Assembly (NCBI RefSeq): GCF_000300815.1
Contig: NZ_AMRX01000007.1
Location: 124,001-188,000 of the forward strand
From: Gayadomonas joobiniege G7
Lineage (GTDB): Bacteria; Pseudomonadota; Gammaproteobacteria; Enterobacterales; Alteromonadaceae
DNA length: 64,000 nt
Direction of reading: 5' to 3'
Below the pieces are notes generated by a model. The model was given only the letters and a program-made list of their open reading frames with translations. It was not told where the DNA came from and did not search any database. Below are positions 1 to 64,000 of the stretch, in pieces. Position 1 is the first letter of the stretch. The number at the start of each line of letters is the position of its first letter. The translations under genes were made by a program, and so were the position numbers.

Positions 1-1
1 T

Positions 2-403
2 CGCCCAGGTTTAGATTTTTCATTTTCTGGTTTAAAAACTTTTGCCGCCAATACCTTAAGAGATAGTGATCAAAGTGCACAAACGTTAGCTGATATTGCC
101 TACGCCTTTCAGGAAGCAGCCGTTGATACCCTAGTGATAAAATGTAAACGTGCGCTGAAACAAACCGGCCACAAACGACTCGTGATTGCTGGCGGTGTAA
201 GCGCGAATACTTTTTTACGCTCACAACTAGATAAGTTGTTAACCAGTTTAGGTGGACAGGTATATTATCCCCGCTTAGAGTTTTGTACAGACAATGGCGC
301 TATGATTGCCTACGCTGGCCTACAACGTCTAAAAGCAGGCCAAGCAGATACTAACTTAAAAGTTCGCCCACGATGGCCGTTAACTGAATTAGAGGCCCTT
401 TAA
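2..403 (+). CDS. tsaD: tRNA threonylcarbamoyladenosine synthase TsaD, 3' part
   Basis: Partial gene: the reading frame is open from base 2 and ends at TAA 401-403, giving about 133 C-terminal residues. TsaD transfers threonylcarbamoyl from threonylcarbamoyl-AMP to A37 of ANN-decoding tRNAs, with TsaB and TsaE. The fragment keeps the family's DFSFSGLKT stretch, the [11 protein letters not shown] glycine-rich turn and the [11 protein letters not shown] motif, whose Asp is a metal ligand in the family. miaE starts one base after its stop, so the two tRNA position-37 modification genes are probably cotranscribed. The missing N-terminal part lies outside the window, not a truncation. Confidence 0.97.
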
Positions 404-404
404 C

Positions 405-1175
405 ATGCAAATAACGGCATTATTAGAACCGATAAATTCGTTTTTGTTATGTCCGACACCAACGGCTTGGATCAACGAAGCAAAAAAGCCTGAAAATTTA
501 TCTCTGTTATTAACCGATCATATGATTTGTGAGCTTAAAGCCGCACAAACCGCAATGTGGTTGATCCGAAAATATGCCGTTGACCAGACAAGCGGCGATA
601 TTTTGTTAGCCTGGCTGAAACCCTACGAAGATTTCGTTTATCGGAAACAAGGTAATTTAACCTCGCTAGCCGATAAAAATCGTTTAACGAAAAATATTAA
701 AGTTGCTCAAAATACACCTTACAGTCAAGATCTTGTTGATAAAATGGTGCTTTTAATTAAAGAAGAACTACATCATTTTTATCAAGTATTAGAGATTATG
801 CAGGCGCGCGAAATTCATTACGATAATATCACCGCGGGCCGTTATGCAAAAGGAATGATCCGTCACGTTAAAACTCATGAGCCAGAAACTTTAACTGATA
901 AGCTGATAGTTGGCGCTTACATAGAAGCCAGATCTTGTGAGCGTTTTGCTGCCTTGGCCCCCTTCTTGGACAGTGAGTTAAATAAGTTTTATGTCTCTTT
1001 GCTGCGCTCAGAGGCGCGTCACTATCAAGACTATTTAACTTTGGCACAACAGATAGCAAATGATCCCCTGAGCGAACGAATTAAGTATTTTGCCAGTGTA
1101 GAGGCAGAGTTAATTTGCACACCTGATCGAGTCTTTAGATTTCATTCTGGGGTTCCAGAAACAGCGACCCAATAA
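405..1175 (+). CDS. miaE: tRNA-(ms2io6A37) hydroxylase MiaE
   Basis: 256 residues. MiaE is a nonheme diiron monooxygenase that hydroxylates the isopentenyl group of ms2i6A37 in tRNA. The ferritin-like iron ligands are visible as EELHHF (near residue 123), EARSCERF (near 173) and SEARHYQDY (near 202), the spacing expected for a four-helix diiron site. It starts one base after tsaD; a GAGG stretch inside the end of tsaD can serve as ribosome binding site. MiaE is restricted to a subset of bacteria, so its presence means the cell makes ms2io6A. Confidence 0.95.
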   Translation: MQITALLEPINSFLLCPTPTAWINEAKKPENLSLLLTDHMICELKAAQTAMWLIRKYAVDQTSGDILLAWLKPYEDFVYRKQGNLTSLADKNRLTKNIKVAQNTPYSQDLVDKMVLLIKEELHHFYQVLEIMQAREIHYDNITAGRYAKGMIRHVKTHEPETLTDKLIVGAYIEARSCERFAALAPFLDSELNKFYVSLLRSEARHYQDYLTLAQQIANDPLSERIKYFASVEAELICTPDRVFRFHSGVPETATQ

Positions 1176-1263
1176 AACCTTACAATTTAAATGGTTTTAA
1201 TAAAATACTAAGCTATACTCATCGAATTCATGTTGGGGTTTACGTTGAGGAAATTGCTTTATT

Positions 1264-2289
1264 ATGTCTATTGTTCGTCAAGAATCAGTTGCACAAGCCA
1301 AAACACTTGCAACCCGCGCCTTTAATTTATTAGATGAATGGGCTGTACCTGCTAATCCGCAAAATTATGCCGTTGCGTACGAAATTTCACGCGGCCAGAA
1401 CAGCGCATTAATCCACAGCCTTGAGAACTTGCTCAACAATGGTTCAAAACCTGATAACTATTGTTTAGAACAATGGCAGTTAAAATTTTTGGCTGGTGTC
1501 CAGCCAGAGCAAGAAAAGCTCATGCGTGGACTAAGTTTTATAACCGCCAAACTAAAACAAGACTTAGATGGCAGTGATCACTCAGTCAGCGAATTTATTA
1601 AACAACTGGATGCTGGTTTACAAGATTTAAAAAATGAACAAAGCGACGAAACCGAAAACAGTGTCATCATTTCTGTCATTAAAAACCTAGTTACTGCATC
1701 TCAAACCGCATTAGCGGAACAAAACCTTTTATTAGAAAAATTGCAAACCTCCCAAGCCCAAACCACCAAGTTAAAACATCAGTTAACTGTGATCCGGCAA
1801 AAAGCTTATACCGACAATTTAACGGGTCTGCTCAATCGCCATGGCCTAGATACTTACATAGATAAAATTAAACAAAGATGCCGTTTATCTGCGCTAGTGA
1901 TAGATATTGATCATTTCAAACGCATCAATGATGATTTTGGTCACCCTGTTGGCGATCAGGTTTTAGTGCAAGTTGCTAAACAATTGCAACAGCATAAACC
2001 AGCCAATACAAAAGCGGTTCGTTATGGGGGGGAGGAGTTTATCTTGTTATTTGATGATACCGACTTAAAAGCCGTGCTGGCGGTTGCAGAAGCGATCCGC
2101 CAAAAAATTAGCAAACTCAAATTTATTGTTGGCAAACAAAACCGCCCTCTACCGCAAATAACCGTCTCAATGGGTTTTGCCAAACAGCAGAGTGAAGAAA
2201 CCTTTAACCAAGTCCTCATGCGTGCTGACAAGGCCCTTTATCAAGCAAAAAACAATGGCCGCAACCAAGTCTGCTGTGCATTAAGTTAG
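1264..2289 (+). CDS. GGDEF-domain diguanylate cyclase
   Basis: 341 residues, predicted cytosolic (no signal peptide or membrane segment). The N-terminal ~170 residues are of no family I recognise and end in a helical, probably coiled-coil stretch (residues ~130-175, rich in Leu/Gln/Lys). The C-terminal GGDEF domain (~175-340) has DNLTGLLNRHG, the metal-binding DIDHFKRINDDFGH segment and an intact RYGGEEF active site, so it should make c-di-GMP from two GTP. The inhibitory I-site RxxD, expected just before the RY, is absent, so product inhibition may be weak. The RBS-like GAGG lies rather far (about 13 nt) upstream of the ATG. Signal input unknown. Confidence 0.9.
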   Translation: MSIVRQESVAQAKTLATRAFNLLDEWAVPANPQNYAVAYEISRGQNSALIHSLENLLNNGSKPDNYCLEQWQLKFLAGVQPEQEKLMRGLSFITAKLKQDLDGSDHSVSEFIKQLDAGLQDLKNEQSDETENSVIISVIKNLVTASQTALAEQNLLLEKLQTSQAQTTKLKHQLTVIRQKAYTDNLTGLLNRHGLDTYIDKIKQRCRLSALVIDIDHFKRINDDFGHPVGDQVLVQVAKQLQQHKPANTKAVRYGGEEFILLFDDTDLKAVLAVAEAIRQKISKLKFIVGKQNRPLPQITVSMGFAKQQSEETFNQVLMRADKALYQAKNNGRNQVCCALS

Positions 2290-2302
2290 ACTCATGTATA
2301 CT

Positions 2303-2328
2303 GGCGGCTTTAGTTTGTTAAAGCCGTC
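2303..2328 (+). promoter_or_regulatory. Stem-loop just upstream of the second RluA-type gene
   Basis: A 10-bp inverted repeat (CGGCTTTA / TAAAGCCG core, plus one wobble and one GC pair) with a 6-nt loop lies between the GGDEF stop at 2289 and the ATG at 2337. No T-tract follows, so it is a poor terminator. The downstream gene has no visible Shine-Dalgarno sequence, so the hairpin sits where a 5' leader structure would. A TATACT -10-like hexamer at 2296-2301 is just before it. Role inferred only. Confidence 0.4.
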
Positions 2329-2336
2329 ATTAATCC

Positions 2337-2990
2337 ATGCAAAAATTTATCTACCGGCCCCCGATTGAAGGTCCTAAAATCCTTTATCAAGATCAAGATA
2401 TTCTGGTTGTCAACAAACCTTCTGGCTTATTATCAAATCCAGGCCGCGCTGCCGAAACTCAGGACTGCGCCTTAACACGGGTACAAAAAAGCAATAAAAA
2501 CGCTATCTTAATCCACCGCCTGGATTGCGAAACCTCGGGTATTTTAATATTTGCATTAAATAAAGCAGCCGAGCGACATCTCAAAATTCAATTCCAAGAA
2601 CGCCAAGTTAACAAAACCTATTTAGCCTTGGTCGATGCATGCCCAAACGTGCATCAAGGTCGTATTGAACTACCTTTGACCGCCGACAAAAACCAGATCC
2701 CATTGCAAAAAGTTGATATTAAACAAGGTAAATCGGCCATTACCGACTACCAAGTACTATGGACAGATGGCCGAACGAGTTTATTAAAGTTGCACCCATT
2801 GACGGGTCGAACCCACCAGTTAAGAGTCCATTTAAAAAGCTTGGGGCATACAATATTAGGTGATAACTTTTATGCCAGCGACACGATAAAAAACGCAAAA
2901 AAACGCTTATGTTTACACGCCAGCGAAATAAAATTTACTCATCCCAGATCAAATAAATTAATGCATTTTCTCTGCCCAGCAGACTTTTAA
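2337..2990 (+). CDS. RluA-family RNA pseudouridine synthase, paralogue
   Basis: 217 residues, the usual length for a minimal RluA-type enzyme without an S4 domain. It converts a specific uridine in rRNA or tRNA to pseudouridine. The catalytic motif HRLDCETSG (near residue 61, catalytic Asp) and the C-terminal GRTHQLRVHLKSLGH and LHA segments are present. A second, more RluA-like paralogue is encoded at 22829-23485 next to rapA, so this copy probably has a different target. Its stop overlaps the stop of the convergent aspartoacylase-like gene by four bases. The target site cannot be read from sequence. Confidence 0.9.
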   Translation: MQKFIYRPPIEGPKILYQDQDILVVNKPSGLLSNPGRAAETQDCALTRVQKSNKNAILIHRLDCETSGILIFALNKAAERHLKIQFQERQVNKTYLALVDACPNVHQGRIELPLTADKNQIPLQKVDIKQGKSAITDYQVLWTDGRTSLLKLHPLTGRTHQLRVHLKSLGHTILGDNFYASDTIKNAKKRLCLHASEIKFTHPRSNKLMHFLCPADF

Positions 2991-3877
2991 CGGGCCACCT
3001 TGAGCTCTATTTTTTCCATTAACGAAGTGGCTAAATTATTATCATAATAAGCCGCTTCATTAACAAAAGCAGGGTAAACGGTTTTATCGCCTTGATATGG
3101 GATCACTTCTCCGTCAAAGGTAATAAACAAAGGTTCACCCGGTTGCAAAGGTTTAAAGTCGTTATCTTGTACATGTTTGTGAACCATGCCTATTCTTTCA
3201 CCCTGTTCATTTACCGGCAAAGTTAAACTTTTTAAATACCGGTAGGCAGCAACCGTTTTCGGTAATTCAGGCAGTTGATTATTATTATACAATTCAACAA
3301 AATCCAAAATGAGTTGCGTCATTTTTTCACTTTTTTCAAACACATCATGCCGCAAGACTGACTGAGGTACGGGCCCCACTTCCACAATAACGCCATAACG
3401 CCCTATCGTACATAAAAGTTTATGTTCATCGTTTGCTTTGTCATCTTCATCACAAAAAACGATTACTTCAGGCATCTGCATGCTCACATAAGCAGCTAGT
3501 TGATTATAAAAAGCACCTTTTTGCGGCAACAATAAAGTAGGTCCCATCTGGCTAGTTGTAGTATGTAAGTCGATGATTAAGTCTGTTTTTGAATTGCCTT
3601 TTGGACCTAATTGCTGATTAATCACTTTTGCACGGCTTTGCTCATACCCGCCGAGTGCCATGTTTTCCAGATCATGTTTTGCAAACTGGCGATTTAAATC
3701 TTGGTCGATATAACGTCGGTTATTCGTATACGCTTTCGGGTTGGCGTGAACTAATTGAGTGCTGATACTAGTGCGCTGAATCAGTGCCTGGTTTTTCTGC
3801 CACTTTTTGTGTAAATATACCCCTGTGATCTCATTGCCATGAGTCCCACAAACAACTGCAACTGTTTTAATCGTCAT
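2987..3877 (-). CDS. Aspartoacylase / N-acyl-amino acid amidohydrolase family
   Basis: 296 residues, related to AspA and succinylglutamate desuccinylase (zinc carboxypeptidase-like fold). The first zinc-binding motif GTHGNEITG (H and E ligands) is at residues ~12-20, the substrate-carboxylate arginine region NNRRYIDQDLNRQF at ~53-66, DLHTTTSQMG carrying the third zinc ligand His at ~105, and a catalytic Glu is likely in VIVEVGPV. It probably hydrolyses an N-acyl amino acid such as N-acetyl-aspartate; the exact substrate is not decidable. Convergent with the pseudouridine synthase gene, tails overlapping. A second, more distant homologue lies at 60453-61499. Confidence 0.85.
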   Translation of the reverse strand: MTIKTVAVVCGTHGNEITGVYLHKKWQKNQALIQRTSISTQLVHANPKAYTNNRRYIDQDLNRQFAKHDLENMALGGYEQSRAKVINQQLGPKGNSKTDLIIDLHTTTSQMGPTLLLPQKGAFYNQLAAYVSMQMPEVIVFCDEDDKANDEHKLLCTIGRYGVIVEVGPVPQSVLRHDVFEKSEKMTQLILDFVELYNNNQLPELPKTVAAYRYLKSLTLPVNEQGERIGMVHKHVQDNDFKPLQPGEPLFITFDGEVIPYQGDKTVYPAFVNEAAYYDNNLATSLMEKIELKVAR

Positions 3878-4012
3878 ATCGGCGTCTCGCTAATTCCTGA
3901 TGTGGGTTATGTTACCTTTAGTTGCTATTAAATCCAATCATAGAAAACACAAGTTCAATAGATAACTTGGTGATTTTTAAAACTATGTGTTAATGTTAAT
4001 TTAATTAATTTA

Positions 4013-6424
4013 ATGTGTCTGTGCCTAATGCGATCTGTACCGCCTGATGAAAACCCACAACTGAAAGTTCTGATCGAAAAACTAATCGACAGTTATAAAA
4101 CATCTCTTTTTTCAGAAAAATTTAAACAGCTCACGAGTCAATTGACCACTGCCGAAGCGTTTTACATTAAACAAGAGCTGGCTAGGCTATTCAAACCCGC
4201 ACTTCGCACCATAGATATGTCGCGTTATTCACAATATGACGTGTTTGAATTTGACTATAATGGCCGTCACTTTTATTTAGATGAAATAGGCAAACGGATT
4301 TTTTTACAACAAGCGTCTCGTTTTTCTGACCAATATACCCAAGGTGTTTACGAAGCCGTCAGCAACCCAAAGTATTATGCTGAATTTGAAAAAGTGTACA
4401 TTTATGAGCAAAATGTCAAACGTTTCAGACTTGAGCTAACCGAATTAGGCCGTACAGGTAAGCGTCTAGAAGAGCGCCTATTTTGTGCCAAACCCGTCAC
4501 TATCATTCGTCAGGATGGCAGTGAATTAAAAGCAATGACTTCAAACATTTCCCGCAACGGCTGTTTATTACGTGTATTTCCTTTTGCTGCACTGAACCAA
4601 GATGAAATATTTCAAATTAGTTTTTATTCATTAACAGAGCACTTTTCACTTTCACAAGAACCTAAACCCTTGTATCAAGTTAAGTTTTTAGCGCCAATGC
4701 CGGATCCGGATGGTGGCCAAAAAGTTGGCGTTCAGCTTTTCGAAAAAGACTATGAATGGAGTCAGTTTTTAGATCGTTACGTACTCGATAATAAATCTAC
4801 CTACAAGGTCGATATTAGCAATGCAAAAGCACTGGCCGAAACTCGTTTATTAGAAGAGCACTTATTGCTGTTAAGTCGTTGGTCTATGTTGTTTACAACC
4901 CGTGATACTAACGGACAAATCGCAGTCAGGTACAGCTTATCTAACCAACACAATAGCGATTTTATCAATTTATTAAAAAACTCAGATAATAGCTCAGCGC
5001 TAACAGGATTAATACAAAGGCTAGCACCGCAAATAAATACAAACAGTCAGATCATCTGTATCGTTCGTTATCATTATAAAGGTCGCTCTGATTATTTAGC
5101 TGCGTCTTTAGAACAATTGTTAACGCAACAAACCTTTGCAGCATTGGCCGCTTTTGCCGCTAAATTTGGCGAACTCAGATTTTATAGCGCCCATTTTATA
5201 GAATTAACTGAACATGACATTGAAAACATTAAATTTAATTGGTTTAAAAGCCAAATAGAGGCAGATGAAGCACTTGCACCTATCCAGCAAATCGAACGCC
5301 TCTATTGTTTTTATCCACTCGATCTTGATTTAAATACACTGTTTGAACAACCGTTAACTGAAATCGATATTAGCGAGCAAGATAAAAATAGCTTAGCTAA
5401 GTATCGCTGCCGTATTCAGCACAACAATAAACCCGCTATTTTTGATGTGTCGGGCCGTTGCCAACGCAGTGAACCTAGATATTTCTGGTCAACACCAGCG
5501 GTGGTTTATTTAAATGAAGACGAACAAATTCAAAGTAAAATAAAAGATATTTCAGAGCATGGTTTAGCAGTTGAATTGCCTGAGCTACCAAGCGACATAG
5601 CCTTGGGTAAAACGTTGGCTGTACATATCCCAGCCGTTTATAAAATCAATAAAAAATCAGAGCTCGAATGGATTTTTTATAAAATTGTCGCAATAAACGA
5701 CAATCGGATACATCTACAGCTATTAAATAATACGATTAATCAAACGGCCGAGCATTTTATCGGAAAACTCATCGCTGCAAACAAAGATAAATTTAAAAGC
5801 AATGATAATACGACAAATTATACAATCTTAAATAAAGCACTCAGAATTTTATTTGTTAGTCACTACCCGTCAATTGCATTTTCGATTGGACGCAGTAAAA
5901 CAAAGTTTTTAACAGCCGAACGCATGCTTACCGCGGATAGAGAAGTAAACGAACTAAAAATTTTGCAGCAATTGGGTGGTACGACTGGATCTCAAGATAT
6001 CTCAGTATACCCGATATTATTCGATGGCAGTCAAAGTCCAAATTATTTACCGGCGGCCATCAAATTCACTCAGCAAAAAAAGAAAATAATAGAACGTCTG
6101 TTTTATCGTCGCCACGGAGAAGCAGAAAAAATCAAACGCAAGGATGGCTTAAGCAATGATCAAACAAGCCTTAATAATTTTGTCGAAAGCGCAGTCAGTA
6201 ATGATAAATTAATTTCGTTTGCTTTAACCCTAACACCGGTTGAATTTAATCACACCGAGTGTATTGACAAAACGCTAGAATATATACGCAGTTCTAACCG
6301 CCATCAGGCGCTAAATATCCAGAGTATGGCAACGAATTTAATCGGCCTTGCAGAAGTGACTTCAAGCACTGAATTGTGGCAAAACTTGCCGCAGATGCTA
6401 ACTCAGTTAAAAAAGGCCCGCTAA
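4013..6424 (+). CDS. Large protein with two PilZ-like domains
   Basis: 803 residues, no signal peptide or clear membrane helix. PilZ domains bind c-di-GMP through RxxxR and (D/N)xSxxG motifs. Here one PilZ-like segment (~residues 155-260) has SNISRNGCLLRV, and a second (~485-595) has the classical order RCQRSEPRY followed by DISEHGLAVELP. Flanking regions (1-150, 260-480, 600-803) match no family I know. I infer a c-di-GMP effector, possibly envelope or motility related. The start is uncertain: ATG 4013 or ATG 4028, neither with a strong RBS. The last codons overlap the terminator of the convergent glnB. It stands alone, so no operon hints. Confidence 0.8.
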   Translation: MCLCLMRSVPPDENPQLKVLIEKLIDSYKTSLFSEKFKQLTSQLTTAEAFYIKQELARLFKPALRTIDMSRYSQYDVFEFDYNGRHFYLDEIGKRIFLQQASRFSDQYTQGVYEAVSNPKYYAEFEKVYIYEQNVKRFRLELTELGRTGKRLEERLFCAKPVTIIRQDGSELKAMTSNISRNGCLLRVFPFAALNQDEIFQISFYSLTEHFSLSQEPKPLYQVKFLAPMPDPDGGQKVGVQLFEKDYEWSQFLDRYVLDNKSTYKVDISNAKALAETRLLEEHLLLLSRWSMLFTTRDTNGQIAVRYSLSNQHNSDFINLLKNSDNSSALTGLIQRLAPQINTNSQIICIVRYHYKGRSDYLAASLEQLLTQQTFAALAAFAAKFGELRFYSAHFIELTEHDIENIKFNWFKSQIEADEALAPIQQIERLYCFYPLDLDLNTLFEQPLTEIDISEQDKNSLAKYRCRIQHNNKPAIFDVSGRCQRSEPRYFWSTPAVVYLNEDEQIQSKIKDISEHGLAVELPELPSDIALGKTLAVHIPAVYKINKKSELEWIFYKIVAINDNRIHLQLLNNTINQTAEHFIGKLIAANKDKFKSNDNTTNYTILNKALRILFVSHYPSIAFSIGRSKTKFLTAERMLTADREVNELKILQQLGGTTGSQDISVYPILFDGSQSPNYLPAAIKFTQQKKKIIERLFYRRHGEAEKIKRKDGLSNDQTSLNNFVESAVSNDKLISFALTLTPVEFNHTECIDKTLEYIRSSNRHQALNIQSMATNLIGLAEVTSSTELWQNLPQMLTQLKKAR

Positions 6425-6434
6425 TCTCGGGCCT
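6414..6434 (-). terminator. Rho-independent terminator of nadE-glnB
   Basis: Seven-base GC-rich stem (AGGCCCG / CGGGCCT) with a 7-nt loop. Read on the minus strand it is followed by a run of six T, the form of an intrinsic terminator for glnB. It physically overlaps the last codons and stop of the PilZ gene on the other strand. Confidence 0.75.
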
Positions 6435-6452
6435 AAAGAATTGCCAAAACAA

Positions 6453-6791
<339 letters not shown>

Positions 6792-6808
6792 TTAAATATC
6801 CTCATTAT

Positions 6809-8413
6809 TTACCCGTTATCGCGGCGATAGCCTGACGTGATTGGGTAACGTCTGTCTTTACCAAAGTTTCTTGTTGTTACCTTAGGCCCTACTGCGGCCT
6901 GGCGGCGTTTGTACTCGTTTATATCAACCAGACGTATTACTTTGTCTACAACGCCTTTGTCGTAGCCCATCGCAATAATGTCATCACCTGATTTGTCTTC
7001 TTCGACATAGGCTTTTAAGATTGCATCCAAATCATCGTACGGTGGTAAACTATCTTCGTCAACCTGATCCGGTGCAAGCTCTGCTGAAGGTGGTCGTGTG
7101 ATCACACGCTCCGGTATCACTTCAGATAAAGTATTGCGATATCTTGATAGTTTGTAAACAAGAGTTTTAGGTAAATCTTTAATCACCGCAAAACCACCGG
7201 CCATATCACCATACAAGGTACAATACCCAACCGCCATTTCAGACTTGTTACCTGTCGTTAAAACGATATGATGTTTTTTATTGGATAAGGCCATTAAAAT
7301 TACACCGCGGCTACGTGCTTGCAAGTTTTCTTCTGTGGTATCTTGTCCGCGCTCACCTAACAAAGGGGTTAAGCTTTGCATGAAGCTATCAAAGATTGGT
7401 TCAATTGAAACAATATCAAATTCTACACCTAAGGTTTCAGCTTGCTTTTTAGCATCTTCAACACTCATTTGCGCAGTGTATTTAAACGGCATCATGACAG
7501 CTTGCACCCGATCAGCGCCTAATGCATCCACCGCAATCGCTAAGGTTAATGCCGAGTCAATCCCACCAGATAATCCTAAAACAGCACCAGCAAAACCATT
7601 TTTGTTAACATAATCACGGGTCGCCAAAACCAAAGCCTGATAGATCTGAGCCTCTTCATTTTCTGGCAGCTTTTGCACTTGTCCCCCGCTTAACCCATTT
7701 TCAGTAAGGGTTAATACTTGCTGTTCAGGCTGGCAAAAAGCCAAACGGCTGACTAGCTCACCATTTTTTGCAACAGCAAACGAGCTGCCATCAAAAATCA
7801 GTTCATCTTGGCCACAAATATGATTGACATAAACAATAGGTAATTGCCATTTAATGGCATGATGGCTAATAAGTTTTTCACGTTCAGTTTGTTTTTGAAA
7901 ATTGTACGGCGAGGCGTTTAATGACAACAATAAATCTGGTTGCTGAGCCTCTAGTTGAGCAATAGGCCCCTCTCCCCAGAGGTCTTCACAGATCAAAACC
8001 GCTATTTTTCTACCCTGATAATTAAATACACAGGATTGCTCACCCGTTTCAAAATATCGTTTTTCATCAAAAACACCATAGTTTGGCAGCGACTGTTTAT
8101 AATATAAAGCCACTTGCTCACCTTCGCAAAACACCCCAGCCGCATTATACAGATGGCCGTTATCGCGCCATGGATAGCCCAGCACAATACAGTGCTGGTG
8201 CGATGCTTCAGTAATACGCACTAATGCTTTTTGTACTTTTTGATATAAATCATCTCGCAATAATAAATCTTCTGGTGGATATCCAGTTAACGCCAGTTCG
8301 GGAAACACTATGATGGTGCCTGGTTCACTGGATTTTACTGTCGCAATAATTTTATCGCAATTTTGACTGATAGCACCCACGGTAAAGTTGTCTTGTGCAA
8401 CTAATATCTGCAT
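6809..8413 (-). CDS. nadE: Glutamine-dependent NAD+ synthetase
   Basis: 534 residues, the two-domain form. The N-terminal nitrilase-like glutaminase domain shows the Glu-Lys-Cys triad in FPELALTGYPPEDLL (E ~42), YYKQSLPNYG (K ~111) and VLICEDLWG (C ~146). The C-terminal synthetase domain has the PP-loop LGLSGGIDSALTLAIA (~280) and TGNKSEMAVGY. It amidates deamido-NAD+ using glutamine ammonia, the last step of NAD synthesis. First gene of a nadE-glnB unit, divergent from dnaB. nadC, another NAD gene, lies 26 kb away. Confidence 0.96.
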   Translation of the reverse strand: MQILVAQDNFTVGAISQNCDKIIATVKSSEPGTIIVFPELALTGYPPEDLLLRDDLYQKVQKALVRITEASHQHCIVLGYPWRDNGHLYNAAGVFCEGEQVALYYKQSLPNYGVFDEKRYFETGEQSCVFNYQGRKIAVLICEDLWGEGPIAQLEAQQPDLLLSLNASPYNFQKQTEREKLISHHAIKWQLPIVYVNHICGQDELIFDGSSFAVAKNGELVSRLAFCQPEQQVLTLTENGLSGGQVQKLPENEEAQIYQALVLATRDYVNKNGFAGAVLGLSGGIDSALTLAIAVDALGADRVQAVMMPFKYTAQMSVEDAKKQAETLGVEFDIVSIEPIFDSFMQSLTPLLGERGQDTTEENLQARSRGVILMALSNKKHHIVLTTGNKSEMAVGYCTLYGDMAGGFAVIKDLPKTLVYKLSRYRNTLSEVIPERVITRPPSAELAPDQVDEDSLPPYDDLDAILKAYVEEDKSGDDIIAMGYDKGVVDKVIRLVDINEYKRRQAAVGPKVTTRNFGKDRRYPITSGYRRDNG

Positions 8414-8567
8414 TCGAATAATTATCTCTAATTAATATTAATTTTTGCCTATTGTACACCAATTGAAGCCTTTTCAGAATCATGTGAAGGTTACAAAAGG
8501 CCTGTTAGCCAGGACAGCTTTCAGGCATAATATAAAGCTTAGTTTAATTAAACCACTGGCGTTTTTT

Positions 8568-9971
8568 ATGGCTCAAAATATCACTTGGCAAGCACAAAAA
8601 CCAAAACAAAATGTAGAGGACCTTAAATCAGCCCCACACTCAATTGAAGCAGAACAATCCGTAATTGGGGGCTTATTATTAGATAATGAAGCTTGGGATA
8701 GAGTGGCAGAACGAGTTGTTGCACAAGACTTTTATCATTTTGCCAATCGAACTGTATTTGAACACATGGCAGCATTGGTAGAAAGTCATAAACCCATTGA
8801 CTTAATTACTCTCTCCGAGCGACTTGAGCAAGCACATCAATTAGAGGATGTCGGGGGGTTTGCCTATTTAGCCGAAGTTGCTGATAATACGCCAAGCGCG
8901 GCCAATATCACAGCCTATGCTGATATTGTTCGTGAACGCGCGGTGATTCGAGAAATGATATCGGTTGCCAACGAAATTGCTGAAGCCGGTTATGATCCTC
9001 AAGGGCGCACGAGTAGTGAGCTATTAGACTTAGCAGAAAGCCGAGTTTTTAAAATAGCTGAGCAAAGAGCCAATAACAATGAAGGGCCGCGCCAAGTTAA
9101 AGACGTCTTGTCGCAAACAATTAGCCGTATCGAAGATGCAATGAAAAATGGGCTAGATGGGGTCACTGGAGTGACCACAGGTTTTAACGATTTAAATGGT
9201 ATGACATCAGGCCTTCAGCCCTCTGATTTAATTATTGTTGCCGCTCGCCCTTCTATGGGTAAAACCACCTTTGCAATGAACCTATGTGAAAATGCCGCTA
9301 TGTCGTTTGACAAAGCTGTGTTGGTATTTAGCTTAGAGATGCCTGCAGAACAAATTATGATGCGTATGTTGGCCTCACTTAGCCGTGTGAATCAAACCAG
9401 TATTCGAACCGGTAAACTAGAAGACGAGGACTGGGCCCGTATTTCGTCTACCATGGCCTTGTTAGCCGATAAAAATAATATCTACATTGATGACTCCTCA
9501 GGATTAACCCCAACCGAAGTGCGCTCGCGAGCTCGTCGGGTTGCAAGAGATCATGAAGGCGGCATTGGTTTAATCATGGTCGATTACCTGCAGTTAATGC
9601 AAGTACCAGGGATGAGTGAGAACCGAACTTTAGAGATCGCCGAAATTTCCCGTTCATTAAAAGCACTCGCAAAAGAACTTAACGTACCTGTTGTTGCCTT
9701 GTCTCAGTTAAACCGTAGTCTGGAACAAAGAGCAGATAAAAGACCGGTAAACTCAGATCTAAGGGAATCAGGTTCAATTGAGCAGGATGCTGATTTAATC
9801 ATGTTTATTTACCGTGACGAAGTTTATTACCCTGAATCAGAGCGTAAAGGTATTGCTGAGATTATTATCGGAAAACAGCGTAATGGTCCTATTGGACATG
9901 TTGACTTGGCGTTTTTAGGTCAGTTTTCTCGCTTTGATAATCTAGCCAAAATGGATTATTCAGGCTATTGA
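8568..9971 (+). CDS. dnaB: Replicative DNA helicase DnaB
   Basis: 467 residues from ATG 8568; the frame is open upstream to 8445, but DnaB homologues begin close to the chosen Met. Hexameric 5'-3' helicase that unwinds DNA at the fork and recruits primase. The N-terminal domain begins near PHSIEAEQSVIGGLLL; the RecA-like domain has Walker A ARPSMGKTTFAMN, Walker B LIMVDYLQLM and the arginine-finger region near LRESGSIEQDAD. No intein is seen. In many gammaproteobacteria alr follows dnaB; here alr is 50 kb away. Transcription ends at the shared hairpin at 10061-10087. Confidence 0.97.
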   Translation: MAQNITWQAQKPKQNVEDLKSAPHSIEAEQSVIGGLLLDNEAWDRVAERVVAQDFYHFANRTVFEHMAALVESHKPIDLITLSERLEQAHQLEDVGGFAYLAEVADNTPSAANITAYADIVRERAVIREMISVANEIAEAGYDPQGRTSSELLDLAESRVFKIAEQRANNNEGPRQVKDVLSQTISRIEDAMKNGLDGVTGVTTGFNDLNGMTSGLQPSDLIIVAARPSMGKTTFAMNLCENAAMSFDKAVLVFSLEMPAEQIMMRMLASLSRVNQTSIRTGKLEDEDWARISSTMALLADKNNIYIDDSSGLTPTEVRSRARRVARDHEGGIGLIMVDYLQLMQVPGMSENRTLEIAEISRSLKALAKELNVPVVALSQLNRSLEQRADKRPVNSDLRESGSIEQDADLIMFIYRDEVYYPESERKGIAEIIIGKQRNGPIGHVDLAFLGQFSRFDNLAKMDYSGY

Positions 9972-10060
9972 TATTAACATTCGAATGAACGGGCGGCGTG
10001 CATTTCCGCCGCCATCTAGGTTTTGTATCAGCTTAACTCAATCGCTTTCACCTAAAACAA

Positions 10061-10087
10061 AAAACCCTGGTCAAAAACCAGGGTTTT
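10061..10087. terminator. Bidirectional terminator between dnaB and fusA
   Basis: Perfect 10-bp stem (AAAACCCTGG / CCAGGGTTTT) with a 7-nt loop, AT-rich at the base so that both strands end in a T-run. It lies between two convergent genes and can stop both transcripts. Confidence 0.9.
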
Positions 10088-10124
10088 ATATAAATAAACT
10101 ATTTTAGTCAGCGTTTAGCGCTTC

Positions 10125-12215
10125 TTACTTTTTAGCTTTTTTCTCTTTTTCAGCTGCAATCACAGCTTCTGCAACATTCGCAGGGCAAGCTGCATAATGT
10201 GAGAATTCCATTGAGAACTGACCACGACCAGAAGTCATAGTACGTAAGTGACCAATGTAACCAAACATTTCTGATAAAGGTACGTCGGCTTTCACACGAA
10301 CACCTGTTGCGCCCGCTTCTTGGTCTTTAATCATACCGCGACGACGGTTAATATCACCAATGACATCACCAACATGATCTTCTGGTGTGAAGATATCAAC
10401 TTTCATGATCGGCTCAAGCAACTGAGGACCCGCTTTAGGCATTGATTGACGGAAAGCACCTTTAGCAGCGATTTCAAATGCAATTGCAGATGAATCCACG
10501 GCGTGGTATGCACCATCATATAACTCAACTTCAACGTCTAACGTTGGGAAACCAGCTAAAACACCTTGTTGCATCATACCAGCAAAACCTTTTTCGATTG
10601 CTGGGAAGAATTCTTTAGGAACGTTACCACCAACAACAGTTGATTTGAACTGGAAGCCTGAACCTTGCTCACCTGGTTTGATACGGTAGTCAATTTTACC
10701 AAACTGACCAGAACCACCTGATTGTTTTTTGTGAGTATAGCTATCTTCAACTTCTTGAGTGATAGTTTCACGGTAAGCAACCTGAGGTTGACCTACATCT
10801 AATTCAACACCGTAGGTACGCTTTAAGATATCTACTTTAATATCTAAGTGCAGTTCACCCATACCTTTCAGAATGGTTTCACCCGAATCTTCGTCAGTTT
10901 CAACTTGGAAAGATGGATCTTCAGCAACCATTTTACCAATCGCAATACCCATTTTTTCAGTAGAACCTTTATCTTTAGGCGCAACCGCGATAGAGATGAC
11001 CGGATCTGGGAAAATCATAGCTTCTAACGTACAAGGATGTTTAGGATCACATAAAGTATGACCAGTTTGTACGTTCTTCATACCAACAACAGCAATAATA
11101 TCGCCAGCTTGAGCAGAAGTTAATTCACTACGCTCGTCAGCATGCATTTCAACCATACGGCCGATACGTTCAGTTTTACCTGTTGCAGCATTTAAGATAG
11201 TGTCGCCTTTGCTCATTCTGCCTGAATAAATACGGATAAAGGTTAACGCACCAAATCTGTCATCCATAATTTTAAATGCTAATGCACGTAACGGCTCATC
11301 AGCAGAAACAATGGCTTTTTCACCCGTTGCTTCACCGGTTTCTTCGTCAGTTAAGTCTTGTGGCTCAACTTCAGTCGGTGATGGCAAGTAGTCAGTTACC
11401 GCGTTCAATACTAATTGAATACCTTTGTTTTTGTATGCAGAACCACAGTATGTCGGGAAGAAAGACAGATTGTGTGTACCTTTTTTGATACAAGATTTAA
11501 TCTGTTCCATTGTTGGCTCTACACCTTCTTCTAGGTAAGCCATCATAAGATCTTCATCTTGCTCAAGCGCAGTTTCAATTAAAGCTTCACGGTATTCAGC
11601 AGCTTTTTCAACCATATCTGCAGGGATATCTTGAACTTCATAGTTTTCTGGTAAACCAGTATCGTCCCATACGTACGCTTTTTGCTCTAATACATCTACA
11701 ACACCGCAGAAATCGTCTTCGATACCAATAGGTAACGTCATAACTAACGGAGTGGCACCCAAAACGTTTTTAACTTGCTCAACAACACGGTAAAAATCTG
11801 CACCCATACGGTCGAGTTTGTTTACGAAGATCAAACGAGATACTTCTGAGTCGTTCGCATAGCGCCAGTTTGTTTCTGATTGCGGCTCTACACCACCTGA
11901 ACCACAGAATACACCTACACCACCATCTAATACTTTTAATGAACGATATACTTCGATTGTGAAGTCCACGTGTCCAGGGGTGTCGATGATGTTTAAACGA
12001 TGATCGTTCCAAAAACAGGTAGTCGCAGCTGACTGGATAGTAATACCACGCTCGGCTTCCTGCTCCATGAAGTCAGTGGTTGTTGAACCGTCATGCGTAT
12101 CACCGATTTTATGGATTTTACCAGTCAGTTTAAGAATACGCTCAGTAGTGGTTGTTTTACCCGCGTCAACGTGGGCAAAGATACCAATATTTCTATATTT
12201 GGATAGATCAGTCAT
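10125..12215 (-). CDS. fusA: Elongation factor G (separately located copy)
   Basis: 696 residues. EF-G is the GTPase that drives ribosomal translocation. G1 [10 protein letters not shown] (~13-22), G3 DTPGH (~83-87) and G4 NKLD (~137-140) are intact, followed by domains II-V ([21 protein letters not shown]). It is not within an rpsL-rpsG-tufA operon, and it starts [17 protein letters not shown], as the second EF-G of Vibrio and Shewanella does. The presence of another fusA elsewhere is therefore expected but not shown. Monocistronic, with a candidate promoter at 12307-12335. Confidence 0.93.
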
Positions 12216-12306
12216 TACTTTACTCTACTAATTTGTGTGTCGATTTAATTTGCACGATAAAATACAGGGTATTTGCTCCATTTAAAAGGAAGAGAGCAGA
12301 AGTTTT

Positions 12307-12335
12307 ATTATTTTGCCAATAATTTACGCTCTCAA
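12307..12335 (-). promoter_or_regulatory. Candidate sigma-70 promoter of fusA
   Basis: On the minus strand TTGAGA (-35), 17-bp spacer, AATAAT (-10), about 90 bases ahead of the fusA ATG. A second TATAAT hexamer further upstream has no good -35, so this is the better candidate. Prediction by eye only. Confidence 0.5.
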
Positions 12336-12479
12336 CCCTTTGAACCGCCCCATATCAGGCTTAGTTTTTTACCGGAACATTCAACCATTCTGGTTGCCCT
12401 TTTCCTGTATGGCGCAAGATTTTACAGAATTGATTCAGGTTTGACCAATTATATCTGCGTCTTTCACTAAAGTTTCTCA

Positions 12480-12508
12480 CAAAACGGATCTCTAAGAGGT
12501 CCGTTTTG
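12480..12508 (-). terminator. Stem-loop terminator after the diheme cytochrome gene
   Basis: Thirteen-bp stem (one GU pair) with a 3-nt loop, 12 bases past the cytochrome stop. The 3' arm itself ends in TTTTG on the minus strand; a longer T-run is missing, so efficiency is uncertain. Confidence 0.6.
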
Positions 12509-12519
12509 CCGATATTTAG

Positions 12520-14226
12520 TTAGCGCATTATAACTTTGGCATCCGTTGGAGTACCACTTTCAACAAACTTGTACACGTTTTTAGCCGGTGCAAGCATGGG
12601 CTGACGTCCCCAGATATAACTCTGTTCCCGAACTATGCTTAAATAGGCTTTATTTAATAAGTTGGCGCGTTCAGGATCAGGTTCCATTAACACACTAATG
12701 TCGTTTTTAAGGTGATTAAACATCGCCGTATTGGCTTTGCCATCTGCTTGATAAAACTTTTTGTATACTTGTTCATTGCTTCGAAACTCATCGCCCCAAG
12801 GATTGTTTTGTAGATAAGTGGTATATTCGTAGCGACCGTCCGGATAGGTCAGCTCAGGAGCCCCTTTAAAACCTTTTTCAGACCAGTGGTACCAACCATT
12901 TTTAAAGTGCTGATTGGTGTATTTACGCGGCATTGCATAACTGGCATCGGTTGTGGCACTAGTGCCCGAATGACAACCAATGCAAAAGGCTGTTTCTTCA
13001 AATGTTTGTGGTCTTAACTCGCCTTTTTTATCTTCAATAAAACCTTGCAGCTTCCAGCCCATACCATTATAAAGGCCACGCTCAGAGTTGCCTTCAAACA
13101 CACGTAAACGCTCAGGGAAGTCATGTTTTTCTTTAATTTCGCTCAGAGCGTAGTTTTGTAACTGCATATAGTTATTCCAAGCAGTTTTTTTACTATACCG
13201 AACTTCTTTAATGCGTGCAGACATCATCATTTGACCATCTGCATTACGATCTAAATAGCGCACTGTGTGTAAAAATTCCGTATTTACAGGGTATAAACCC
13301 GCAGCCATATTAATTTTACCTTGCTCAAATGCCGTTTTGGCTTGACCAACATAAGACATCATTTGTTTTTTTAATGGCGCCCAGCGATAGCTAATTTTTG
13401 CTGCGGTGGCGATTTTGCCATCTTTATCTAAATCAACCTGATATTTTTTTTCATCAACTTTTGGGATCTCAATATCTTGCTCTTTGATCATAGCTTCAAC
13501 AACAGCGAGGTTAATTTGGTAAACAGTTTTATCAAAAATGCCATTCGCGTCTGTTTGATAGAGCTCAGGCAGCCTGATCAATACATCATCTGTTGAACCA
13601 TTTGTTGGGAAAAAAGCGCCAGGGAAAGGTGCATAAGCAAATACTCGCCAACCTGTATATTTATTGTTTAAGTCACGATCAAATCCTAACTCATCAAAGT
13701 TAAAATAAACATCGGGCATAAAACCATCCCAACGCCCATTATTGTTGGCATCCCATTCGCTTGGCAAATCTTTTAGCCGCTGTGCAAGTTTAATGCTGCC
13801 ATCGGCATTTAAATAATTTGATTGTTTTACATAGTCTTGCATCTCGCGGTCAGAAATTTGTGCAATTTGCCCGCTAAAATCTCTAAATAGATTTTTCCAT
13901 CGATTGGTTTCACCATATTTAGCGGTGAATCCGTACTCCATTTGTAAATCTGTGCCATTAAAGAAGTTCGGTCGTTTACCGGCCCCGTGACAAACATAAC
14001 AAGGATTAGAAGCGCCCCCCTTCTCGTTTTTTGTTTTGGTATAACACTGAGCCGGTATATAAGCCGCTTCGTTATACATAAGATTAGCGCGCTGGTAAGT
14101 TTGCAAGCTCAGAGCCTCATTAAGCTCTTTGACCAACTCAGTTTGTTGGTTATCGGTTTCGCCAAAACCAGCTAATAAAAATATGCCTGTTATTGCGCTG
14201 GTTAGAGAGATGAGTTTTGCTTTCAT
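12520..14226 (-). CDS. Secreted diheme cytochrome c-like protein
   Basis: 568 residues from ATG 14226 (an in-frame GTG nine bases upstream is the alternative; the ATG gives a better signal peptide, MKAKLISLTSAITGIFLLAG). Two heme c attachment motifs are visible: NPCYVCHG (~residue 80) and CIGCHSG (~425). Asp-rich NNNGRWDGF and DRNADGQ stretches resemble Ca-binding loops. The family is not one I can name; export and covalent heme imply a periplasmic redox role. It follows the PhoX-like gene but has its own upstream region containing a 9-bp inverted repeat, so it is probably a separate unit. Confidence 0.8.
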   Translation of the reverse strand: MKAKLISLTSAITGIFLLAGFGETDNQQTELVKELNEALSLQTYQRANLMYNEAAYIPAQCYTKTKNEKGGASNPCYVCHGAGKRPNFFNGTDLQMEYGFTAKYGETNRWKNLFRDFSGQIAQISDREMQDYVKQSNYLNADGSIKLAQRLKDLPSEWDANNNGRWDGFMPDVYFNFDELGFDRDLNNKYTGWRVFAYAPFPGAFFPTNGSTDDVLIRLPELYQTDANGIFDKTVYQINLAVVEAMIKEQDIEIPKVDEKKYQVDLDKDGKIATAAKISYRWAPLKKQMMSYVGQAKTAFEQGKINMAAGLYPVNTEFLHTVRYLDRNADGQMMMSARIKEVRYSKKTAWNNYMQLQNYALSEIKEKHDFPERLRVFEGNSERGLYNGMGWKLQGFIEDKKGELRPQTFEETAFCIGCHSGTSATTDASYAMPRKYTNQHFKNGWYHWSEKGFKGAPELTYPDGRYEYTTYLQNNPWGDEFRSNEQVYKKFYQADGKANTAMFNHLKNDISVLMEPDPERANLLNKAYLSIVREQSYIWGRQPMLAPAKNVYKFVESGTPTDAKVIMR

Positions 14227-14278
14227 ATGACCCACTTAATTTCTTTTTTTTGTAAACGGGCATTCTGCGTATTATTTA

Positions 14279-14316
14279 TGTCAATTTGCTTGCAATTGAA
14301 TGAAAATAAATTGACA
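14279..14316 (-). promoter_or_regulatory. Inverted repeat upstream of the cytochrome gene
   Basis: Perfect 9-bp arms TGTCAATTT and AAATTGACA separated by 20 bases, about 50 bases upstream of the cytochrome start. The outer arm contains TTGACA in the orientation of the gene, which could act as a -35 hexamer, but no good -10 is found 17 bases on. Likely a protein binding site; the regulator is unknown. Confidence 0.45.
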
Positions 14317-14370
14317 CCCCTGTTTGAAAGCTTGTGTTTTCAATTTAGATTTAACTTGATAAAAACTGAA

Positions 14371-14392
14371 AAAGGGCGCTCGTGCGCCCTTT
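14371..14392 (-). terminator. Terminator of the PhoX-like gene
   Basis: Nine-bp perfect stem AAAGGGCGC / GCGCCCTTT with a 4-nt loop, 23 bases after the stop; the minus strand continues into CCCTTTTTCAGTTTTT, a strong T-tract. Typical intrinsic terminator. Confidence 0.88.
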
Positions 14393-14414
14393 ATATCAAT
14401 AAGTTAAGAGGCGT

Positions 14415-16253
14415 TTATTTATCGTTCATTGAAAAACGAAATGGGCCTACATAACCGATTTCAGATTCTTTGTCCGCTTCACGGCCAGACGGATGCTGAG
14501 CAACTGCTGTTAGATAACCAAAACCATTGATATCTTTATACCAGAAAGGTGAAGTTGTTTCAGCGCCTAACGGAGTGGTAAAGATCCGAGTTAAAGTGCC
14601 TTCATCTAAATCATATGACCAGATCATGTTGTTATTATGGCTACCCGTATCTTCACCGATAATTAAAACATTAGAGTCAGCTAAATATGAAACGTTATCT
14701 GGTGATGCAATAGAGTCTACATCACAAGAGTTACCTTCATATTTGTCACCGGCAGGATAAGATTTAGAGATACCTGCGACTAAACCTTGCATATCTTTAG
14801 CAACATAATCAGAACCAATGCTGCTGTCTGCGCTCACGTTTAACTCATAAACCACACCACAAGCATTGCTATCGACACGAATATGGTTAGGACCGCCTGT
14901 GTCATTGCTTGAAGCATCGTTCATACCGCTCGCCACTTCTGACATAGCAATATACATTTTGCCATCACGCTCGTTAAAGGTAATACCTTCTTCTTTACGG
15001 AATTCGGTCGTGGCCCCCATATAAGCCGCAAAACGACGAGTTTCTAAACGAGAAGCGATTTTTTCATCTTTTTCATCAATCACAGAATCTTGGTTAATGT
15101 CTTGTAATTTAATACATTCATGTGAACCCGCATTGATTGACGTATAACCGTCTTCACAGCTACCATCAACTGGCTTTTTAACTTCAAAGATGTCTGAAAG
15201 GTGTGGTTTTTTAGCGACCCACTCACGGATCTCTGCATTGGTTGCATGACCTAAGTTCACCCACTCAAGGTTCGCAGTACCATTGTTTTCTTTTGAAACC
15301 TGGTTCCATTTAACCGCATATAAAGTACCAGCACTTAAATCTTTTTCTTGATCAGCTACAAACATGAACAAACCAACATTAGTGCCATCATCCGATAAGT
15401 ATACGGTGCGGTTGTCTGGCATTACATAAGCTAACTCATGTGCAAAACGACCCATACTGTAGTGTTTGTGATAAGTAACATCACCGTTATCTTCAATAAT
15501 AACTTCTGGCGTCCAACCATAATAATAAGGGCTGGCTTTAGTTAAGTCACCGTCCCAATATGGCGCAATCGCATCATAATAGAAACTACCCGTTTTGCCA
15601 TCTTCACCTACGGTTAATGCACCACTTGGTTCATACTCTTCTGAACCTAAGTGTGAATTCCAAGGTGTTGTTTGGCCGGCACAGTGTACCCAACCACCAA
15701 ATTCATCTTTTTGGCTGATAAACTCTAAGGTGCCTTCAACCGGCGATAATGCACCTGTTTCAGCGTCTTGAGCTAACTCTTGAACGTACATAGAACCAAT
15801 TTGACATTCAAACTGAGAGACCATGTAAATTTTATCGTTTTTATGGATCAAGCTGTTGTAATCTAAACCTGAACCAACACCATCGTTAGTACCGTTACAA
15901 ACATACTCACTGCCATCTTCAAAATAAATGGGCTGATCCATGTGGTTTTTAGATAAACCAAAAATCTCACCTGTGATTGAATCTTCGTGACCTGTCGCCA
16001 TAATACGGTTATAACCGATAGACTGAAGCTGACCATTCACTTCAACTTCACGTGAGGCTAAGATGCTTTGCTGGGCGCTGGTGGTAATAGGGGTAGCCAC
16101 CTCAGAAAATTTAAGCGTTAAGCTTTCTGATTGAGACGGCTGTTCAGCATCATCTTCATCATCGTCTAAATCTAAATCAATAGTGCATGCAGTTAAAACA
16201 GATGCCAGTGCGGTTGCAATCAAGCTGGCTTTAAATAAGTTTTCAGTTTTCAT
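14415..16253 (-). CDS. PhoX/DUF839-family lipoprotein, probable phosphatase
   Basis: 612 residues from ATG 16253, preceded by GGAG at good spacing (a longer frame to 16271 lacks this). Signal peptide with lipobox LTAC predicts a lipoprotein with Cys about residue 23, followed by an acidic Asp/Glu linker. PhoX-type signatures are CAGQTTPWNSHLGSEEY (~195-215) and a C-terminal segment ending ..TTSPFWYKD..AQHPSG. PhoX enzymes are Ca-dependent monoester phosphatases of phosphate-starved marine bacteria; many use Tat export, whereas this one has no twin arginine. The nuclease gene lies 65 bases upstream on the same strand, with a PHO-like promoter, which supports a phosphate role. Phosphatase activity is inferred. 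Confidence 0.8.
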   Translation of the reverse strand: MKTENLFKASLIATALASVLTACTIDLDLDDDEDDAEQPSQSESLTLKFSEVATPITTSAQQSILASREVEVNGQLQSIGYNRIMATGHEDSITGEIFGLSKNHMDQPIYFEDGSEYVCNGTNDGVGSGLDYNSLIHKNDKIYMVSQFECQIGSMYVQELAQDAETGALSPVEGTLEFISQKDEFGGWVHCAGQTTPWNSHLGSEEYEPSGALTVGEDGKTGSFYYDAIAPYWDGDLTKASPYYYGWTPEVIIEDNGDVTYHKHYSMGRFAHELAYVMPDNRTVYLSDDGTNVGLFMFVADQEKDLSAGTLYAVKWNQVSKENNGTANLEWVNLGHATNAEIREWVAKKPHLSDIFEVKKPVDGSCEDGYTSINAGSHECIKLQDINQDSVIDEKDEKIASRLETRRFAAYMGATTEFRKEEGITFNERDGKMYIAMSEVASGMNDASSNDTGGPNHIRVDSNACGVVYELNVSADSSIGSDYVAKDMQGLVAGISKSYPAGDKYEGNSCDVDSIASPDNVSYLADSNVLIIGEDTGSHNNNMIWSYDLDEGTLTRIFTTPLGAETTSPFWYKDINGFGYLTAVAQHPSGREADKESEIGYVGPFRFSMNDK

Positions 16254-16279
16254 AGTTGGACTCCGTGACATTTAAAGTT

Positions 16280-16300
16280 GCCCGGCAAACTCCGCCGGGC
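16280..16300 (-). promoter_or_regulatory. Hairpin between nuclease and PhoX-like genes
   Basis: Seven-bp GC-rich stem GCCCGGC / GCCGGGC with a 7-nt loop. On the minus strand only a weak AACTTT follows, so it could be a leaky terminator or an mRNA-stabilising stem that sets relative expression of the two genes. Confidence 0.5.
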
Positions 16301-16318
16301 TTATTATTTCAAACAGGG

Positions 16319-18421
16319 TTAAGCTTTACGTCTGATGGCTGCGAACAACAAACCGGCAAATATAAACAACCAATTCATCGAACCACTCTCAATGGTGACA
16401 TTGTCGATTTCTTCACTGTCATCTGTTTCTTCTTCATCTTCACCCGCGGTTGCTTCAACAGATAAATCTAACCAAACTAAAAAGTGGTCAGATGAAGCCG
16501 AGCGAGATTCGACTAATGGATATAAATCTTGGTCTTGAGTTGGCCAGAAAACATCACCTTGCTCAATGGCTAAACCTGACTTAGATGGCAGTACATAGTC
16601 CGCGCGCATTTTCCAGTTAGCAGTGTGATAAGGCGCTAATGGGTTAGTGATATCATTGTGCAAACCACCGTCTGACGAAGGCGTAAACAAGGTATCGACT
16701 TTTTCATGGTTGAGCAGTTGCTCTATCGTGCCTGGGTAGGCATCCCCTTCGGTTGAGGCATTTAAATCACCCACAATCACAAATCGGGCATTGTCTGATA
16801 AACCGCCTGTGTTGCCTTCGTCATCATAAATGTAGGCTGACATCTCTGGGTCTATATAGTCCGCCCATAAACGTGTTTCATCATGGTTACGACGACCATT
16901 TAAATCTTCTTCCCCATCAAATACAGGTGGTGTTGGGTGACTGGCAAGAATATGAACAATTTCGCCGTTAAAGTTAACAGGCACGTCCCAATGTGACTTA
17001 GAAGATAGGCGAACTATGTTGGTTTCGTCAGCATCGAACCAATCATCACCGGTGTCAGGGTCAATTGGCATTAAGTGACCTGGCATGTCTTTCCACAAGA
17101 ATTTTTGGAAAGTGCGAACCTCTTCTTCAACAATTGGATAGCGAGACAATAAAACCATGCCGTAATGGCCTTCGAACTGACCAAAACCAAAAGCATCATT
17201 ACGAACCCCATCAAAAATACCGTCGTTATTTAAATCATAATTAGTTGCTATACCTGTATTTGAAGGTGCAACAAAATAATAATCGTAATTGATCGACTGA
17301 GCACCATCTGCTTGTGGTACGTTCAAATACTGAGAAATAAACATTTCAACACCTGAATTTTCGTCTGGGATATAATCAAACTCGTTGATTAACACCACAT
17401 CCGGACGCACACGTTGGATGATTTCTGCAATATTTTTAATCTGTTCATTATCACCAGATGCTAACTCATCAATTAAGATCTGAGTGCCCTTAGTAGCCGC
17501 ATTATCAGCATCATAGTTTTCAGCTTCCATACTGGCGTTAAAAGTCGCAACACGCAGGTGCATATTGTCTTTTTTATCTTTAACCAGATAGATATTTGGC
17601 TCTTCAACCGTCACTTGGGTTTGTAAAACTTTTTCAGTGCCATCTTTATCTTTGACAGTTAATGATACTGTGAAGCTGCCGCCGGAATCATAAGCGTATT
17701 CAACTTCTGCACCCGTGGCTGTACGGCCATTGCCAAAATCCCACATATATTCGTAGTCGCCAGCGCCATTGTATGCCATAGCTTTAAATTGTGCCGGTTG
17801 CGCCAGCTGTAATTTTTGCTTGCTGGCCGTCATGGCCGCTGTCAGCGGCAGTGCATTGTCGTTTCCGCTTACCTCAACAACAACATCATCAATGTACCAG
17901 CCGGCCACATCGCCATTGCCATTTGCATCTAACGTATAATGAAAAGCTAAATAAACTTTTTCACCTAAATAGGCTGATAAGTCCAAATCGCCCGATGTTT
18001 CAAAATCAGATCCACTTGAGCCTTGGCCATCTTGTGGCAAGGATGGATTTAACATTGTCCAAGTCGCGTTTTCAGGTGATTGACCCGGCACATAATCGGT
18101 TGAAACTTTTACTCTAATGTTTTGTCCATCAAAACGAACACGTGATTTAAATGAAAAAGTTGCCGAGTCAAAGCCATTTAAATCAAGCTGTGGAGAGATT
18201 AACCAGTCATTGCTATCAACATCTTGGCCGTAACCATTCATTGCAGCTGAACTGGTATTGTTATAAGTATCGTTAAACCAGTTTTTATCACTAGCGACAC
18301 TTATTGGCGTGAACTGGCCATTTAAACCAATCGAAAAATCTTCCTGAAATAAAACATCCGACTGTGCAAACGATGACAGAGCCATCGCTAAACAACCGGC
18401 TAATACCTTAGCTTTAAACAT
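16319..18421 (-). CDS. Extracellular nuclease: anchor-J, PKD, endo/exonuclease domain, sorting tail
   Basis: 700 residues. Sec signal peptide at 1-22 (ending SFAQSD). Residues ~25-185 resemble a choice-of-anchor J beta-sandwich, ~195-275 form a PKD domain (WDFGNGRTATGAEVEYAY), and ~285-655 an endonuclease/exonuclease/phosphatase domain with VLINEFDYI (metal Glu), VIVGDLNAS and SASSDHFLVW (catalytic Asp-His). The end is an acidic linker, then ESGSMNWL, a hydrophobic helix and IRRKA: the form of a GlyGly-CTERM (rhombosortase) signal. Likely releases phosphate and nucleosides from environmental DNA. RBS GGGGAAAAA before ATG. Promoter at 18465-18531. Confidence 0.88.
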   Translation of the reverse strand: MFKAKVLAGCLAMALSSFAQSDVLFQEDFSIGLNGQFTPISVASDKNWFNDTYNNTSSAAMNGYGQDVDSNDWLISPQLDLNGFDSATFSFKSRVRFDGQNIRVKVSTDYVPGQSPENATWTMLNPSLPQDGQGSSGSDFETSGDLDLSAYLGEKVYLAFHYTLDANGNGDVAGWYIDDVVVEVSGNDNALPLTAAMTASKQKLQLAQPAQFKAMAYNGAGDYEYMWDFGNGRTATGAEVEYAYDSGGSFTVSLTVKDKDGTEKVLQTQVTVEEPNIYLVKDKKDNMHLRVATFNASMEAENYDADNAATKGTQILIDELASGDNEQIKNIAEIIQRVRPDVVLINEFDYIPDENSGVEMFISQYLNVPQADGAQSINYDYYFVAPSNTGIATNYDLNNDGIFDGVRNDAFGFGQFEGHYGMVLLSRYPIVEEEVRTFQKFLWKDMPGHLMPIDPDTGDDWFDADETNIVRLSSKSHWDVPVNFNGEIVHILASHPTPPVFDGEEDLNGRRNHDETRLWADYIDPEMSAYIYDDEGNTGGLSDNARFVIVGDLNASTEGDAYPGTIEQLLNHEKVDTLFTPSSDGGLHNDITNPLAPYHTANWKMRADYVLPSKSGLAIEQGDVFWPTQDQDLYPLVESRSASSDHFLVWLDLSVEATAGEDEEETDDSEEIDNVTIESGSMNWLFIFAGLLFAAIRRKA

Positions 18422-18464
18422 GTTTTTCCCCGTACTCTTAGTTATAGGATTTATTTTGGGGGAA

Positions 18465-18531
18465 ACTCTATCGGCTTAACGTGACTGTTCGGTGAACGAA
18501 AAATGACTCATTTTTTGCAGTTTTATGGCAC
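18465..18531 (-). promoter_or_regulatory. PHO-box-like array and promoter of the nuclease gene
   Basis: On the minus strand five 7-mers occur at exact 11-bp intervals, each separated by four AT-rich bases: GTGCCAT, CTGCAAA, GAGTCAT, CGTTCAC, CAGTCAC, compared with the PhoB half-site CTGTCAT/C (4 to 6 of 7 matches each). Ten bases after the last unit is TAGAGT, a -10-like hexamer, and no -35 is needed at PhoB promoters. The start would be ~37 bases before the ATG. The spacing is the strong part of the evidence; single units are imperfect. Confidence 0.6.
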
Positions 18532-18569
18532 TGACATCCGACCAGTTCAAATCAGCCCTGATATGGCAA

Positions 18570-19052
18570 TTAAATTTGTGGCTTTTTCCGCATTTTTTTA
18601 GTCCCGCTACGCTGTGTTTTTTTGTCTAAACGGCGTCTTTGACTAGCTTTGCTTGGTTTTGTGGCAATGCGTTTTTTAGCAACGTATTGTACGCTACGAA
18701 TCAACTTAAGTAATTCTTCTAATGCCTCTTTGCGATTCGCTTCTTGACTACGGCTGGTTTGACATTTGATTAAAATTTTACCACTTGCACTAATTCTATG
18801 ATCCGATTTATTTAACAGTTTATGTCTGTAAAAATCAGGTAATTTGGCAGTGTTTAAATCAAATACTAGCAATACAGCACTGGATGTTTTATTAACTTTT
18901 TGGCCTCCGGAGCCGGAAGCACGAATAAATTGCCATTCGATATCATTGCGGTCTAATTCTACCGAATTTGAAACTTTAAGTGGGCCAGCATGTATACTGA
19001 CCTCACTTGTGGATGTTGGGTGATTATTTTGCAAACTTTTTAAAAGGCTCAT
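18570..19052 (-). CDS. arfB: Alternative ribosome-rescue factor ArfB (YaeJ)
   Basis: 160 residues from ATG 19052 (a TTG directly before it is less likely). ArfB is a release-factor-like peptidyl-tRNA hydrolase that frees stalled ribosomes. The catalytic loop RASGSGGQKVNKTSS carries GGQ (~residue 49); the C-terminal basic tail (KKRIATKPSKASQRRR...) that enters the empty mRNA channel is present. Compared with E. coli YaeJ (140 aa) it has ~20 extra N-terminal residues, encoded in the overlap with the upstream gene (29 bp), which suggests translational coupling. GGQ plus basic tail makes the call secure. Confidence 0.92.
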   Translation of the reverse strand: MSLLKSLQNNHPTSTSEVSIHAGPLKVSNSVELDRNDIEWQFIRASGSGGQKVNKTSSAVLLVFDLNTAKLPDFYRHKLLNKSDHRISASGKILIKCQTSRSQEANRKEALEELLKLIRSVQYVAKKRIATKPSKASQRRRLDKKTQRSGTKKMRKKPQI

Positions 19053-19569
19053 CAATCGGAGTATTGGCCAAATGATTCGTATAGTTACTCATTACTTTCT
19101 GCGACAGGCCTAATACAATTTCTAATAATTGTTGGTTACCATAACCCGCTGCGTGAAATTTTTCAATTTGCTCATCTTTTAAAACACCGCGCTGGCGAAC
19201 CATAGCAAGTGTGGTTTGGCGTAGAACTTCCAACTTTTCATCAGCGAGCGGCTGGTGAGCTACCGCGGCATCATTAATCTCTGCGTCTACTTTCATAGAT
19301 GCGGCAATGGCGCTATGCGCAGGCACACAATAATGGCATTCATGTTCGCTGTTAATACTTTGCCAAACAACAGTCAACTCCTCTTTAGAAAACGATGTTT
19401 TTTGAAATAATTCGTGCAACACCTGATAACCTTCTAACAAAGTTGGTGCTTCGGCCATCACCGCGTGCAAATTCGGCAACATGCCAAAAGCTTTTTTAGA
19501 GTTTTCAATTAAAGGTTGTGCTGCGGCTGGGGCTGTTTTTTCGGTATGCAATTTAAAATCTGTCATCAT
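19024..19569 (-). CDS. Carboxymuconolactone decarboxylase/AhpD-like protein
   Basis: 181 residues. The AhpD-type redox motif is EHECHYCVPAHSAI (C-x-x-C with Glu upstream and His downstream, near residues 75-88), so a peroxidase-like or thiol-disulfide role is likely rather than decarboxylation. RBS AGGAG before two adjacent ATGs (19569 and 19566). Two near-identical 18-bp palindromes flank its promoter, a layout of a repressor-controlled stress or detoxification gene. Overlaps arfB, which may be co-induced. Substrate unknown. Confidence 0.85.
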   Translation of the reverse strand: MMTDFKLHTEKTAPAAAQPLIENSKKAFGMLPNLHAVMAEAPTLLEGYQVLHELFQKTSFSKEELTVVWQSINSEHECHYCVPAHSAIAASMKVDAEINDAAVAHQPLADEKLEVLRQTTLAMVRQRGVLKDEQIEKFHAAGYGNQQLLEIVLGLSQKVMSNYTNHLANTPIDEPFKKFAK

Positions 19570-19583
19570 ATTTCTCCTAACAA

Positions 19584-19601
19584 TTTGAATGATCGCTCAA
19601 G
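19584..19601 (-). promoter_or_regulatory. Operator-like palindrome O1
   Basis: 18-mer TTTGAATGATCGCTCAAG between the candidate -10 and the RBS of the AhpD-like gene. It matches O2 (read on the minus strand) at 15 of 18 positions and has TTGA-N8-TCAA symmetry, resembling TetR-family operators. Confidence 0.6.
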
Positions 19602-19611
19602 ATTGAATGTT

Positions 19612-19640
19612 ATTGAAACAGATTTTATTGTCCGGTTCAA
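19612..19640 (-). promoter_or_regulatory. Candidate promoter of the AhpD-like gene
   Basis: Minus-strand TTGAAC (-35), 17-bp spacer, TTCAAT (-10). Operator O2 lies just upstream of the -35 and O1 just downstream of the start, so binding at both would block or loop the promoter. Confidence 0.5.
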
Positions 19641-19646
19641 GCCTAA

Positions 19647-19664
19647 TTTGAACAATCATTCAAA
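19647..19664 (-). promoter_or_regulatory. Operator-like palindrome O2
   Basis: TTTGAACAATCATTCAAA, part of a longer symmetric element (AATTTGAA / TTCAAATT arms). Its centre is 63 bp from that of O1, about six helical turns. Confidence 0.6.
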
Positions 19665-19680
19665 TTAAACTTAAAAATAA

Positions 19681-19698
19681 AGGCGCTTTAAAGCGCCT
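19681..19698 (-). terminator. Terminator overlapping the rraA stop
   Basis: Perfect 18-bp palindrome AGGCGCTTTAAAGCGCCT followed on the minus strand by TTTATTTTT. The rraA stop codon lies inside the stem. Confidence 0.85.
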
Positions 19699-20191
19699 CT
19701 TCTATCTCATCTAAATCAAGTGGTTCGGGAGATAAAATAATACCCGTTGAGTCTGCATAAACATAATCATCAGGCAAAAAAGTCACGCTGGCAAAATTTA
19801 CCGGAATGTTCACCTCGCCTGTATCATCATCTTCAGCGCCAACTGGGATCGAAGCAACGGCCTGAATACCTATCTCCACTTCTTCTAGCTCGTCCACATC
19901 ACGAACCGCACCATATACTATAATGCCTTCCCAATTGTTCTGCGCTGCAGTTTCAGCAATTTCAGCATCTACGAGTGCCCGCCGAGTTGAACCCCCGCCA
20001 TCAATTAACAATACCTTACCACTTCCGTCTTCGGCCACAAGCTGGCGGATCAAGCCATTATGTTCAAAGCATTTTACGGTTGTGACACTGCCGTAGAATT
20101 GACTGATACCGCCGTAAGACACAAATAGTGGCTCGGCAACATCAATCATATCGGCATACATATCGCACAAAAGAGAAGTACTAAATTCCAT
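19688..20191 (-). CDS. rraA: Regulator of ribonuclease E activity RraA
   Basis: 167 residues. RraA is a trimeric ring protein that binds the C-terminal region of RNase E and lowers its activity. The family pattern [15 protein letters not shown] near the start, the ring-core GGGSTRRAL and GAVRDVDEL are present, and an acidic tail is seen. It is not an active methyltransferase (former MenG annotation). Single gene with its own terminator. In E. coli it follows menA, which is not here. Confidence 0.94.
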
Positions 20192-20379
20192 GGTTCAACC
20201 TTTATCTTTGACAAATTTTCTCCATTATAAACAGCTCACAAGCACAAATCTATCAAAGAAATTCCTCTCTGTAGGCAGGCAAGGATTTGTCACATTAATG
20301 ACCCATTTAGTTCAATTTTACGTCATATTGATTAACTATTATGCTTCATAATGCAAGATAAACTGAGTAGGATACGAAT

Positions 20380-20883
20380 ATGAATTTGATAACCGCAAAA
20401 GATCAGCAGTTATTCGGTTGGCTATTTGCCTACACTCAAAACCGTAACATGACAGCCGTTCGTTTTATTTCGCGCACGGGCGACGGTCATTTATATCTGA
20501 TTCTGGCCGCTACTTTATGTGTTTTAGAACACCAGGGGATTTGGTTTTTAGCGGCTGGTTTAACTGCTTTTTTATTAGAGCTACCCTCATATTTTGTGCT
20601 TAAAAAAACGTTCAAACGCATTCGCCCGAGTGATTTATTGGTTTCAGCCCATATTCAACCGAGTGATAAATTTAGTCTACCTTCGGGTCATACTGCGGCT
20701 GCGTTTTTAATGGCGACTTTAATCAGTCATTTTTATCCTAGCTTTACCTTGTTTGCTTATACTTGGGCCAGCTTAATTGGTTTATCACGCGTTTTATTAG
20801 GGGTTCATTTCCCGACAGACATTCTTGCTGGTGCGCTTCTTGGCAGTGCCAGTGCGGTTTTAAGTTTATCTTTGGTATTGTAA
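20380..20883 (+). CDS. PAP2-family membrane phosphatase
   Basis: 167 residues with about five membrane helices. All three PAP2 active-site motifs are present: KKTFKRIRP (~residues 70-78), PSGH (~106-109, catalytic His) and SRVLLGVHFPTD (~135-146). Such enzymes dephosphorylate lipid phosphates such as undecaprenyl pyrophosphate or phosphatidic acid at the membrane. It is 7 bases ahead of a glycosyltransferase gene, suggesting the two act on the same lipid-linked sugar pathway; this is inference. RBS TAGGAT before ATG. Confidence 0.9.
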   Translation: MNLITAKDQQLFGWLFAYTQNRNMTAVRFISRTGDGHLYLILAATLCVLEHQGIWFLAAGLTAFLLELPSYFVLKKTFKRIRPSDLLVSAHIQPSDKFSLPSGHTAAAFLMATLISHFYPSFTLFAYTWASLIGLSRVLLGVHFPTDILAGALLGSASAVLSLSLVL

Positions 20884-20890
20884 TAAACAG

Positions 20891-21955
20891 ATGAAAATTC
20901 TTTATGGTGTGCAAGGCACCGGTAATGGACACATTAGTCGTGCCCGTATTATGGCAAAACGTTTTAATGAACTAGGTATCCAAGTTGATTACCTTTTTTC
21001 TGGCCGGCCAGCAAATAAGTTTTTCGATATGCAAGTTTTTGGCAACTATCAGGTTCGCCAAGGTATGTCATTTACCCATAAAGACGGCGGTATTGACTTA
21101 TTAACAACCTTACAAAATATCAAACCTTTGCAATTTTGGCGCGATGTAAAAGCGCTAGATTTAAGCAATTATGATGTAGTGTTAAACGACTTTGAGCCCA
21201 TCTCTGCATGGGCTGCGCGTCGCCAAGGTATTGCCAGTATAAATATCTCTCATCAAGCGGCTTTTTTACAACCTGTGCCTATGCAAGGCGCAGGCTGGAC
21301 TGATAAAAAAATCTTAAGATACTTTGCGCCGTGCCAATATAACCTCGGCGTGCATTGGTACCATTTTGGCGCGAACATTATTCCGCCTTTTATTGATGAG
21401 CCCGATACCTTAGACAATAAAGACAATAAAATTTTAGTGTATTTGCCGTTTGAATCTTTGCCCAATATCACTGCCATGCTGGCTGATTTTTGTGATTATG
21501 AGTTTTATTGTTATCACCCAAGTTTAGACGCTGATAGTGAGCAAGAGCATATCAAACTTCGTAAGCTAAGCCGCACAGGTTTTAAACATGATCTTGCAGA
21601 GTGCAAAGGCATTATTGCCAACGCAGGGTTTGAATTATCAAGCGAAGCTTTATGTTATGGAAAACGTATTTTACTAAAACCACTCACAGGTCAATTTGAG
21701 CAAGAAAGTAATGCCAAAACATTAGAACTGTTAGGGTTAGCAACCGTAATGCCACAACTCAATTTTGAAACAGTAGAGCAATGGCTAGAGCATAAAAACG
21801 GTGGCCGGGTTAAGTTTCCCAGCGATCCTCAACCGTTAATTGATTGGGTGATGAAGGGTGAATATAATCAAACTCGCTCCTTGCTCGATCAATTATGGTC
21901 TCAAGTTGAGTTTCCAAAAAAAGTCAGTCATAAACTAAAACAGGACGCAGCTTAA
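20891..21955 (+). CDS. MJ1255/VC2487-type glycosyltransferase
   Basis: 354 residues, GT-B fold type. The N-terminus MKILYGVQGTGNGHISRA with glycine-rich loop and His is that of the MJ1255/VC2487 family; the C-terminal nucleotide-sugar site is suggested by ANAGFELSSEALCYGKRILLKPL. No membrane helix. Donor and acceptor unknown. Paired with the PAP2 phosphatase upstream (7-base gap), an arrangement consistent with glycolipid or polyprenyl-sugar metabolism. Confidence 0.82.
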   Translation: MKILYGVQGTGNGHISRARIMAKRFNELGIQVDYLFSGRPANKFFDMQVFGNYQVRQGMSFTHKDGGIDLLTTLQNIKPLQFWRDVKALDLSNYDVVLNDFEPISAWAARRQGIASINISHQAAFLQPVPMQGAGWTDKKILRYFAPCQYNLGVHWYHFGANIIPPFIDEPDTLDNKDNKILVYLPFESLPNITAMLADFCDYEFYCYHPSLDADSEQEHIKLRKLSRTGFKHDLAECKGIIANAGFELSSEALCYGKRILLKPLTGQFEQESNAKTLELLGLATVMPQLNFETVEQWLEHKNGGRVKFPSDPQPLIDWVMKGEYNQTRSLLDQLWSQVEFPKKVSHKLKQDAA

Positions 21956-21968
21956 TTTATAATCCCCA

Positions 21969-22808
21969 TTAGTTGTTGAGCGATTTTAAATATCCCAGGA
22001 TCTGTTTAGCCGCTTGCTGTTGTTGCATCTTAACGGCAGGAGAAAAACTATTCTGTTGGCGATAATAAGGGTTATTTAGTCGAAGGAATTGCTGTGCTCG
22101 TATTTCTGCCTGCTGATTATGAGGCACGCTGGGTGTATCTACGGCAAAAGATTCGGTAAGTAAATCTAACACGGGCAGATCTAAACTTTGGATATGCTCG
22201 TCAAGTGTTTGTTTACTTAAATCAGCCTGCCACCAAATCATTAAACGGTAGCGCTGAACCATTTTTTCAGCCGTTATCTGTGTCAAATAATCCGCACTTT
22301 TGCCAACCGCGGCAATTAATAAATCTTTGGGTTGACTAAATTGAGCACTCGCTTGTTTAATTAATTCGGACAATTGTTTTAAATAAAACATACGCTGTTT
22401 TTCGGCAATAGTTTTTTGATCCTCAATATTTTGTTTAACATCCGTTTGTTTGTCATTGTTTTGCAAATGGGTGTACGCATAGGCGGGGACAGGTAAGCTT
22501 ATTACCTGAATGCCATCTTGGTTTAATAAATCGATCATCATAGTGGGTAATTCAACTGTTGGGTATTCACTGGTATCTAACAGAAGAATTAAATTAGCCT
22601 TGTGTTGAGTCGATTGATGAAGCGCAAACCAGATTGGATAATCTTGCTCGTTCAACTTGACATATTTTAACGTCTCAGCAGTGCCGTATTTAGCCATATC
22701 TGACTGGTATAACTGCACTGGGTTCGCGGGCCAGAGCCGGCTATCAGTGGCAGAACTAGCCACTAATGAATAAAATATGATGACCCAGTATAACGCCAAT
22801 TTTAACAT
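21969..22808 (-). CDS. DUF3530-like secreted alpha/beta-hydrolase-type protein
   Basis: 279 residues from ATG 22808, with AGGTGA upstream (a TTG codon directly before it is the alternative start). Signal peptide at 1-20 (LALYWVIIFYSLVASSA). The arrangement of strand LILLLDTSEYPTV and later LLIAAVGKSADYL, where a nucleophile elbow would sit (G-K-S-A), resembles DUF3530 proteins of gammaproteobacteria, which are predicted hydrolase-fold. A canonical GxSxG is not seen. It follows rluA with a short gap, so may be in a rapA-rluA-DUF3530 unit. Function unknown. Confidence 0.65.
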   Translation of the reverse strand: MLKLALYWVIIFYSLVASSATDSRLWPANPVQLYQSDMAKYGTAETLKYVKLNEQDYPIWFALHQSTQHKANLILLLDTSEYPTVELPTMMIDLLNQDGIQVISLPVPAYAYTHLQNNDKQTDVKQNIEDQKTIAEKQRMFYLKQLSELIKQASAQFSQPKDLLIAAVGKSADYLTQITAEKMVQRYRLMIWWQADLSKQTLDEHIQSLDLPVLDLLTESFAVDTPSVPHNQQAEIRAQQFLRLNNPYYRQQNSFSPAVKMQQQQAAKQILGYLKSLNN

Positions 22809-22828
22809 CAATAATCACCTAAGACCGC

Positions 22829-23485
22829 TTAAAATGGACACGGACTTTCAAATTGCAAGCGCCGCCCATCGACTGGATGGTTAAAACTAAGTTTATGTGC
22901 ATGTAATTGTAACCGTATTGCCATTGCTAACGCCTGCTCATTCGCGTATAAACGATCGCCCAAAATAGGATGTCCCATTGCTAACATATGCACGCGCAGC
23001 TGATGCGAACGCCCAGTAATCGGATGCAAACGAACTCGTGTTGCGCACGCCTCTCGCTGAATAACCTGCCAAAAAGTTTGTGAACTTTTCCCAGACAAAT
23101 GATCCACCTTTTGTTTAGGTCGATTTGGCCAATCACAAATAAGCGGTAAATCTACCACGCCGCTGTCGGCAACTGGATGCCCAAAAATCCGTGCAATATA
23201 CTCTTTGCTAGTTGTCCGTTTTTCAAATTGCTGCGCCAATTTGCCATGCACTTTTTTTTCTAGCGCCCAAACCAACAATCCGGAAGTTGCCATATCTAGC
23301 CGGTGCACGACCCCAATATTAGGCCACACTCGAGCCGCCCGCACCGCCAAGCTGTCTTTATGAATGGCCTGTTTACCGGGAACAGTCAACAGGCCGCTAG
23401 GTTTATTGAATACCACAATATGGTTATCACGAAAAACAACGTCGAGTTGCGGTGATTGTGGTGGGTTGTAGTTTAATAACACCAC
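22829..23485 (-). CDS. rluA: Dual-specificity pseudouridine synthase RluA
   Basis: 218 residues, start GTG sharing bases with the TAG of rapA (TAGTG), so translation is coupled. RluA makes pseudouridine at 23S rRNA 746 and tRNA position 32. Motifs: YNPPQ near the N-terminus, HRLDMATSG (catalytic Asp ~64), DLPLICDWPNRPKQKV and GRSHQLRVHMLAMGHPILGD, all close to the E. coli RluA form. The rapA-rluA order is that of E. coli, which makes this the true RluA rather than the copy at 2337-2990. Confidence 0.95.
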   Translation of the reverse strand: MVLLNYNPPQSPQLDVVFRDNHIVVFNKPSGLLTVPGKQAIHKDSLAVRAARVWPNIGVVHRLDMATSGLLVWALEKKVHGKLAQQFEKRTTSKEYIARIFGHPVADSGVVDLPLICDWPNRPKQKVDHLSGKSSQTFWQVIQREACATRVRLHPITGRSHQLRVHMLAMGHPILGDRLYANEQALAMAIRLQLHAHKLSFNHPVDGRRLQFESPCPF

Positions 23486-26418
23486 TATTTATTGTGACTC
23501 ACAACCACTAAACGAAGCGCATCTAATTTTATTTTAGCTTGTTGTAGTTGCACTTTTAATTCATCTTTTTGTGTATAAAGCGCATCAAGTTCATCCTGAC
23601 GTATACTTGGATTAACGGCTTTTAAGTTTTCTAACCTTGCAATTTCAGCCCCTAAATCAGACTCTACTTGTTTAAGCGCATCACTGAGTAAATGCTCTTT
23701 TTGCTGATTGGCAATAATTTCTGATCGCCCTATCAACTCATGTATTTGTGGTTGTAACGCAGTTGCTAATTGCGAAGCGACTTGCCGGTTTACGGGTTTT
23801 AACTGCTTATTTAAATTATCAAAAGATACTTTTTCAGCGAGATTATTGGCCGCTTTATCTAATAATAAACGCACCGGTGTGGGTGGTAAAAATCGCCCCG
23901 GTTGCAGGTGTTTAGGCGCACTACTCTCAACGACATAAATAAGCTCTAATAAATAGGTCCCTTCGGGAAGGGCTTTATTATTAAGCACACTCACCGCATT
24001 ATTACCGATTTCACCGCTGCAAATCATCTCAAAACAGCCTTGTACCATAGGGTGATCCCAGCTAATAAAACGAACATCTTCCCGTGATAGTGCTGTGTCG
24101 CGGTCAAAACTGATCGTCATGCCTTCATCTCCCAACTCAGGGAAATGGGCTTCTAACATATGTTCAGTTGGATTTATTGCCAGGCATTGTTCGCCTTTGT
24201 CGTCTTGCGAAACACCATAGGTGTCGAACACTTGTAGCATAAAAGCAACCAGAGAGGTATCATCATCCAGATCGTCAATTTGTTTGGCTAGCGCTTCGCC
24301 ATCAAAGCCTTTTGAGTTTAGCTCAAGCAAAATATCTCGACCTTGTTCAAGCTGTTGATTTAGCGCTGTGATCTGCGCCTTCGCTTGGGCGATTAAACCG
24401 TCAAACGCACCATCTTGGTAATCTAAATTGCTTAACTCAGTTAACAAAACGTCTTTTTGTGACTGATATACTTTAACCCCAGCAGGGCACGTATCTGCGT
24501 AGGCATTAATGCCTTTGTGTTGCCAGTTAAACCATTGCTGCGCCGGGCTACCAGCAAAATTGGCAATATGTATCTGTATATCATGGGCTTGGCCAATGCG
24601 GTCTAAGCGGCCAATTCTTTGTTCTAATAAGTCTGGGTTCAGAGGAATATCAAACAACATTAAATGGCGCGCAAATTGGAAATTACGGCCCTCTGAACCA
24701 ATCTCAGAACAAATTAATAACTGACAGCCCTCTTCTTGATCGGCAAACCAAGCTGCCGCTCTGTCTCGTTCAACAATACTCATACCTTCGTGGAAAACCG
24801 CTGAGTTGATACCAAATTTAATTCTTAGCGCGTTCTCTAAAGTGATAGCTGTACTGGCATGGGCACAAATTAATAGCAGTTTTTCGTTTGCATTTTCTCG
24901 AATTAATTGCTCGACCCAAGCCAGCCGAGGATCAATTCGCCACCACTCAATGTCTTCACTAATCGCTTTTTGGTAGATGATTTCGGGTGTCAATAATTCA
25001 GCTATTTGACGTTCACCAAGTTGCTCGACAGTTTGCTCACCATAACGCCTAGCCCACCATTGCAGAGCGGCTTGGTACTCGGCGGGCAGTTCTAATGAGT
25101 CGACATGCAGCTGCCGCTTTGGAAAACCTTTTACTGACGCTCGAGTATTTCTAAATACGACGCGCCCTGTACCATGTTGATCAATTAAACTATTAATAAT
25201 TTGTTGGCGTGCTGCGGTTTTGCTAGCCGGATCTTTTGCGTTAATATTTAACAGCGCAGATTCGTTTTGCACGTTATTTATACCCCCAATTAAGGTCGTT
25301 AAAGATTCTAATAAATCTTGGCTGACCTCACCGGCTTGCAGAAGCACTTTAGCTATTTCGGCAATTTTTTGGTAACCAGACTCTTCTTCTACAAATTTTT
25401 GATAATCAAAGAAGCGTTCTGCATCCAATAAACGCAAGCGGGCAAAGTGCCCCATATGACCAAGCTGGTCAGGCGTTGCTGTTAATAACAATAACCCGGC
25501 ACACGCCTGAGCGAGTTGTTCAACGGCTTGGTATTCAGCGCTTGGTGCAACTTCAGACCATTGTAAATGGTGGGCTTCATCAACTACAACTAAATCCCAA
25601 TTTGCTTGGCAGGCTTGTGCTAAACGCTTATCTGATTCACTCAATAATCGCACCGGCGCAATGATTAGTTGTTCGGTTTCAAACGGATTTTCATCACTAT
25701 CTGTATACTCATTGCAGCGCTCCTCATCAAAAATTGCAAACTTAAGATTAAACCTACGCAGCATTTCAACCAGCCACTGATATTGCAACGAGTCTGGCAG
25801 TAGAATCAAGATGCGAGAAGCTCGTCCCGTTAACAATTGCTGGTGAATGATCATACCCGCTTCTATGGTTTTACCTAAACCAACTTCATCAGACAATAAA
25901 ACGCGAGGCGCAAAACGACCTCCGGCCTCTTTTGCAATGTGTAATTGGTGGGGAATTAACGCGGTTCGAGCGCCACATAGACCAACTAAACCACTCGTTT
26001 GATATTGGTGTTGCAATCTTAGTGCGTCATATCGCATGGTAAACCAATCATTGCGATCAATTTGGGCAGTAAAAAGCCGATCTTGTGGTTTATTAAATTT
26101 AATATGGTGGTTCAAGCGGGTTTCAATGAGCTGAGTTTTTTCACCATTATCTGAACGTACCCCAAGATAAATAAAAATACCTTCTTCATTAACGACCTGT
26201 TCAATGTTTAGCGTCCAACCTTCTGCACTTTCTACCGTGTCACCTGGATTAAAGCTAACTCGAGTTAACGGTGCGGTACCAGCAACATACTCTCGCTGTT
26301 CGCCAGTTGCCGGAAATAACATAGATATGCGTCGGCCATTCACCGCAACAATGGTGCCCAACCCCAAATCAGACTCAGAATCGCTTATCCAGCGTTGTCC
26401 TAGTGCTAGTTCGTTCAT
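23485..26418 (-). CDS. rapA: RNA polymerase-associated ATPase RapA (HepA)
   Basis: 977 residues from ATG 26418 (MNELALGQRWISD), matching the family start; an upstream TTG at 26427 is closer to the AGGAG. Swi2/Snf2-type ATPase that remodels stalled RNA polymerase and aids recycling. N-terminal Tudor-like domains (1-150), then Walker A LSDEVGLGKTIEAG (~176), DEAHH Walker B (~280), LLLTATP motif III (~315) and SEIGSEGRNFQFA, EQRIGRLDRIGQ motifs V-VI (~575-620), then a C-terminal RapA-specific region. The stop overlaps the start of rluA. Confidence 0.96.
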   Translation of the reverse strand: MNELALGQRWISDSESDLGLGTIVAVNGRRISMLFPATGEQREYVAGTAPLTRVSFNPGDTVESAEGWTLNIEQVVNEEGIFIYLGVRSDNGEKTQLIETRLNHHIKFNKPQDRLFTAQIDRNDWFTMRYDALRLQHQYQTSGLVGLCGARTALIPHQLHIAKEAGGRFAPRVLLSDEVGLGKTIEAGMIIHQQLLTGRASRILILLPDSLQYQWLVEMLRRFNLKFAIFDEERCNEYTDSDENPFETEQLIIAPVRLLSESDKRLAQACQANWDLVVVDEAHHLQWSEVAPSAEYQAVEQLAQACAGLLLLTATPDQLGHMGHFARLRLLDAERFFDYQKFVEEESGYQKIAEIAKVLLQAGEVSQDLLESLTTLIGGINNVQNESALLNINAKDPASKTAARQQIINSLIDQHGTGRVVFRNTRASVKGFPKRQLHVDSLELPAEYQAALQWWARRYGEQTVEQLGERQIAELLTPEIIYQKAISEDIEWWRIDPRLAWVEQLIRENANEKLLLICAHASTAITLENALRIKFGINSAVFHEGMSIVERDRAAAWFADQEEGCQLLICSEIGSEGRNFQFARHLMLFDIPLNPDLLEQRIGRLDRIGQAHDIQIHIANFAGSPAQQWFNWQHKGINAYADTCPAGVKVYQSQKDVLLTELSNLDYQDGAFDGLIAQAKAQITALNQQLEQGRDILLELNSKGFDGEALAKQIDDLDDDTSLVAFMLQVFDTYGVSQDDKGEQCLAINPTEHMLEAHFPELGDEGMTISFDRDTALSREDVRFISWDHPMVQGCFEMICSGEIGNNAVSVLNNKALPEGTYLLELIYVVESSAPKHLQPGRFLPPTPVRLLLDKAANNLAEKVSFDNLNKQLKPVNRQVASQLATALQPQIHELIGRSEIIANQQKEHLLSDALKQVESDLGAEIARLENLKAVNPSIRQDELDALYTQKDELKVQLQQAKIKLDALRLVVVSHNK

Positions 26419-26495
26419 AGTGATCAACTACTCCTATTTTGAAGGTCGCGTATGTTACCCAAAGCGTCGCTGTCTTTCACTATATAATGTGTCTT

Positions 26496-27884
26496 TTATA
26501 GATTTTTCTCGGCAAAAGAGGCTAAACGAGAACGTACAACACCATCAATGTGAACAGTGGCACTGCCTTCAAAATCTTTAAAACCTTCAACAATGTATGT
26601 TAAACCCGATGTTAACGGACTTAAATAATTACTGTCAATTTGCGCCAGATTACCGCAACAAATCAGCTTAGTGCCCTCACCTGCCCGGGTAATAATAGTT
26701 TTTAATTGCGACGAGGTCATGTTTTGACATTCATCCAAAATTACAATCGACTTTTGAATACTGCGGCCCCGCATAAAGTTGACTGATTTAAACTGAATAT
26801 TGGCTTTTTCCATAATATAGCGCATGCTGCTTTCTCGGCATTCATCATGACGGTGTAAAAAATCTAACGAGTCATTGATAGCTGCTAGCCAAGGTGCCAT
26901 TTTTTCTTCTTCGGTGCCGGGTAAAAAACCAATAGATTCAGCAATCTCAGGTGTATTTCTTGTGACTATGATTTTTTCGTAAATGCCTTTTTCAACCACC
27001 ATTTCTAACGCAGCGGCCAACGCCAATAAGGTTTTACCACTACCGGCTGGCCCAGTTAATAAAGCCAAATCAATTGAGGTGTCTAATAAAGCGTCTAAAG
27101 CCATCGCCTGATGAAAATTTTTGGGTGATATGCCCCAAGCTTGCCGCCCCATAAGCCTGTCGTAACCTAAATCTTTTAAACGCACTTGTTTTTGATCATG
27201 CTCGACCACCTTACCAACAAACCCATGGCTTTGATCAAAAATATATTGGTTCACAAAAACCGTCTGAGGTAATAATTCACGTTCAATCAAATGAGTGGTT
27301 TCACGCCCCTCGGTTTGACTCTCACAGTTATCAACCCGAGACCAAAAGTCGCCCTCTATTTCGGCATAGCCGGTACTTAAATATTTTATATCTGAAATTA
27401 ATTGGTCAGTGCGGTAGTCTTCGACCCGCTGCATGCCAGCGCCTTTTGCTTTTAGACGCATGTTAATGTCTTTTGTTACCAATATTACAGCTCTATCGCT
27501 CTTATCCTGCTGTAGGTGCAAGGCTGCGTTAATGATCTGGTTATCGTTTTCTGGCCCTGGTAGCGTGATCCGCTCTTGTTTTAATAAATGATCAGGGTAA
27601 ATCGCAAGCCGCCCTGTCGCACTATATTCACTACCATGGTTTTGCATAACGACGCCCTCAGTGATTTGTTCTGGGGTGGCATCTTTTAAGGTATCTTCTA
27701 ATGCCCTGATGGCAACTCGTGCATCCCGGCTTACGTCTTTTTTGCGGTCTTTGATATGGTCTAATTCTTCCAAAACTGTCATTGGGATAAACACATCATG
27801 TTCTTGGAAGTTTAAAAAGGCTAATGGCTCGTGTAGCAAAATATTGGTATCTAGAATATATATTTTTTTTTCTTGTTTCGTCAT
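26496..27884 (-). CDS. PIN-PhoH fusion ATPase
   Basis: 462 residues. N-terminal PIN-like nuclease domain (~8-130, with the metal Asp in YILDTNILLH and Glu in VLEELDHIK) followed by a PhoH ATPase domain: Walker A LTGPAGSGKTLLALA (~residues 278-292) and Walker B SIVILDECQNM. This PIN-PhoH arrangement (often called PhoH2) is thought to act as an RNA helicase-nuclease. A DUF1289 gene lies upstream on the same strand, 93 bases away. Name refers to the family; phosphate regulation is not indicated here. Confidence 0.9.
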   Translation of the reverse strand: MTKQEKKIYILDTNILLHEPLAFLNFQEHDVFIPMTVLEELDHIKDRKKDVSRDARVAIRALEDTLKDATPEQITEGVVMQNHGSEYSATGRLAIYPDHLLKQERITLPGPENDNQIINAALHLQQDKSDRAVILVTKDINMRLKAKGAGMQRVEDYRTDQLISDIKYLSTGYAEIEGDFWSRVDNCESQTEGRETTHLIERELLPQTVFVNQYIFDQSHGFVGKVVEHDQKQVRLKDLGYDRLMGRQAWGISPKNFHQAMALDALLDTSIDLALLTGPAGSGKTLLALAAALEMVVEKGIYEKIIVTRNTPEIAESIGFLPGTEEEKMAPWLAAINDSLDFLHRHDECRESSMRYIMEKANIQFKSVNFMRGRSIQKSIVILDECQNMTSSQLKTIITRAGEGTKLICCGNLAQIDSNYLSPLTSGLTYIVEGFKDFEGSATVHIDGVVRSRLASFAEKNL

Positions 27885-27977
27885 CCTATCCTCATCTTAT
27901 TTGCTGATTTGTACGTGCAAAAATCAATTAACCCTATTACCAACAATAAACCCAAAATCATCCAACCGGCAATAAAT

Positions 27978-28166
27978 TTATTTATTCTTTTTTGGCAAAC
28001 GTTCTTTTGCTTTAATCACGGTTGCCTGTTTTTCGCTTTCAGACATGAAGATCCAATCGGCGCGTTCATCACGACTGCGACCACACCCAGCACAAATGCT
28101 GTCATCGTTAAATAAACAGTAACCAATACAGGGATTTAATACTCGATTCTTTGGAAAGTCTGACAC
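27978..28166 (-). CDS. DUF1289 small cysteine-rich protein
   Basis: 62 residues, start GTG with AAGG upstream. The four cysteines of DUF1289 are present in NPCIGYCLFNDDSICAGCGR, a likely metal- or Fe-S-binding site, followed by the conserved W of DERADWIFM. Function not known; the family often neighbours fumarylacetoacetase or PhoH genes. Conserved length and pattern make the small gene credible. Confidence 0.85.
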   Translation of the reverse strand: MSDFPKNRVLNPCIGYCLFNDDSICAGCGRSRDERADWIFMSESEKQATVIKAKERLPKKNK

Positions 28167-28309
28167 TGGACAACCTTTTTACTGATTTCACGTCTAAAAT
28201 TGAACTTAAGCCTTTTAGCTTTACGCCCAAGCTTAGCTGAATTAGGACTTAACAAACAAGCGATATATCTTTATTATGTGATGACACAAAAAATAATAGG
28301 GGACGTGTT

Positions 28310-28633
28310 TTGGTTATCGACAGAGAAGACGCATTGCGCAGGCTCGGTGGCAACGAGCAGTTGTTACAAATGTTGCTAAATAAGTTTGTTCAAGAGTATA
28401 GCCAATCACCCGCTGAACTCGAAGCTTTGTTGGCGGCACAAGAGTATCAGGCTGCCACGCAATTAGCTCATTCAGTTAAAGGCGCTGCTGCTAACTTAGG
28501 TATGCTAAACTTAACTGAACAGGTAAAAGAGATTGAAGGACTGATTAAAGGGTCAAAGGAAGTTCCCGAAAAGACTTTGGCCTGCTACGCTGAAGAAATA
28601 ATTAATATTCGTAAAGAAGTCGAACAAGGCTAA
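28310..28633 (+). CDS. Stand-alone HPt phosphotransfer protein
   Basis: 107 residues starting at TTG 28310 (AGGGGAC upstream; no in-frame ATG before residue 20). An HPt domain relays phosphoryl groups between histidine kinases and response regulators. The phosphorylated His is in LAHSVKGAAANLGM (~residue 55), the classic HSLKGxxxxxG pattern. The next gene, 11 bases on, encodes a receiver-GGDEF protein, so this HPt probably feeds that receiver. No histidine kinase is in the window; it must come from elsewhere. Confidence 0.88.
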   Translation: MVIDREDALRRLGGNEQLLQMLLNKFVQEYSQSPAELEALLAAQEYQAATQLAHSVKGAAANLGMLNLTEQVKEIEGLIKGSKEVPEKTLACYAEEIINIRKEVEQG

Positions 28634-28644
28634 AGGCCAAGTGA

Positions 28645-29568
28645 ATGAAGCTTTCATCAACCGCTGTGCCACACATTCTGATCGTCGATGACCAAGTTAT
28701 CAATTTGATGATATTGGAGAATGCACTTAATCCTTTTTACCGAATCACCACAGTGGACAGTGGACAAAAAGCAATGGATATCTTAAACACAGAAGATAAA
28801 CCCGATCTTGTGTTATTAGATATTCAAATGCCAGATATTGATGGGTATCAAGTGCTGCTGCATATGCGCCAGAACGACGAAACTAAAAATATCCCGGTCA
28901 TTTTTATTACTGGTAAAGACGCTGCTGAGGACGAAGCTGTTGGCCTTGAATTAGGCGCGATGGATTATATCACCAAACCTTTCAACATTACCGTAGTTAA
29001 AGCAAGGGTCCGTAACCAACTCGCGCTTAAAAGCAAGTCTGATTTGCTGGAATCGCTTGCTTCAATTGATAGTCTGACCGAAATCCCAAATCGCCGTTTT
29101 TACAATGAGCACTTAGAAAAAGAGTGGCGTCGCTGCGGGCGTAAGCAAGTTCCACTCTCACTCATTATGTTAGATATAGATGAATTTAAGCGCTACAACG
29201 ATAATTACGGCCATAGTCGAGGGGATGAGACACTTTATGAAGTTGCGCAAGCAATTATAACAACCCTGCGCCGTGCTGGTGACAAAGCTGCACGTTATGG
29301 TGGAGAAGAGTTTGTTATTTTATTACCTGACGCAAACCAAAGTGACGCTGAATCCGTTGCCAAAAACATCCAGCGACAAATAAAAGAACAAGCTATCGCT
29401 CACGGTTATAGCCATGTGTCGGATTTAGTGACTGTGAGTATGGGAGTTGCAACAACCATCCCAAACAATCAGGTGGAACCTCAAACATTGCAAGAGTTTG
29501 CCGATCAAAAACTCTATCAGGCCAAACGCAATGGCCGTAATCAATTTGCGTCAGGTCAGTTAGATTGA
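28645..29568 (+). CDS. Response regulator with GGDEF output (diguanylate cyclase)
   Basis: 307 residues: receiver domain (~10-130) with acidic pocket ILIVDDQ, phosphoacceptor Asp in LVLLDIQMPDIDG (~60) and the Lys of DYITKPF; GGDEF domain (~140-305) with DIDEFKRYNDNYGH and active site RYGGEEF. The inhibitory I-site RAGD is intact just before it, so product inhibition is expected. Cotranscribed with the HPt gene. PleD/WspR-like logic: phosphorylation raises c-di-GMP synthesis. No membrane segment. Confidence 0.93.
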   Translation: MKLSSTAVPHILIVDDQVINLMILENALNPFYRITTVDSGQKAMDILNTEDKPDLVLLDIQMPDIDGYQVLLHMRQNDETKNIPVIFITGKDAAEDEAVGLELGAMDYITKPFNITVVKARVRNQLALKSKSDLLESLASIDSLTEIPNRRFYNEHLEKEWRRCGRKQVPLSLIMLDIDEFKRYNDNYGHSRGDETLYEVAQAIITTLRRAGDKAARYGGEEFVILLPDANQSDAESVAKNIQRQIKEQAIAHGYSHVSDLVTVSMGVATTIPNNQVEPQTLQEFADQKLYQAKRNGRNQFASGQLD

Positions 29569-29619
29569 TGGAATAGAATTTTTTAGCGGCCACCCAAGCC
29601 GCTAAAAAAAGTGTAAAAC

Positions 29620-30078
29620 TTACACTGACGCAAAAAATTGGTTAATTTGATCGCATGTTTGCTCTATTTCATCAACATCAACCGGCGCAATAAATACGGT
29701 ATCGTCCCCTGCTATCGTACCTAAAACACCATGTGACTGATTTAATGAATCTAACATACGGGCAATTAACTGTGCCGCCCCTGGGGTTGTACGAACAATA
29801 ATCATCGCTTGATTGTTAGTGACAGATTCAACTAAGTTTTTGAGCGTGCTTTGGGTGGTAGGCACGCCTAACTCAGGTGGCAAACAGTAAACCATTTCTT
29901 GTTTTGCGTTACGTGTTCTTACAGCGCCAAACCGACTCAACAGCCGCGATACTTTAGACTGACTAATATTATCAAACCCTTCTTGTTTTAATGCTTCAAC
30001 AATATCGGCTTGTGAAGCAAAACTATGCTCTTTAAGCAGGGTTTTAAATGTTTTTAATAAGGTATCTTGTTGATTCAA
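29620..30078 (-). CDS. argR: Arginine repressor ArgR
   Basis: 152 residues; the start is TTG 30078 because no ATG or GTG precedes it before a stop. Hexameric L-arginine-dependent repressor of arginine biosynthesis. N-terminal winged helix with [20 protein letters not shown], and the C-terminal arginine-binding domain with [14 protein letters not shown] and [10 protein letters not shown]. Usually located beside mdh in Alteromonadales and Enterobacteria; here it stands between a GGDEF gene and ampE, and mdh is not in the window. No clear ARG box upstream. Confidence 0.94.
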
Positions 30079-30108
30079 AATTTGTATCCGTCGTTTTTAA
30101 TATCGATA

Positions 30109-30936
30109 TTATATCACACCCAATAAGCTCAGCATCGCTGCTAACGCGAGCATAAAAATAAATGCACGTTTGGCCAGCTTTACGTACACACAAGGTTCGG
30201 AGAGATAGTCCCCCGCAGGCGCCTGATATTCTTCTGCTGCCGCCGCAATACGGGTTAAATACTCACGGGTATTCGTAAACTTAAATAACTCGGATAACCA
30301 AACGGGTAAAGCACGACTAAAATGGCCGACAAACAATAAAGCCAAACCACTTAACCGAGCCGGCACCCAATCTAGAATATACATCAAGCGCCCTTCGGCC
30401 CGATCACTGTGCTTTTCATCAGATATTAGGTTTTGTCTATAAAGCTGCCGCGTAAAAACATATAAAACGGCGCCGGCTGGACCAAACACTAAAAACCAAA
30501 ACATAACCGCAAAATAATGTTTAAAGTTCACCCAGATCAGGGTTTGGCCAAATTGATCACAATCACAGCCTTCTTTTTCGCCTATCGCCGCAGCATATTC
30601 AGCACAAGCACTCGCATCTTGTCGACAAGCTGCTTGCAAATATTTTTTATAATACTGGCGATGCTCTGGACAGCCAAAACACAAATACAAAATCAAACTC
30701 GAAAATAACAACCCGGAAAGACTATTTCCTAGTGCGGTTTGAAAATATGCTACTAATAAACAAGGAATCGCTAACCAAACAATTAACTTTATTTCAGCGC
30801 CATAATCTTCAAGCTTTTTTAACACCCCTTGAATATGATTATGGTAAAAATCAAACCAAGGTTTAAAGTGCCACCTTGGACTAGGTTTATGTAGTCGTTC
30901 TAAAAGAACCACTATCATCAAACTGAGTATTGTCAT
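30109..30936 (-). CDS. ampE: AmpE-like inner-membrane protein
   Basis: 275 residues with four to five predicted membrane helices (e.g. LIVWLAIPCLLVAYF, YFAVMFWFLVFGPAGAVLYVF and the C-terminal LAMLLLGV-like segment). AmpE is CobD/CbiB-related and is cotranscribed with ampD; its role is unclear, formerly suggested as a transmembrane sensor of beta-lactamase induction. Its start lies 50 bases inside the end of ampD, an overlap typical for ampDE. Confidence 0.9.
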   Translation of the reverse strand: MTILSLMIVVLLERLHKPSPRWHFKPWFDFYHNHIQGVLKKLEDYGAEIKLIVWLAIPCLLVAYFQTALGNSLSGLLFSSLILYLCFGCPEHRQYYKKYLQAACRQDASACAEYAAAIGEKEGCDCDQFGQTLIWVNFKHYFAVMFWFLVFGPAGAVLYVFTRQLYRQNLISDEKHSDRAEGRLMYILDWVPARLSGLALLFVGHFSRALPVWLSELFKFTNTREYLTRIAAAAEEYQAPAGDYLSEPCVYVKLAKRAFIFMLALAAMLSLLGVI

Positions 30937-31504
30937 TCTCTGCCTCTAATAATGTTTTAAACTTTTGCCAATCGAATGCCGGACCCGGATCCGTTTTTCG
31001 GCCCGGAGCTATATCACTATGTCCCACTATTTTATCAGACGTAATATTGGGGTATTTTTGCCTTAACCATGCAGTGGCTTTTACTAAACTATGATACTGA
31101 TTTTCTGTGTAAGATAAATTATCACAGCCTTCTAACTCAATCCCAACTGAAAAATCATTACAACCGCTGCGTCCGTCAAAAGCAGACAGACCAGCATGCC
31201 AAGCGCGTTTTGAAAAAGGCACATACTGTGTGATTAGCCCGTCTCGCCAAATAACTAAATGAGCCGAAACTCGTAAATCAGCTAAATCAACAAAACTAGG
31301 ATGTGCTTGGCAATTTAGCTGGCCAAGAAATAAATCATTAACGTGTGGGGTATTAAATTGGCCAGCAGGCAGCGAGATACAGTGTACCACCAACAAATCG
31401 ATCAGAGTGTTTGCAGGCCTTTCATTAAAATGGGGAGAAGGTATATACTTAGCAAACGGCAGCACATCATCTTTTATAAAATTTTCATTAACCGGAGTAT
31501 TCAT
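30887..31504 (-). CDS. ampD: 1,6-anhydro-N-acetylmuramyl-L-alanine amidase AmpD
   Basis: 205 residues, cytosolic zinc amidase that removes the peptide from anhydroMurNAc-peptides during wall recycling; its loss derepresses ampC through AmpR. Zinc and substrate residues are visible in VVHCISLPAGQF (first His, ~residue 40), WHAGLSAFDGRSGCNDFSVGIELEG, and VGHSDIAPGRKTDPGPAF (second His and Asp, ~165-180). No signal peptide. Starts one base from the divergent retropepsin gene (TTG 31506), so their promoters must lie inside each other's coding region. Confidence 0.95.
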   Translation of the reverse strand: MNTPVNENFIKDDVLPFAKYIPSPHFNERPANTLIDLLVVHCISLPAGQFNTPHVNDLFLGQLNCQAHPSFVDLADLRVSAHLVIWRDGLITQYVPFSKRAWHAGLSAFDGRSGCNDFSVGIELEGCDNLSYTENQYHSLVKATAWLRQKYPNITSDKIVGHSDIAPGRKTDPGPAFDWQKFKTLLEAENDNTQFDDSGSFRTTT

Positions 31505-31505
31505 A

Positions 31506-32021
31506 TTGACGCCTGAGGATTATGGTAAAAAAGTCGGTAAAGGCATGTTTTATGCTGCATGGATCACGGCACTTATTTTATTGAGTTTATTTTTTAATAA
31601 CTATTTAAGCAAAAAAAATAATCCAAATCAAAACCCAAACAGTGAACTCAGCGCTAACGGGTCGGTGACTGTCGAGTTAAAAAGAAATCCTTATGGGCAC
31701 TATGTCACCAGTGGTTTAATAAATAGGCAACCCGTTGTATTTATGTTAGATACTGGGGCTACTCAGGTGTCTATTCCTGAACCCGTCGCCCAGAAGCTCG
31801 GGCTTACGTATGGCCGAGAACAATGGGTAAATACCGCTAACGGCCGCATTAGTGTATACCAAACACAGTTAGATACGCTTAGCATTGGCCGAATCCAACT
31901 TCACCAAGTGAGTGCCAACATCAACCCATTTATGCAGGGTGAACAAATTTTGTTAGGCATGAGTGTGCTTAAGCGGTTAGATTTTTCACAGCGCGGCGAT
32001 ATTTTGACATTGCAACAATAA
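31506..32021 (+). CDS. Membrane-anchored retropepsin-like aspartic protease
   Basis: 171 residues from TTG 31506, chosen because GGAG lies 8 bases upstream; ATG 31545 is the fallback. One N-terminal membrane helix (FYAAWITALILLSLFFN), then a single aspartic protease half with the active site VVFMLDTGATQVSIP (~residue 80) and ILLGMSVLKRLDF, as in the clan AA (TIGR02281-type) proteins that act as homodimers. Orientation predicts a periplasmic catalytic domain. Target unknown. Followed by the DNA-ligase and beta-CASP genes on the same strand. Confidence 0.85.
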   Translation: MTPEDYGKKVGKGMFYAAWITALILLSLFFNNYLSKKNNPNQNPNSELSANGSVTVELKRNPYGHYVTSGLINRQPVVFMLDTGATQVSIPEPVAQKLGLTYGREQWVNTANGRISVYQTQLDTLSIGRIQLHQVSANINPFMQGEQILLGMSVLKRLDFSQRGDILTLQQ

Positions 32022-32068
32022 TTACCTTTACTTAGTGTAATCCTCACGGCCAAGATGGGATCATTGCC

Positions 32069-32926
32069 ATGTTAGCCAAACAACAGCTGCAAAAAACTTT
32101 TTGGCTTGTTCTGCTTATTTTATTTATATGTCCTGTGCATTCTGTGATTTCGGCAGAGTTAATGCAAGCAGATGACTACCGCGCTAATGTTGCCGTCACT
32201 GAATATTACGCCAGCGAAAAGCTTGATGGTATCAGAGCCTATTGGGATGGTCAGCATTTAATTTCTAAATCTGGCCGTCAGTTAAAAGCACCGCCTTATT
32301 TTACCGATAGCTTTCCAAGTTATCCGTTAGACGGTGAGCTTTGGGCTGGCCGAAACAGTTTTGAACAGACCTTATCAATTGTTCAATCAAATGATAAAAA
32401 AAATTGGCAATCCTTGCGCTTGATGGTGTTTGATCTACCGGCTTACCCTGCACCATTTGCCGATCGCGTGCAACAAATGGAACACCTACAAAAACAATTA
32501 AATCATCCTTACATAGAGTTTATTCCTCAACAATTAGTCCGCTCTGAAGCAGCATTAAAAGCTCAATTGAAAAGTGTGCTCGAGCAAGGCGGTGAAGGTT
32601 TAATGCTGCATCATAAAGCAGCTAATTACCCTGGCCAAAAAGGTGTTGATTTACTAAAGTTAAAACCTCAATATCAATCAGTGGCAACTGTTATTCAAAT
32701 TAATGAAGGTCAAGGCCGTTTTACTGGGTTAATGGGTTCATTAACTTTAAAAACCAGTAATGGTCAGACCTTTAAATTGGCATCAGGCTTTACCATAGCA
32801 GAGCGAGAAAAAAAGTTTAAAGTCGGTGATAGAATCCGTTACCGATTTTCGGGGTATACCGGGAAAGGTCTACCTAGGCATGCAGTTTATATAAGAATTG
32901 AAAAACCAAATGGAAGTAATAAATAA
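32069..32926 (+). CDS. ATP-dependent DNA ligase with signal peptide (LigE-like)
   Basis: 285 residues. N-terminal signal peptide (FWLVLLILFICPVHSVISA, cleavage ~31). Nucleotidyltransferase motif I KLDGIRAYWDG (adenylated Lys ~50), motif III LDGELWAG, motif IV EGLMLH, motif V LLKLKPQ, then a C-terminal OB fold. This minimal two-domain form is found as periplasmic LigE in competent proteobacteria, with a proposed role in joining imported DNA. Signal-peptide presence is visible; periplasmic function is inferred. Overlaps the start of the next gene by 17 bp. Confidence 0.88.
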   Translation: MLAKQQLQKTFWLVLLILFICPVHSVISAELMQADDYRANVAVTEYYASEKLDGIRAYWDGQHLISKSGRQLKAPPYFTDSFPSYPLDGELWAGRNSFEQTLSIVQSNDKKNWQSLRLMVFDLPAYPAPFADRVQQMEHLQKQLNHPYIEFIPQQLVRSEAALKAQLKSVLEQGGEGLMLHHKAANYPGQKGVDLLKLKPQYQSVATVIQINEGQGRFTGLMGSLTLKTSNGQTFKLASGFTIAEREKKFKVGDRIRYRFSGYTGKGLPRHAVYIRIEKPNGSNK

Positions 32927-34211
32927 TCACTTAATTAAATTTAACAGCGAACACTATCTACTTGTGGATTGCCCAGCTCAATGGCAAACCTCAAACATTC
33001 ACCCAATAAACCCCAATCAAATATCCTGGGTATTTCTTAGTCATGCGTCATTAGCAACCCTTGCCGGTTTACCCAAGCTTATTCAACAGGGGTATCGTGG
33101 CAGTATCATATGCTCACCTGCCACAGCGGCTCTATTACCAAGCTTTATATCAGTGCTGCTCGAGAGCGAATTTAAAAACGCAGATGATATACATCAAACC
33201 CTGCTTGAACGTATCAATCTCCAATTGCGAGTTGAAGATTTTAAACGATGGTTTATCTTGCCTGCACTGACAAAATGGCAGTTAAAAATTCATCCTGCTG
33301 GTTTTATGCTCGGCTCAGCATTTCTTGAGTTGATGCACGATGAGCTAAAACATTTTATAACACCTGTATTGGGCTCAGGCCGCAATCAGCTTTTGCCTCC
33401 TCCTAGAGCACCGTTTCAAAGTGAATCATTGCAGCTTAATTGCAATATTCTACCCAACACCAACCCAACGATCAGTCAACGAAAAAAACAATTACACCAA
33501 ATTCTAAAAGACCTCATCGACAAAGGTAAAAGCTTAATGGTTATTGCACCTTTGTATGGAGCAACACTCGAGATCTTATACGCTATTGAAGACACAATGG
33601 CCAAATTGACACGTAATCGTATTAACAGTTGGACCATGCCCCAAAAGTTCAACCTGTATATTGATGCAGATTTTTATAAACCCAAAGGGCTTGAAAAAAA
33701 TGATTTAAAAAAGCTTTGGGGACAAGAAAGCCGAGTAATGAGAGCTAGTCGCCGCCACCCGCTCGACTTTGATAGTTTTGAACCTGTTGCATTAACGAGT
33801 TTAACCGCCGCTGACGTAAAGACTTCAGAACAATTTAAACGACAGTGGATTTTATTAAACGATGCGCATCCAATGGATAAAAAAAGAATATCTCAGTATT
33901 TTTCCATTGCAAAAAACGCAACAAATGTTCAGCTATTAGTCACTGATGAGGGGATCTTTAAACAGCTGAAGCAACTATGCCACAGCAACCAAGACGCTTC
34001 ACTTTCGCTTGAATATTTAGCTGGCTACAGTGGTCATGCCGATATCAGTGAATTAACCAGCTTTGTAAAAGGCATGCGATACAAACCTGCGGCTATTACA
34101 TTGGCCCAAGATAAAGCTGGTCACCGAACTTTATTAAAAAACGCACTTAAGGAGCAAATGCCTGAGTTAAAGATTAGCGAATTAAATGAACATAAAACAC
34201 TTTTTATTTAG
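32910..34211 (+). CDS. Degenerate beta-CASP metallo-beta-lactamase-fold protein
   Basis: 433 residues from ATG 32910 (the TTG at 32898 is an alternative). The layout follows beta-CASP RNA/DNA nucleases (COG1236): ISWVFLSHASLATLAGLP in place of the HxHxDH metal motif, HPAGFMLGSA in place of GHxxGSA, PLYGATLEILYAI, YIDADFYKP and GYSGHADISELTSF near the C-terminus. The first motif keeps only one His and no Asp-His pair, and the second lost its His, so zinc hydrolase activity is probably lost. It overlaps the DNA ligase gene, recalling ligase-associated exonuclease pairings, but the ligase here is exported and this protein has no signal peptide. Role unknown. Confidence 0.75.
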   Translation: MEVINNHLIKFNSEHYLLVDCPAQWQTSNIHPINPNQISWVFLSHASLATLAGLPKLIQQGYRGSIICSPATAALLPSFISVLLESEFKNADDIHQTLLERINLQLRVEDFKRWFILPALTKWQLKIHPAGFMLGSAFLELMHDELKHFITPVLGSGRNQLLPPPRAPFQSESLQLNCNILPNTNPTISQRKKQLHQILKDLIDKGKSLMVIAPLYGATLEILYAIEDTMAKLTRNRINSWTMPQKFNLYIDADFYKPKGLEKNDLKKLWGQESRVMRASRRHPLDFDSFEPVALTSLTAADVKTSEQFKRQWILLNDAHPMDKKRISQYFSIAKNATNVQLLVTDEGIFKQLKQLCHSNQDASLSLEYLAGYSGHADISELTSFVKGMRYKPAAITLAQDKAGHRTLLKNALKEQMPELKISELNEHKTLFI

Positions 34212-35073
34212 CCGCTAATCTCAGCGATAAATCGACTGCACGAATATGTTTAGTCAGTGCGCCGCTTGAGATAAAATCCACCCCAGGTTGTGCGTATTGA
34301 CTAATACTTTGCAAGGTAATGTCACCGGACACTTCAATTTTACAGTTATTTTTATGCTCTTTTTTAAGCGCAACTGCACTAGCAATTTGCACCGGGGAAT
34401 AATTATCTAACATAACAATGTCTGCGCCGGCGTCCAGTGCTTGTTGCAGCTCTTGATTATTTTCTACTTCAACCTCAACTGGTTTTTCCGGTGCGAACTG
34501 GCGCGCATTTGCAACGGCGTTGGCAATTGAACCAGCAGCCAGAATATGATTTTCTTTAATTAAAAAAGCATCGTATAAACCAAACCTGTGATTAACCCCT
34601 CCACCACATAAAACTGCATATTTTTGTGCTAAGCGTAATCCCGGTATCGTTTTTCGGGTATCTAACAAACGTGTCTCACTGCCTGCAAGTTGTGCCACAT
34701 AAGTCGATGTTGCAGTAGCAGTCGCCGACAGTGTTTGAACAAAATTGAGCGCCGTGCGTTCACCGGTTAATATCTCACGTGCAGGCCCTGTAAAAGTGCA
34801 AATGCGTTGCTCCGCAACCAGTTTATCACCATCATTTACATGCCAGTCGACCTTAACCGCACCACCGAGCTGAGCAAAAGTTTCTTCAACCCATAAACGA
34901 CCACAAAAAACTGCAGATTCGCGCGAAATAAGATAAGCGGTTGCTATTTCGGTTGGCGAGATCAAATTGGCCGTGATGTCCAAGGACACATCATGCCCGT
35001 TTAAATCTTCATATAGCGCCTGTCTCACTGTTTGCTGGCAATTTTGTTTAAGTTGTTTAGTAATTTCTGGCAT
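34204..35073 (-). CDS. nadC: Quinolinate phosphoribosyltransferase (decarboxylating)
   Basis: 289 residues from ATG 35073 (the upstream TTG at 35085 is less likely). NadC makes nicotinate mononucleotide from quinolinate and PRPP in de novo NAD synthesis. Motifs: DTRKTIPGLR, GGGVNHRFGLYDAFLIKENH, DIVMLDN and the C-terminal SGALTKH. The tail overlaps the convergent beta-CASP gene by 8 bp. In E. coli nadC neighbours ampD; here three genes intervene. Confidence 0.96.
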   Translation of the reverse strand: MPEITKQLKQNCQQTVRQALYEDLNGHDVSLDITANLISPTEIATAYLISRESAVFCGRLWVEETFAQLGGAVKVDWHVNDGDKLVAEQRICTFTGPAREILTGERTALNFVQTLSATATATSTYVAQLAGSETRLLDTRKTIPGLRLAQKYAVLCGGGVNHRFGLYDAFLIKENHILAAGSIANAVANARQFAPEKPVEVEVENNQELQQALDAGADIVMLDNYSPVQIASAVALKKEHKNNCKIEVSGDITLQSISQYAQPGVDFISSGALTKHIRAVDLSLRLAAK

Positions 35074-35156
35074 AACTCGTTTCAATAAAATTAAATGACA
35101 TCATTATACGCAATTTTTAAACGATAAATTGGCAATTTATTGGTTTTAATTAAATG

Positions 35157-36218
35157 TTAAAACTTTTGCCAATCAATCACTTCATTTTTTAACCGATAAT
35201 TGCCAATATAATGTAAATAGTCACCACTATTTACTAGCGTATCTAATCTTGGATTGAGTTCTAGTTTGTTGCCATTAACGTCTTTTGCGACGCCCAATAG
35301 CGTAGCGTCATAATAATCTTTAAAACCAGTAAAAAGATCTTGGTACTTGAATTGACGCCCCAGCTGAGTGGGGATTTGCAATGCATATTGGGTATCTCCC
35401 GTCATGCTAGATAAAAGCTGCTCTTGCACTCGACTCGCCCCTGGATCTTGCATAGAACGGACTAGACTTTCGGCAATACGCGATGAACTGCATTCAATAT
35501 TTGCACAATGCGCACGCAACAGCTCTACTTTTGTTGGATCATACAACCAGGCTGTGATGTGGCAACTGGGATCTGCTAAAACAGATATTTTTAATGCTGT
35601 TGTTAAAGTTTCATCGTCTGTACGTCCTAAAATTATCACTCTCGCCGCCTTTCTGATGCCAGTTCTACTTAGCTCTGTTTCATCTGTGTAGCTATTTAAC
35701 TTAATAAAATCAACGTGCTCTAAAAAAGCTTGCAGAGGATGCTCAGCGACTCTTTGATCGCACAATACAATTTTTCGGTTTTGCCGATTTAAGTCCGCCA
35801 AAATATGTTTAATGATATTTTTTGAAATCGTATCATGATAACCAAAAAGCAAAATATGATCTTTATAATGGTTTAAGTTGCCGTTTCCCATAATCTTACG
35901 CCTAAAAAAGAAAGTTAAATCTTGCCCCATTTTGCCTAAAAAAGCGCCAAACAAAGCTAACCCCACAGGAATTTGAAATAACCAAACCCAGATTCGCCCA
36001 ATTTCAGTCGTTGGGCTTAAATCCCCATAACCTACGGTAGAGGTTGTCACCACATAATAATAAGGAAATTCGCTAAGGCCGGTTAACTGATGCTCACCAC
36101 TCAGGCGCAAACCTATCCAAGTCAACAATATATGTGACACTAATAAGACAATTAATAACAGCCAACTGAACTCATGGACGTGTTTTTGGATTGTTGATAT
36201 TAATTTTTTGAGAATCAT
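35157..36218 (-). CDS. Potassium channel with TrkA-N/RCK domain
   Basis: 353 residues. Two membrane helices (WLLLIVLLVSHILLTWIGL, residues ~19-37, and IWVWLFQIPVGLALFGAFLG, ~75-95) flank the pore loop with the K+ selectivity filter VTTSTVGYGDLSP (~58-70). The cytosolic part (110-353) is an NAD-binding RCK domain (HILLFGYHDTISKNIIKH) and a C-terminal domain. Two-TM, calcium- or nucleotide-gated type (MthK/Kch-like). Tetramer expected. Gene stands alone. Confidence 0.92.
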   Translation of the reverse strand: MILKKLISTIQKHVHEFSWLLLIVLLVSHILLTWIGLRLSGEHQLTGLSEFPYYYVVTTSTVGYGDLSPTTEIGRIWVWLFQIPVGLALFGAFLGKMGQDLTFFFRRKIMGNGNLNHYKDHILLFGYHDTISKNIIKHILADLNRQNRKIVLCDQRVAEHPLQAFLEHVDFIKLNSYTDETELSRTGIRKAARVIILGRTDDETLTTALKISVLADPSCHITAWLYDPTKVELLRAHCANIECSSSRIAESLVRSMQDPGASRVQEQLLSSMTGDTQYALQIPTQLGRQFKYQDLFTGFKDYYDATLLGVAKDVNGNKLELNPRLDTLVNSGDYLHYIGNYRLKNEVIDWQKF

Positions 36219-36537
36219 TTAAGTTTTTGATTTTTATATTAGTTTAAAAAAACCATCGAGCCAAATATGACAATTGTGTCACAAAACCGTGGTAAGCCCT
36301 CTGTTTTTTGTAAACATAAGTTTACAAAAATACGAAAAGTGACGTCAAATTATCAGCTAAAAACTGGTTTTTTTTTCTCCGTTATCGCATTCTATAGCCA
36401 AGGCAAACAACTTACTAGCGTTAACTCTCTGTAATTTGTATGACTGAAGTATCACATAAATGTGTTACATGGAACGAACTTGGTGTTCGAGTATTCATTC
36501 ATGTGCTGTTATATTTTTCTAAACAGGAGTCATTGTA
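36219..36537. other. Intergenic region upstream of the small secreted protein
   Basis: 319 bases. It holds a strong AT-rich hairpin (36305-36330), a TGACA-ATTG-TGTCA palindrome at 36268-36281, a CACATAAATGTG palindrome near 36451, and the region before the downstream gene with a -10-like TATATT at 36510-36515 that lacks a good -35. No gene of its own is apparent. Confidence 0.55.
36305..36330. repeat. AT-rich perfect inverted repeat
   Basis: 11-bp arms TTTTTGTAAAC and GTTTACAAAAA with a 4-base loop, about 90 bases upstream of the channel gene start and 210 before the secreted protein gene. Could be an operator or a weak transcription block; it follows no coding sequence, so terminator use is doubtful. 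Confidence 0.55.
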
Positions 36538-36864
36538 ATGAAAAAATCAATAATTACTTTAACTGCACTGTTAACTCTGGCATTTGCTCCATTATATGCT
36601 TCAGAGAAGACCAGCACCAATATTTACCAGTGTGTCAATAACACAACGTTAGAGCAAGATCCTGACTGTGTAGCCAATTTAATTGACCAAGGTGCTGCCC
36701 TACAAAAGCAGTTAACCGCAATTAACCAAGATGCGGCAGAATTTAACCATGACATGGTTATGGCTGTCATGAAGTTTGATCCTAAACTCAAGACCATAGA
36801 TATTGTCGCAATCAGCGATGAAAAACCAACAGAATCAGCACCAACCGAAGATTCTAAACTATAA
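36538..36864 (+). CDS. Small secreted protein, unknown function
   Basis: 108 residues with a clear signal peptide (IITLTALLTLAFAPLYA, cleavage ~22). The mature part of ~86 residues has two cysteines (YQCVNNT and DPDCVAN, 14 residues apart, possibly disulfide-linked), then a helical Gln/Asp-rich stretch and an acidic, Glu/Pro-rich tail (EKPTESAPTEDSKL). RBS CAGGAGTCATTGTA before ATG and a strong terminator after it make this a real gene. I recognise no family. Confidence 0.8.
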   Translation: MKKSIITLTALLTLAFAPLYASEKTSTNIYQCVNNTTLEQDPDCVANLIDQGAALQKQLTAINQDAAEFNHDMVMAVMKFDPKLKTIDIVAISDEKPTESAPTEDSKL

Positions 36865-36892
36865 AAAAAGGAGACCTTCTGGTCTCCTTTTT
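36865..36892. terminator. Terminator of the small secreted protein gene and hslVU
   Basis: Perfect 12-bp stem with GGAGACC / GGTCTCC core, 4-nt loop, and T-runs in both directions. It starts right after the stop of the upstream gene and faces the end of hslU. Confidence 0.92.
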
Positions 36893-36913
36893 ACAGCTGA
36901 TTATCATGATTTT

Positions 36914-38248
36914 TTACAAAATAAAGCGAGATAAGTCTTCATCTTCAATTAATTCGTCAAGATACTTATTAACAAACTCTGCATCAATCTTGATGGTTTC
37001 ACCACTACGGTCGGATGCGTCAAAAGATATTTCTTCCATTAAACGCTCCATGACAGTGTGCAAACGGCGTGCACCAATGTTTTCAGTGCGTTCATTCACC
37101 TGCCACGCAGCTTGAGCAATACGTTGGATGCCTTCGTCGGTAAATTCAATTTCAACACCTTCGGTCGCCATCAATGCTTTGTACTGCTCAGTGATAGAAG
37201 CGTTAGTATCGGTTAAGATAGCCACAAAATCTTCTGTAGTTAACGCCTGCAACTCAACTCGAATCGGCAGCCGACCCTGTAATTCAGGAATTAAGTCAGA
37301 CGGTTTAGCCATTTGGAAAGCGCCCGATGCAATGAACAAAATATGGTCGGTTTTAACCATACCGTGTTTGGTTGAGACAGTCGAGCCTTCAACCAATGGC
37401 AACAAGTCTCTTTGAACCCCTTCTCGAGAGACATCCCCCCCCGATTGGCTCTCTCCTCGTTTACATATTTTGTCTATTTCATCTAAAAAAACAATGCCAT
37501 TTTGCTCAACTGCTTTTAAAGCCTCTTCTTTTAAATCTTCCTGATTCACTAATTTTGCAGCTTCCTCTTCAATTAAAAGTTTATATGCCTCTTTAACTTT
37601 TAATTTGCGAGATTTTTTAGTTGACCCAGACATATTTTGAAACATGCTTTGCAACTGATTTGTCATTTCTTCCATGCCAGGTGGTGCCATAATTTCAACA
37701 CCCATTTGTGGCGCCGCCACATCTATATCTATTTCTTTGTCGTCGAGCTTGCCTTCACGGAATTTTTTCCTAAAGGTTTGCCGTGTTGACGAATTTGAAT
37801 CTTCCGTTGAATCCTCACCATAAGGATTTTGCGCACGCGGCAGTAGCGCATCTAAAATTCGCTCTTCCGCAGCCTCTTCTGCTCTAAAACGCACTTTTTG
37901 AGTGGCCGCTTCGCGAGTTAACTTAACCGAAATATCGGTAAGATCACGAATAATCGACTCGACCTCTTTACCCACGTATCCAACTTCGGTAAATTTTGTC
38001 GCTTCTACTTTAATAAAAGGCGCTTTAGCTAACTTGGCTAAGCGGCGTGCAATTTCCGTTTTACCAACACCGGTCGGACCTATCATTAAGATATTTTTAG
38101 GTGTTACTTCTTGGCGTAGCTCTTCGTTCAACTGCATCCTTCGCCAGCGATTACGTAAGGCAATCGCAACAGCTTTTTTTGCTTTGTTTTGGCCAATAAT
38201 ATGTCGATTGAGCTCATGTACAATTTCTTTTGGGGTCATATCTGACAT
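36914..38248 (-). CDS. hslU: HslU ATPase of the HslVU protease
   Basis: 444 residues, AAA+ unfoldase that feeds substrates to HslV. N-terminal [24 protein letters not shown]-type start, Walker [17 protein letters not shown] (~residue 56), I-domain (~110-240) and Walker [12 protein letters not shown] (~250), sensor [12 protein letters not shown] and the C-terminal ESDLSRFIL-like tail needed to activate HslV. RBS TAGGAG. Immediately downstream of hslV (gap 9 bases), a single operon. Confidence 0.97.
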
Positions 38249-38257
38249 TTTAGGCTC

Positions 38258-38788
38258 CTACTTATTTATTTTTAATGCTTCAATGGTTTGACTGTGGTTG
38301 GTATATACACAGATATCACCCGCCAGCTTTAAACTTTTTTTCACGATTTCTTCTGCACTCAGCTCTGTATTCTGCAATAACGCTGTGGCGGCTGCTTGAG
38401 CGTATGGCCCACCAGAACCAATTGCAATCAGGTCATGCTCCGGCTGAATAACATCACCGTTACCGGTAATAATCAACGAAGCCTCTTCATCCGCTACGGC
38501 TAACAATGCTTCTAAACGTCTTAAGGCCCGATCAGTTCGCCAATCTTTAGCCAACTCAACAGCCGCTTTTGTTAAATGACCTTGATGAATTTCTAATTTG
38601 CTTTCAAAACGCTCAAATAAAGTAAACGCATCCGCGGTACCGCCGGCAAATCCAGCTAATACTTTATTGTGATATAAACGACGTACTTTTTTGGCATTAC
38701 CTTTCATTACTGTGTTACCTAAAGATACTTGGCCGTCTCCGCCAATGGCAACAGAGTCTCCGCGTCTGACTGAAACTATGGTTGTCAT
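38258..38788 (-). CDS. hslV: HslV peptidase subunit
   Basis: 176 residues from ATG 38788 (MTTIVSVRR), giving an N-terminal catalytic Thr after Met removal; the frame is open to 38800 but GAGGGTG then acts as RBS. Dodecameric threonine peptidase related to the proteasome beta subunit. [20 protein letters not shown] start and [18 protein letters not shown] are diagnostic. Operon with hslU; upstream lies a heat-shock promoter at 38853-38881. Confidence 0.97.
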
Positions 38789-38810
38789 AAACACCCTCAT
38801 AAAAATAAAA

Positions 38811-38834
38811 AGCCAGACTCAACTTTGCCTGGCT
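38811..38834 (-). promoter_or_regulatory. Stem-loop in the hslVU leader
   Basis: Six-bp stem AGCCAG / CTGGCT with a 12-nt loop, followed by TTTTATTTTTATG on the minus strand. It falls between the heat-shock promoter and the hslV start, so it may be part of the mRNA leader, or a terminator for ftsN readthrough. E. coli hslVU mRNA also has a leader stem that affects stability. Confidence 0.6.
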
Positions 38835-38852
38835 CAAGATGACATTAATTTG

Positions 38853-38881
38853 TAAATGGGGCACGCCCGATAAAAATCAAG
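38853..38881 (-). promoter_or_regulatory. Sigma-32 (heat-shock) promoter of hslVU
   Basis: Minus-strand CTTGAT, 14-bp spacer, CCCCATTTA; the sigma-32 consensus is CTTGAA and CCCCATNTA with 13-17 bp. The -10 element matches fully and the -35 at five of six bases. It overlaps the stop codon of ftsN and lies ~60 bases before hslV, as expected for this heat-shock operon. Confidence 0.85.
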
Positions 38882-39416
38882 TCCAGAACCAGATTTGACA
38901 GCCATTGATTTTGGCATTTTGCAATTTATGGCGATCCTTTTCAGCATTTCGTTTACTTTGATATGGGCCTAGAACAACCCTATACCAGACGCCATTACTC
39001 CCCTCTGTCCGTTTTACTATTGATTCTAAACCAACAAAAGCTATCCGCGCTTTTAGGGTATCCGCTTGCGATAATTTTCTAAAAGAACCGCACTGCATTT
39101 GGTAATCTCGCTTAGGCTCATCTGTTCGCTCTGGGACATCTACCTGAATGGTTTTATTTTCTAATTCATTCACGTAATCCCACTTTTCTTTGGGCATTTT
39201 CGGTAAAGGCTTTTCTTGCTCAATCTCTTTTTTAACCTTGATATCTGGTTCAGCCTGGTCTTTGATCGAATACAAAATATAAGCAAACATAACAACCAAA
39301 ACCGCCACCACAACAATCAAAACATACGGGGGCTTACGGGGAGGCGGAGTCGCTTTAGGTTGCCGCTTATTCGAACGAGTCGCAGGACGGCCTTTTTTGA
39401 CATAATCTTTTGCCAT
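38877..39416 (-). CDS. ftsN: FtsN-like SPOR-domain cell-division protein
   Basis: 179 residues: short basic cytosolic tail (KKGRPATRSNKRQPKA), one membrane helix (YVLIVVVAVLVVMFAYILY, ~30-49), linker, and a SPOR domain (~105-179, QMQCGSFRKLSQADTLKARI) that binds denuded glycan. Shorter than E. coli FtsN (319 aa), as seen in some relatives. Located between priA and hslVU as in E. coli and many gammaproteobacteria. Confidence 0.88.
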   Translation of the reverse strand: MAKDYVKKGRPATRSNKRQPKATPPPRKPPYVLIVVVAVLVVMFAYILYSIKDQAEPDIKVKKEIEQEKPLPKMPKEKWDYVNELENKTIQVDVPERTDEPKRDYQMQCGSFRKLSQADTLKARIAFVGLESIVKRTEGSNGVWYRVVLGPYQSKRNAEKDRHKLQNAKINGCQIWFWT

Positions 39417-39427
39417 AGGTGTTTCTA

Positions 39428-41602
39428 TTATCCTTGAATTGAGACTGGGTCGATTTCAATTAACCAGCGAACATTTTGCATGCTTTTATTCATTAGCAGT
39501 GAATCTTGTAATTGCTTAATGCCTGCATGCAAAACCGCTCGGCGTTCTGCTGAAAACAACATTAAATAACGATACTTGCCCGCTTTTTTTTCATGTAAAG
39601 CCGGCATACTAGCAAACAAACTTAAGCCCTGGTAGTGCGGCTGAATATATTCATTAAAGAGGTTTTCTATCCAAACCGCTTTTTTTTCGGTTAATTGTTT
39701 TTGATGGCTTTCTAACCTTAATGCAGCCCATTGAGTGAATGGCGGAAAACCAGCTTGCTGGCGCTCTTGCATAAGCATATCTAAAAAAGCCGAATAACCC
39801 TGCGCTAATAAAGTTTGTAAGTAGGGATGGTCTGGGAAATGAGTTTGCAATACCACTTGTCCTTTTTTAACCCCACGCCCAGCACGACCACTGACTTGCA
39901 CCAATAATTGAGCCATTCGTTCAACAGCCCGGAAGTCAGCGCTGTACAAGGCATTATCCAAGTTTACCACTATTGCGAGTGTCAAATTGGGAAAATGATG
40001 ACCTTTAGCCAACATTTGAGTACCAACAAGTAATTGAATTTCGCCACTTTCAATGGCTTGCAATTGTTTATCTAACGCCCCTTTTTTACGGGTGGAATCA
40101 CGATCAATACGTGCAACTTGATACTCAACAAATCTTTCTTGTAGCCAATCAGCCAATTGCTCGGTACCCACCCCCCAGTCGACAATTTGACTCGACCCAC
40201 ACATCTCACATTGATGTGGTGGCTTCTGCTGATCACCGCAATGATGGCAAATTAACTGGCCAATGGATTTATGATAAGTGTAGTGCGAGTCGCAGCGCTG
40301 ACACTCACAGATCCAACCGCACTCATGACAGATGATTGCTGGTGAATAACCGCGCCGGTTTAAAAATACCAAAACCTGGTCACCCTGTTTTAGATGCTGC
40401 TCTATCATTTGAATGCTTTCGTATGCTAGTCCGGCTTGTAAGTTACGATCTTTGATGTCTAATAATACGGGCTTGGGCGGCTGCCGTTTTGAGACTCGTT
40501 GATTCAAACATAGATATAGATACTTGCCATTTTTGGCATTCACCCAGGTTTCTAACGAAGGGGTTGCACTGCCCAATACAATCGGGCATTGAGTTAGGCT
40601 GGCTCTTTTTACCGCCACATCTCGTGCATTGTATCTTAAGCTGTCTAACTGTTTGTATGATGCATCATGCTCTTCATCTAAAATAATTAACCCCAAGTCT
40701 GGCATTGGAGTTAACACAGCAGAGCGAGTACCAATTAAAATTCTCGCTCGCCCCGAGGCGGCCTCTAACCAAGCATTGTGCCGTTCACTATCGTTTAAAG
40801 CAGAATGAATCAAAGCAACCTGGCATTTAAATCTAGCCTGAAAACGCCGTAAAGTTTGGGGGGTTAACCCAATTTCCGGAACTAACACCAAAACCTGTTG
40901 GCCAGCGGCTAGATGGGCACGCATCAGTTGAATATACACTTCGGTTTTACCGCTGCCGGTGACGCCATCAAGCAAATAAACATTAAAACCTTGGTGGTTT
41001 TGCACTTGCTGGATTACAGCCAGCTGTTGCTCAGTTAGCGGGTACTCACTATCATGATATGTAACTTTTTTATCAATGTGACTGCGAGTATGTTGTACTA
41101 TGTACTGATTGTCAGCCATTTGCCGAATTAAACTTGCCGAAAAGCCATCAGCACGTAACAAGCTTTGTTCAGTTGGGCCGGCTTTTGCTAAAAAATGATA
41201 AAGGGCAAGTTGTTTAAAAGCGCGCGCTGGCGGCGGCTCTGCATTTTCTTTTAGCTGCCATAAACTGACTTGTTTAGGCTCCGCTGGCAATCCATTTTTT
41301 AATAATTTAGGTAATAGGTTTAAATAAACTTCACCAGGGGGTGCTAAATAATAATGATGCAGCCACGCTAATAATTGCATCAAATGTTCGCTAAACAAAG
41401 GTTGAAGATCGACCACTGATTCTATCTTTTTTATTTTATTCTCAGCAAAGTCGCTGTTTGTTTTAATTCGACAAACTATACCAACTTTAGATTGGCCAGC
41501 AAAAGGTACCACCACCCGCCCACCAACAACCACGGGTTGATCACCAACTTTGTAGTCAAAAAAGCGTTTAAGAGGAACGGCTAAAGCAACTTCAGCAAAC
41601 AC
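39428..41602 (-). CDS. priA: Primosomal helicase PriA
   Basis: 724 residues, start GTG. SF2 3'-5' helicase that restarts stalled replication forks. N-terminal DNA-binding domain, Walker A DGVTGSGKTEVYIQL (~215), DEEHDASYK, and a double zinc-binding region (~435-480) with CHECGWICECQRC and CHHCGDQ..CEMCGS (eight Cys). C-terminal motifs GTQMLAKGHHFP. Operon order priA-ftsN-hslV-hslU conserved with E. coli. Confidence 0.96.
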   Translation of the reverse strand: MFAEVALAVPLKRFFDYKVGDQPVVVGGRVVVPFAGQSKVGIVCRIKTNSDFAENKIKKIESVVDLQPLFSEHLMQLLAWLHHYYLAPPGEVYLNLLPKLLKNGLPAEPKQVSLWQLKENAEPPPARAFKQLALYHFLAKAGPTEQSLLRADGFSASLIRQMADNQYIVQHTRSHIDKKVTYHDSEYPLTEQQLAVIQQVQNHQGFNVYLLDGVTGSGKTEVYIQLMRAHLAAGQQVLVLVPEIGLTPQTLRRFQARFKCQVALIHSALNDSERHNAWLEAASGRARILIGTRSAVLTPMPDLGLIILDEEHDASYKQLDSLRYNARDVAVKRASLTQCPIVLGSATPSLETWVNAKNGKYLYLCLNQRVSKRQPPKPVLLDIKDRNLQAGLAYESIQMIEQHLKQGDQVLVFLNRRGYSPAIICHECGWICECQRCDSHYTYHKSIGQLICHHCGDQQKPPHQCEMCGSSQIVDWGVGTEQLADWLQERFVEYQVARIDRDSTRKKGALDKQLQAIESGEIQLLVGTQMLAKGHHFPNLTLAIVVNLDNALYSADFRAVERMAQLLVQVSGRAGRGVKKGQVVLQTHFPDHPYLQTLLAQGYSAFLDMLMQERQQAGFPPFTQWAALRLESHQKQLTEKKAVWIENLFNEYIQPHYQGLSLFASMPALHEKKAGKYRYLMLFSAERRAVLHAGIKQLQDSLLMNKSMQNVRWLIEIDPVSIQG

Positions 41603-41770
41603 AGGTTTAATCCAAACATAAAAACCAATATTTTACCTGTTATATTGCAGAATCCAACCAATAACTTGTAGCTTATAAACGCGAGTATCTCTTTGGCTAG
41701 CTTAATTGCTGACTTTACTTTTAGCAGAGCTTAAGAGTGGATCTTTAATTTTATATCACGCAGCTAAAAA

Positions 41771-41798
41771 AAATCCCCCGATATCTATCGAGGGATTT
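41771..41798 (-). terminator. Terminator of ppc
   Basis: 13-bp stem (one mismatch) with a 2-nt loop, GC-rich CCCCGATA core, ending in five T on the minus strand (TTTTTAGCTG). 55 bases after the ppc stop. Confidence 0.8.
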
Positions 41799-41852
41799 AC
41801 GCTCAACCACTAACAGGACGTCACCGGTTTAAGTTTTTAGGATAAAATTCAA

Positions 41853-44480
41853 TTAACCTGTGTTTCGCAAGCCTGTTGCGACACCAGCAATACTGACCAT
41901 TAATGCTCGTTCCATCGTGTACTCAAGATCGTCACCGCGCTCCCTTGCTCGTTTTAACAATTCAATTTGCAATAAATGCAACGGCTCTAAATAATGTGCA
42001 CGAATTTGCATAGATTCACGACCCGCTGGATCTGATTCCATGACCGTTTCGCGGTCAATTATTTTCAATAAGAGTTTTTGTGACTCGGTTAACTCTTCAC
42101 GCAGGTTTTGACCAAAGTATTTGAGTTCTTCAGGCACCAATGACTCATCATAAAGCGCTGCAATTTGTAAGTTGGCTTTCATAAATACCATTTCTAACAT
42201 TGACAAACGCGATGCAAAAAACGGCCATTCTTTCATCATCTCTTTCATAGTGGGCTCATTACCATTATCAATAGAGACTTTAAAAGCTTTCATCACTCCC
42301 AACCAAGATGGTAAAACTAAACGGTTTTGTGCCCATGCAAAGATCCACGGAATGGCTCGTAAGCTTTCAACACCACCATTAGGTTTACGTTTAGACGGTC
42401 GGCTACCGAGTGGCAATTTTGATAACTCCAACTCTGGTGTTGCGCTACGGAAATAGGCAACAAAGTTTTCGTCATGACGCACCACGGCACGGTAATTATC
42501 GCGTGCTTCAGCACCCATTTCAGTCATGATGTCGCGCCATTCTTGTTTAGGTGCGGGTGGCGGTAACATCAATGATTCTAAAATTGCGCTGGCATACAAA
42601 GAGAAACTGCGTTCGGCCAATGGTTGAGTGCCAAATTTATAACGAATAGTTTCGCCTTGTTCTGTTACCCGCAAACCACCTAAACAAGAACCTGGCGGTT
42701 GCGATAAGATGGCACTGTGTGCAGGTAAACCACCGCGACCGATAGTTCCACCACGACCATGAAACAAGGTTAATTTGACCTGATACTTTTCGGCAAGTCC
42801 GACCAAAGCTTCTTGCGCTTGGTACTGGGCCCAACCAGCAGCTAGAGCCCCGGCATCTTTAGCTGAATCTGAATACCCGATCATGACATATTGATGGTTT
42901 TGGATAAACCCACGATACCAATCAATCGCCATTAGCTGCGCCATACTGTCGTATGCATTGTTCAAATCATCTAAAGTTTCAAACAGCGGAGCCACTGGCA
43001 TTGGCCATTTGATACCATGCTCTTGCAATAATAAGTGTACCTCTAACACGTCTGACGGACGACGAGCCATTGAAATAATATAGATGCCTAATGCGTCTTT
43101 GCTTTGCTGAGCAACCACTTTACAAGTATCTAAAACTTCTTGCACTTCCTCAGATGGGCTCCAAACCCTCGGGATTAGTGGCCGTTTTGAACCCAGTTCT
43201 CGCAATAAAAAAGCTTGTTTGTCTTGTTCAGACCACTCGCTATAATCACCTAAACCTAAATAGCGAGTAATCTCACTAAATACTTGGTCATGCCGATCTG
43301 AATCTTGACGAATATCCAGTTTTAATAAATGAATACCGAAACAATGCGCTCGGCGGATAGTATCTAATAACTGGCCTTGCGCAATCACAGACATGCCTGA
43401 ATTTAATAAAGAGTCGTAACACAGCTGCAGCGGTTTAATTAACTCGTCTTGAGTTTTAATCCAGCCATCCTGGCTAACGGTTGTTTGACCCGCAAGATAA
43501 GTTTCAATCCCTTCAACAGTGGCGACCAGCTTGTCTAATAAACCTTTTAGAACGGCTCGATACGGTTCACGGCAATCTTCGCCAACTTCATCTTGTAATG
43601 CCTTGTCGCACTTGGTCATCGATAATTCAACCACTAGGTTTTGAATATCACCTTTAAACAAAGCCGCTGACCGTTTACGAGCACGCAATAAAACTTCTTC
43701 AGTCACTTTAGAGGTCACAAATGGGTTGCCATCTCTATCCCCACCCATCCAAGAAGCAAATCGAACAGGCACTGCATCTGTCGGCAAAGAAATTTGATAT
43801 TCGTGACTTAATTGACCATCTAATTTACGAATAAAGCTAGGCACAGCTTCCCATAAAGAATTTTCGATAACTGAAAAGCCCCACTGAGCTTCGTCAACTG
43901 GTGTAGGACGTGCCGCGCGAATTTCATCAGTGTGCCAAGCTTGACTGATTAACTCGGCAATACGTTGTTCAATTTGATGACGTTGATTTTCAGTTAAATT
44001 GTCTGCATGTAGTTCTGATAAACATTCAGCTAAACGAGAATATTTAAAAATTAACGTACGTCTTGTAACTTCAGTTGGGTGAGCGGTTAAGACAAGCTCA
44101 ATTTGCAGTTTGCTAATTGCCTCTTCTAACGACATTTCACTGTTGTCGATTGAATGAACGCGCTTTAAAAATTCATCCACAGGATCTTGTTCACTCAAAT
44201 GCGCAACTGTATGCTCTTGCTCGGCAATATTTGCCAGATTCAAAAATTGAGAAAAGGCACGACCCACTGTCAATAATGATTCGTCAGGCATTTCAGCAAA
44301 CATAGACTGTAACTTTTCAGTGCTGCTTTTGTCGCCTGAACAAGATTTTCGGCCTTGTTTACGGATCGTTTCGATTTTCTCTAACCATTCATCACCTAAA
44401 TGTTGTTGAATAATCTGCCCTAATTCTGCACCCAAATAACGCACAGTTTCCAATAATGAATCGTCAATGCCATTTTGCAT
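41853..44480 (-). CDS. ppc: Phosphoenolpyruvate carboxylase
   Basis: 875 residues from ATG 44480 with RBS AGAGGTC; the frame is open to 44576, but the extra segment is not PPC-like. Carboxylates PEP to oxaloacetate to refill the TCA cycle. Catalytic motifs VLTAHPTEVTRRT (~residue 135) and the GRGGTIGRGG loop (~580) are intact; the C-terminal end GLRNTG is canonical. Likely allosterically regulated by acetyl-CoA and aspartate. Forms a C4-acid pair with the malic enzyme at 47966-49213. Confidence 0.97.
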   Translation of the reverse strand: MQNGIDDSLLETVRYLGAELGQIIQQHLGDEWLEKIETIRKQGRKSCSGDKSSTEKLQSMFAEMPDESLLTVGRAFSQFLNLANIAEQEHTVAHLSEQDPVDEFLKRVHSIDNSEMSLEEAISKLQIELVLTAHPTEVTRRTLIFKYSRLAECLSELHADNLTENQRHQIEQRIAELISQAWHTDEIRAARPTPVDEAQWGFSVIENSLWEAVPSFIRKLDGQLSHEYQISLPTDAVPVRFASWMGGDRDGNPFVTSKVTEEVLLRARKRSAALFKGDIQNLVVELSMTKCDKALQDEVGEDCREPYRAVLKGLLDKLVATVEGIETYLAGQTTVSQDGWIKTQDELIKPLQLCYDSLLNSGMSVIAQGQLLDTIRRAHCFGIHLLKLDIRQDSDRHDQVFSEITRYLGLGDYSEWSEQDKQAFLLRELGSKRPLIPRVWSPSEEVQEVLDTCKVVAQQSKDALGIYIISMARRPSDVLEVHLLLQEHGIKWPMPVAPLFETLDDLNNAYDSMAQLMAIDWYRGFIQNHQYVMIGYSDSAKDAGALAAGWAQYQAQEALVGLAEKYQVKLTLFHGRGGTIGRGGLPAHSAILSQPPGSCLGGLRVTEQGETIRYKFGTQPLAERSFSLYASAILESLMLPPPAPKQEWRDIMTEMGAEARDNYRAVVRHDENFVAYFRSATPELELSKLPLGSRPSKRKPNGGVESLRAIPWIFAWAQNRLVLPSWLGVMKAFKVSIDNGNEPTMKEMMKEWPFFASRLSMLEMVFMKANLQIAALYDESLVPEELKYFGQNLREELTESQKLLLKIIDRETVMESDPAGRESMQIRAHYLEPLHLLQIELLKRARERGDDLEYTMERALMVSIAGVATGLRNTG

Positions 44481-44597
44481 AACTGACCTCTTTTGATTGA
44501 ATATTTTGGCGATATTTCTATCACCCTTGTCTGAATCACAGCAATCAGTTTGGCTGTCACTGTCAGTGCAAACCAAATTGATTACGGCGCCGCAGTT

Positions 44598-44623
44598 AGG
44601 TATTTACTTTAAAGTAGTTACCT
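44598..44623. repeat. Imperfect palindrome A
   Basis: 26-bp inverted repeat: outer arms AGGTA / TACCT and an inner perfect 12-mer TACTTTAAAGTA, with two mismatched pairs between. Between divergent genes; operator or hairpin. Confidence 0.55.
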
Positions 44624-44625
44624 TT

Positions 44626-44650
44626 AGATGCAATAAATTTTATTACATCT
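44626..44650. repeat. Imperfect palindrome B
   Basis: 25-bp inverted repeat: arms AGATG / CATCT and AATAAA / TTTATT about a single-base centre, one mismatch. Begins two bases after palindrome A. Confidence 0.55.
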
Positions 44651-44869
44651 AATGAAAGATAATTTATGCTTTGCACTTTGGTTATCTTGCTCAAACATGC
44701 TAACGCTATCATATTGGTATGACCATATCACCAAAAAATCATGTTCGCCGCAACCTTTTGCTCAAAATTTAAGCAAAACATTAAAATTCGATGATCCGAA
44801 CGATTCAAGATTGCATGCTCGGCAGCATCACGCGAAAATGGTACGTTTTTAGCTTTGAGGAGGGATTAA

Positions 44870-45742
44870 ATGCTATTAGAACGCAAAGTTACAGCTGCCT
44901 ATTTAGTGGTGGTATTAATTTGGTCAACAACGCCGTTAAGTATCGCATGGAGCAGCGAAACAATCGATCCTCTGGTGGCCGTATTTTTACGTATGTTTAT
45001 CGCTTCAATGATAGGTTTACTGATGCTTAAACTTATGCATATTCAGCTACCGTTAAATAAACAAGCACTCAAACTATACGGTTATTCTACAATAGGCGTC
45101 AGTGGCGGCATGGGCTTTGCGTATCTATCTTCGCGCCATATTTCTTCTGGTTTGTTGTCTGTTGTCTTTGGCTTAGCGCCGATTCTATCTGGCTTATTAT
45201 CACAAAAGATATTGAAGTCCCCCCCTTTTTCAAAAGTAAAATGGCTCGGGCTTGTTATTTGTTTATTCGGTTTAGGCATCGTTTTTAAAGATACCCTCAG
45301 CGACAACAATAATAGTGTTTTGGGTTTGATCTTAGTATTAATAGCGGTTTCATTTTTTAGTTTAAGCGGTGTGATGGTTAAAACAATGGTGATACCAATC
45401 CACCCTTTGGCAACCACTGTGGGCGCAGTGACGCTATCGCTGCCACTATTTTTGCTTGCCTGGCTAATTAGTGGCGCGCCTCTGGCGATAAATGAATGGC
45501 AAAACAAGTCAATTTACGCAGTGCTTTATTTGGGTATTTTTGGCTCTTTAATAGGGTTTATTTGTTATTATTTTATTCTTCAGAAATTACAACCCGCGAC
45601 TGTCGCTTTAATCACCTTAATTACGCCTGCCGTGGCGTTGACGCTGGGCGTTTATTTAAATAACGAACAATTAACAGCTAGTTTGGCTTTAGGCAGCTTG
45701 GCTATCATATCGGGCCTGGCGTGTTTTATTAAAGGCAGATAA
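44870..45742 (+). CDS. EamA-family (DMT) transporter
   Basis: 290 residues, ten predicted membrane helices in two EamA repeats (~8-140 and ~150-288). Inner-membrane exporter or permease of small metabolites (drug/metabolite transporter superfamily); substrate unknown. A strong RBS GAGGAGGGATTAA precedes the ATG. Divergent from ppc. The final residues AIISGLACFIKGR are a normal end for the family. Confidence 0.9.
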   Translation: MLLERKVTAAYLVVVLIWSTTPLSIAWSSETIDPLVAVFLRMFIASMIGLLMLKLMHIQLPLNKQALKLYGYSTIGVSGGMGFAYLSSRHISSGLLSVVFGLAPILSGLLSQKILKSPPFSKVKWLGLVICLFGLGIVFKDTLSDNNNSVLGLILVLIAVSFFSLSGVMVKTMVIPIHPLATTVGAVTLSLPLFLLAWLISGAPLAINEWQNKSIYAVLYLGIFGSLIGFICYYFILQKLQPATVALITLITPAVALTLGVYLNNEQLTASLALGSLAIISGLACFIKGR

Positions 45743-45745
45743 GGA

Positions 45746-45774
45746 TTGCAGCTTGCACAAGACTTTTGTATAAT
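45746..45774 (+). promoter_or_regulatory. Promoter of rpmE
   Basis: TTGCAG (-35), 17-bp spacer, TATAAT (-10, perfect). It lies 90 bases upstream of the rpmE ATG, leaving a leader that may be regulated. Confidence 0.75.
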
Positions 45775-45863
45775 CCGCGCCCTAATTTTTATAAACTGCG
45801 TGTGGTGCCCGGCGAAGGTAACTTTGGTCTGGTGGCTATGCGGCCCAACATGAGGTAATCCTA
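45775..45863 (+). ncRNA. Candidate L31 leader (autoregulatory)
   Basis: 89-base leader before rpmE. It contains a small hairpin at 45813-45826 (CGAAG / CTTTG closed by a GTAA tetraloop) flanked by CCGG / CTGG, which can pair. Gammaproteobacterial L31 leaders are a described RNA class; placement in that class is inferred from position only. Confidence 0.45.
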
Positions 45864-46079
45864 ATGAAAACAGGTATTCATCCAGAGTACAATGAAGTTA
45901 AAGCCACTTGTTCTTGTGGCAACGTGATCTCAACTCGTTCTACCGTAGGTAAAGACATCTTCTTAGATGTTTGTTCTGAGTGTCATCCTTTCTATACTGG
46001 TAAACAACGTATCGTTGATACTGGTGGCCGTGTAGATAAGTTCAAAAAACGTTTTGGCGCGCTTAAATCTAAAAAATAA
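45864..46079 (+). CDS. rpmE: 50S ribosomal protein L31
   Basis: 71 residues, zinc-type L31. The metal ligands are CSCGN (residues 16-18) and CSECHPF (~37-40): four Cys/His positions complete, so this is the zinc-dependent, not the Cys-less, paralogue. Preceded by AGGTAATCCTA. A strong terminator follows. Confidence 0.97.
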
Positions 46080-46092
46080 TCGTGTGATACGT

Positions 46093-46120
46093 TTGACTGA
46101 GGCGGTTCAGCCTCAGTCAA
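46093..46120. terminator. Terminator between rpmE and the GH13 gene
   Basis: Perfect 11-bp stem TTGACTGAGGC / GCCTCAGTCAA with 6-nt loop, TTTTAA after it on the plus strand. Serves rpmE and probably the convergent GH13 gene. Confidence 0.88.
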
Positions 46121-46129
46121 TTTTAACGC

Positions 46130-47905
46130 TTAAACTTTATCACTGTATATCAGCACCTGATAGGCCTCTAGCGATTGGTTAAAGCCCTCTTCAGCGGAAA
46201 CATTGAGTGCTTCGGTGGGTTGCAATCCTTGTGACCAGTTGAATATACATTGCCATTTACGGCCGTAAAATCCATCCGCCTGATAACTATCGTGACTTAA
46301 GTTTTTTAAATTAATTAAAACTATCACGTTTCCTTGCTCTGCATGTTCTGCCTGTCTGCAGTAAGCAATTACTTTGTTTACTAAATCAAAATGAACCACC
46401 TCTATACCTTCTAAAGTAAGCCCTTTAGTCAGTCCCTGCTCGTTTAACCTTAATCGAATGAGTTGCTGGTATGCTTTTAACAATTGCGGAAACTGTTCAG
46501 CGCGCGACCAATCGAGTGGACGGGCATCATCAAACCAAAGATCTTCAAGCAGTTCTTGCCCTTGAAACAACATAGGGATGCCGGGCGCTGTCAATACCAA
46601 AGCTGCGCCTATCACAGAGCGTTGACGAGCAAAATAGTCTTCATCTACTTGGCCGGGTGCGATTTCTTCAGCTACACGAGCTTGACCATTTGCGACTTCA
46701 TCATGTGATTCAACATACACAACACGTTCAAACGGACGACCAGAAAAACTATGTTTAAGTGCATATTCTAGTTTATGCAGGTCTCGGCTGTCATCTTCCG
46801 GTTGAATCAGAATATCACGAACCGGGTGAACAAAATCAGCATCCCACTGAGCACCAAATCCTAACCCGCCCTCGTCACAGCTTTGCGTTACAAAGTCGTT
46901 GTTGTGTAAGTCTTCGGCGATCACCAATTTATGTGGATGTTGCTCATGAACACTATGATTGACCCAACGAATTAAGTCGTAAGCTTCTTTAATTAAATCG
47001 TCACTTTCTTCACTACCAGACACAGAGCGCATAAAGGGGATCATATCCATGCGTAAACCGTCTAAACGAAATTCGTTTAACCACATCATAGCGTTGTCAA
47101 AAATATACTGTCGTACTTCGGGCCGGCCATAATCGGGTCGAGTATCTCCCCACGGCGTACTACTGCGCCAATCATTGTAAAAATAAATGCCACCCTTATC
47201 GTTTTCAGACCAGCCATCAAACTGCCATAAATGCAGGTCAGAGGGCCCAAAATGGTTGTACACAACATCTAAAATCACTGCAATACCCCGCTGATGGGCA
47301 GCGTCAACAAACGCCTTTAAACCATCCGGACCTCCATAGGCTTCTTCTACCGCAAACGGATAAGCTGGGTTATAGCCCCAACTATAATCTCCTGCAAATT
47401 CATTCACAGGCATTAATTCGATGCAGTTTATGCCAAGGTCCACTAAATGGTCTAGTTTTTCAATCGCAGTATAAAAAGTGCCGGGTTGATCTGATTCACC
47501 ATGTTCATTAATTTGGCTATGATAGGTGCCTATATGAAGTTCATAAATAACTAATGTATTCCAATTAGCGATTTTAAAATCGTTAGATTGCCAATCAAAG
47601 TTGTCATCATAAACGAGTGCATGGCCTGCACTGTTTGTCATATGCCGCGCCCGAGGATCGTTTCGCACCAGCATTTCATCCTGATCGCTCTGAATGTAAA
47701 ACTGATATCCTTGATTACATTGCAACTGCTCACAAATCACAGACCAGCAGCCGTCTCCGTCCGCTTCCAATGGTAAACCAGGTGATTCCCACTCGTTAAA
47801 ATCACCACGTAAATAAACCGCTTTAGCGCTTGGCGCCCAGACGCGAACGGCATAACCTGAATCGAGTTTTACAGTACCTAACACATTTTGTAAGTTGTCC
47901 AACAT
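46130..47905 (-). CDS. GH13 enzyme, branching-enzyme-like
   Basis: 591 residues from ATG 47905 (AAGGGA at good distance; ATG 47911 is too close). N-terminal CBM48/isoamylase-type domain (~10-105, FNEW), then the GH13 barrel: region I DVVYNHFG (~218), region II GLRMDMI with nucleophile Asp (~288), region III IAEDLHN with acid Glu (~325), region IV VESHDEVANG (~403). The SHDEV motif resembles 1,4-alpha-glucan branching enzymes (GlgB type) more than amylases, but the protein is shorter than E. coli GlgB. Product specificity is not certain. No signal peptide, so it acts on intracellular glucan. Other glycogen genes are not in the window. Confidence 0.75.
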   Translation of the reverse strand: MLDNLQNVLGTVKLDSGYAVRVWAPSAKAVYLRGDFNEWESPGLPLEADGDGCWSVICEQLQCNQGYQFYIQSDQDEMLVRNDPRARHMTNSAGHALVYDDNFDWQSNDFKIANWNTLVIYELHIGTYHSQINEHGESDQPGTFYTAIEKLDHLVDLGINCIELMPVNEFAGDYSWGYNPAYPFAVEEAYGGPDGLKAFVDAAHQRGIAVILDVVYNHFGPSDLHLWQFDGWSENDKGGIYFYNDWRSSTPWGDTRPDYGRPEVRQYIFDNAMMWLNEFRLDGLRMDMIPFMRSVSGSEESDDLIKEAYDLIRWVNHSVHEQHPHKLVIAEDLHNNDFVTQSCDEGGLGFGAQWDADFVHPVRDILIQPEDDSRDLHKLEYALKHSFSGRPFERVVYVESHDEVANGQARVAEEIAPGQVDEDYFARQRSVIGAALVLTAPGIPMLFQGQELLEDLWFDDARPLDWSRAEQFPQLLKAYQQLIRLRLNEQGLTKGLTLEGIEVVHFDLVNKVIAYCRQAEHAEQGNVIVLINLKNLSHDSYQADGFYGRKWQCIFNWSQGLQPTEALNVSAEEGFNQSLEAYQVLIYSDKV

Positions 47906-47965
47906 ATCCATTTCCCTTAACTATTAATTTAACGATCTTTATAAGGGTTCTGGTACTCGTTGGGT

Positions 47966-49213
47966 TCACTCTATTCGCAGATATTTTTCTGGCAGCTCAC
48001 TTTTTGCAACACCGGATTCAACGGCCGCAACCGCGACAGCTGTGGCCACTTCTTGTAATAACCGTGGATCCATAGGTTTAGGAATAATATACTCACGACC
48101 AAAACTAAGCGACTCGAATCCTGATGCTTCTAATACTTTCGCCGGTACCGGCTGTTTAGCAAGATCTTTTATTGCATGCACAGCTGCTACTTTCATTGCA
48201 TCATTGATTTCGGTTGCTCTAACATCCAGTGCCCCTCGAAAAATAAACGGAAAACAGAGCACATTGTTGACTTGATTCGGGTAATCTGAACGTCCAGTTG
48301 CCATAATAAGGTCATCTCTGATTGCCAAGGCTAACTCAGGTTTAATTTCTGGATCCGGATTTGAACACGCAAAAACAATGGGGTTATCAGCCATTAACGT
48401 CAACGCCTCGGGCGGCAGTACATCCGGGCCTGAGACGCCGACAAACACATCTGCTCCCGTCAACGCATCTTCAAGCGACCGTTTGTCAGTATTATTGGCG
48501 AACAATTTTTTATGGTCAGGCAATTCATCGCGCCGAGTATGAATAACCCCTTTGCGATCTAACATATAAATGCGTTCGCGCTGCGCGCCGCAAACAATTA
48601 AAAGTTCCATGCAAGCAACAGCTGCTGCACCAGCGCCCATACAAACAATAGTGACTTCAGCAATATCTTTACCTTGTATCTCTAGAGCATTTAACATGCC
48701 CGCGGCGGTCACAATCGCGGTACCGTGCTGGTCATCGTGAAATACAGGCACATTACATTTTTCTTTAAGTGTCTGTTCTATCTGAAAACATTCTGGTGCT
48801 TTTATATCTTCTAAATTGATACCACCAAACGTATCGGCGATACTAGCCACTGTGCTAATAAACTCTTCTGTGGTTCTATGTTTAACTTCTATGTCGATAG
48901 CATCCAAACCAGCAAAGCGCTTAAACAACAATGCTTTACCTTCCATCACAGGCTTAGAAGCCAAAGGGCCTAAATTACCTAAGCCTAACACAGCAGTGCC
49001 ATTAGAGATGACCGCCACTAAATTACCTTTTGCTGTATAACGATACGCGGCCTCTGGGTTAGCCGCTATCTCTCGAACAGGTTCTGCCACGCCTGGACTA
49101 TAGGCTAATGATAAATCAGCGGCCGTTTCTGCCGCTTTACTGATTTCTACGCTAATTTTACCGGGTTTTGGAAACTCATGATAATCAAGTGCTTGCTGGC
49201 GAAGATCTGTCAT
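47966..49213 (-). CDS. Malic enzyme (short, NADP-type likely)
   Basis: 415 residues. Oxidative decarboxylation of malate to pyruvate with NAD(P)H. LAYSPGVAEPVREIAANPEAAYRYT start, VISNGTAVLGLGNLGP and HDDQHGTAIV are the malic-enzyme core; GAGAAAVACMEL is the dinucleotide fold. It lacks the C-terminal phosphotransacetylase-like domain of MaeB, so it is the short form; cofactor preference not certain. AAGGACG precedes the ATG. Complements ppc upstream. Confidence 0.93.
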   Translation of the reverse strand: MTDLRQQALDYHEFPKPGKISVEISKAAETAADLSLAYSPGVAEPVREIAANPEAAYRYTAKGNLVAVISNGTAVLGLGNLGPLASKPVMEGKALLFKRFAGLDAIDIEVKHRTTEEFISTVASIADTFGGINLEDIKAPECFQIEQTLKEKCNVPVFHDDQHGTAIVTAAGMLNALEIQGKDIAEVTIVCMGAGAAAVACMELLIVCGAQRERIYMLDRKGVIHTRRDELPDHKKLFANNTDKRSLEDALTGADVFVGVSGPDVLPPEALTLMADNPIVFACSNPDPEIKPELALAIRDDLIMATGRSDYPNQVNNVLCFPFIFRGALDVRATEINDAMKVAAVHAIKDLAKQPVPAKVLEASGFESLSFGREYIIPKPMDPRLLQEVATAVAVAAVESGVAKSELPEKYLRIE

Positions 49214-49270
49214 TTATCGTCCTTTGTATGATCTAAAAAGAATTAAACTCCTTTTGAGTTTGGCAAATTT

Positions 49271-52150
49271 TTAGCCACTTGCAAGTGAAATATCTGTTAA
49301 CGGGCTAGGTTTAGAAATACCATAACCCTGAGCATAGTTTACCCCAATGGTAAACAACTCTTCTTTTATCTCTTTGCTTTCGACAAATTCGGCAATGGTT
49401 TTTACACCAATTGCGCAAGCAACCTCGTAAATAGATTTAACCATGGCTTTATCAACGGGATCGACCAACATATCTTTTACAAAACTACCGTCTATTTTTA
49501 AATAATCGACCGGCAAGTTTTTAAGATAAACATACGATGAAAAACCACTACCAAAATCATCTAATGAGAAGCTACAACCTAAATCTTTAAAACAATGGAT
49601 AAAGGAGAGTGTTTTATCTAACTGCATAATGGCAACGGTTTCTGTCACCTCAAAACAAATTTTGTGATATGGGATCTGATATTTATCAAAACAATTTAAA
49701 ACAAAAGCCTGCATTTCGTCATCAGATAAAGATAATCCTGATAAATTAATTGCGCCTTTAGCAAGTGCTTCTAAATGATCTGGGTGCTCACTCAACCAAC
49801 AAAAATAATTTTCGATCACCCAGCGGTCTATCCGAGACATTTGACTGTAGCGCTCGGCTGCCGGTAAAAATTGACTTGGTGATAACAAACGTCCTGTTGC
49901 ATCACGCATCCGCAGTAAAATCTCGTAATGAAGGCCATCTTCTTTTGTTTGTAAGCTCTGAATGCTCTGAAAATACAGCTCAAACCTATCTTGCGTTAAG
50001 GCTTCAGTAATTTCAGATACTTGCAACATTTCATTTTGCCGAGCCTGCATATCTTCATCGGCCGGTATATATTGGTGGATACGGTTGCGGCCACGCTCTT
50101 TTGCGGTATAACAAGCGGCATCGGCATGGCTTAACACTTCACTCAGGTTGCTGTTTTCGGCATTGAGCTCAATGAGCCCTATACTCACACCAAGCGAAAA
50201 ACTGCGACCTTCCCAGACAAACCTAAATTCATCTACCGCATGTTTTAATGCATTCGCGGTTTGGTAGGCCTGCTCACCGAACTGGTTTTCCATTAAGACA
50301 CAAAACTCGTCGCCACCAAATCGAGCAATCGAATCATTGCTGCCTAACTCTACCTTAAAGCGGTCGGCAATTTGCACCAATAATAAATCCCCGGCTCTAT
50401 GGCCACAGGTATCATTAATCAGTTTAAACTGGTCTAAATCCATATATAAAAGCGTATGACGAGAGTTTAGTGCTTGTGCTTCAGTTAATAGCGTACGCAG
50501 CGATTTTTCGAACGCGCTGCGATTGATTAAACCAGTTAAACTGTCATGGGTCGCCATATATTGTAGTTTTTGCTCTGCTCTTTTGCGCTGTGAAATCTCA
50601 AGAACAGAACCAATTAATAAAGTTTCGCCATTTTTGTTAGCAATTCGTAGACTAATGCTGACCCACTTCACCTGCCCCTTTTGGGTTCGCCATTGAGTTT
50701 CAAAGTTGGTCAGTCTTTTTTGTTTATTGACCTTAGTCACCAGTTTGTCTCTGTCTCCTGGCAACACATACAAACGCGCTAAATTAGGAACTTCAACCAA
50801 CAAATCTGATAACGAACGGCAGCCGAGTAATTCACAAAACGCTTTATTTGCACGAACCAGTTGACCATTTTGTTTTGAAATATAATGCCCTTCGACCGCA
50901 TGCTCGTAGATATCGAATAAATCTTGGTATAACGACTGCACTTTACGCTTTGCCCTGAGGGTATTTAATTGCTCGCGTCTGACCTTGTCATAGACTGAAT
51001 TAAAAAGTATCGAAAAAGCTAAAAATTGGGAGATTAAAATCGCGTATTCAGTAATAAAACTGCGTTCCAATATGTTAAAACGATTCGCAGCAAATAACGC
51101 CGCCGATAAGATGATAATTAACATACAAAAAGCGAATCTTTTCAGGCCAAATTTTGTTTTTTTAGGCGTTTTAAGCATTGCATAAATAATTAAACCTGAA
51201 GTGCTTATGTACATTAACAACTGAGTATATAGCTGTAAAATATGCGGCAGTAATAAAGAACTAACCGCGATGCAAAATACCAAAATTGTATTTAATTTAA
51301 ACAGTGTATTCAGTTGAATTTGGGTATGTTTTATGCGCAAAAATATTTGCACAAAATTAGCCAATGACGCTAAACAAATTCCCAAACTCAGCATACCTAT
51401 AGGCTTGGTATAATGAATTAAACTCGGCCATAAAAACTCAATGCCATAACCAGTTCTTGAGCAATAATAGATTAAAAAAGAAAACAAAAAGGTGCCAAAA
51501 TAGGCAAACCCCGTATCTTTGTTAGCGACAGAAAGCACAAAAGCGGTAAAGCTCATTAACATTAATATCGCAAGACCACCACCGAGCCAAAATGCAGCCC
51601 GATTATGGTCAAAATAAAAGGCGTCCACCTGATACAAGCAGATAGGCAGCTGAATCAAGCTGTCGTTTTGTAATTTAAGGTAAAACCAACGTTCACTGTT
51701 GGCTGGCAAATTAAGTGTAAAAACATAACTACCAGAAGGAAAATCGCGCGCAAAGATTGGTGTAGAAATACTCGCGGAATTATATAATTGTGGAGCCTGC
51801 TGCTCTACTTGTTGGTATAATTCAATTGACTCCATTAACGGAAAGTCAATGACAAGCAAGTTGTTTAATGCGACTTGGTCACTATTTTTAACTTTAAACC
51901 TAACCCAATACGCCTTTTCAGTATGTTGAAGTACAGGGATGTTAGTCACAAATTTTTGCCAACTAAATTGATATTCATCCGCCAAAACATCTATTAACGG
52001 CAAGGCCTGCGCCGCTTCGGTAAATTCAGCATAATGCGCAATATTAACTTTATTTTTGTTTTTATCTAGGATCACTACAGGTTCGGCAACGGCCGAAAAA
52101 GCGGATAACAACAACAAACAAAAATAAACAAAGGTTCCAAACAACTTCAT
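49271..52150 (-). CDS. 7TMR-DISM / PAS / GGDEF / EAL protein
   Basis: 959 residues. Signal peptide (LLLLSAFSAVAEP), extracellular 7TMR-DISMED2 sandwich (~30-160), seven membrane helices (~185-385), PAS (~410-520), GGDEF (~540-700; RFGGDEF intact, I-site RxxD lost at its Arg), EAL (~720-950; HYEILLRM with the catalytic Glu, EVTE, LDDFGSG, IAEFVES). Both domains keep their catalytic residues, so it may make and cleave c-di-GMP or have one domain dominate. A periplasmic ligand, possibly a carbohydrate, is suggested by the DISM domain. Followed by nothing cotranscribed in the window. Confidence 0.9.
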   Translation of the reverse strand: MKLFGTFVYFCLLLLSAFSAVAEPVVILDKNKNKVNIAHYAEFTEAAQALPLIDVLADEYQFSWQKFVTNIPVLQHTEKAYWVRFKVKNSDQVALNNLLVIDFPLMESIELYQQVEQQAPQLYNSASISTPIFARDFPSGSYVFTLNLPANSERWFYLKLQNDSLIQLPICLYQVDAFYFDHNRAAFWLGGGLAILMLMSFTAFVLSVANKDTGFAYFGTFLFSFLIYYCSRTGYGIEFLWPSLIHYTKPIGMLSLGICLASLANFVQIFLRIKHTQIQLNTLFKLNTILVFCIAVSSLLLPHILQLYTQLLMYISTSGLIIYAMLKTPKKTKFGLKRFAFCMLIIILSAALFAANRFNILERSFITEYAILISQFLAFSILFNSVYDKVRREQLNTLRAKRKVQSLYQDLFDIYEHAVEGHYISKQNGQLVRANKAFCELLGCRSLSDLLVEVPNLARLYVLPGDRDKLVTKVNKQKRLTNFETQWRTQKGQVKWVSISLRIANKNGETLLIGSVLEISQRKRAEQKLQYMATHDSLTGLINRSAFEKSLRTLLTEAQALNSRHTLLYMDLDQFKLINDTCGHRAGDLLLVQIADRFKVELGSNDSIARFGGDEFCVLMENQFGEQAYQTANALKHAVDEFRFVWEGRSFSLGVSIGLIELNAENSNLSEVLSHADAACYTAKERGRNRIHQYIPADEDMQARQNEMLQVSEITEALTQDRFELYFQSIQSLQTKEDGLHYEILLRMRDATGRLLSPSQFLPAAERYSQMSRIDRWVIENYFCWLSEHPDHLEALAKGAINLSGLSLSDDEMQAFVLNCFDKYQIPYHKICFEVTETVAIMQLDKTLSFIHCFKDLGCSFSLDDFGSGFSSYVYLKNLPVDYLKIDGSFVKDMLVDPVDKAMVKSIYEVACAIGVKTIAEFVESKEIKEELFTIGVNYAQGYGISKPSPLTDISLASG

Positions 52151-52199
52151 TGTAGCCTCAAAATTTAGGGGTAGTTTATACGTGCAATAGTGAAGACTG

Positions 52200-52508
52200 C
52201 TACACTTTACAAAGCACTATAATTGTATCATCAACGGGCTCTAGCCAAGTACTCTCGGTAAGCGCTTCATAATGAAGCCAATACAAAACTGAATGACCCG
52301 AAAGGTAAAAACTTAAACTCAGTCTATCAGCCCCCTGATGAAGAGTCATTTTTTGACCTGACAATTGATTTCGCAACCAGCTGTGCAAAAGCTCTGCCGC
52401 TGTATCCTCATTAATATTCTGATTAAAGTGAAGTCTCAATGAAGTGCCAAAACGGTCTATTTGTTTTAATGTTAACGGTTGCATAGATGTCTGAAAGGAT
52501 ATATCCAT
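52200..52508 (-). CDS. Small protein, possibly DUF3630-like
   Basis: 102 residues from ATG 52508 (the frame extends to a TTG at 52523). QGADRLSLSFYLSGHSVLYWLHYEALTESTWLEP resembles DUF3630-type proteins (G-A-D-R, W-L-H-Y-E, S-x-W-L-E pattern), but I am not certain. No signal peptide, no membrane helix. Lies between the DISM protein and ilvY. Function unknown. Confidence 0.55.
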   Translation of the reverse strand: MDISFQTSMQPLTLKQIDRFGTSLRLHFNQNINEDTAAELLHSWLRNQLSGQKMTLHQGADRLSLSFYLSGHSVLYWLHYEALTESTWLEPVDDTIIVLCKV

Positions 52509-52635
52509 ATTTTTACAGCACAAATAAAAGCTAATTGTAACCTTTTATAAATATTTTGCACTCTAGTGTAACAGTTATTTTTAGTTTTTATCTGACAAAT
52601 TTCGGGCTAATATCTGACAAGGCTTTAATACCCTA

Positions 52636-53529
52636 TTATAAAGCAGAAGTTTCTACAGCTTGCTGCCAAAACGCAGCAACCAGAGGGTCAACTAGGTGTT
52701 TGTGTAAACAGCATACGCCTAATTTAAAAGGTTCAATATCCGAATTGTTCTCGATTCGCTTTACTCGCTCACGCACTGGGCTGTTAGCAATAACAATATC
52801 CGGTGCCATACCAATACCACAACCAAGCGCAACCATGCTAACAATGGCTTCATGACCCGCCACTCTGGCATAAATTTTTGGTTTAAGATGGTGTGAACGG
52901 AACCACTTGTCACTACGCGTACGGGTTAACCCTGAATCCGCGATTATAAAAGGAATATTCTGCCAATCGGGTTGATCTTCCGCTAACCGTCGACTGACAT
53001 CACAGGCCATGACGGGCGCGATAAGCGACATAGACACATTATCTATGGCATGAAAAGCCACATTTGCTGGGAGATTGTCGGGCCTAGCGGATAGTGCAAT
53101 ATCTACCTCGCCACTAATGATTTTTTGCATTGCCAGAGATGCAGCGCCGGTTTCTAACAATATCTCAATCTGTGGGTACTTCTGGCTCAAACTGGCTAAA
53201 ATCGGTGGTATATGTGAATAACAAGCTGTCACCGAACAAAATACTTTTAATTGCCCTTTTATCTGTTGTCCACTTTGCTGTGTTGCAGCCTGAAACTGAG
53301 CCCAATTATCCAGCGTTTGCCGGGCAAAATTTAAAAATTGGCTGCCTGCCTCCGTTAGCTTAACACTACGATTATCCCGCTCTAACAACACGCAGCCAGA
53401 CTCTTCTTCTAATTTTTTGATCATCCGACTAAGCGTAGCCGCGCTAATATGCATAGCATCTGAGGTGCGGGCAAAATGAAGCGTTTCGCACAAGTGTACA
53501 TAGCAGCGTAAAGTTCTTAATTGCAGCAT
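52636..53529 (-). CDS. ilvY: LysR-type activator IlvY
   Basis: 297 residues from ATG 53529 (MLQLRTLRCYVHLCETLHFARTS); the frame extends to 53589 but the shorter start is that of the family. Activates the divergent ilvC in response to acetolactate or acetohydroxybutyrate. Winged-helix LTH with MHISAATLSRMIKKLEEESG (~25-45), then the type-2 periplasmic-binding-like effector domain. The 110 bases to ilvC hold the shared operator region. Identity rests on the LysR domain plus divergence from ilvC. Confidence 0.92.
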   Translation of the reverse strand: MLQLRTLRCYVHLCETLHFARTSDAMHISAATLSRMIKKLEEESGCVLLERDNRSVKLTEAGSQFLNFARQTLDNWAQFQAATQQSGQQIKGQLKVFCSVTACYSHIPPILASLSQKYPQIEILLETGAASLAMQKIISGEVDIALSARPDNLPANVAFHAIDNVSMSLIAPVMACDVSRRLAEDQPDWQNIPFIIADSGLTRTRSDKWFRSHHLKPKIYARVAGHEAIVSMVALGCGIGMAPDIVIANSPVRERVKRIENNSDIEPFKLGVCCLHKHLVDPLVAAFWQQAVETSAL

Positions 53530-53639
53530 GAATATTTTAAATAGTGAAATACTGTTTTTTAAATATATCACTTTAAGCAACACACGCAATAAGGTAAAGT
53601 AGCGCGGAAATTTATTAGTTAATAGAGACAGGATTCAAA
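53530..53639. promoter_or_regulatory. ilvY-ilvC divergent control region
   Basis: 110 bases between the two start codons. AT-rich. It has GCAA repeats (AAGCAACACACGCAATAAG) and an ACT-N5-AGT symmetry in AGTGAAATACT, which could be half-sites for IlvY, but no firm operator could be fixed by eye. RBS of ilvC: AGACAGGA. Confidence 0.5.
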
Positions 53640-55130
53640 ATGGCTCAGAATTATTTTAATACGCTTACTTTGCGTGAACAGTTAGAACAATTAGGTAAAT
53701 GTCGTTTTATGGACCGCAGCGAATTTGCAAATGGCTGTGAAGCTTTAAAAGGCAAAAAAGTTGTTATCGTTGGTTGTGGTGCCCAAGGCTTGAACCAAGG
53801 TCTAAATATGCGCGACAGCGGCTTAGATATTTCTTACGCATTGCGTGCCAGCGCAATTGAAGGCAAACGTCAATCTTGGAAAAATGCTACTGAAAACGGT
53901 TTTAAAGTAGGGACATATGAAGAGCTGATCCCAACTGCAGATTTAGTTTGTAACTTAACGCCAGATAAGCAGCACACAGCGGTTGTTAGTGCGGTTATGC
54001 CATTGATGAAAGAAGGCTCTACCTTAGCCTACTCGCACGGCTTCAACATTGTTGAAGAAGGCATGCAAATTCGTGACGATATCACTGTGATCATGTGTGC
54101 ACCGAAGTGCCCAGGTTCAGAAGTACGTGAAGAATATAAGCGTGGTTTTGGGGTACCGACATTAATCGCAGTTCACCCTGCAAACGACCCTCAAGGCCAT
54201 GGTTTAGAATGGGCAAAAGCTTATGCATCAGCCACTGGTGGTGACCGAGCTGGTGTTTTAGAATCATCTTTTGTAGCCGAAGTAAAATCAGACTTAATGG
54301 GCGAGCAAACCATTCTTTGCGGTATGTTGCAAACTGGTGCCATATTAGGTTACGACAAAATGGTTGCTGAAGGCGTTGAACCAGGTTATGCCTCTAAACT
54401 AATTCAATACGGTTGGGAAACCATTACTGAAGCATTAAAGTATGGTGGCATCACAGGTATGATGGATCGTTTGTCTAACCCGGCTAAAATCGAATGTTTT
54501 GCATTAGCGGGTGAATTAAAAGACACTTTACGTCCGTTATTCTACAAACATATGGACGACATCATCACAGGTGAATTTTCACGTACAATGATGGAAGATT
54601 GGGCAAACGACGATGCTAACTTATTAAAATGGCGCGCCGAAACTGCTGAAACTGCATTTGAAAAATCAACTGCACAAGAGGCCCCAATTGATGAGCAAGA
54701 ATATTTCGATAATAACATTTTCTTTGTTGCTATGGTTAAAGCTGGCGTCGAATTAGCATTCGAAGCTATGACTGAGTCTGGTATCATTGAAGAATCAGCT
54801 TATTATGAATCTCTGCACGAGACTCCGCTGATTGCTAATACGATTGCCCGTAAAAAACTTTATGAGATGAATGTTGTTATCTCTGATACGGCTGAATACG
54901 GCTGTTATTTATTTGCTCACGCCGCTGTTCCTTTATTATCTGACTTTGTAAAAAATATGGATTCAGCTTTTATTGGTCAGTACAAAGCGCCTAAGTCGAA
55001 TACTGTTGACAATGCATTATTAGTACGTATCAATGATCAAATTCGTAACCACCCAGTTGAGTGGGTTGGCCAAGAATTACGTGGTTACATGACTGACATG
55101 AAAGCCATTGTTGATAAAAACGAGATTTAA
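53640..55130 (+). CDS. ilvC: Ketol-acid reductoisomerase (long, class II)
   Basis: 496 residues, the long form of enterics and relatives (class I is ~330). Converts acetolactate to dihydroxyisovalerate with NADPH and Mg2+, in valine/isoleucine/leucine synthesis. NADPH loop [20 protein letters not shown] (~39-60), [12 protein letters not shown] as cofactor phosphate site, [14 protein letters not shown] with metal ligands (~215), and a duplicated C-terminal domain. The promoter is shared with the divergent ilvY. Confidence 0.97.
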
Positions 55131-55153
55131 TCTTTCGTTTTGCTGTTATGGGT

Positions 55154-55175
55154 AGCCAGAACCTTGTGTCTGGCT
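55154..55175 (+). terminator. Weak terminator candidate after ilvC
   Basis: Seven-bp stem AGCCAGA / TCTGGCT with an 8-nt loop, about 25 bases after the stop. T-run only ~17 bases later, so it may need help or be a plain hairpin. Confidence 0.45.
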
Positions 55176-55243
55176 GCACATATCGCTATCTAAATTTTTT
55201 TAGAACTAGGTCAAGCCATTCAAACAGCAAAACTCAAATCAGT

Positions 55244-55260
55244 TGTCATCAGCGATGACA
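55244..55260 (-). terminator. Hairpin after the GGDEF-EAL gene
   Basis: Seven-bp stem TGTCATC / GATGACA with a 3-nt loop, ~50 bases after the minus-strand gene. No strong T-tract; low-confidence terminator. Confidence 0.4.
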
Positions 55261-55307
55261 GACACAGCCGAATGGGCCAGGAAAAAGCCAACGAGAGTAA
55301 GCAGCAC

Positions 55308-56618
55308 TCATATTAAATTTGTAATCGCTTTGGGTCTACCATAAAAATAGCCTTGGCCATAATTACAACCTAGCTCAACTAACCTATCCGATTGTTTTTC
55401 AGTTTCCACACCTTCGGCAATAGTGACCAAACCACTGGCTTTGGCTAACGAAATAATCGCATGCACCAACCCTAAACCTCGCTCCGAATCCATCTCTCGG
55501 ACAAAACTCTGATCTATTTTTAATCCATCAACTCTTAGGTCTCTTAAATAAACAAAAGAGGAATAACCAGTGCCAAAATCATCAATATAAATGCGAATGC
55601 CTGCATCTCTTAACGTATCCATATTTTGCAAAACAGCCTTATCTCTGTGCATTAAGGTCCCTTCGGTTAATTCAAGTTCTATAATATTAACTGGCACAGC
55701 ATATTTTTGCGCACATTCAAAAATAAAATCAGGTAAGGTTTGACTATTAAAATGGCTACTGGTTATATTCACTGCAATCGGGCTTAAGGTTAATCCAGAC
55801 GCTTGCTGCCGAGCCTGAAATTTGAAAACCGCGTCAAGAACATACTGATCAATCTCGGTCGCTAACCCCATTTGCTCAGCCACTTTAACAAATTCAGCAG
55901 GTGCAACTGTACCTAACGTATTATCATCCCATCGCAACAATGCTTCATATCCGGAAACAGACTGGTCATGTAGACGCACCTTTGGCTGTAAAAATATCTC
56001 GAGTTTTTGGTTTTGAATGGCAACTCTTAAGGCTTGATCAATGGCCAGTTTACGACATAATGAGCGATGAAAAGCAGGCTGATAATAAGCAATGGTCAAG
56101 CCGTCGTGTTTTGCTTTTAATACTGCGCTAGCAGCTTTTTGCACAACGTGTTCCAGAGCAGAACCATTATTTGGATAAATGCCAATACCGATACAACAGG
56201 TTATCGAACAAGTGTTATTTTTTAGATAATATTTTTGCTGCAAGCTCGCTAAAAGCCGGTTTGCATGGGCGTGGGCTTCTTCAATTTCTTTAAGGGGTAA
56301 TAAAACGACGAATTCGTCGGAGCCAACACGGGCAATTAATGAATGTTTAGGTTGGTTTGCTTGCAAACGAGCGGCTGTTTCAACTAATATTTGTTCCGAT
56401 ATTTCATGTCCATACATCTGTTCGATTAGATTAAAATGATTGATATCTAAATACAAAACACCGTACATTTGGCCCGCAGAATGCCAGTTAGCAAACGTTT
56501 TAAACATTGCCGCCAAATTATGCAAACCAGTTAAACCATCATGGTTTTTTAGATACTCAACTTCTTTTAACGCGATATCCAATAATAGCTGAGCTTGTTT
56601 TTCATCGGATGGACTCAT
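55308..56618 (-). CDS. GGDEF-EAL protein, probable c-di-GMP phosphodiesterase
   Basis: 436 residues, cytosolic. The GGDEF domain (~25-185) is altered: RVGSDEF replaces RYGGDEF and no I-site RxxD is present, so it is likely a regulatory GTP-binding module. The EAL domain (~190-430) keeps GYEALLRW, the Asn of IAVNIT, IELELTEG, YIDDFGTGYSS, KIDQSF and AEGVE, so cleavage of c-di-GMP to pGpG is expected. No receiver or sensor domain. RBS AGGGAAG. Counteracts the cyclases elsewhere in the window. Confidence 0.92.
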   Translation of the reverse strand: MSPSDEKQAQLLLDIALKEVEYLKNHDGLTGLHNLAAMFKTFANWHSAGQMYGVLYLDINHFNLIEQMYGHEISEQILVETAARLQANQPKHSLIARVGSDEFVVLLPLKEIEEAHAHANRLLASLQQKYYLKNNTCSITCCIGIGIYPNNGSALEHVVQKAASAVLKAKHDGLTIAYYQPAFHRSLCRKLAIDQALRVAIQNQKLEIFLQPKVRLHDQSVSGYEALLRWDDNTLGTVAPAEFVKVAEQMGLATEIDQYVLDAVFKFQARQQASGLTLSPIAVNITSSHFNSQTLPDFIFECAQKYAVPVNIIELELTEGTLMHRDKAVLQNMDTLRDAGIRIYIDDFGTGYSSFVYLRDLRVDGLKIDQSFVREMDSERGLGLVHAIISLAKASGLVTIAEGVETEKQSDRLVELGCNYGQGYFYGRPKAITNLI

Positions 56619-57020
56619 TTAACTTCCCTTGTGTAAGTATGCCAAAGACTCTATTTTGTAAATGTACTGCACAGCCAAAAACAAAATTACGAACAAAATG
56701 ACATCTTTATTTTTTGCCAAAATCCTGTTAGCAAAAAACAAACAGTGCACCTCTATTGTTCGGTTTTTAACATCTTAAATAAAAGTAGACCCTTTGGTGT
56801 TAAACTGCAAACCAGTTCACTTTTGTACAGATTATACGCTGAACTTAGCAATAATCCTATTACGCTGCCAGTTTTTGATTGCTAATTTTGATATGATAAA
56901 AATATTTAATATAACTGAATTAAACTAATGGACCTGCTTTTTATCGATTGAATTGCAGACTTTTGTGCCGAATTTGTTTATATTGGCGCAAATTTAATAA
57001 AAAATCCAAGGAGAATAACA
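56619..57020. other. Intergenic region upstream of ugd
   Basis: 402 bases without a gene I can support. AT-rich, with an inverted repeat at 56710-56738 and stop codons in all frames. The ugd RBS (AAGGAG) is at 57008-57013. Promoter hexamers near 56950-56990 (TTGAAT/TTGCAG with TATATT) are not well spaced, so I do not place one. Confidence 0.5.
56710..56738. repeat. AT-rich inverted repeat upstream of ugd
   Basis: Perfect 8-bp arms TTTTTTGC / GCAAAAAA with a 13-base loop. Either strand reads T-rich; could be a weak terminator for leader transcripts or a protein site. Confidence 0.4.
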
Positions 57021-58187
57021 ATGAAAATAGCGGTAGCCGGAACAGGTTATGTAGGGATATCAAATGCTGTTTTGCTCGCTCAGCATAACGAAGTAATTGC
57101 ATTGGATATTGTGGCCGAAAAAGTCGATTTATTAAATGCCAAAAAGTCGCCAATTGAAGATGAATATATCCAACAATATTTGGCTGAAAAACCCCTTAAT
57201 TTCAAAGCTACTTTAGATAAAGAAGAAGCATACAAAGGTGCTGCTTTTGTTGTCATCGCCACCCCGACTGATTATGACCCAGAAACTAATTATTTTAATA
57301 CCCGCTCTGTTGAAGCCGTCATTAAAGATGTGATGAGCATTAACCCAGATGCTGTGATGGTGATTAAATCAACCGTTCCTGTTGGCTATACCAAACAAAT
57401 CAAAGAAACGCTGGGCTGTGATAATTTAATGTTTTCACCTGAGTTTTTGCGTGAGGGCAAAGCTTTATACGACAATTTGTACCCATCTCGAGTAATTGTT
57501 GGAGAGCAATCTGAGCGTGCAAAAACCTTTGCTAATCTGTTGGTAGAAGGCGCATTAAAAGAAAATATTGATGTGCTATTTACCGATGCAACCGAAGCTG
57601 AGGCAATTAAGTTATTTTCTAATACCTATCTTGCCATGCGTGTCTCTTATTTTAATGAGTTAGACACTTATGCCGAACGCCATGGTTTAGATAGTCGTCA
57701 AATTATTGAAGGTGTTGGTTTAGACCCGCGTATTGGTAGTCATTATAATAATCCATCATTCGGTTATGGCGGTTATTGTTTACCTAAAGATACCAAACAA
57801 TTGTTAGCTAATTATAAAGATGTGCCGAATAATATAATCGCAGCCATTGTTGAAGCAAATACCACGCGAAAAGACTTTATTGCCGATTCTATTATCAGCC
57901 GTGCACCAAAACGTGTGGGTATTTATCGTTTAATTATGAAAGCAGGCTCTGATAACTTCCGTGCGTCGTCTATTCAAGGCATTATGAAACGAATCAAAGC
58001 CAAAGGCATTGAAGTCGTTATTTACGAACCTGTGCTAGACCAGGATGACTTCTTTAATTCTAAAGTTATCCGCGATCTCAATGAGTTTAAATCCAGCTGT
58101 GATGTGATTGTTTCTAACCGAATGGCTCAAGAGCTATCTGACGTTAAAGACAAGGTGTATACGCGCGATTTATTTGGTAGCGACTAA
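57021..58187 (+). CDS. ugd: UDP-glucose 6-dehydrogenase
   Basis: 388 residues. Oxidises UDP-glucose to UDP-glucuronate with NAD+, for capsule or LPS sugars. NAD-binding GTGYVG (~7-12), catalytic Cys in [12 protein letters not shown] (~255-260), and [12 protein letters not shown] (~140-150). AAGGAG RBS. No gene of a capsule cluster directly joins it, but kdsD (KpsF-like) follows on the other strand 135 bases away. Confidence 0.96.
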
Positions 58188-58235
58188 TTGCCATCAGGTA
58201 ACACCCACCAATAGTTCCCTACAGCTGTGTATTTT

Positions 58236-58256
58236 AGTGGCGTCTTAGACGCCACT
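58236..58256 (+). terminator. Terminator of ugd
   Basis: Nine-bp perfect stem AGTGGCGTC / GACGCCACT with a 3-base loop, then CATTAAATTTTT. Good stem, moderate T-tract. Confidence 0.75.
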
Positions 58257-58321
58257 CATTAAATTTTTCAACAACGGTAAAGTTAAACAGTAACCACCTG
58301 ACTAAAAAGCTTGTTAGGCGA

Positions 58322-59251
58322 TTATTTTTTGAACACCCCAGCCAGTTTTTTTCCATTAAAAACCAATAAAGTAGTTATCTGTTTTTCTTGCATCCGGTTT
58401 AAGGCGTCTTCTACCCGAGTGCCAATACTGACAGAGCGCGGATTTAAACTCATCATTTGTTCGGCGCGCACAGCAAAACTTTGCTGACCATATTGCTCAA
58501 CAGCACGGCGCACATCACCATCCGTAATAATGCCATACTCGCCATCAGCTACTGCAACGATTGCAATCCCTAACCGGCCTTTGCTCATGGCGTGTAATAC
58601 TTCTAATAGTTCAGTTTCTGGGCTTATTACAGGTAGATCGTCGGTGACCATTTCATCATCAACAATACTTAATAGACGTTTTCCCAAACTGCCACCAGGG
58701 TGAAAACGCGCAAAGTGCTCAGCCGCAAACTGTCTTTTTTCCATCAGAGCGACTGTAAGGGCATCACCCATCACTAAGGCTGCTGTGCTTGAGGTGGTTG
58801 GAGCCAACTGAAGGGGACAGGCTTCACTTTCAACATAAGTATTTAAATGTGCAACCGCATGGCGAGCAATAGTAGAGTTTGGATCGGCCGTCATCGCAAT
58901 CATTGGATTTTGGTTGTCTCGCAAAAAGGGCAAAAGTTTCAGCAACTCGTTTGACTCACCCGATTTAGATATCGCCAGCAGAATATCTCCTGGTTTTAGC
59001 ATGCCTAAATCACCGTGGAAAGCTTCTGATGGATGCAAAAAAAAGCTCGGCGTACCTGTACTAGCTAACGAGGCCGCAATTTTTTTACCTATCATACCCG
59101 ATTTGCCAATGCCAGACACAATTACTCTAGCATCTGTTGCTAAAATCAGCTCAACAGCTTTATCAAATTCATCATCGAGCAAACCTAAGATACTTTTTAA
59201 ACCATCAATTTGATTATTAATTACCCGCTTGGCAATTCCAATTGAACTCAT
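58322..59251 (-). CDS. kdsD: Arabinose-5-phosphate isomerase (KdsD/KpsF)
   Basis: 309 residues. Interconverts ribulose-5-phosphate and arabinose-5-phosphate, the first step to Kdo. SIS domain (~35-180) with VSGIGKSGMIGKKIAASLAS and LAISKSGESNE, then two CBS domains (~205-309). It stops at LAGVFKK, without the usual HDLLRAGI-type end (family 320-328 aa); no alternative frame downstream restores it, so the end is natural or long diverged. The relation to ugd suggests surface polysaccharide use. RBS not strong. Confidence 0.88.
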   Translation of the reverse strand: MSSIGIAKRVINNQIDGLKSILGLLDDEFDKAVELILATDARVIVSGIGKSGMIGKKIAASLASTGTPSFFLHPSEAFHGDLGMLKPGDILLAISKSGESNELLKLLPFLRDNQNPMIAMTADPNSTIARHAVAHLNTYVESEACPLQLAPTTSSTAALVMGDALTVALMEKRQFAAEHFARFHPGGSLGKRLLSIVDDEMVTDDLPVISPETELLEVLHAMSKGRLGIAIVAVADGEYGIITDGDVRRAVEQYGQQSFAVRAEQMMSLNPRSVSIGTRVEDALNRMQEKQITTLLVFNGKKLAGVFKK

Positions 59252-59278
59252 TGTTTTTTCTCATTTTTGGTTATGATT

Positions 59279-59306
59279 ACTGAACATTTTGACTTAATCG
59301 TTCAGT
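59279..59306 (-). repeat. Inverted repeat between alr and kdsD
   Basis: Perfect 7-bp arms ACTGAAC / GTTCAGT with a 14-base spacer, between alr (stop at 59314) and the start of kdsD (59251). No T-run; operator or weak stem. Confidence 0.35.
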
Positions 59307-59313
59307 CATAGCG

Positions 59314-60408
59314 CTAATCACTTCGATCATACCCTGAGTATACTCGTTTTACTCGTCGATTTAAGCCACAGAATAATTCATAAGCAATTGTTCCCGCTGC
59401 GTCGGCAACCTGGGTAATCGGAACATTTGGGCCCCAAAGTTCAACCTTTGCACCGCACATATTTGGTTGCTGACAGCCAGTTAAATCTATCGCCAGCATA
59501 TCCATAGAGACTCGGCCCAAAATATTACAATACTGGTTATCAGTATAGGCTTGGCAAAGATTACCTGCCGCTCGTGGATAACCGTCAGCATACCCCATGC
59601 TCACTGTGCCCACGCGCATCTCACTTGGGGCGACAAAGATATGATTGTAACCTACCCCCTCACCGGCACCGAGCTTCCTTTCAGCAATGATTTTGCCACT
59701 CAGTGTCATGGTCGTCTGTAACCTGGTAGATTCAGAAAAAGCTTCATTTGGTGAGACACCGTATAACATGATGCCCGGCCGCGCCCAATCTTGCGAACGA
59801 ACCAAACCGCGCATGATTGCAGCCGAATTTGCTTGACTTATAGCGCCGCTCAGCCCCAAAATTGTGTTGTTAAAACACTCGTTTTGCTGGCTTGTGACTG
59901 GATTTAACTGGTCTTCTGCTGCGGCAAAATGGCTCATATGCACTATTTCTGCAACTTGGGGTAAACATTTGAGTTGCTTGTAGACATGGTGATACTCGTT
60001 TGGCATAAAACCTAACCTATGCATTCCAGTATCTAGTTTAAGCCACACATTCACCGGCTGCTTAAACCTAGAGTCCGCCAACAGGTTTAACTGCCAATAC
60101 TCATGTACTACAGTCCATAACCGATACCGATCGATTAATGCCAACTCACTCGCCTCAAAAAAACCTTCAAGTAATAAAATTGGAGATTGAATACCAGCTT
60201 GTCTCAACTCTATGGCTTCTTCGATACAGGCGACCGCAAAAGCGTCTGCGATATCAGCTAGGGCCGTCGCAACTGCAACTGCCCCATGACCATAAGCGTT
60301 TGCTTTAACAGTGGCCAATGTACGCGCACCATTTGCCCATTGTTTGGCCAGCAAATAATTGTGACGAATAGCCGCTAAATTTATCTCAGCCTGCGCAAAT
60401 CGCGCCAT
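59314..60408 (-). CDS. alr: Alanine racemase
   Basis: 364 residues. PLP-dependent production of D-alanine for peptidoglycan. PLP-Lys in TVKANAYGHG (~33), opposite catalytic Tyr in VSMGYADGYPR (~255), RVSMDM near the C-terminus. Cytosolic. Elsewhere alr is often next to dnaB; here it is 50 kb away with kdsD and the M14-type deacylase gene. Confidence 0.97.
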   Translation of the reverse strand: MARFAQAEINLAAIRHNYLLAKQWANGARTLATVKANAYGHGAVAVATALADIADAFAVACIEEAIELRQAGIQSPILLLEGFFEASELALIDRYRLWTVVHEYWQLNLLADSRFKQPVNVWLKLDTGMHRLGFMPNEYHHVYKQLKCLPQVAEIVHMSHFAAAEDQLNPVTSQQNECFNNTILGLSGAISQANSAAIMRGLVRSQDWARPGIMLYGVSPNEAFSESTRLQTTMTLSGKIIAERKLGAGEGVGYNHIFVAPSEMRVGTVSMGYADGYPRAAGNLCQAYTDNQYCNILGRVSMDMLAIDLTGCQQPNMCGAKVELWGPNVPITQVADAAGTIAYELFCGLNRRVKRVYSGYDRSD

Positions 60409-60452
60409 GCCTCACTCCCAATGACGATGATGGGGCGCATATTAACATAAAA

Positions 60453-61499
60453 TCATACGGTCTGAATAAACGCGTACATTAAACAGTCGTGCAGAGCGAT
60501 TCTTGGATTGCTGGTTGCCATAAAAATGCGCATTGGATAACGGGTATAAATTGCCCCGTCTTCAGCGTATAAGATATCTGAATCTATCACTTGCCCGGCT
60601 TCATTTTTAATTTTAAAAGCGTTACAGCCAAATAAACTCCAGCCTAATAAACTATGTGCGCGGGTGATACCTGTATTGTGTTGTTCAATATCACTCACCA
60701 AAGTTAATTTTGCTTTCGGGTCGGCTTCGCCACCATAACTCAGCACAATATTCTCTGCAATCTCAACTCTTAATGGATGCTCTAACACTTGCGACAGCTC
60801 AAAATGACGACCACTAAATAAACTTTCAGCTTGCAAATACTCACTAATCCCCTGAAAAGCCAGTTGATGTGATATTTGCTGCTGACTGCCACCACACTCT
60901 ATCGTCACGATCGGGCACGCAAAGTCTTGCTCCATCAAAGATCCTAATTGTAAACGAGTAAAAAACAAACTATCGCAAAAAAATGACGCCAATGCTTGTT
61001 GATTTAACCCTTTTTGGGTCGCAACGGCGAATGCTGGGCTAGCGCCAGACGTATTATGCATATCGATCACTGCCTCGGGTCTGACTTCCTGTATTGCATC
61101 AGCTATCTCATTCGCACGTTGTGTTACTTGCGGGTTTTCAGCGGGTGCGTTAAAACAACGATTTAAGTCAGCGTCATTATCAACAAATCGACAATTAAAA
61201 TAAGGAACTTTGCGTGCTGCTTCAACGGCACATAAAATAAACCTAACATTGCAAACTGGCACCTGTTGACTAAGTAGCCAACGATGAATTGCATAAAATC
61301 CAGATGGCTCATTGCCATGGATCAGGGTACATATCACCCGCCAACGACTTGGATCTTGACCCGCTTGATCAATCACCATAGGGCCAGGTAACGATAATAA
61401 CCAGTCAATAGCATCTTCAGGATACTTATCCTCATGCGCACAACAAACAGTCATCGGAACTAGGGTTAATCTAGGCTCTTTAGTCACGGAATACTCCAT
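60453..61499 (-). CDS. Succinylglutamate desuccinylase/aspartoacylase-family protein
   Basis: 348 residues, M14-like zinc carboxypeptidase fold. LIHGNEPSG (H and E metal ligands, ~59-67), FVDNDADLNRCF (Arg of substrate binding), VIDMHNTSGASPAF (third His), and TIECGG with the catalytic Glu. It is fused in expression to the upstream GCS2-type gene: it starts 16 bases inside it. This pairing suggests a joint pathway: one makes an amide bond with glutamate or another acid, the other removes an acyl group. The substrate is not known. Confidence 0.8.
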   Translation of the reverse strand: MEYSVTKEPRLTLVPMTVCCAHEDKYPEDAIDWLLSLPGPMVIDQAGQDPSRWRVICTLIHGNEPSGFYAIHRWLLSQQVPVCNVRFILCAVEAARKVPYFNCRFVDNDADLNRCFNAPAENPQVTQRANEIADAIQEVRPEAVIDMHNTSGASPAFAVATQKGLNQQALASFFCDSLFFTRLQLGSLMEQDFACPIVTIECGGSQQQISHQLAFQGISEYLQAESLFSGRHFELSQVLEHPLRVEIAENIVLSYGGEADPKAKLTLVSDIEQHNTGITRAHSLLGWSLFGCNAFKIKNEAGQVIDSDILYAEDGAIYTRYPMRIFMATSNPRIALHDCLMYAFIQTV

Positions 61500-62962
61500 T
61501 GGCCAACAGGCATACCTGAATGGCTCATCTGCAAATATCTTTGAAACATGTTTAAACAGGCTTGGTGGCGGTTATTCTTTTGCTCATAATGATACAATAG
61601 CGCTCTTTGCCAGCTTGCCCCTGTACGCTGTTGTTGCAGTCTTTGTTCTATGAGCGTTAAATAGTTTGTGATTTCAGCTTGCTCAATATGGAGCAAGGTC
61701 AATCCTTGCCGCATAACTGTCATAGACGATTCCAGTGCGTTTAATATGGGGATTCGGCGAATATTTAGTTGGTTTAAGTCAGGCCAATAAACTTGAGCAT
61801 TTAAACCGTAGCGTGCTGCTTGCAAAAAATTCTTTTCGGCTAACTCAAACGGGAAAAACGCACTAATTTCACTAATTTTTTGGCCAAAGCCATAAGCCAG
61901 CCCAATGCTAAACGCAAGGTTTGCAATCATATCCGGTACCGAAGGTCCCGCTGGCAAGGCTCTAAATTCAAGCCGAATATGCCCCCCATCAGCCGCACAA
62001 TAGACAGGCCTGTGCCAATTCCACACAGTGCCCATATGCAAATTAAGTTCTTTAAACGCCAGCGCTTGCCCAGGGCTTTTAGCCTCTGGCTCATCAGACA
62101 GTTCAGGTAACAGCACAGGGTGCAATGCAACAGCTTGCGCATACAGATCCCAAGCACTGTCATTTAACCAACCGGCACCTAGGGTCACTCGCGCCGGCAT
62201 GCTCTGCCCATGTAAACTGCGAGCGCGGCAATCCAACATTTGTCGCAGTAACGGGATACGGGTTTCTTCCCATAACAAACGGCCTAAAAACAAAGGTGAA
62301 TTAGCCGCTAATGCGGTGACGAGGGGCTGACTAAATACCGCCGCATTATAAACATCGGCAAAACGGCCAGGCGGTATCATCATATGCACCTGAAACGAAG
62401 TATTTGCACCTTCCGCCGTCACATCTTCAACTTGCATGTCGATCCTTTCTTGTCCATCAACCTTAATCGCAAAAGAACCAGCCCGAGCTTTTTTAAGTTG
62501 TTCAACCAAATACTCATAGCGGCTGATTGGGGTCATGTTGGCACGTAATAAATCTTGCCGTCTTAGCCCTGGTAATATTCCAATTGCTGCTACATGACTA
62601 TGATATTGCTCTGCGACCTCGATTAAGCCTGCCATTTTTTTTTCAAGATACTGTTGTAAGTTAGAAAATGGCTGACCAGCTAACGCGGTAGGGACAAAAT
62701 TTAACTCTAAATTGTATTGATTAATTTCATGTTGATAATCAGTATCTTGCAAGTCCTCGATGAGTTTTTGATTGACCGCACGCACATGCCCATCATGATC
62801 TGTTAAATAGAGTTCTAATTCAGCGCCAACTTTAAGTTCGCTTTGCGCAAACTCAGGTTGCCGCATTTGTTTTTTTAATTGCCATACTTGTTCGCAAAGA
62901 CGCTGTTTAAATTGTGCAAAGTCATCTTCTGAAAAGCCAATTTGGCGAACATTTTGCCCCAT
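61484..62962 (-). CDS. GCS2-type glutamate-cysteine ligase-like enzyme
   Basis: 492 residues. ATP-dependent carboxylate-amine ligase, glutamine-synthetase-like fold. GAELELYLTD (~45-54, metal-binding Glu), NQYNLELNF (~80-88), TSFQVHMMIPPG (~185-196) and HIRLEFRALPAGPS (~325) match the GCS2 family. Often annotated glutamate-cysteine ligase, but members of this family may join other acids. Overlaps the deacylase gene by 16 bp. Single-gene glutathione synthesis is not implied. Confidence 0.82.
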   Translation of the reverse strand: MGQNVRQIGFSEDDFAQFKQRLCEQVWQLKKQMRQPEFAQSELKVGAELELYLTDHDGHVRAVNQKLIEDLQDTDYQHEINQYNLELNFVPTALAGQPFSNLQQYLEKKMAGLIEVAEQYHSHVAAIGILPGLRRQDLLRANMTPISRYEYLVEQLKKARAGSFAIKVDGQERIDMQVEDVTAEGANTSFQVHMMIPPGRFADVYNAAVFSQPLVTALAANSPLFLGRLLWEETRIPLLRQMLDCRARSLHGQSMPARVTLGAGWLNDSAWDLYAQAVALHPVLLPELSDEPEAKSPGQALAFKELNLHMGTVWNWHRPVYCAADGGHIRLEFRALPAGPSVPDMIANLAFSIGLAYGFGQKISEISAFFPFELAEKNFLQAARYGLNAQVYWPDLNQLNIRRIPILNALESSMTVMRQGLTLLHIEQAEITNYLTLIEQRLQQQRTGASWQRALLYHYEQKNNRHQACLNMFQRYLQMSHSGMPVGQWSIP

Positions 62963-63121
62963 ACGCGACTCCCGAAGCGATTAATGCGTATTCAGTGGTT
63001 TATTTGGGTTTAGCCAAAAATCTCAATTTTCGCAAGTTGTTAAATATCGCTTGCAACTGGCGGCTAAATCACAATAATGGCTGGCTCAATTTTTAGTCAA
63101 AACATACAGGTAAGCATAATC

Positions 63122-63847
63122 ATGACTGATGCACCAGAAGACAGACTCAAAATGGCCCAAGAAAAAGGTCGCGTGATCCGAGAGGTTAAAAGTTTTGTTA
63201 CCAGACAAGGACGTTTAACTAAAGGACAACAAGCGGCAATCGATAACTACTGGAAAGACTATGGGCTCGTTGCAGGTGATAAGGTATTCGACTGGTTTGA
63301 TATTTTTGCCAATCAAAATCCCGTGGTTTTAGAAATAGGATTTGGCATGGGTGCATCATTAGTCACTATGGCCAAACAAGAACCAGAAAAAAACTTTGTC
63401 GGTATTGAAGTCCATGAACCTGGTGTCGGTGCCTGTATAAAAGATGCCGTTGAGCAAGGTGTTACCAACTTACGTGTGATTAATCACGACGCGGTTGAAG
63501 TGCTAAAAAACAATATTTCAGATGCTAGCTTGGCAACAGTTCAGCTATTTTTTCCCGATCCTTGGCACAAAAAACGTCATCACAAAAGACGTATAGTCCA
63601 GCCCGAATTTGTCCAATTATTAGCGCAAAAGCTAAACACTGGCGGCTTGTTTCATATGGCAACCGATTGGGAAAATTATGCCGAACATATGTTAGAAGTC
63701 ATGTCTGCACAGCCAAATTATAATAATGTGTCAAACCAAGAATCCGGTTATATGCCAAGACCTGATAGCCGTCCACTCACTAAGTTTGAACAAAGGGGCC
63801 ATAAACTTGGACATGGTGTTTGGGATTTGATGTTTGTCAAAGCATAA
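63122..63847 (+). CDS. trmB: tRNA (guanine-N7-)-methyltransferase
   Basis: 241 residues from ATG 63122 (the frame runs 15 codons further upstream, but the family starts near [11 protein letters not shown]). Makes m7G46 in tRNA. SAM-binding [11 protein letters not shown] (~75-85), and [19 protein letters not shown] (~145-160) with the catalytic and tRNA-binding basic residues, [17 protein letters not shown]. Ends at a strong terminator. Confidence 0.95.
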
Positions 63848-63874
63848 AAAAAAGGAGCCTAAGCTCCTTTTTTT
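63847..63874. terminator. Terminator between trmB and ahcY
   Basis: 12-bp stem with GGAGC / GCTCC core, 4-nt loop, and A/T runs at each base. Serves both converging genes; the stop of trmB is at its edge. Confidence 0.88.
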
Positions 63875-63888
63875 AATCAAAATCTAGC

Positions 63889-64000
63889 TTAATAACGATA
63901 ACTTTCAGGCTTAAAGGGGCCGTCAACAGCTACCCCAATATAATCGGCTTGCTGTTCGGTTAATTGGGTGATAACACCACCAAAACCTTGCACCATGTAA
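63889..64000 (-). CDS. ahcY: Adenosylhomocysteinase, 3' end
   Basis: Partial: the last ~36 codons on the minus strand, stop TAA at 63889-63891. The translation [18 protein letters not shown] followed by [14 protein letters not shown] is the C-terminal signature (Lys and Tyr of the NAD-binding tail) of SAHH, the Pseudomonas-like form. Hydrolyses S-adenosylhomocysteine to homocysteine and adenosine. The remainder lies beyond the window. Confidence 0.9.

Follow-up and report, generated by a model that had tools for sequence, protein, structure and literature searches.

The window analysed here is a stretch of 64,000 nucleotides of Gayadomonas joobiniege G7 (contig NZ_AMRX01000007.1, positions 124,001 to 188,000), and all coordinates refer to this stretch unless a genome or locus is named. 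At 32910..34211 on its forward strand it carries a gene for a beta-CASP/MBL pseudo-nuclease of 433 aa when translated from the ATG, which we identified by ORF, Pfam, phmmer, motif and fold evidence; a TTG at 32898 offers an alternative start and extends the ORF to 32898-34211 (437 aa). Taking the ATG as the start, the gene overlaps by 17 bp the ORF of a LigE-type ATP-dependent DNA ligase on the same strand (32069..32926, 285 aa), in agreement with the overlap reported in the first-pass annotation of this DNA. The ligase contains KLDG, LDGEL, EGLMLH and DLLKLK, which we take to be ligase motifs, and is itself preceded by a gene for a clan AA aspartic protease (TIGR02281; 31407..32021, forward strand). 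The same upstream gene is found in another member of the genus, G062, and, as judged by eye, in two further genus genomes (G060 and G061).

Downstream, a nadC-like quinolinate phosphoribosyltransferase gene on the reverse strand (34204..35085) converges on the pseudo-nuclease gene and forms the right border of the gene block shared with G062. The two frames overlap by 8 bp in the window (34204-34211) and lie about 240 bp apart in G062 (locus L032). A promoter and terminator scan returned fewer sites than the shuffle means.

In phmmer searches, the window protein matched the structures of TTHA0252 (PDB 2dkf, 3ie1 and 3a4y), a bacterial beta-CASP ribonuclease of a type that we take to be COG1236-like, at an E value of 4e-10, and structures of archaeal CPSF proteins with weaker values. 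RMMBL was the sole Pfam family listed, barely above threshold at 22.4 bits against a cut-off of 21.6, and neither Beta-Casp nor Lactamase_B was listed for the protein in Pfam. The NCBIfam search gave partial, far sub-threshold matches to two beta-CASP families, Cas14 and aCPSF1, and one further match at chance level. When 59 relatives were included in the alignment, AlphaFold2 predicted a full-length fold (pLDDT 82.3, pTM 0.84), whereas the model obtained without an alignment was poor (pLDDT 42.3, pTM 0.27), and the fold prediction therefore leans on the relatives.

The structure closest to the alignment-based model was TTHA0252 (2dkf; VIA-align Z 33.6, rmsd 3.4 over 402 residues), with 16-19% identity to the window protein in structural alignments; yeast CPSF-100 (2i7x) matched with Z 27.3 and rmsd 3.4 over 400 residues, and RNase J2 (8yyi) with Z 24.2 and rmsd 3.4 over 361 residues. 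In this model an MBL and beta-CASP fold spans the entire protein, which stops at the last MBL segment and has no extra C-terminal domain (CTD1/CTD2 absent). The phmmer, Pfam RMMBL and fold results agree with the full-length beta-CASP layout that had been read from the sequence at the outset.

We then compared the catalytic motifs of the window protein with those of 52 intact relatives from the same GTDB-type family, seven of them from its own genus; the counts over these 52 relatives include 14 rows of a separate, distant beta-CASP group and one long-branch row (L062). In the motif alignment, four motifs on the forward strand have decayed: motif 2 (HxHxDH), which is THCHIDH in the relatives, reads SHASLAT (33039..33059), with the first His kept and the second His, the Asp and the last His lost; motif 3 (GHxxGSA), GHILGSA in the relatives, reads GFMLGSA (33300..33320); the SGD of motif 4 (FSGDLGA) reads TPV (33360..33368); and the VHG of motif C reads AQD (34104..34112). 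Motif A has likewise changed from IESTYGD to LNCNILP. In 52/52 relatives we find the other three motif-2 ligands (H, D and H), the His of motif 3, the Asp of motif 4, the Glu of motif A and the His of motif C; in the window protein these seven positions are occupied by S, A, T, F, V, N and Q.

Also gone are FSIGRTQEL, ASGM and most of DSPLA, and deletions have removed the FVGYQA loop as well as the GAVDGVTGSC stretch of the N-terminal part. What is kept of the site comprises the Asp of motif 1, the first His of motif 2 and the His of motif B (GYSGHAD, with the SxHA feature present), the last of these within a motif B/RMMBL segment that is retained according to both Pfam and the alignment (GYSGHADISELTSF; 34023..34064, forward strand). 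Among the columns conserved in at least 90% of 59 named relatives, 58/162 are kept by the window protein and 16 fall in deletions.

For MTH1203, PMC3095777 places four zinc ligands in motif 2 and a single one in each of motifs 3, 4, B and C. Transferring this ligand list by motif to our alignment columns, we found that six of the eight ligands are lost in the window protein, and that the two remaining ones are the first His of motif 2 and the His of motif B. The first-pass annotation had recognised SHASLAT and GFMLGSA as the replacements of HxHxDH and GHxxGSA, as our alignment bears out, and its figure of at least four missing metal ligands was, by the same list, an underestimate. Its description of a pseudo-enzyme retained at full length stands, since the di-zinc site very probably cannot form with six of eight ligands gone. 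Given the established chemistry, a mechanism that depends on two metals should not operate in such a protein, and we are almost certain that the window protein is unable to use the one typical of its family. The nearly complete loss of the beta-CASP metal site in this full-length bacterial protein is real.

The origin of the gene is indicated by G062, where the ligase is immediately followed, in the same gene block, by a beta-CASP gene whose HxHxDH is intact (motifs THCHIDH, GHILGSA, SGDLG and VHGD). Between 26.5 and 35.1 kb of the window, ten ORFs are collinear with the G062 locus (L074), 9/10 of them in the same orientation, and the gene order of aspartic protease, ligase, beta-CASP and nadC is common to both. 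Consistent with this, the window genome (G000) and G062 are sisters in an rpoB tree (91/96, under the program's star threshold). Because an intact gene occupies the same block in G062, we regard the window gene as the positional orthologue, now decayed, of a TTHA0252/CPSF73-like nuclease. The first-pass annotation had held that an intact HxHxDH orthologue beside this ligase would make the window gene a single decayed copy, and such an orthologue exists in G062. For the window locus that description is apt, whereas simple decay is less likely than retention, as discussed below.

The window genome additionally encodes an intact paralogue on another contig (G000:C7:453123-454499), with all motifs intact. 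This C7 copy is 67-69% identical to six other intact genus copies, lies on a branch of normal length (0.33 vs 0.29) and groups, weakly (94/58), with five other genus copies and not with that of G062; it may stem from a duplication or from a transfer. Judging by their motifs, the intact copies are presumably active as nucleases. The window protein, by comparison, has a branch length of 10 in both a 53-row tree and a 22-row tree, the latter made by dropping 31/53 rows (15 of them distant or on long branches, the other 16 being family rows removed by thinning), and takes no reliable place in either. Constraining it to join G062 gave a slightly better tree than the free search (p-AU 0.548), and constraining it to join the C7 copy gave one that was worse by 2.27 log units and not rejected (p-AU 0.139), the protein being too divergent for the tree to place it. 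In this lineage, a native beta-CASP ribonuclease beside the ligase would have been deprived of its zinc site, with an intact copy present on C7, and the loss is best explained by redundancy with that copy.

We also searched for relatives that share the decayed motifs. No decayed-form orthologue was found in the eight genus genomes, where the best non-self match to the window protein was the intact G062 gene (126.9 bits, 30% identity over residues 40-294) and the others were weaker. Among the matches listed from 395 family genomes, the G062 gene was again the best, with short stretches of higher identity in G248 (35% over 107 residues) and G016 (46% over 52 residues); this inspection covered matches with kept loci, and weaker, unlisted ones might hide a decayed orthologue. 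On the proposed check of whether orthologues share the losses and the ligase adjacency, none of those inspected shares the losses, and the adjacent G062 gene is intact. Beta-CASP matches were present in 7/8 genus genomes. Neither beta-CASP query had a match in the remaining genome, G063, for which a completeness of 100% is given, so the nuclease looks dispensable in the genus.

A first pattern scan of genome contigs yielded 19 pattern matches, none of which was confirmed. A second scan used HIDHVGRI and VIESTYGD, patterns derived from intact motifs that find only relatives with those motifs; at least 448/592 stretches were confirmed, and the best 80 were taken as named loci. Of 81 beta-CASP ORFs in these best 80 loci, 70 pass a four-motif expression, whose last-motif part is narrow, and 11 fail; ten of the failing ORFs still have HxHxDH, and the eleventh corresponds to the second half of a split gene. 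This gene, from Psychromonas sp. B3M02 (L143:5938-7326), is divided between two open frames, one of 250 aa and one of 212 aa. A plasmid search returned 17 records, all below 60% identity, and the ten listed were at 20-23%. The second beta-CASP gene of G064 (L194) has intact motifs and looks like a member of another subfamily.

Several measures bear on whether the window gene is retained or decaying. Neutral drift of the 470-codon G062 gene to 25% identity produced 19 stops on average and never fewer than 9 over 60 runs, whereas the real window frame, at about 25% identity, has 0 stops in 437 codons. Positions at which all seven intact genus proteins agree were kept by the window protein in 32/76 cases (42%) at columns shared by at least 95% of 45 outside rows and in 29/123 cases (24%) at columns shared by less than 70% (Fisher p 0.007, with a middle band of 16/36 outside the test), and 91/119 hydrophobic-class positions among the 7/7-agreed set stay in class, figures that all lean upward because the alignment favours matches. 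The codon score of the gene (0.163) is the lowest of the 36 window ORFs, itself included (median 0.333), and among the frames on the opposite strand of this stretch one reaches 0.115. Its synonymous codon score (0.015) lies above 500/500 base-composition draws, though below the window-gene median of 0.115.

The strongest alternative is that the gene is on its way out: redundant with the intact C7 copy, open by chance or under weak coding constraint, and functionless. Its status as a singleton among the genomes searched, the intact copy elsewhere in the genome, the weakest codon score in the window, the two deletions and the saturated branch length would all fit such a course, and same-genus G059 offers a precedent. 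There, a second beta-CASP copy lies plainly in at least three pieces (L076:12374-13039 and L076:14201-14869; G059:C1:2123379-2127716) about 3 kb from an unbroken copy; its metal motifs are intact and the breaks look like insertions. Beta-CASP copies therefore do decay in this genus. The window gene, in contrast, has acquired no stop or frameshift where each neutral run acquired at least 9 stops, it preferentially keeps conserved and hydrophobic positions, and its synonymous codon usage exceeds every base-composition draw, and we consider its ongoing decay rather unlikely, if a serious alternative.

We favour instead a coding gene that is kept for its fold and is probably not a plain dead gene. 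It is fairly likely that the window gene has been kept for a non-catalytic role, and a function for the protein, known from one genome, is probable. On balance we lean towards the complete reading, in which the gene encodes a retained pseudo-nuclease, the positional orthologue of a TTHA0252/CPSF73-like enzyme whose zinc site was lost, with an intact copy of the enzyme on C7.

The adjacency to the ligase had earlier been taken to make a ligase-regulating role conceivable. The ligase was clearly recognised by NF006592 (301.9 bits vs a cut-off of 200) and by PF14743 for its OB domain (72.7 vs 28), and fell below the cut-off of TIGR04120 (25.9 bits vs 400). Members of the TIGR04122 exonuclease family are encoded near an ATP-dependent ligase, and in being a beta-CASP protein with such a neighbour the window protein resembles them. 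However, TIGR04122 was not listed for it in NCBIfam, two intact copies scored far below the cut-off (66.3 and 55.0 bits vs 325), and the neighbouring ligase is of the LigE and not the TIGR04120 type; the profile check thus places neither the window protein nor its intact relatives among the TIGR04122 ligase-associated exonucleases.

The distribution of the two genes points the same way. The ligase is present in 8/8 genus genomes and has a beta-CASP gene beside it in 2/8, the window genome and G062; the other six show no beta-CASP gene within about 1.5 kb on either side of the ligase, and 5/6 carry one elsewhere. Around the beta-CASP genes of the 80 named loci, flanks of up to 6 kb in either direction contained no ligase, and across the 395 family genomes the two genes stand side by side, by eye among the matches listed, only in G000 and G062. 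Since the adjacency is lineage-specific, a ligase-partner reading is unsupported, and the 2/8 and 0/80 counts rule it out as the leading one; the position next to the ligase is probably incidental.

A nucleic-acid-binding or regulatory partner of LigE, made from an overlapping operon, would be in keeping with the same-strand overlap, with the intact beta-CASP gene right behind the G062 ligase and with the rapid evolution of the ligase in this lineage. Of the eight ligases, that of G000 has diverged furthest (35-40% identity vs 48-64% among the others), and its end branch of 4.38, compared with 0.42-0.87 in the seven others, makes it by far the fastest-evolving, with the catalytic motifs present. 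The nadC branch is also longer in G000 (about 1.03 vs 0.39 for G062), and the acceleration is thus not ligase-specific. A LigE survey describes no consistent partner genes, though for Neisseria it reports a gene with a metallohydrolase fold that is retained next to LigE (PMC8455567). LigE is predicted to be exported and to work outside the cytoplasm (PMC10799422), and the ligase has a signal peptide, judged by eye from its hydrophobic N-terminus, whereas none is seen by eye in the pseudo-nuclease. Together with the missing adjacency in 6/8 genus genomes and 80/80 named loci, these points make a partnership with the ligase improbable.

How, then, could the protein act? It would be made, would not hydrolyse RNA or DNA by the two-metal mechanism, and would be kept for a non-catalytic role, in which its scaffold might serve to bind nucleic acid in single-stranded form or to pair with the intact enzyme. 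The most likely role would be nucleic-acid binding or regulation of an intact beta-CASP nuclease, much as CPSF100 and INTS9 accompany CPSF73 and INTS11. That it may act through the intact C7 copy is a tentative suggestion of our analysis, and we are more doubtful still of the full proposal, namely that an active/dead beta-CASP pair arose independently in a gammaproteobacterium, with the ligase-side copy as the RNA-binding or regulatory subunit of the C7 nuclease. INTS9/INTS11 and CPSF73/CPSF100 are described as pairing mainly through C-terminal domains (PMC7980224), and an archaeal enzyme as using for this its C terminus together with one loop and one strand in the MBL domain (PMC3095777). As the window protein is without C-terminal pairing domains, a heterodimer would need another interface.

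Our search of the open-access literature found no pseudo-enzyme of the beta-CASP type next to LigE in bacteria. A bacterium in which a dead copy and an intact paralogue share one cell, and which has a relative with the intact gene in place, would allow a before/after comparison of what a beta-CASP protein does when cutting stops. Should the gene simply be dying, this would be redundancy of an ordinary kind, following the presence of a second copy.

Among known systems, TTHA0252 shares with the window protein the full-length fold, the sequence match and the retained motif-B segment; the window protein differs in having lost 6/8 zinc ligands along with the Glu of motif A and the Pfam signature of Beta-Casp. 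RNase J2, which Firmicutes have as a second RNase J, is similarly a bacterial beta-CASP paralogue beside a main enzyme, but belongs to another subfamily, and the S. epidermidis enzyme still binds metal and stays active (PMC7864078). A different metal site or chemistry on the old fold, for which the surviving motif-1 Asp, first motif-2 His and motif-B His and the Mn ion at the altered site of that RNase J2 might speak (PMC7864078), is less probable even than a ligase partnership, since motifs 3, 4, A and C, FSIGRTQEL, ASGM and the FVGYQA loop were all lost together.

Finally, the closest parallel is with the eukaryotic mRNA and snRNA 3'-end processing complexes, whose active/dead beta-CASP pairs, CPSF73/CPSF100 and INTS11/INTS9, include a dead subunit with a role that PMC11616081 describes as still open. 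Unlike CPSF100 and INTS9, the window protein is bacterial, is known from one genome, is without the CTD1/CTD2 dimerisation domains and has a candidate partner. Like CPSF100 (Ydh1) and INTS9, it is a beta-CASP paralogue, dead as we infer from its ligand loss, beside an intact one in the same genome, its model matches the yeast CPSF-100 structure, and its motif 2 is lost, as is that of INTS9, which reads NYHC (PMC7980224). If the pairing proposed here is correct, the window protein and the C7 nuclease would constitute a bacterial parallel to CPSF73/CPSF100 that has been caught early, with the undecayed gene still in place in a sister species.
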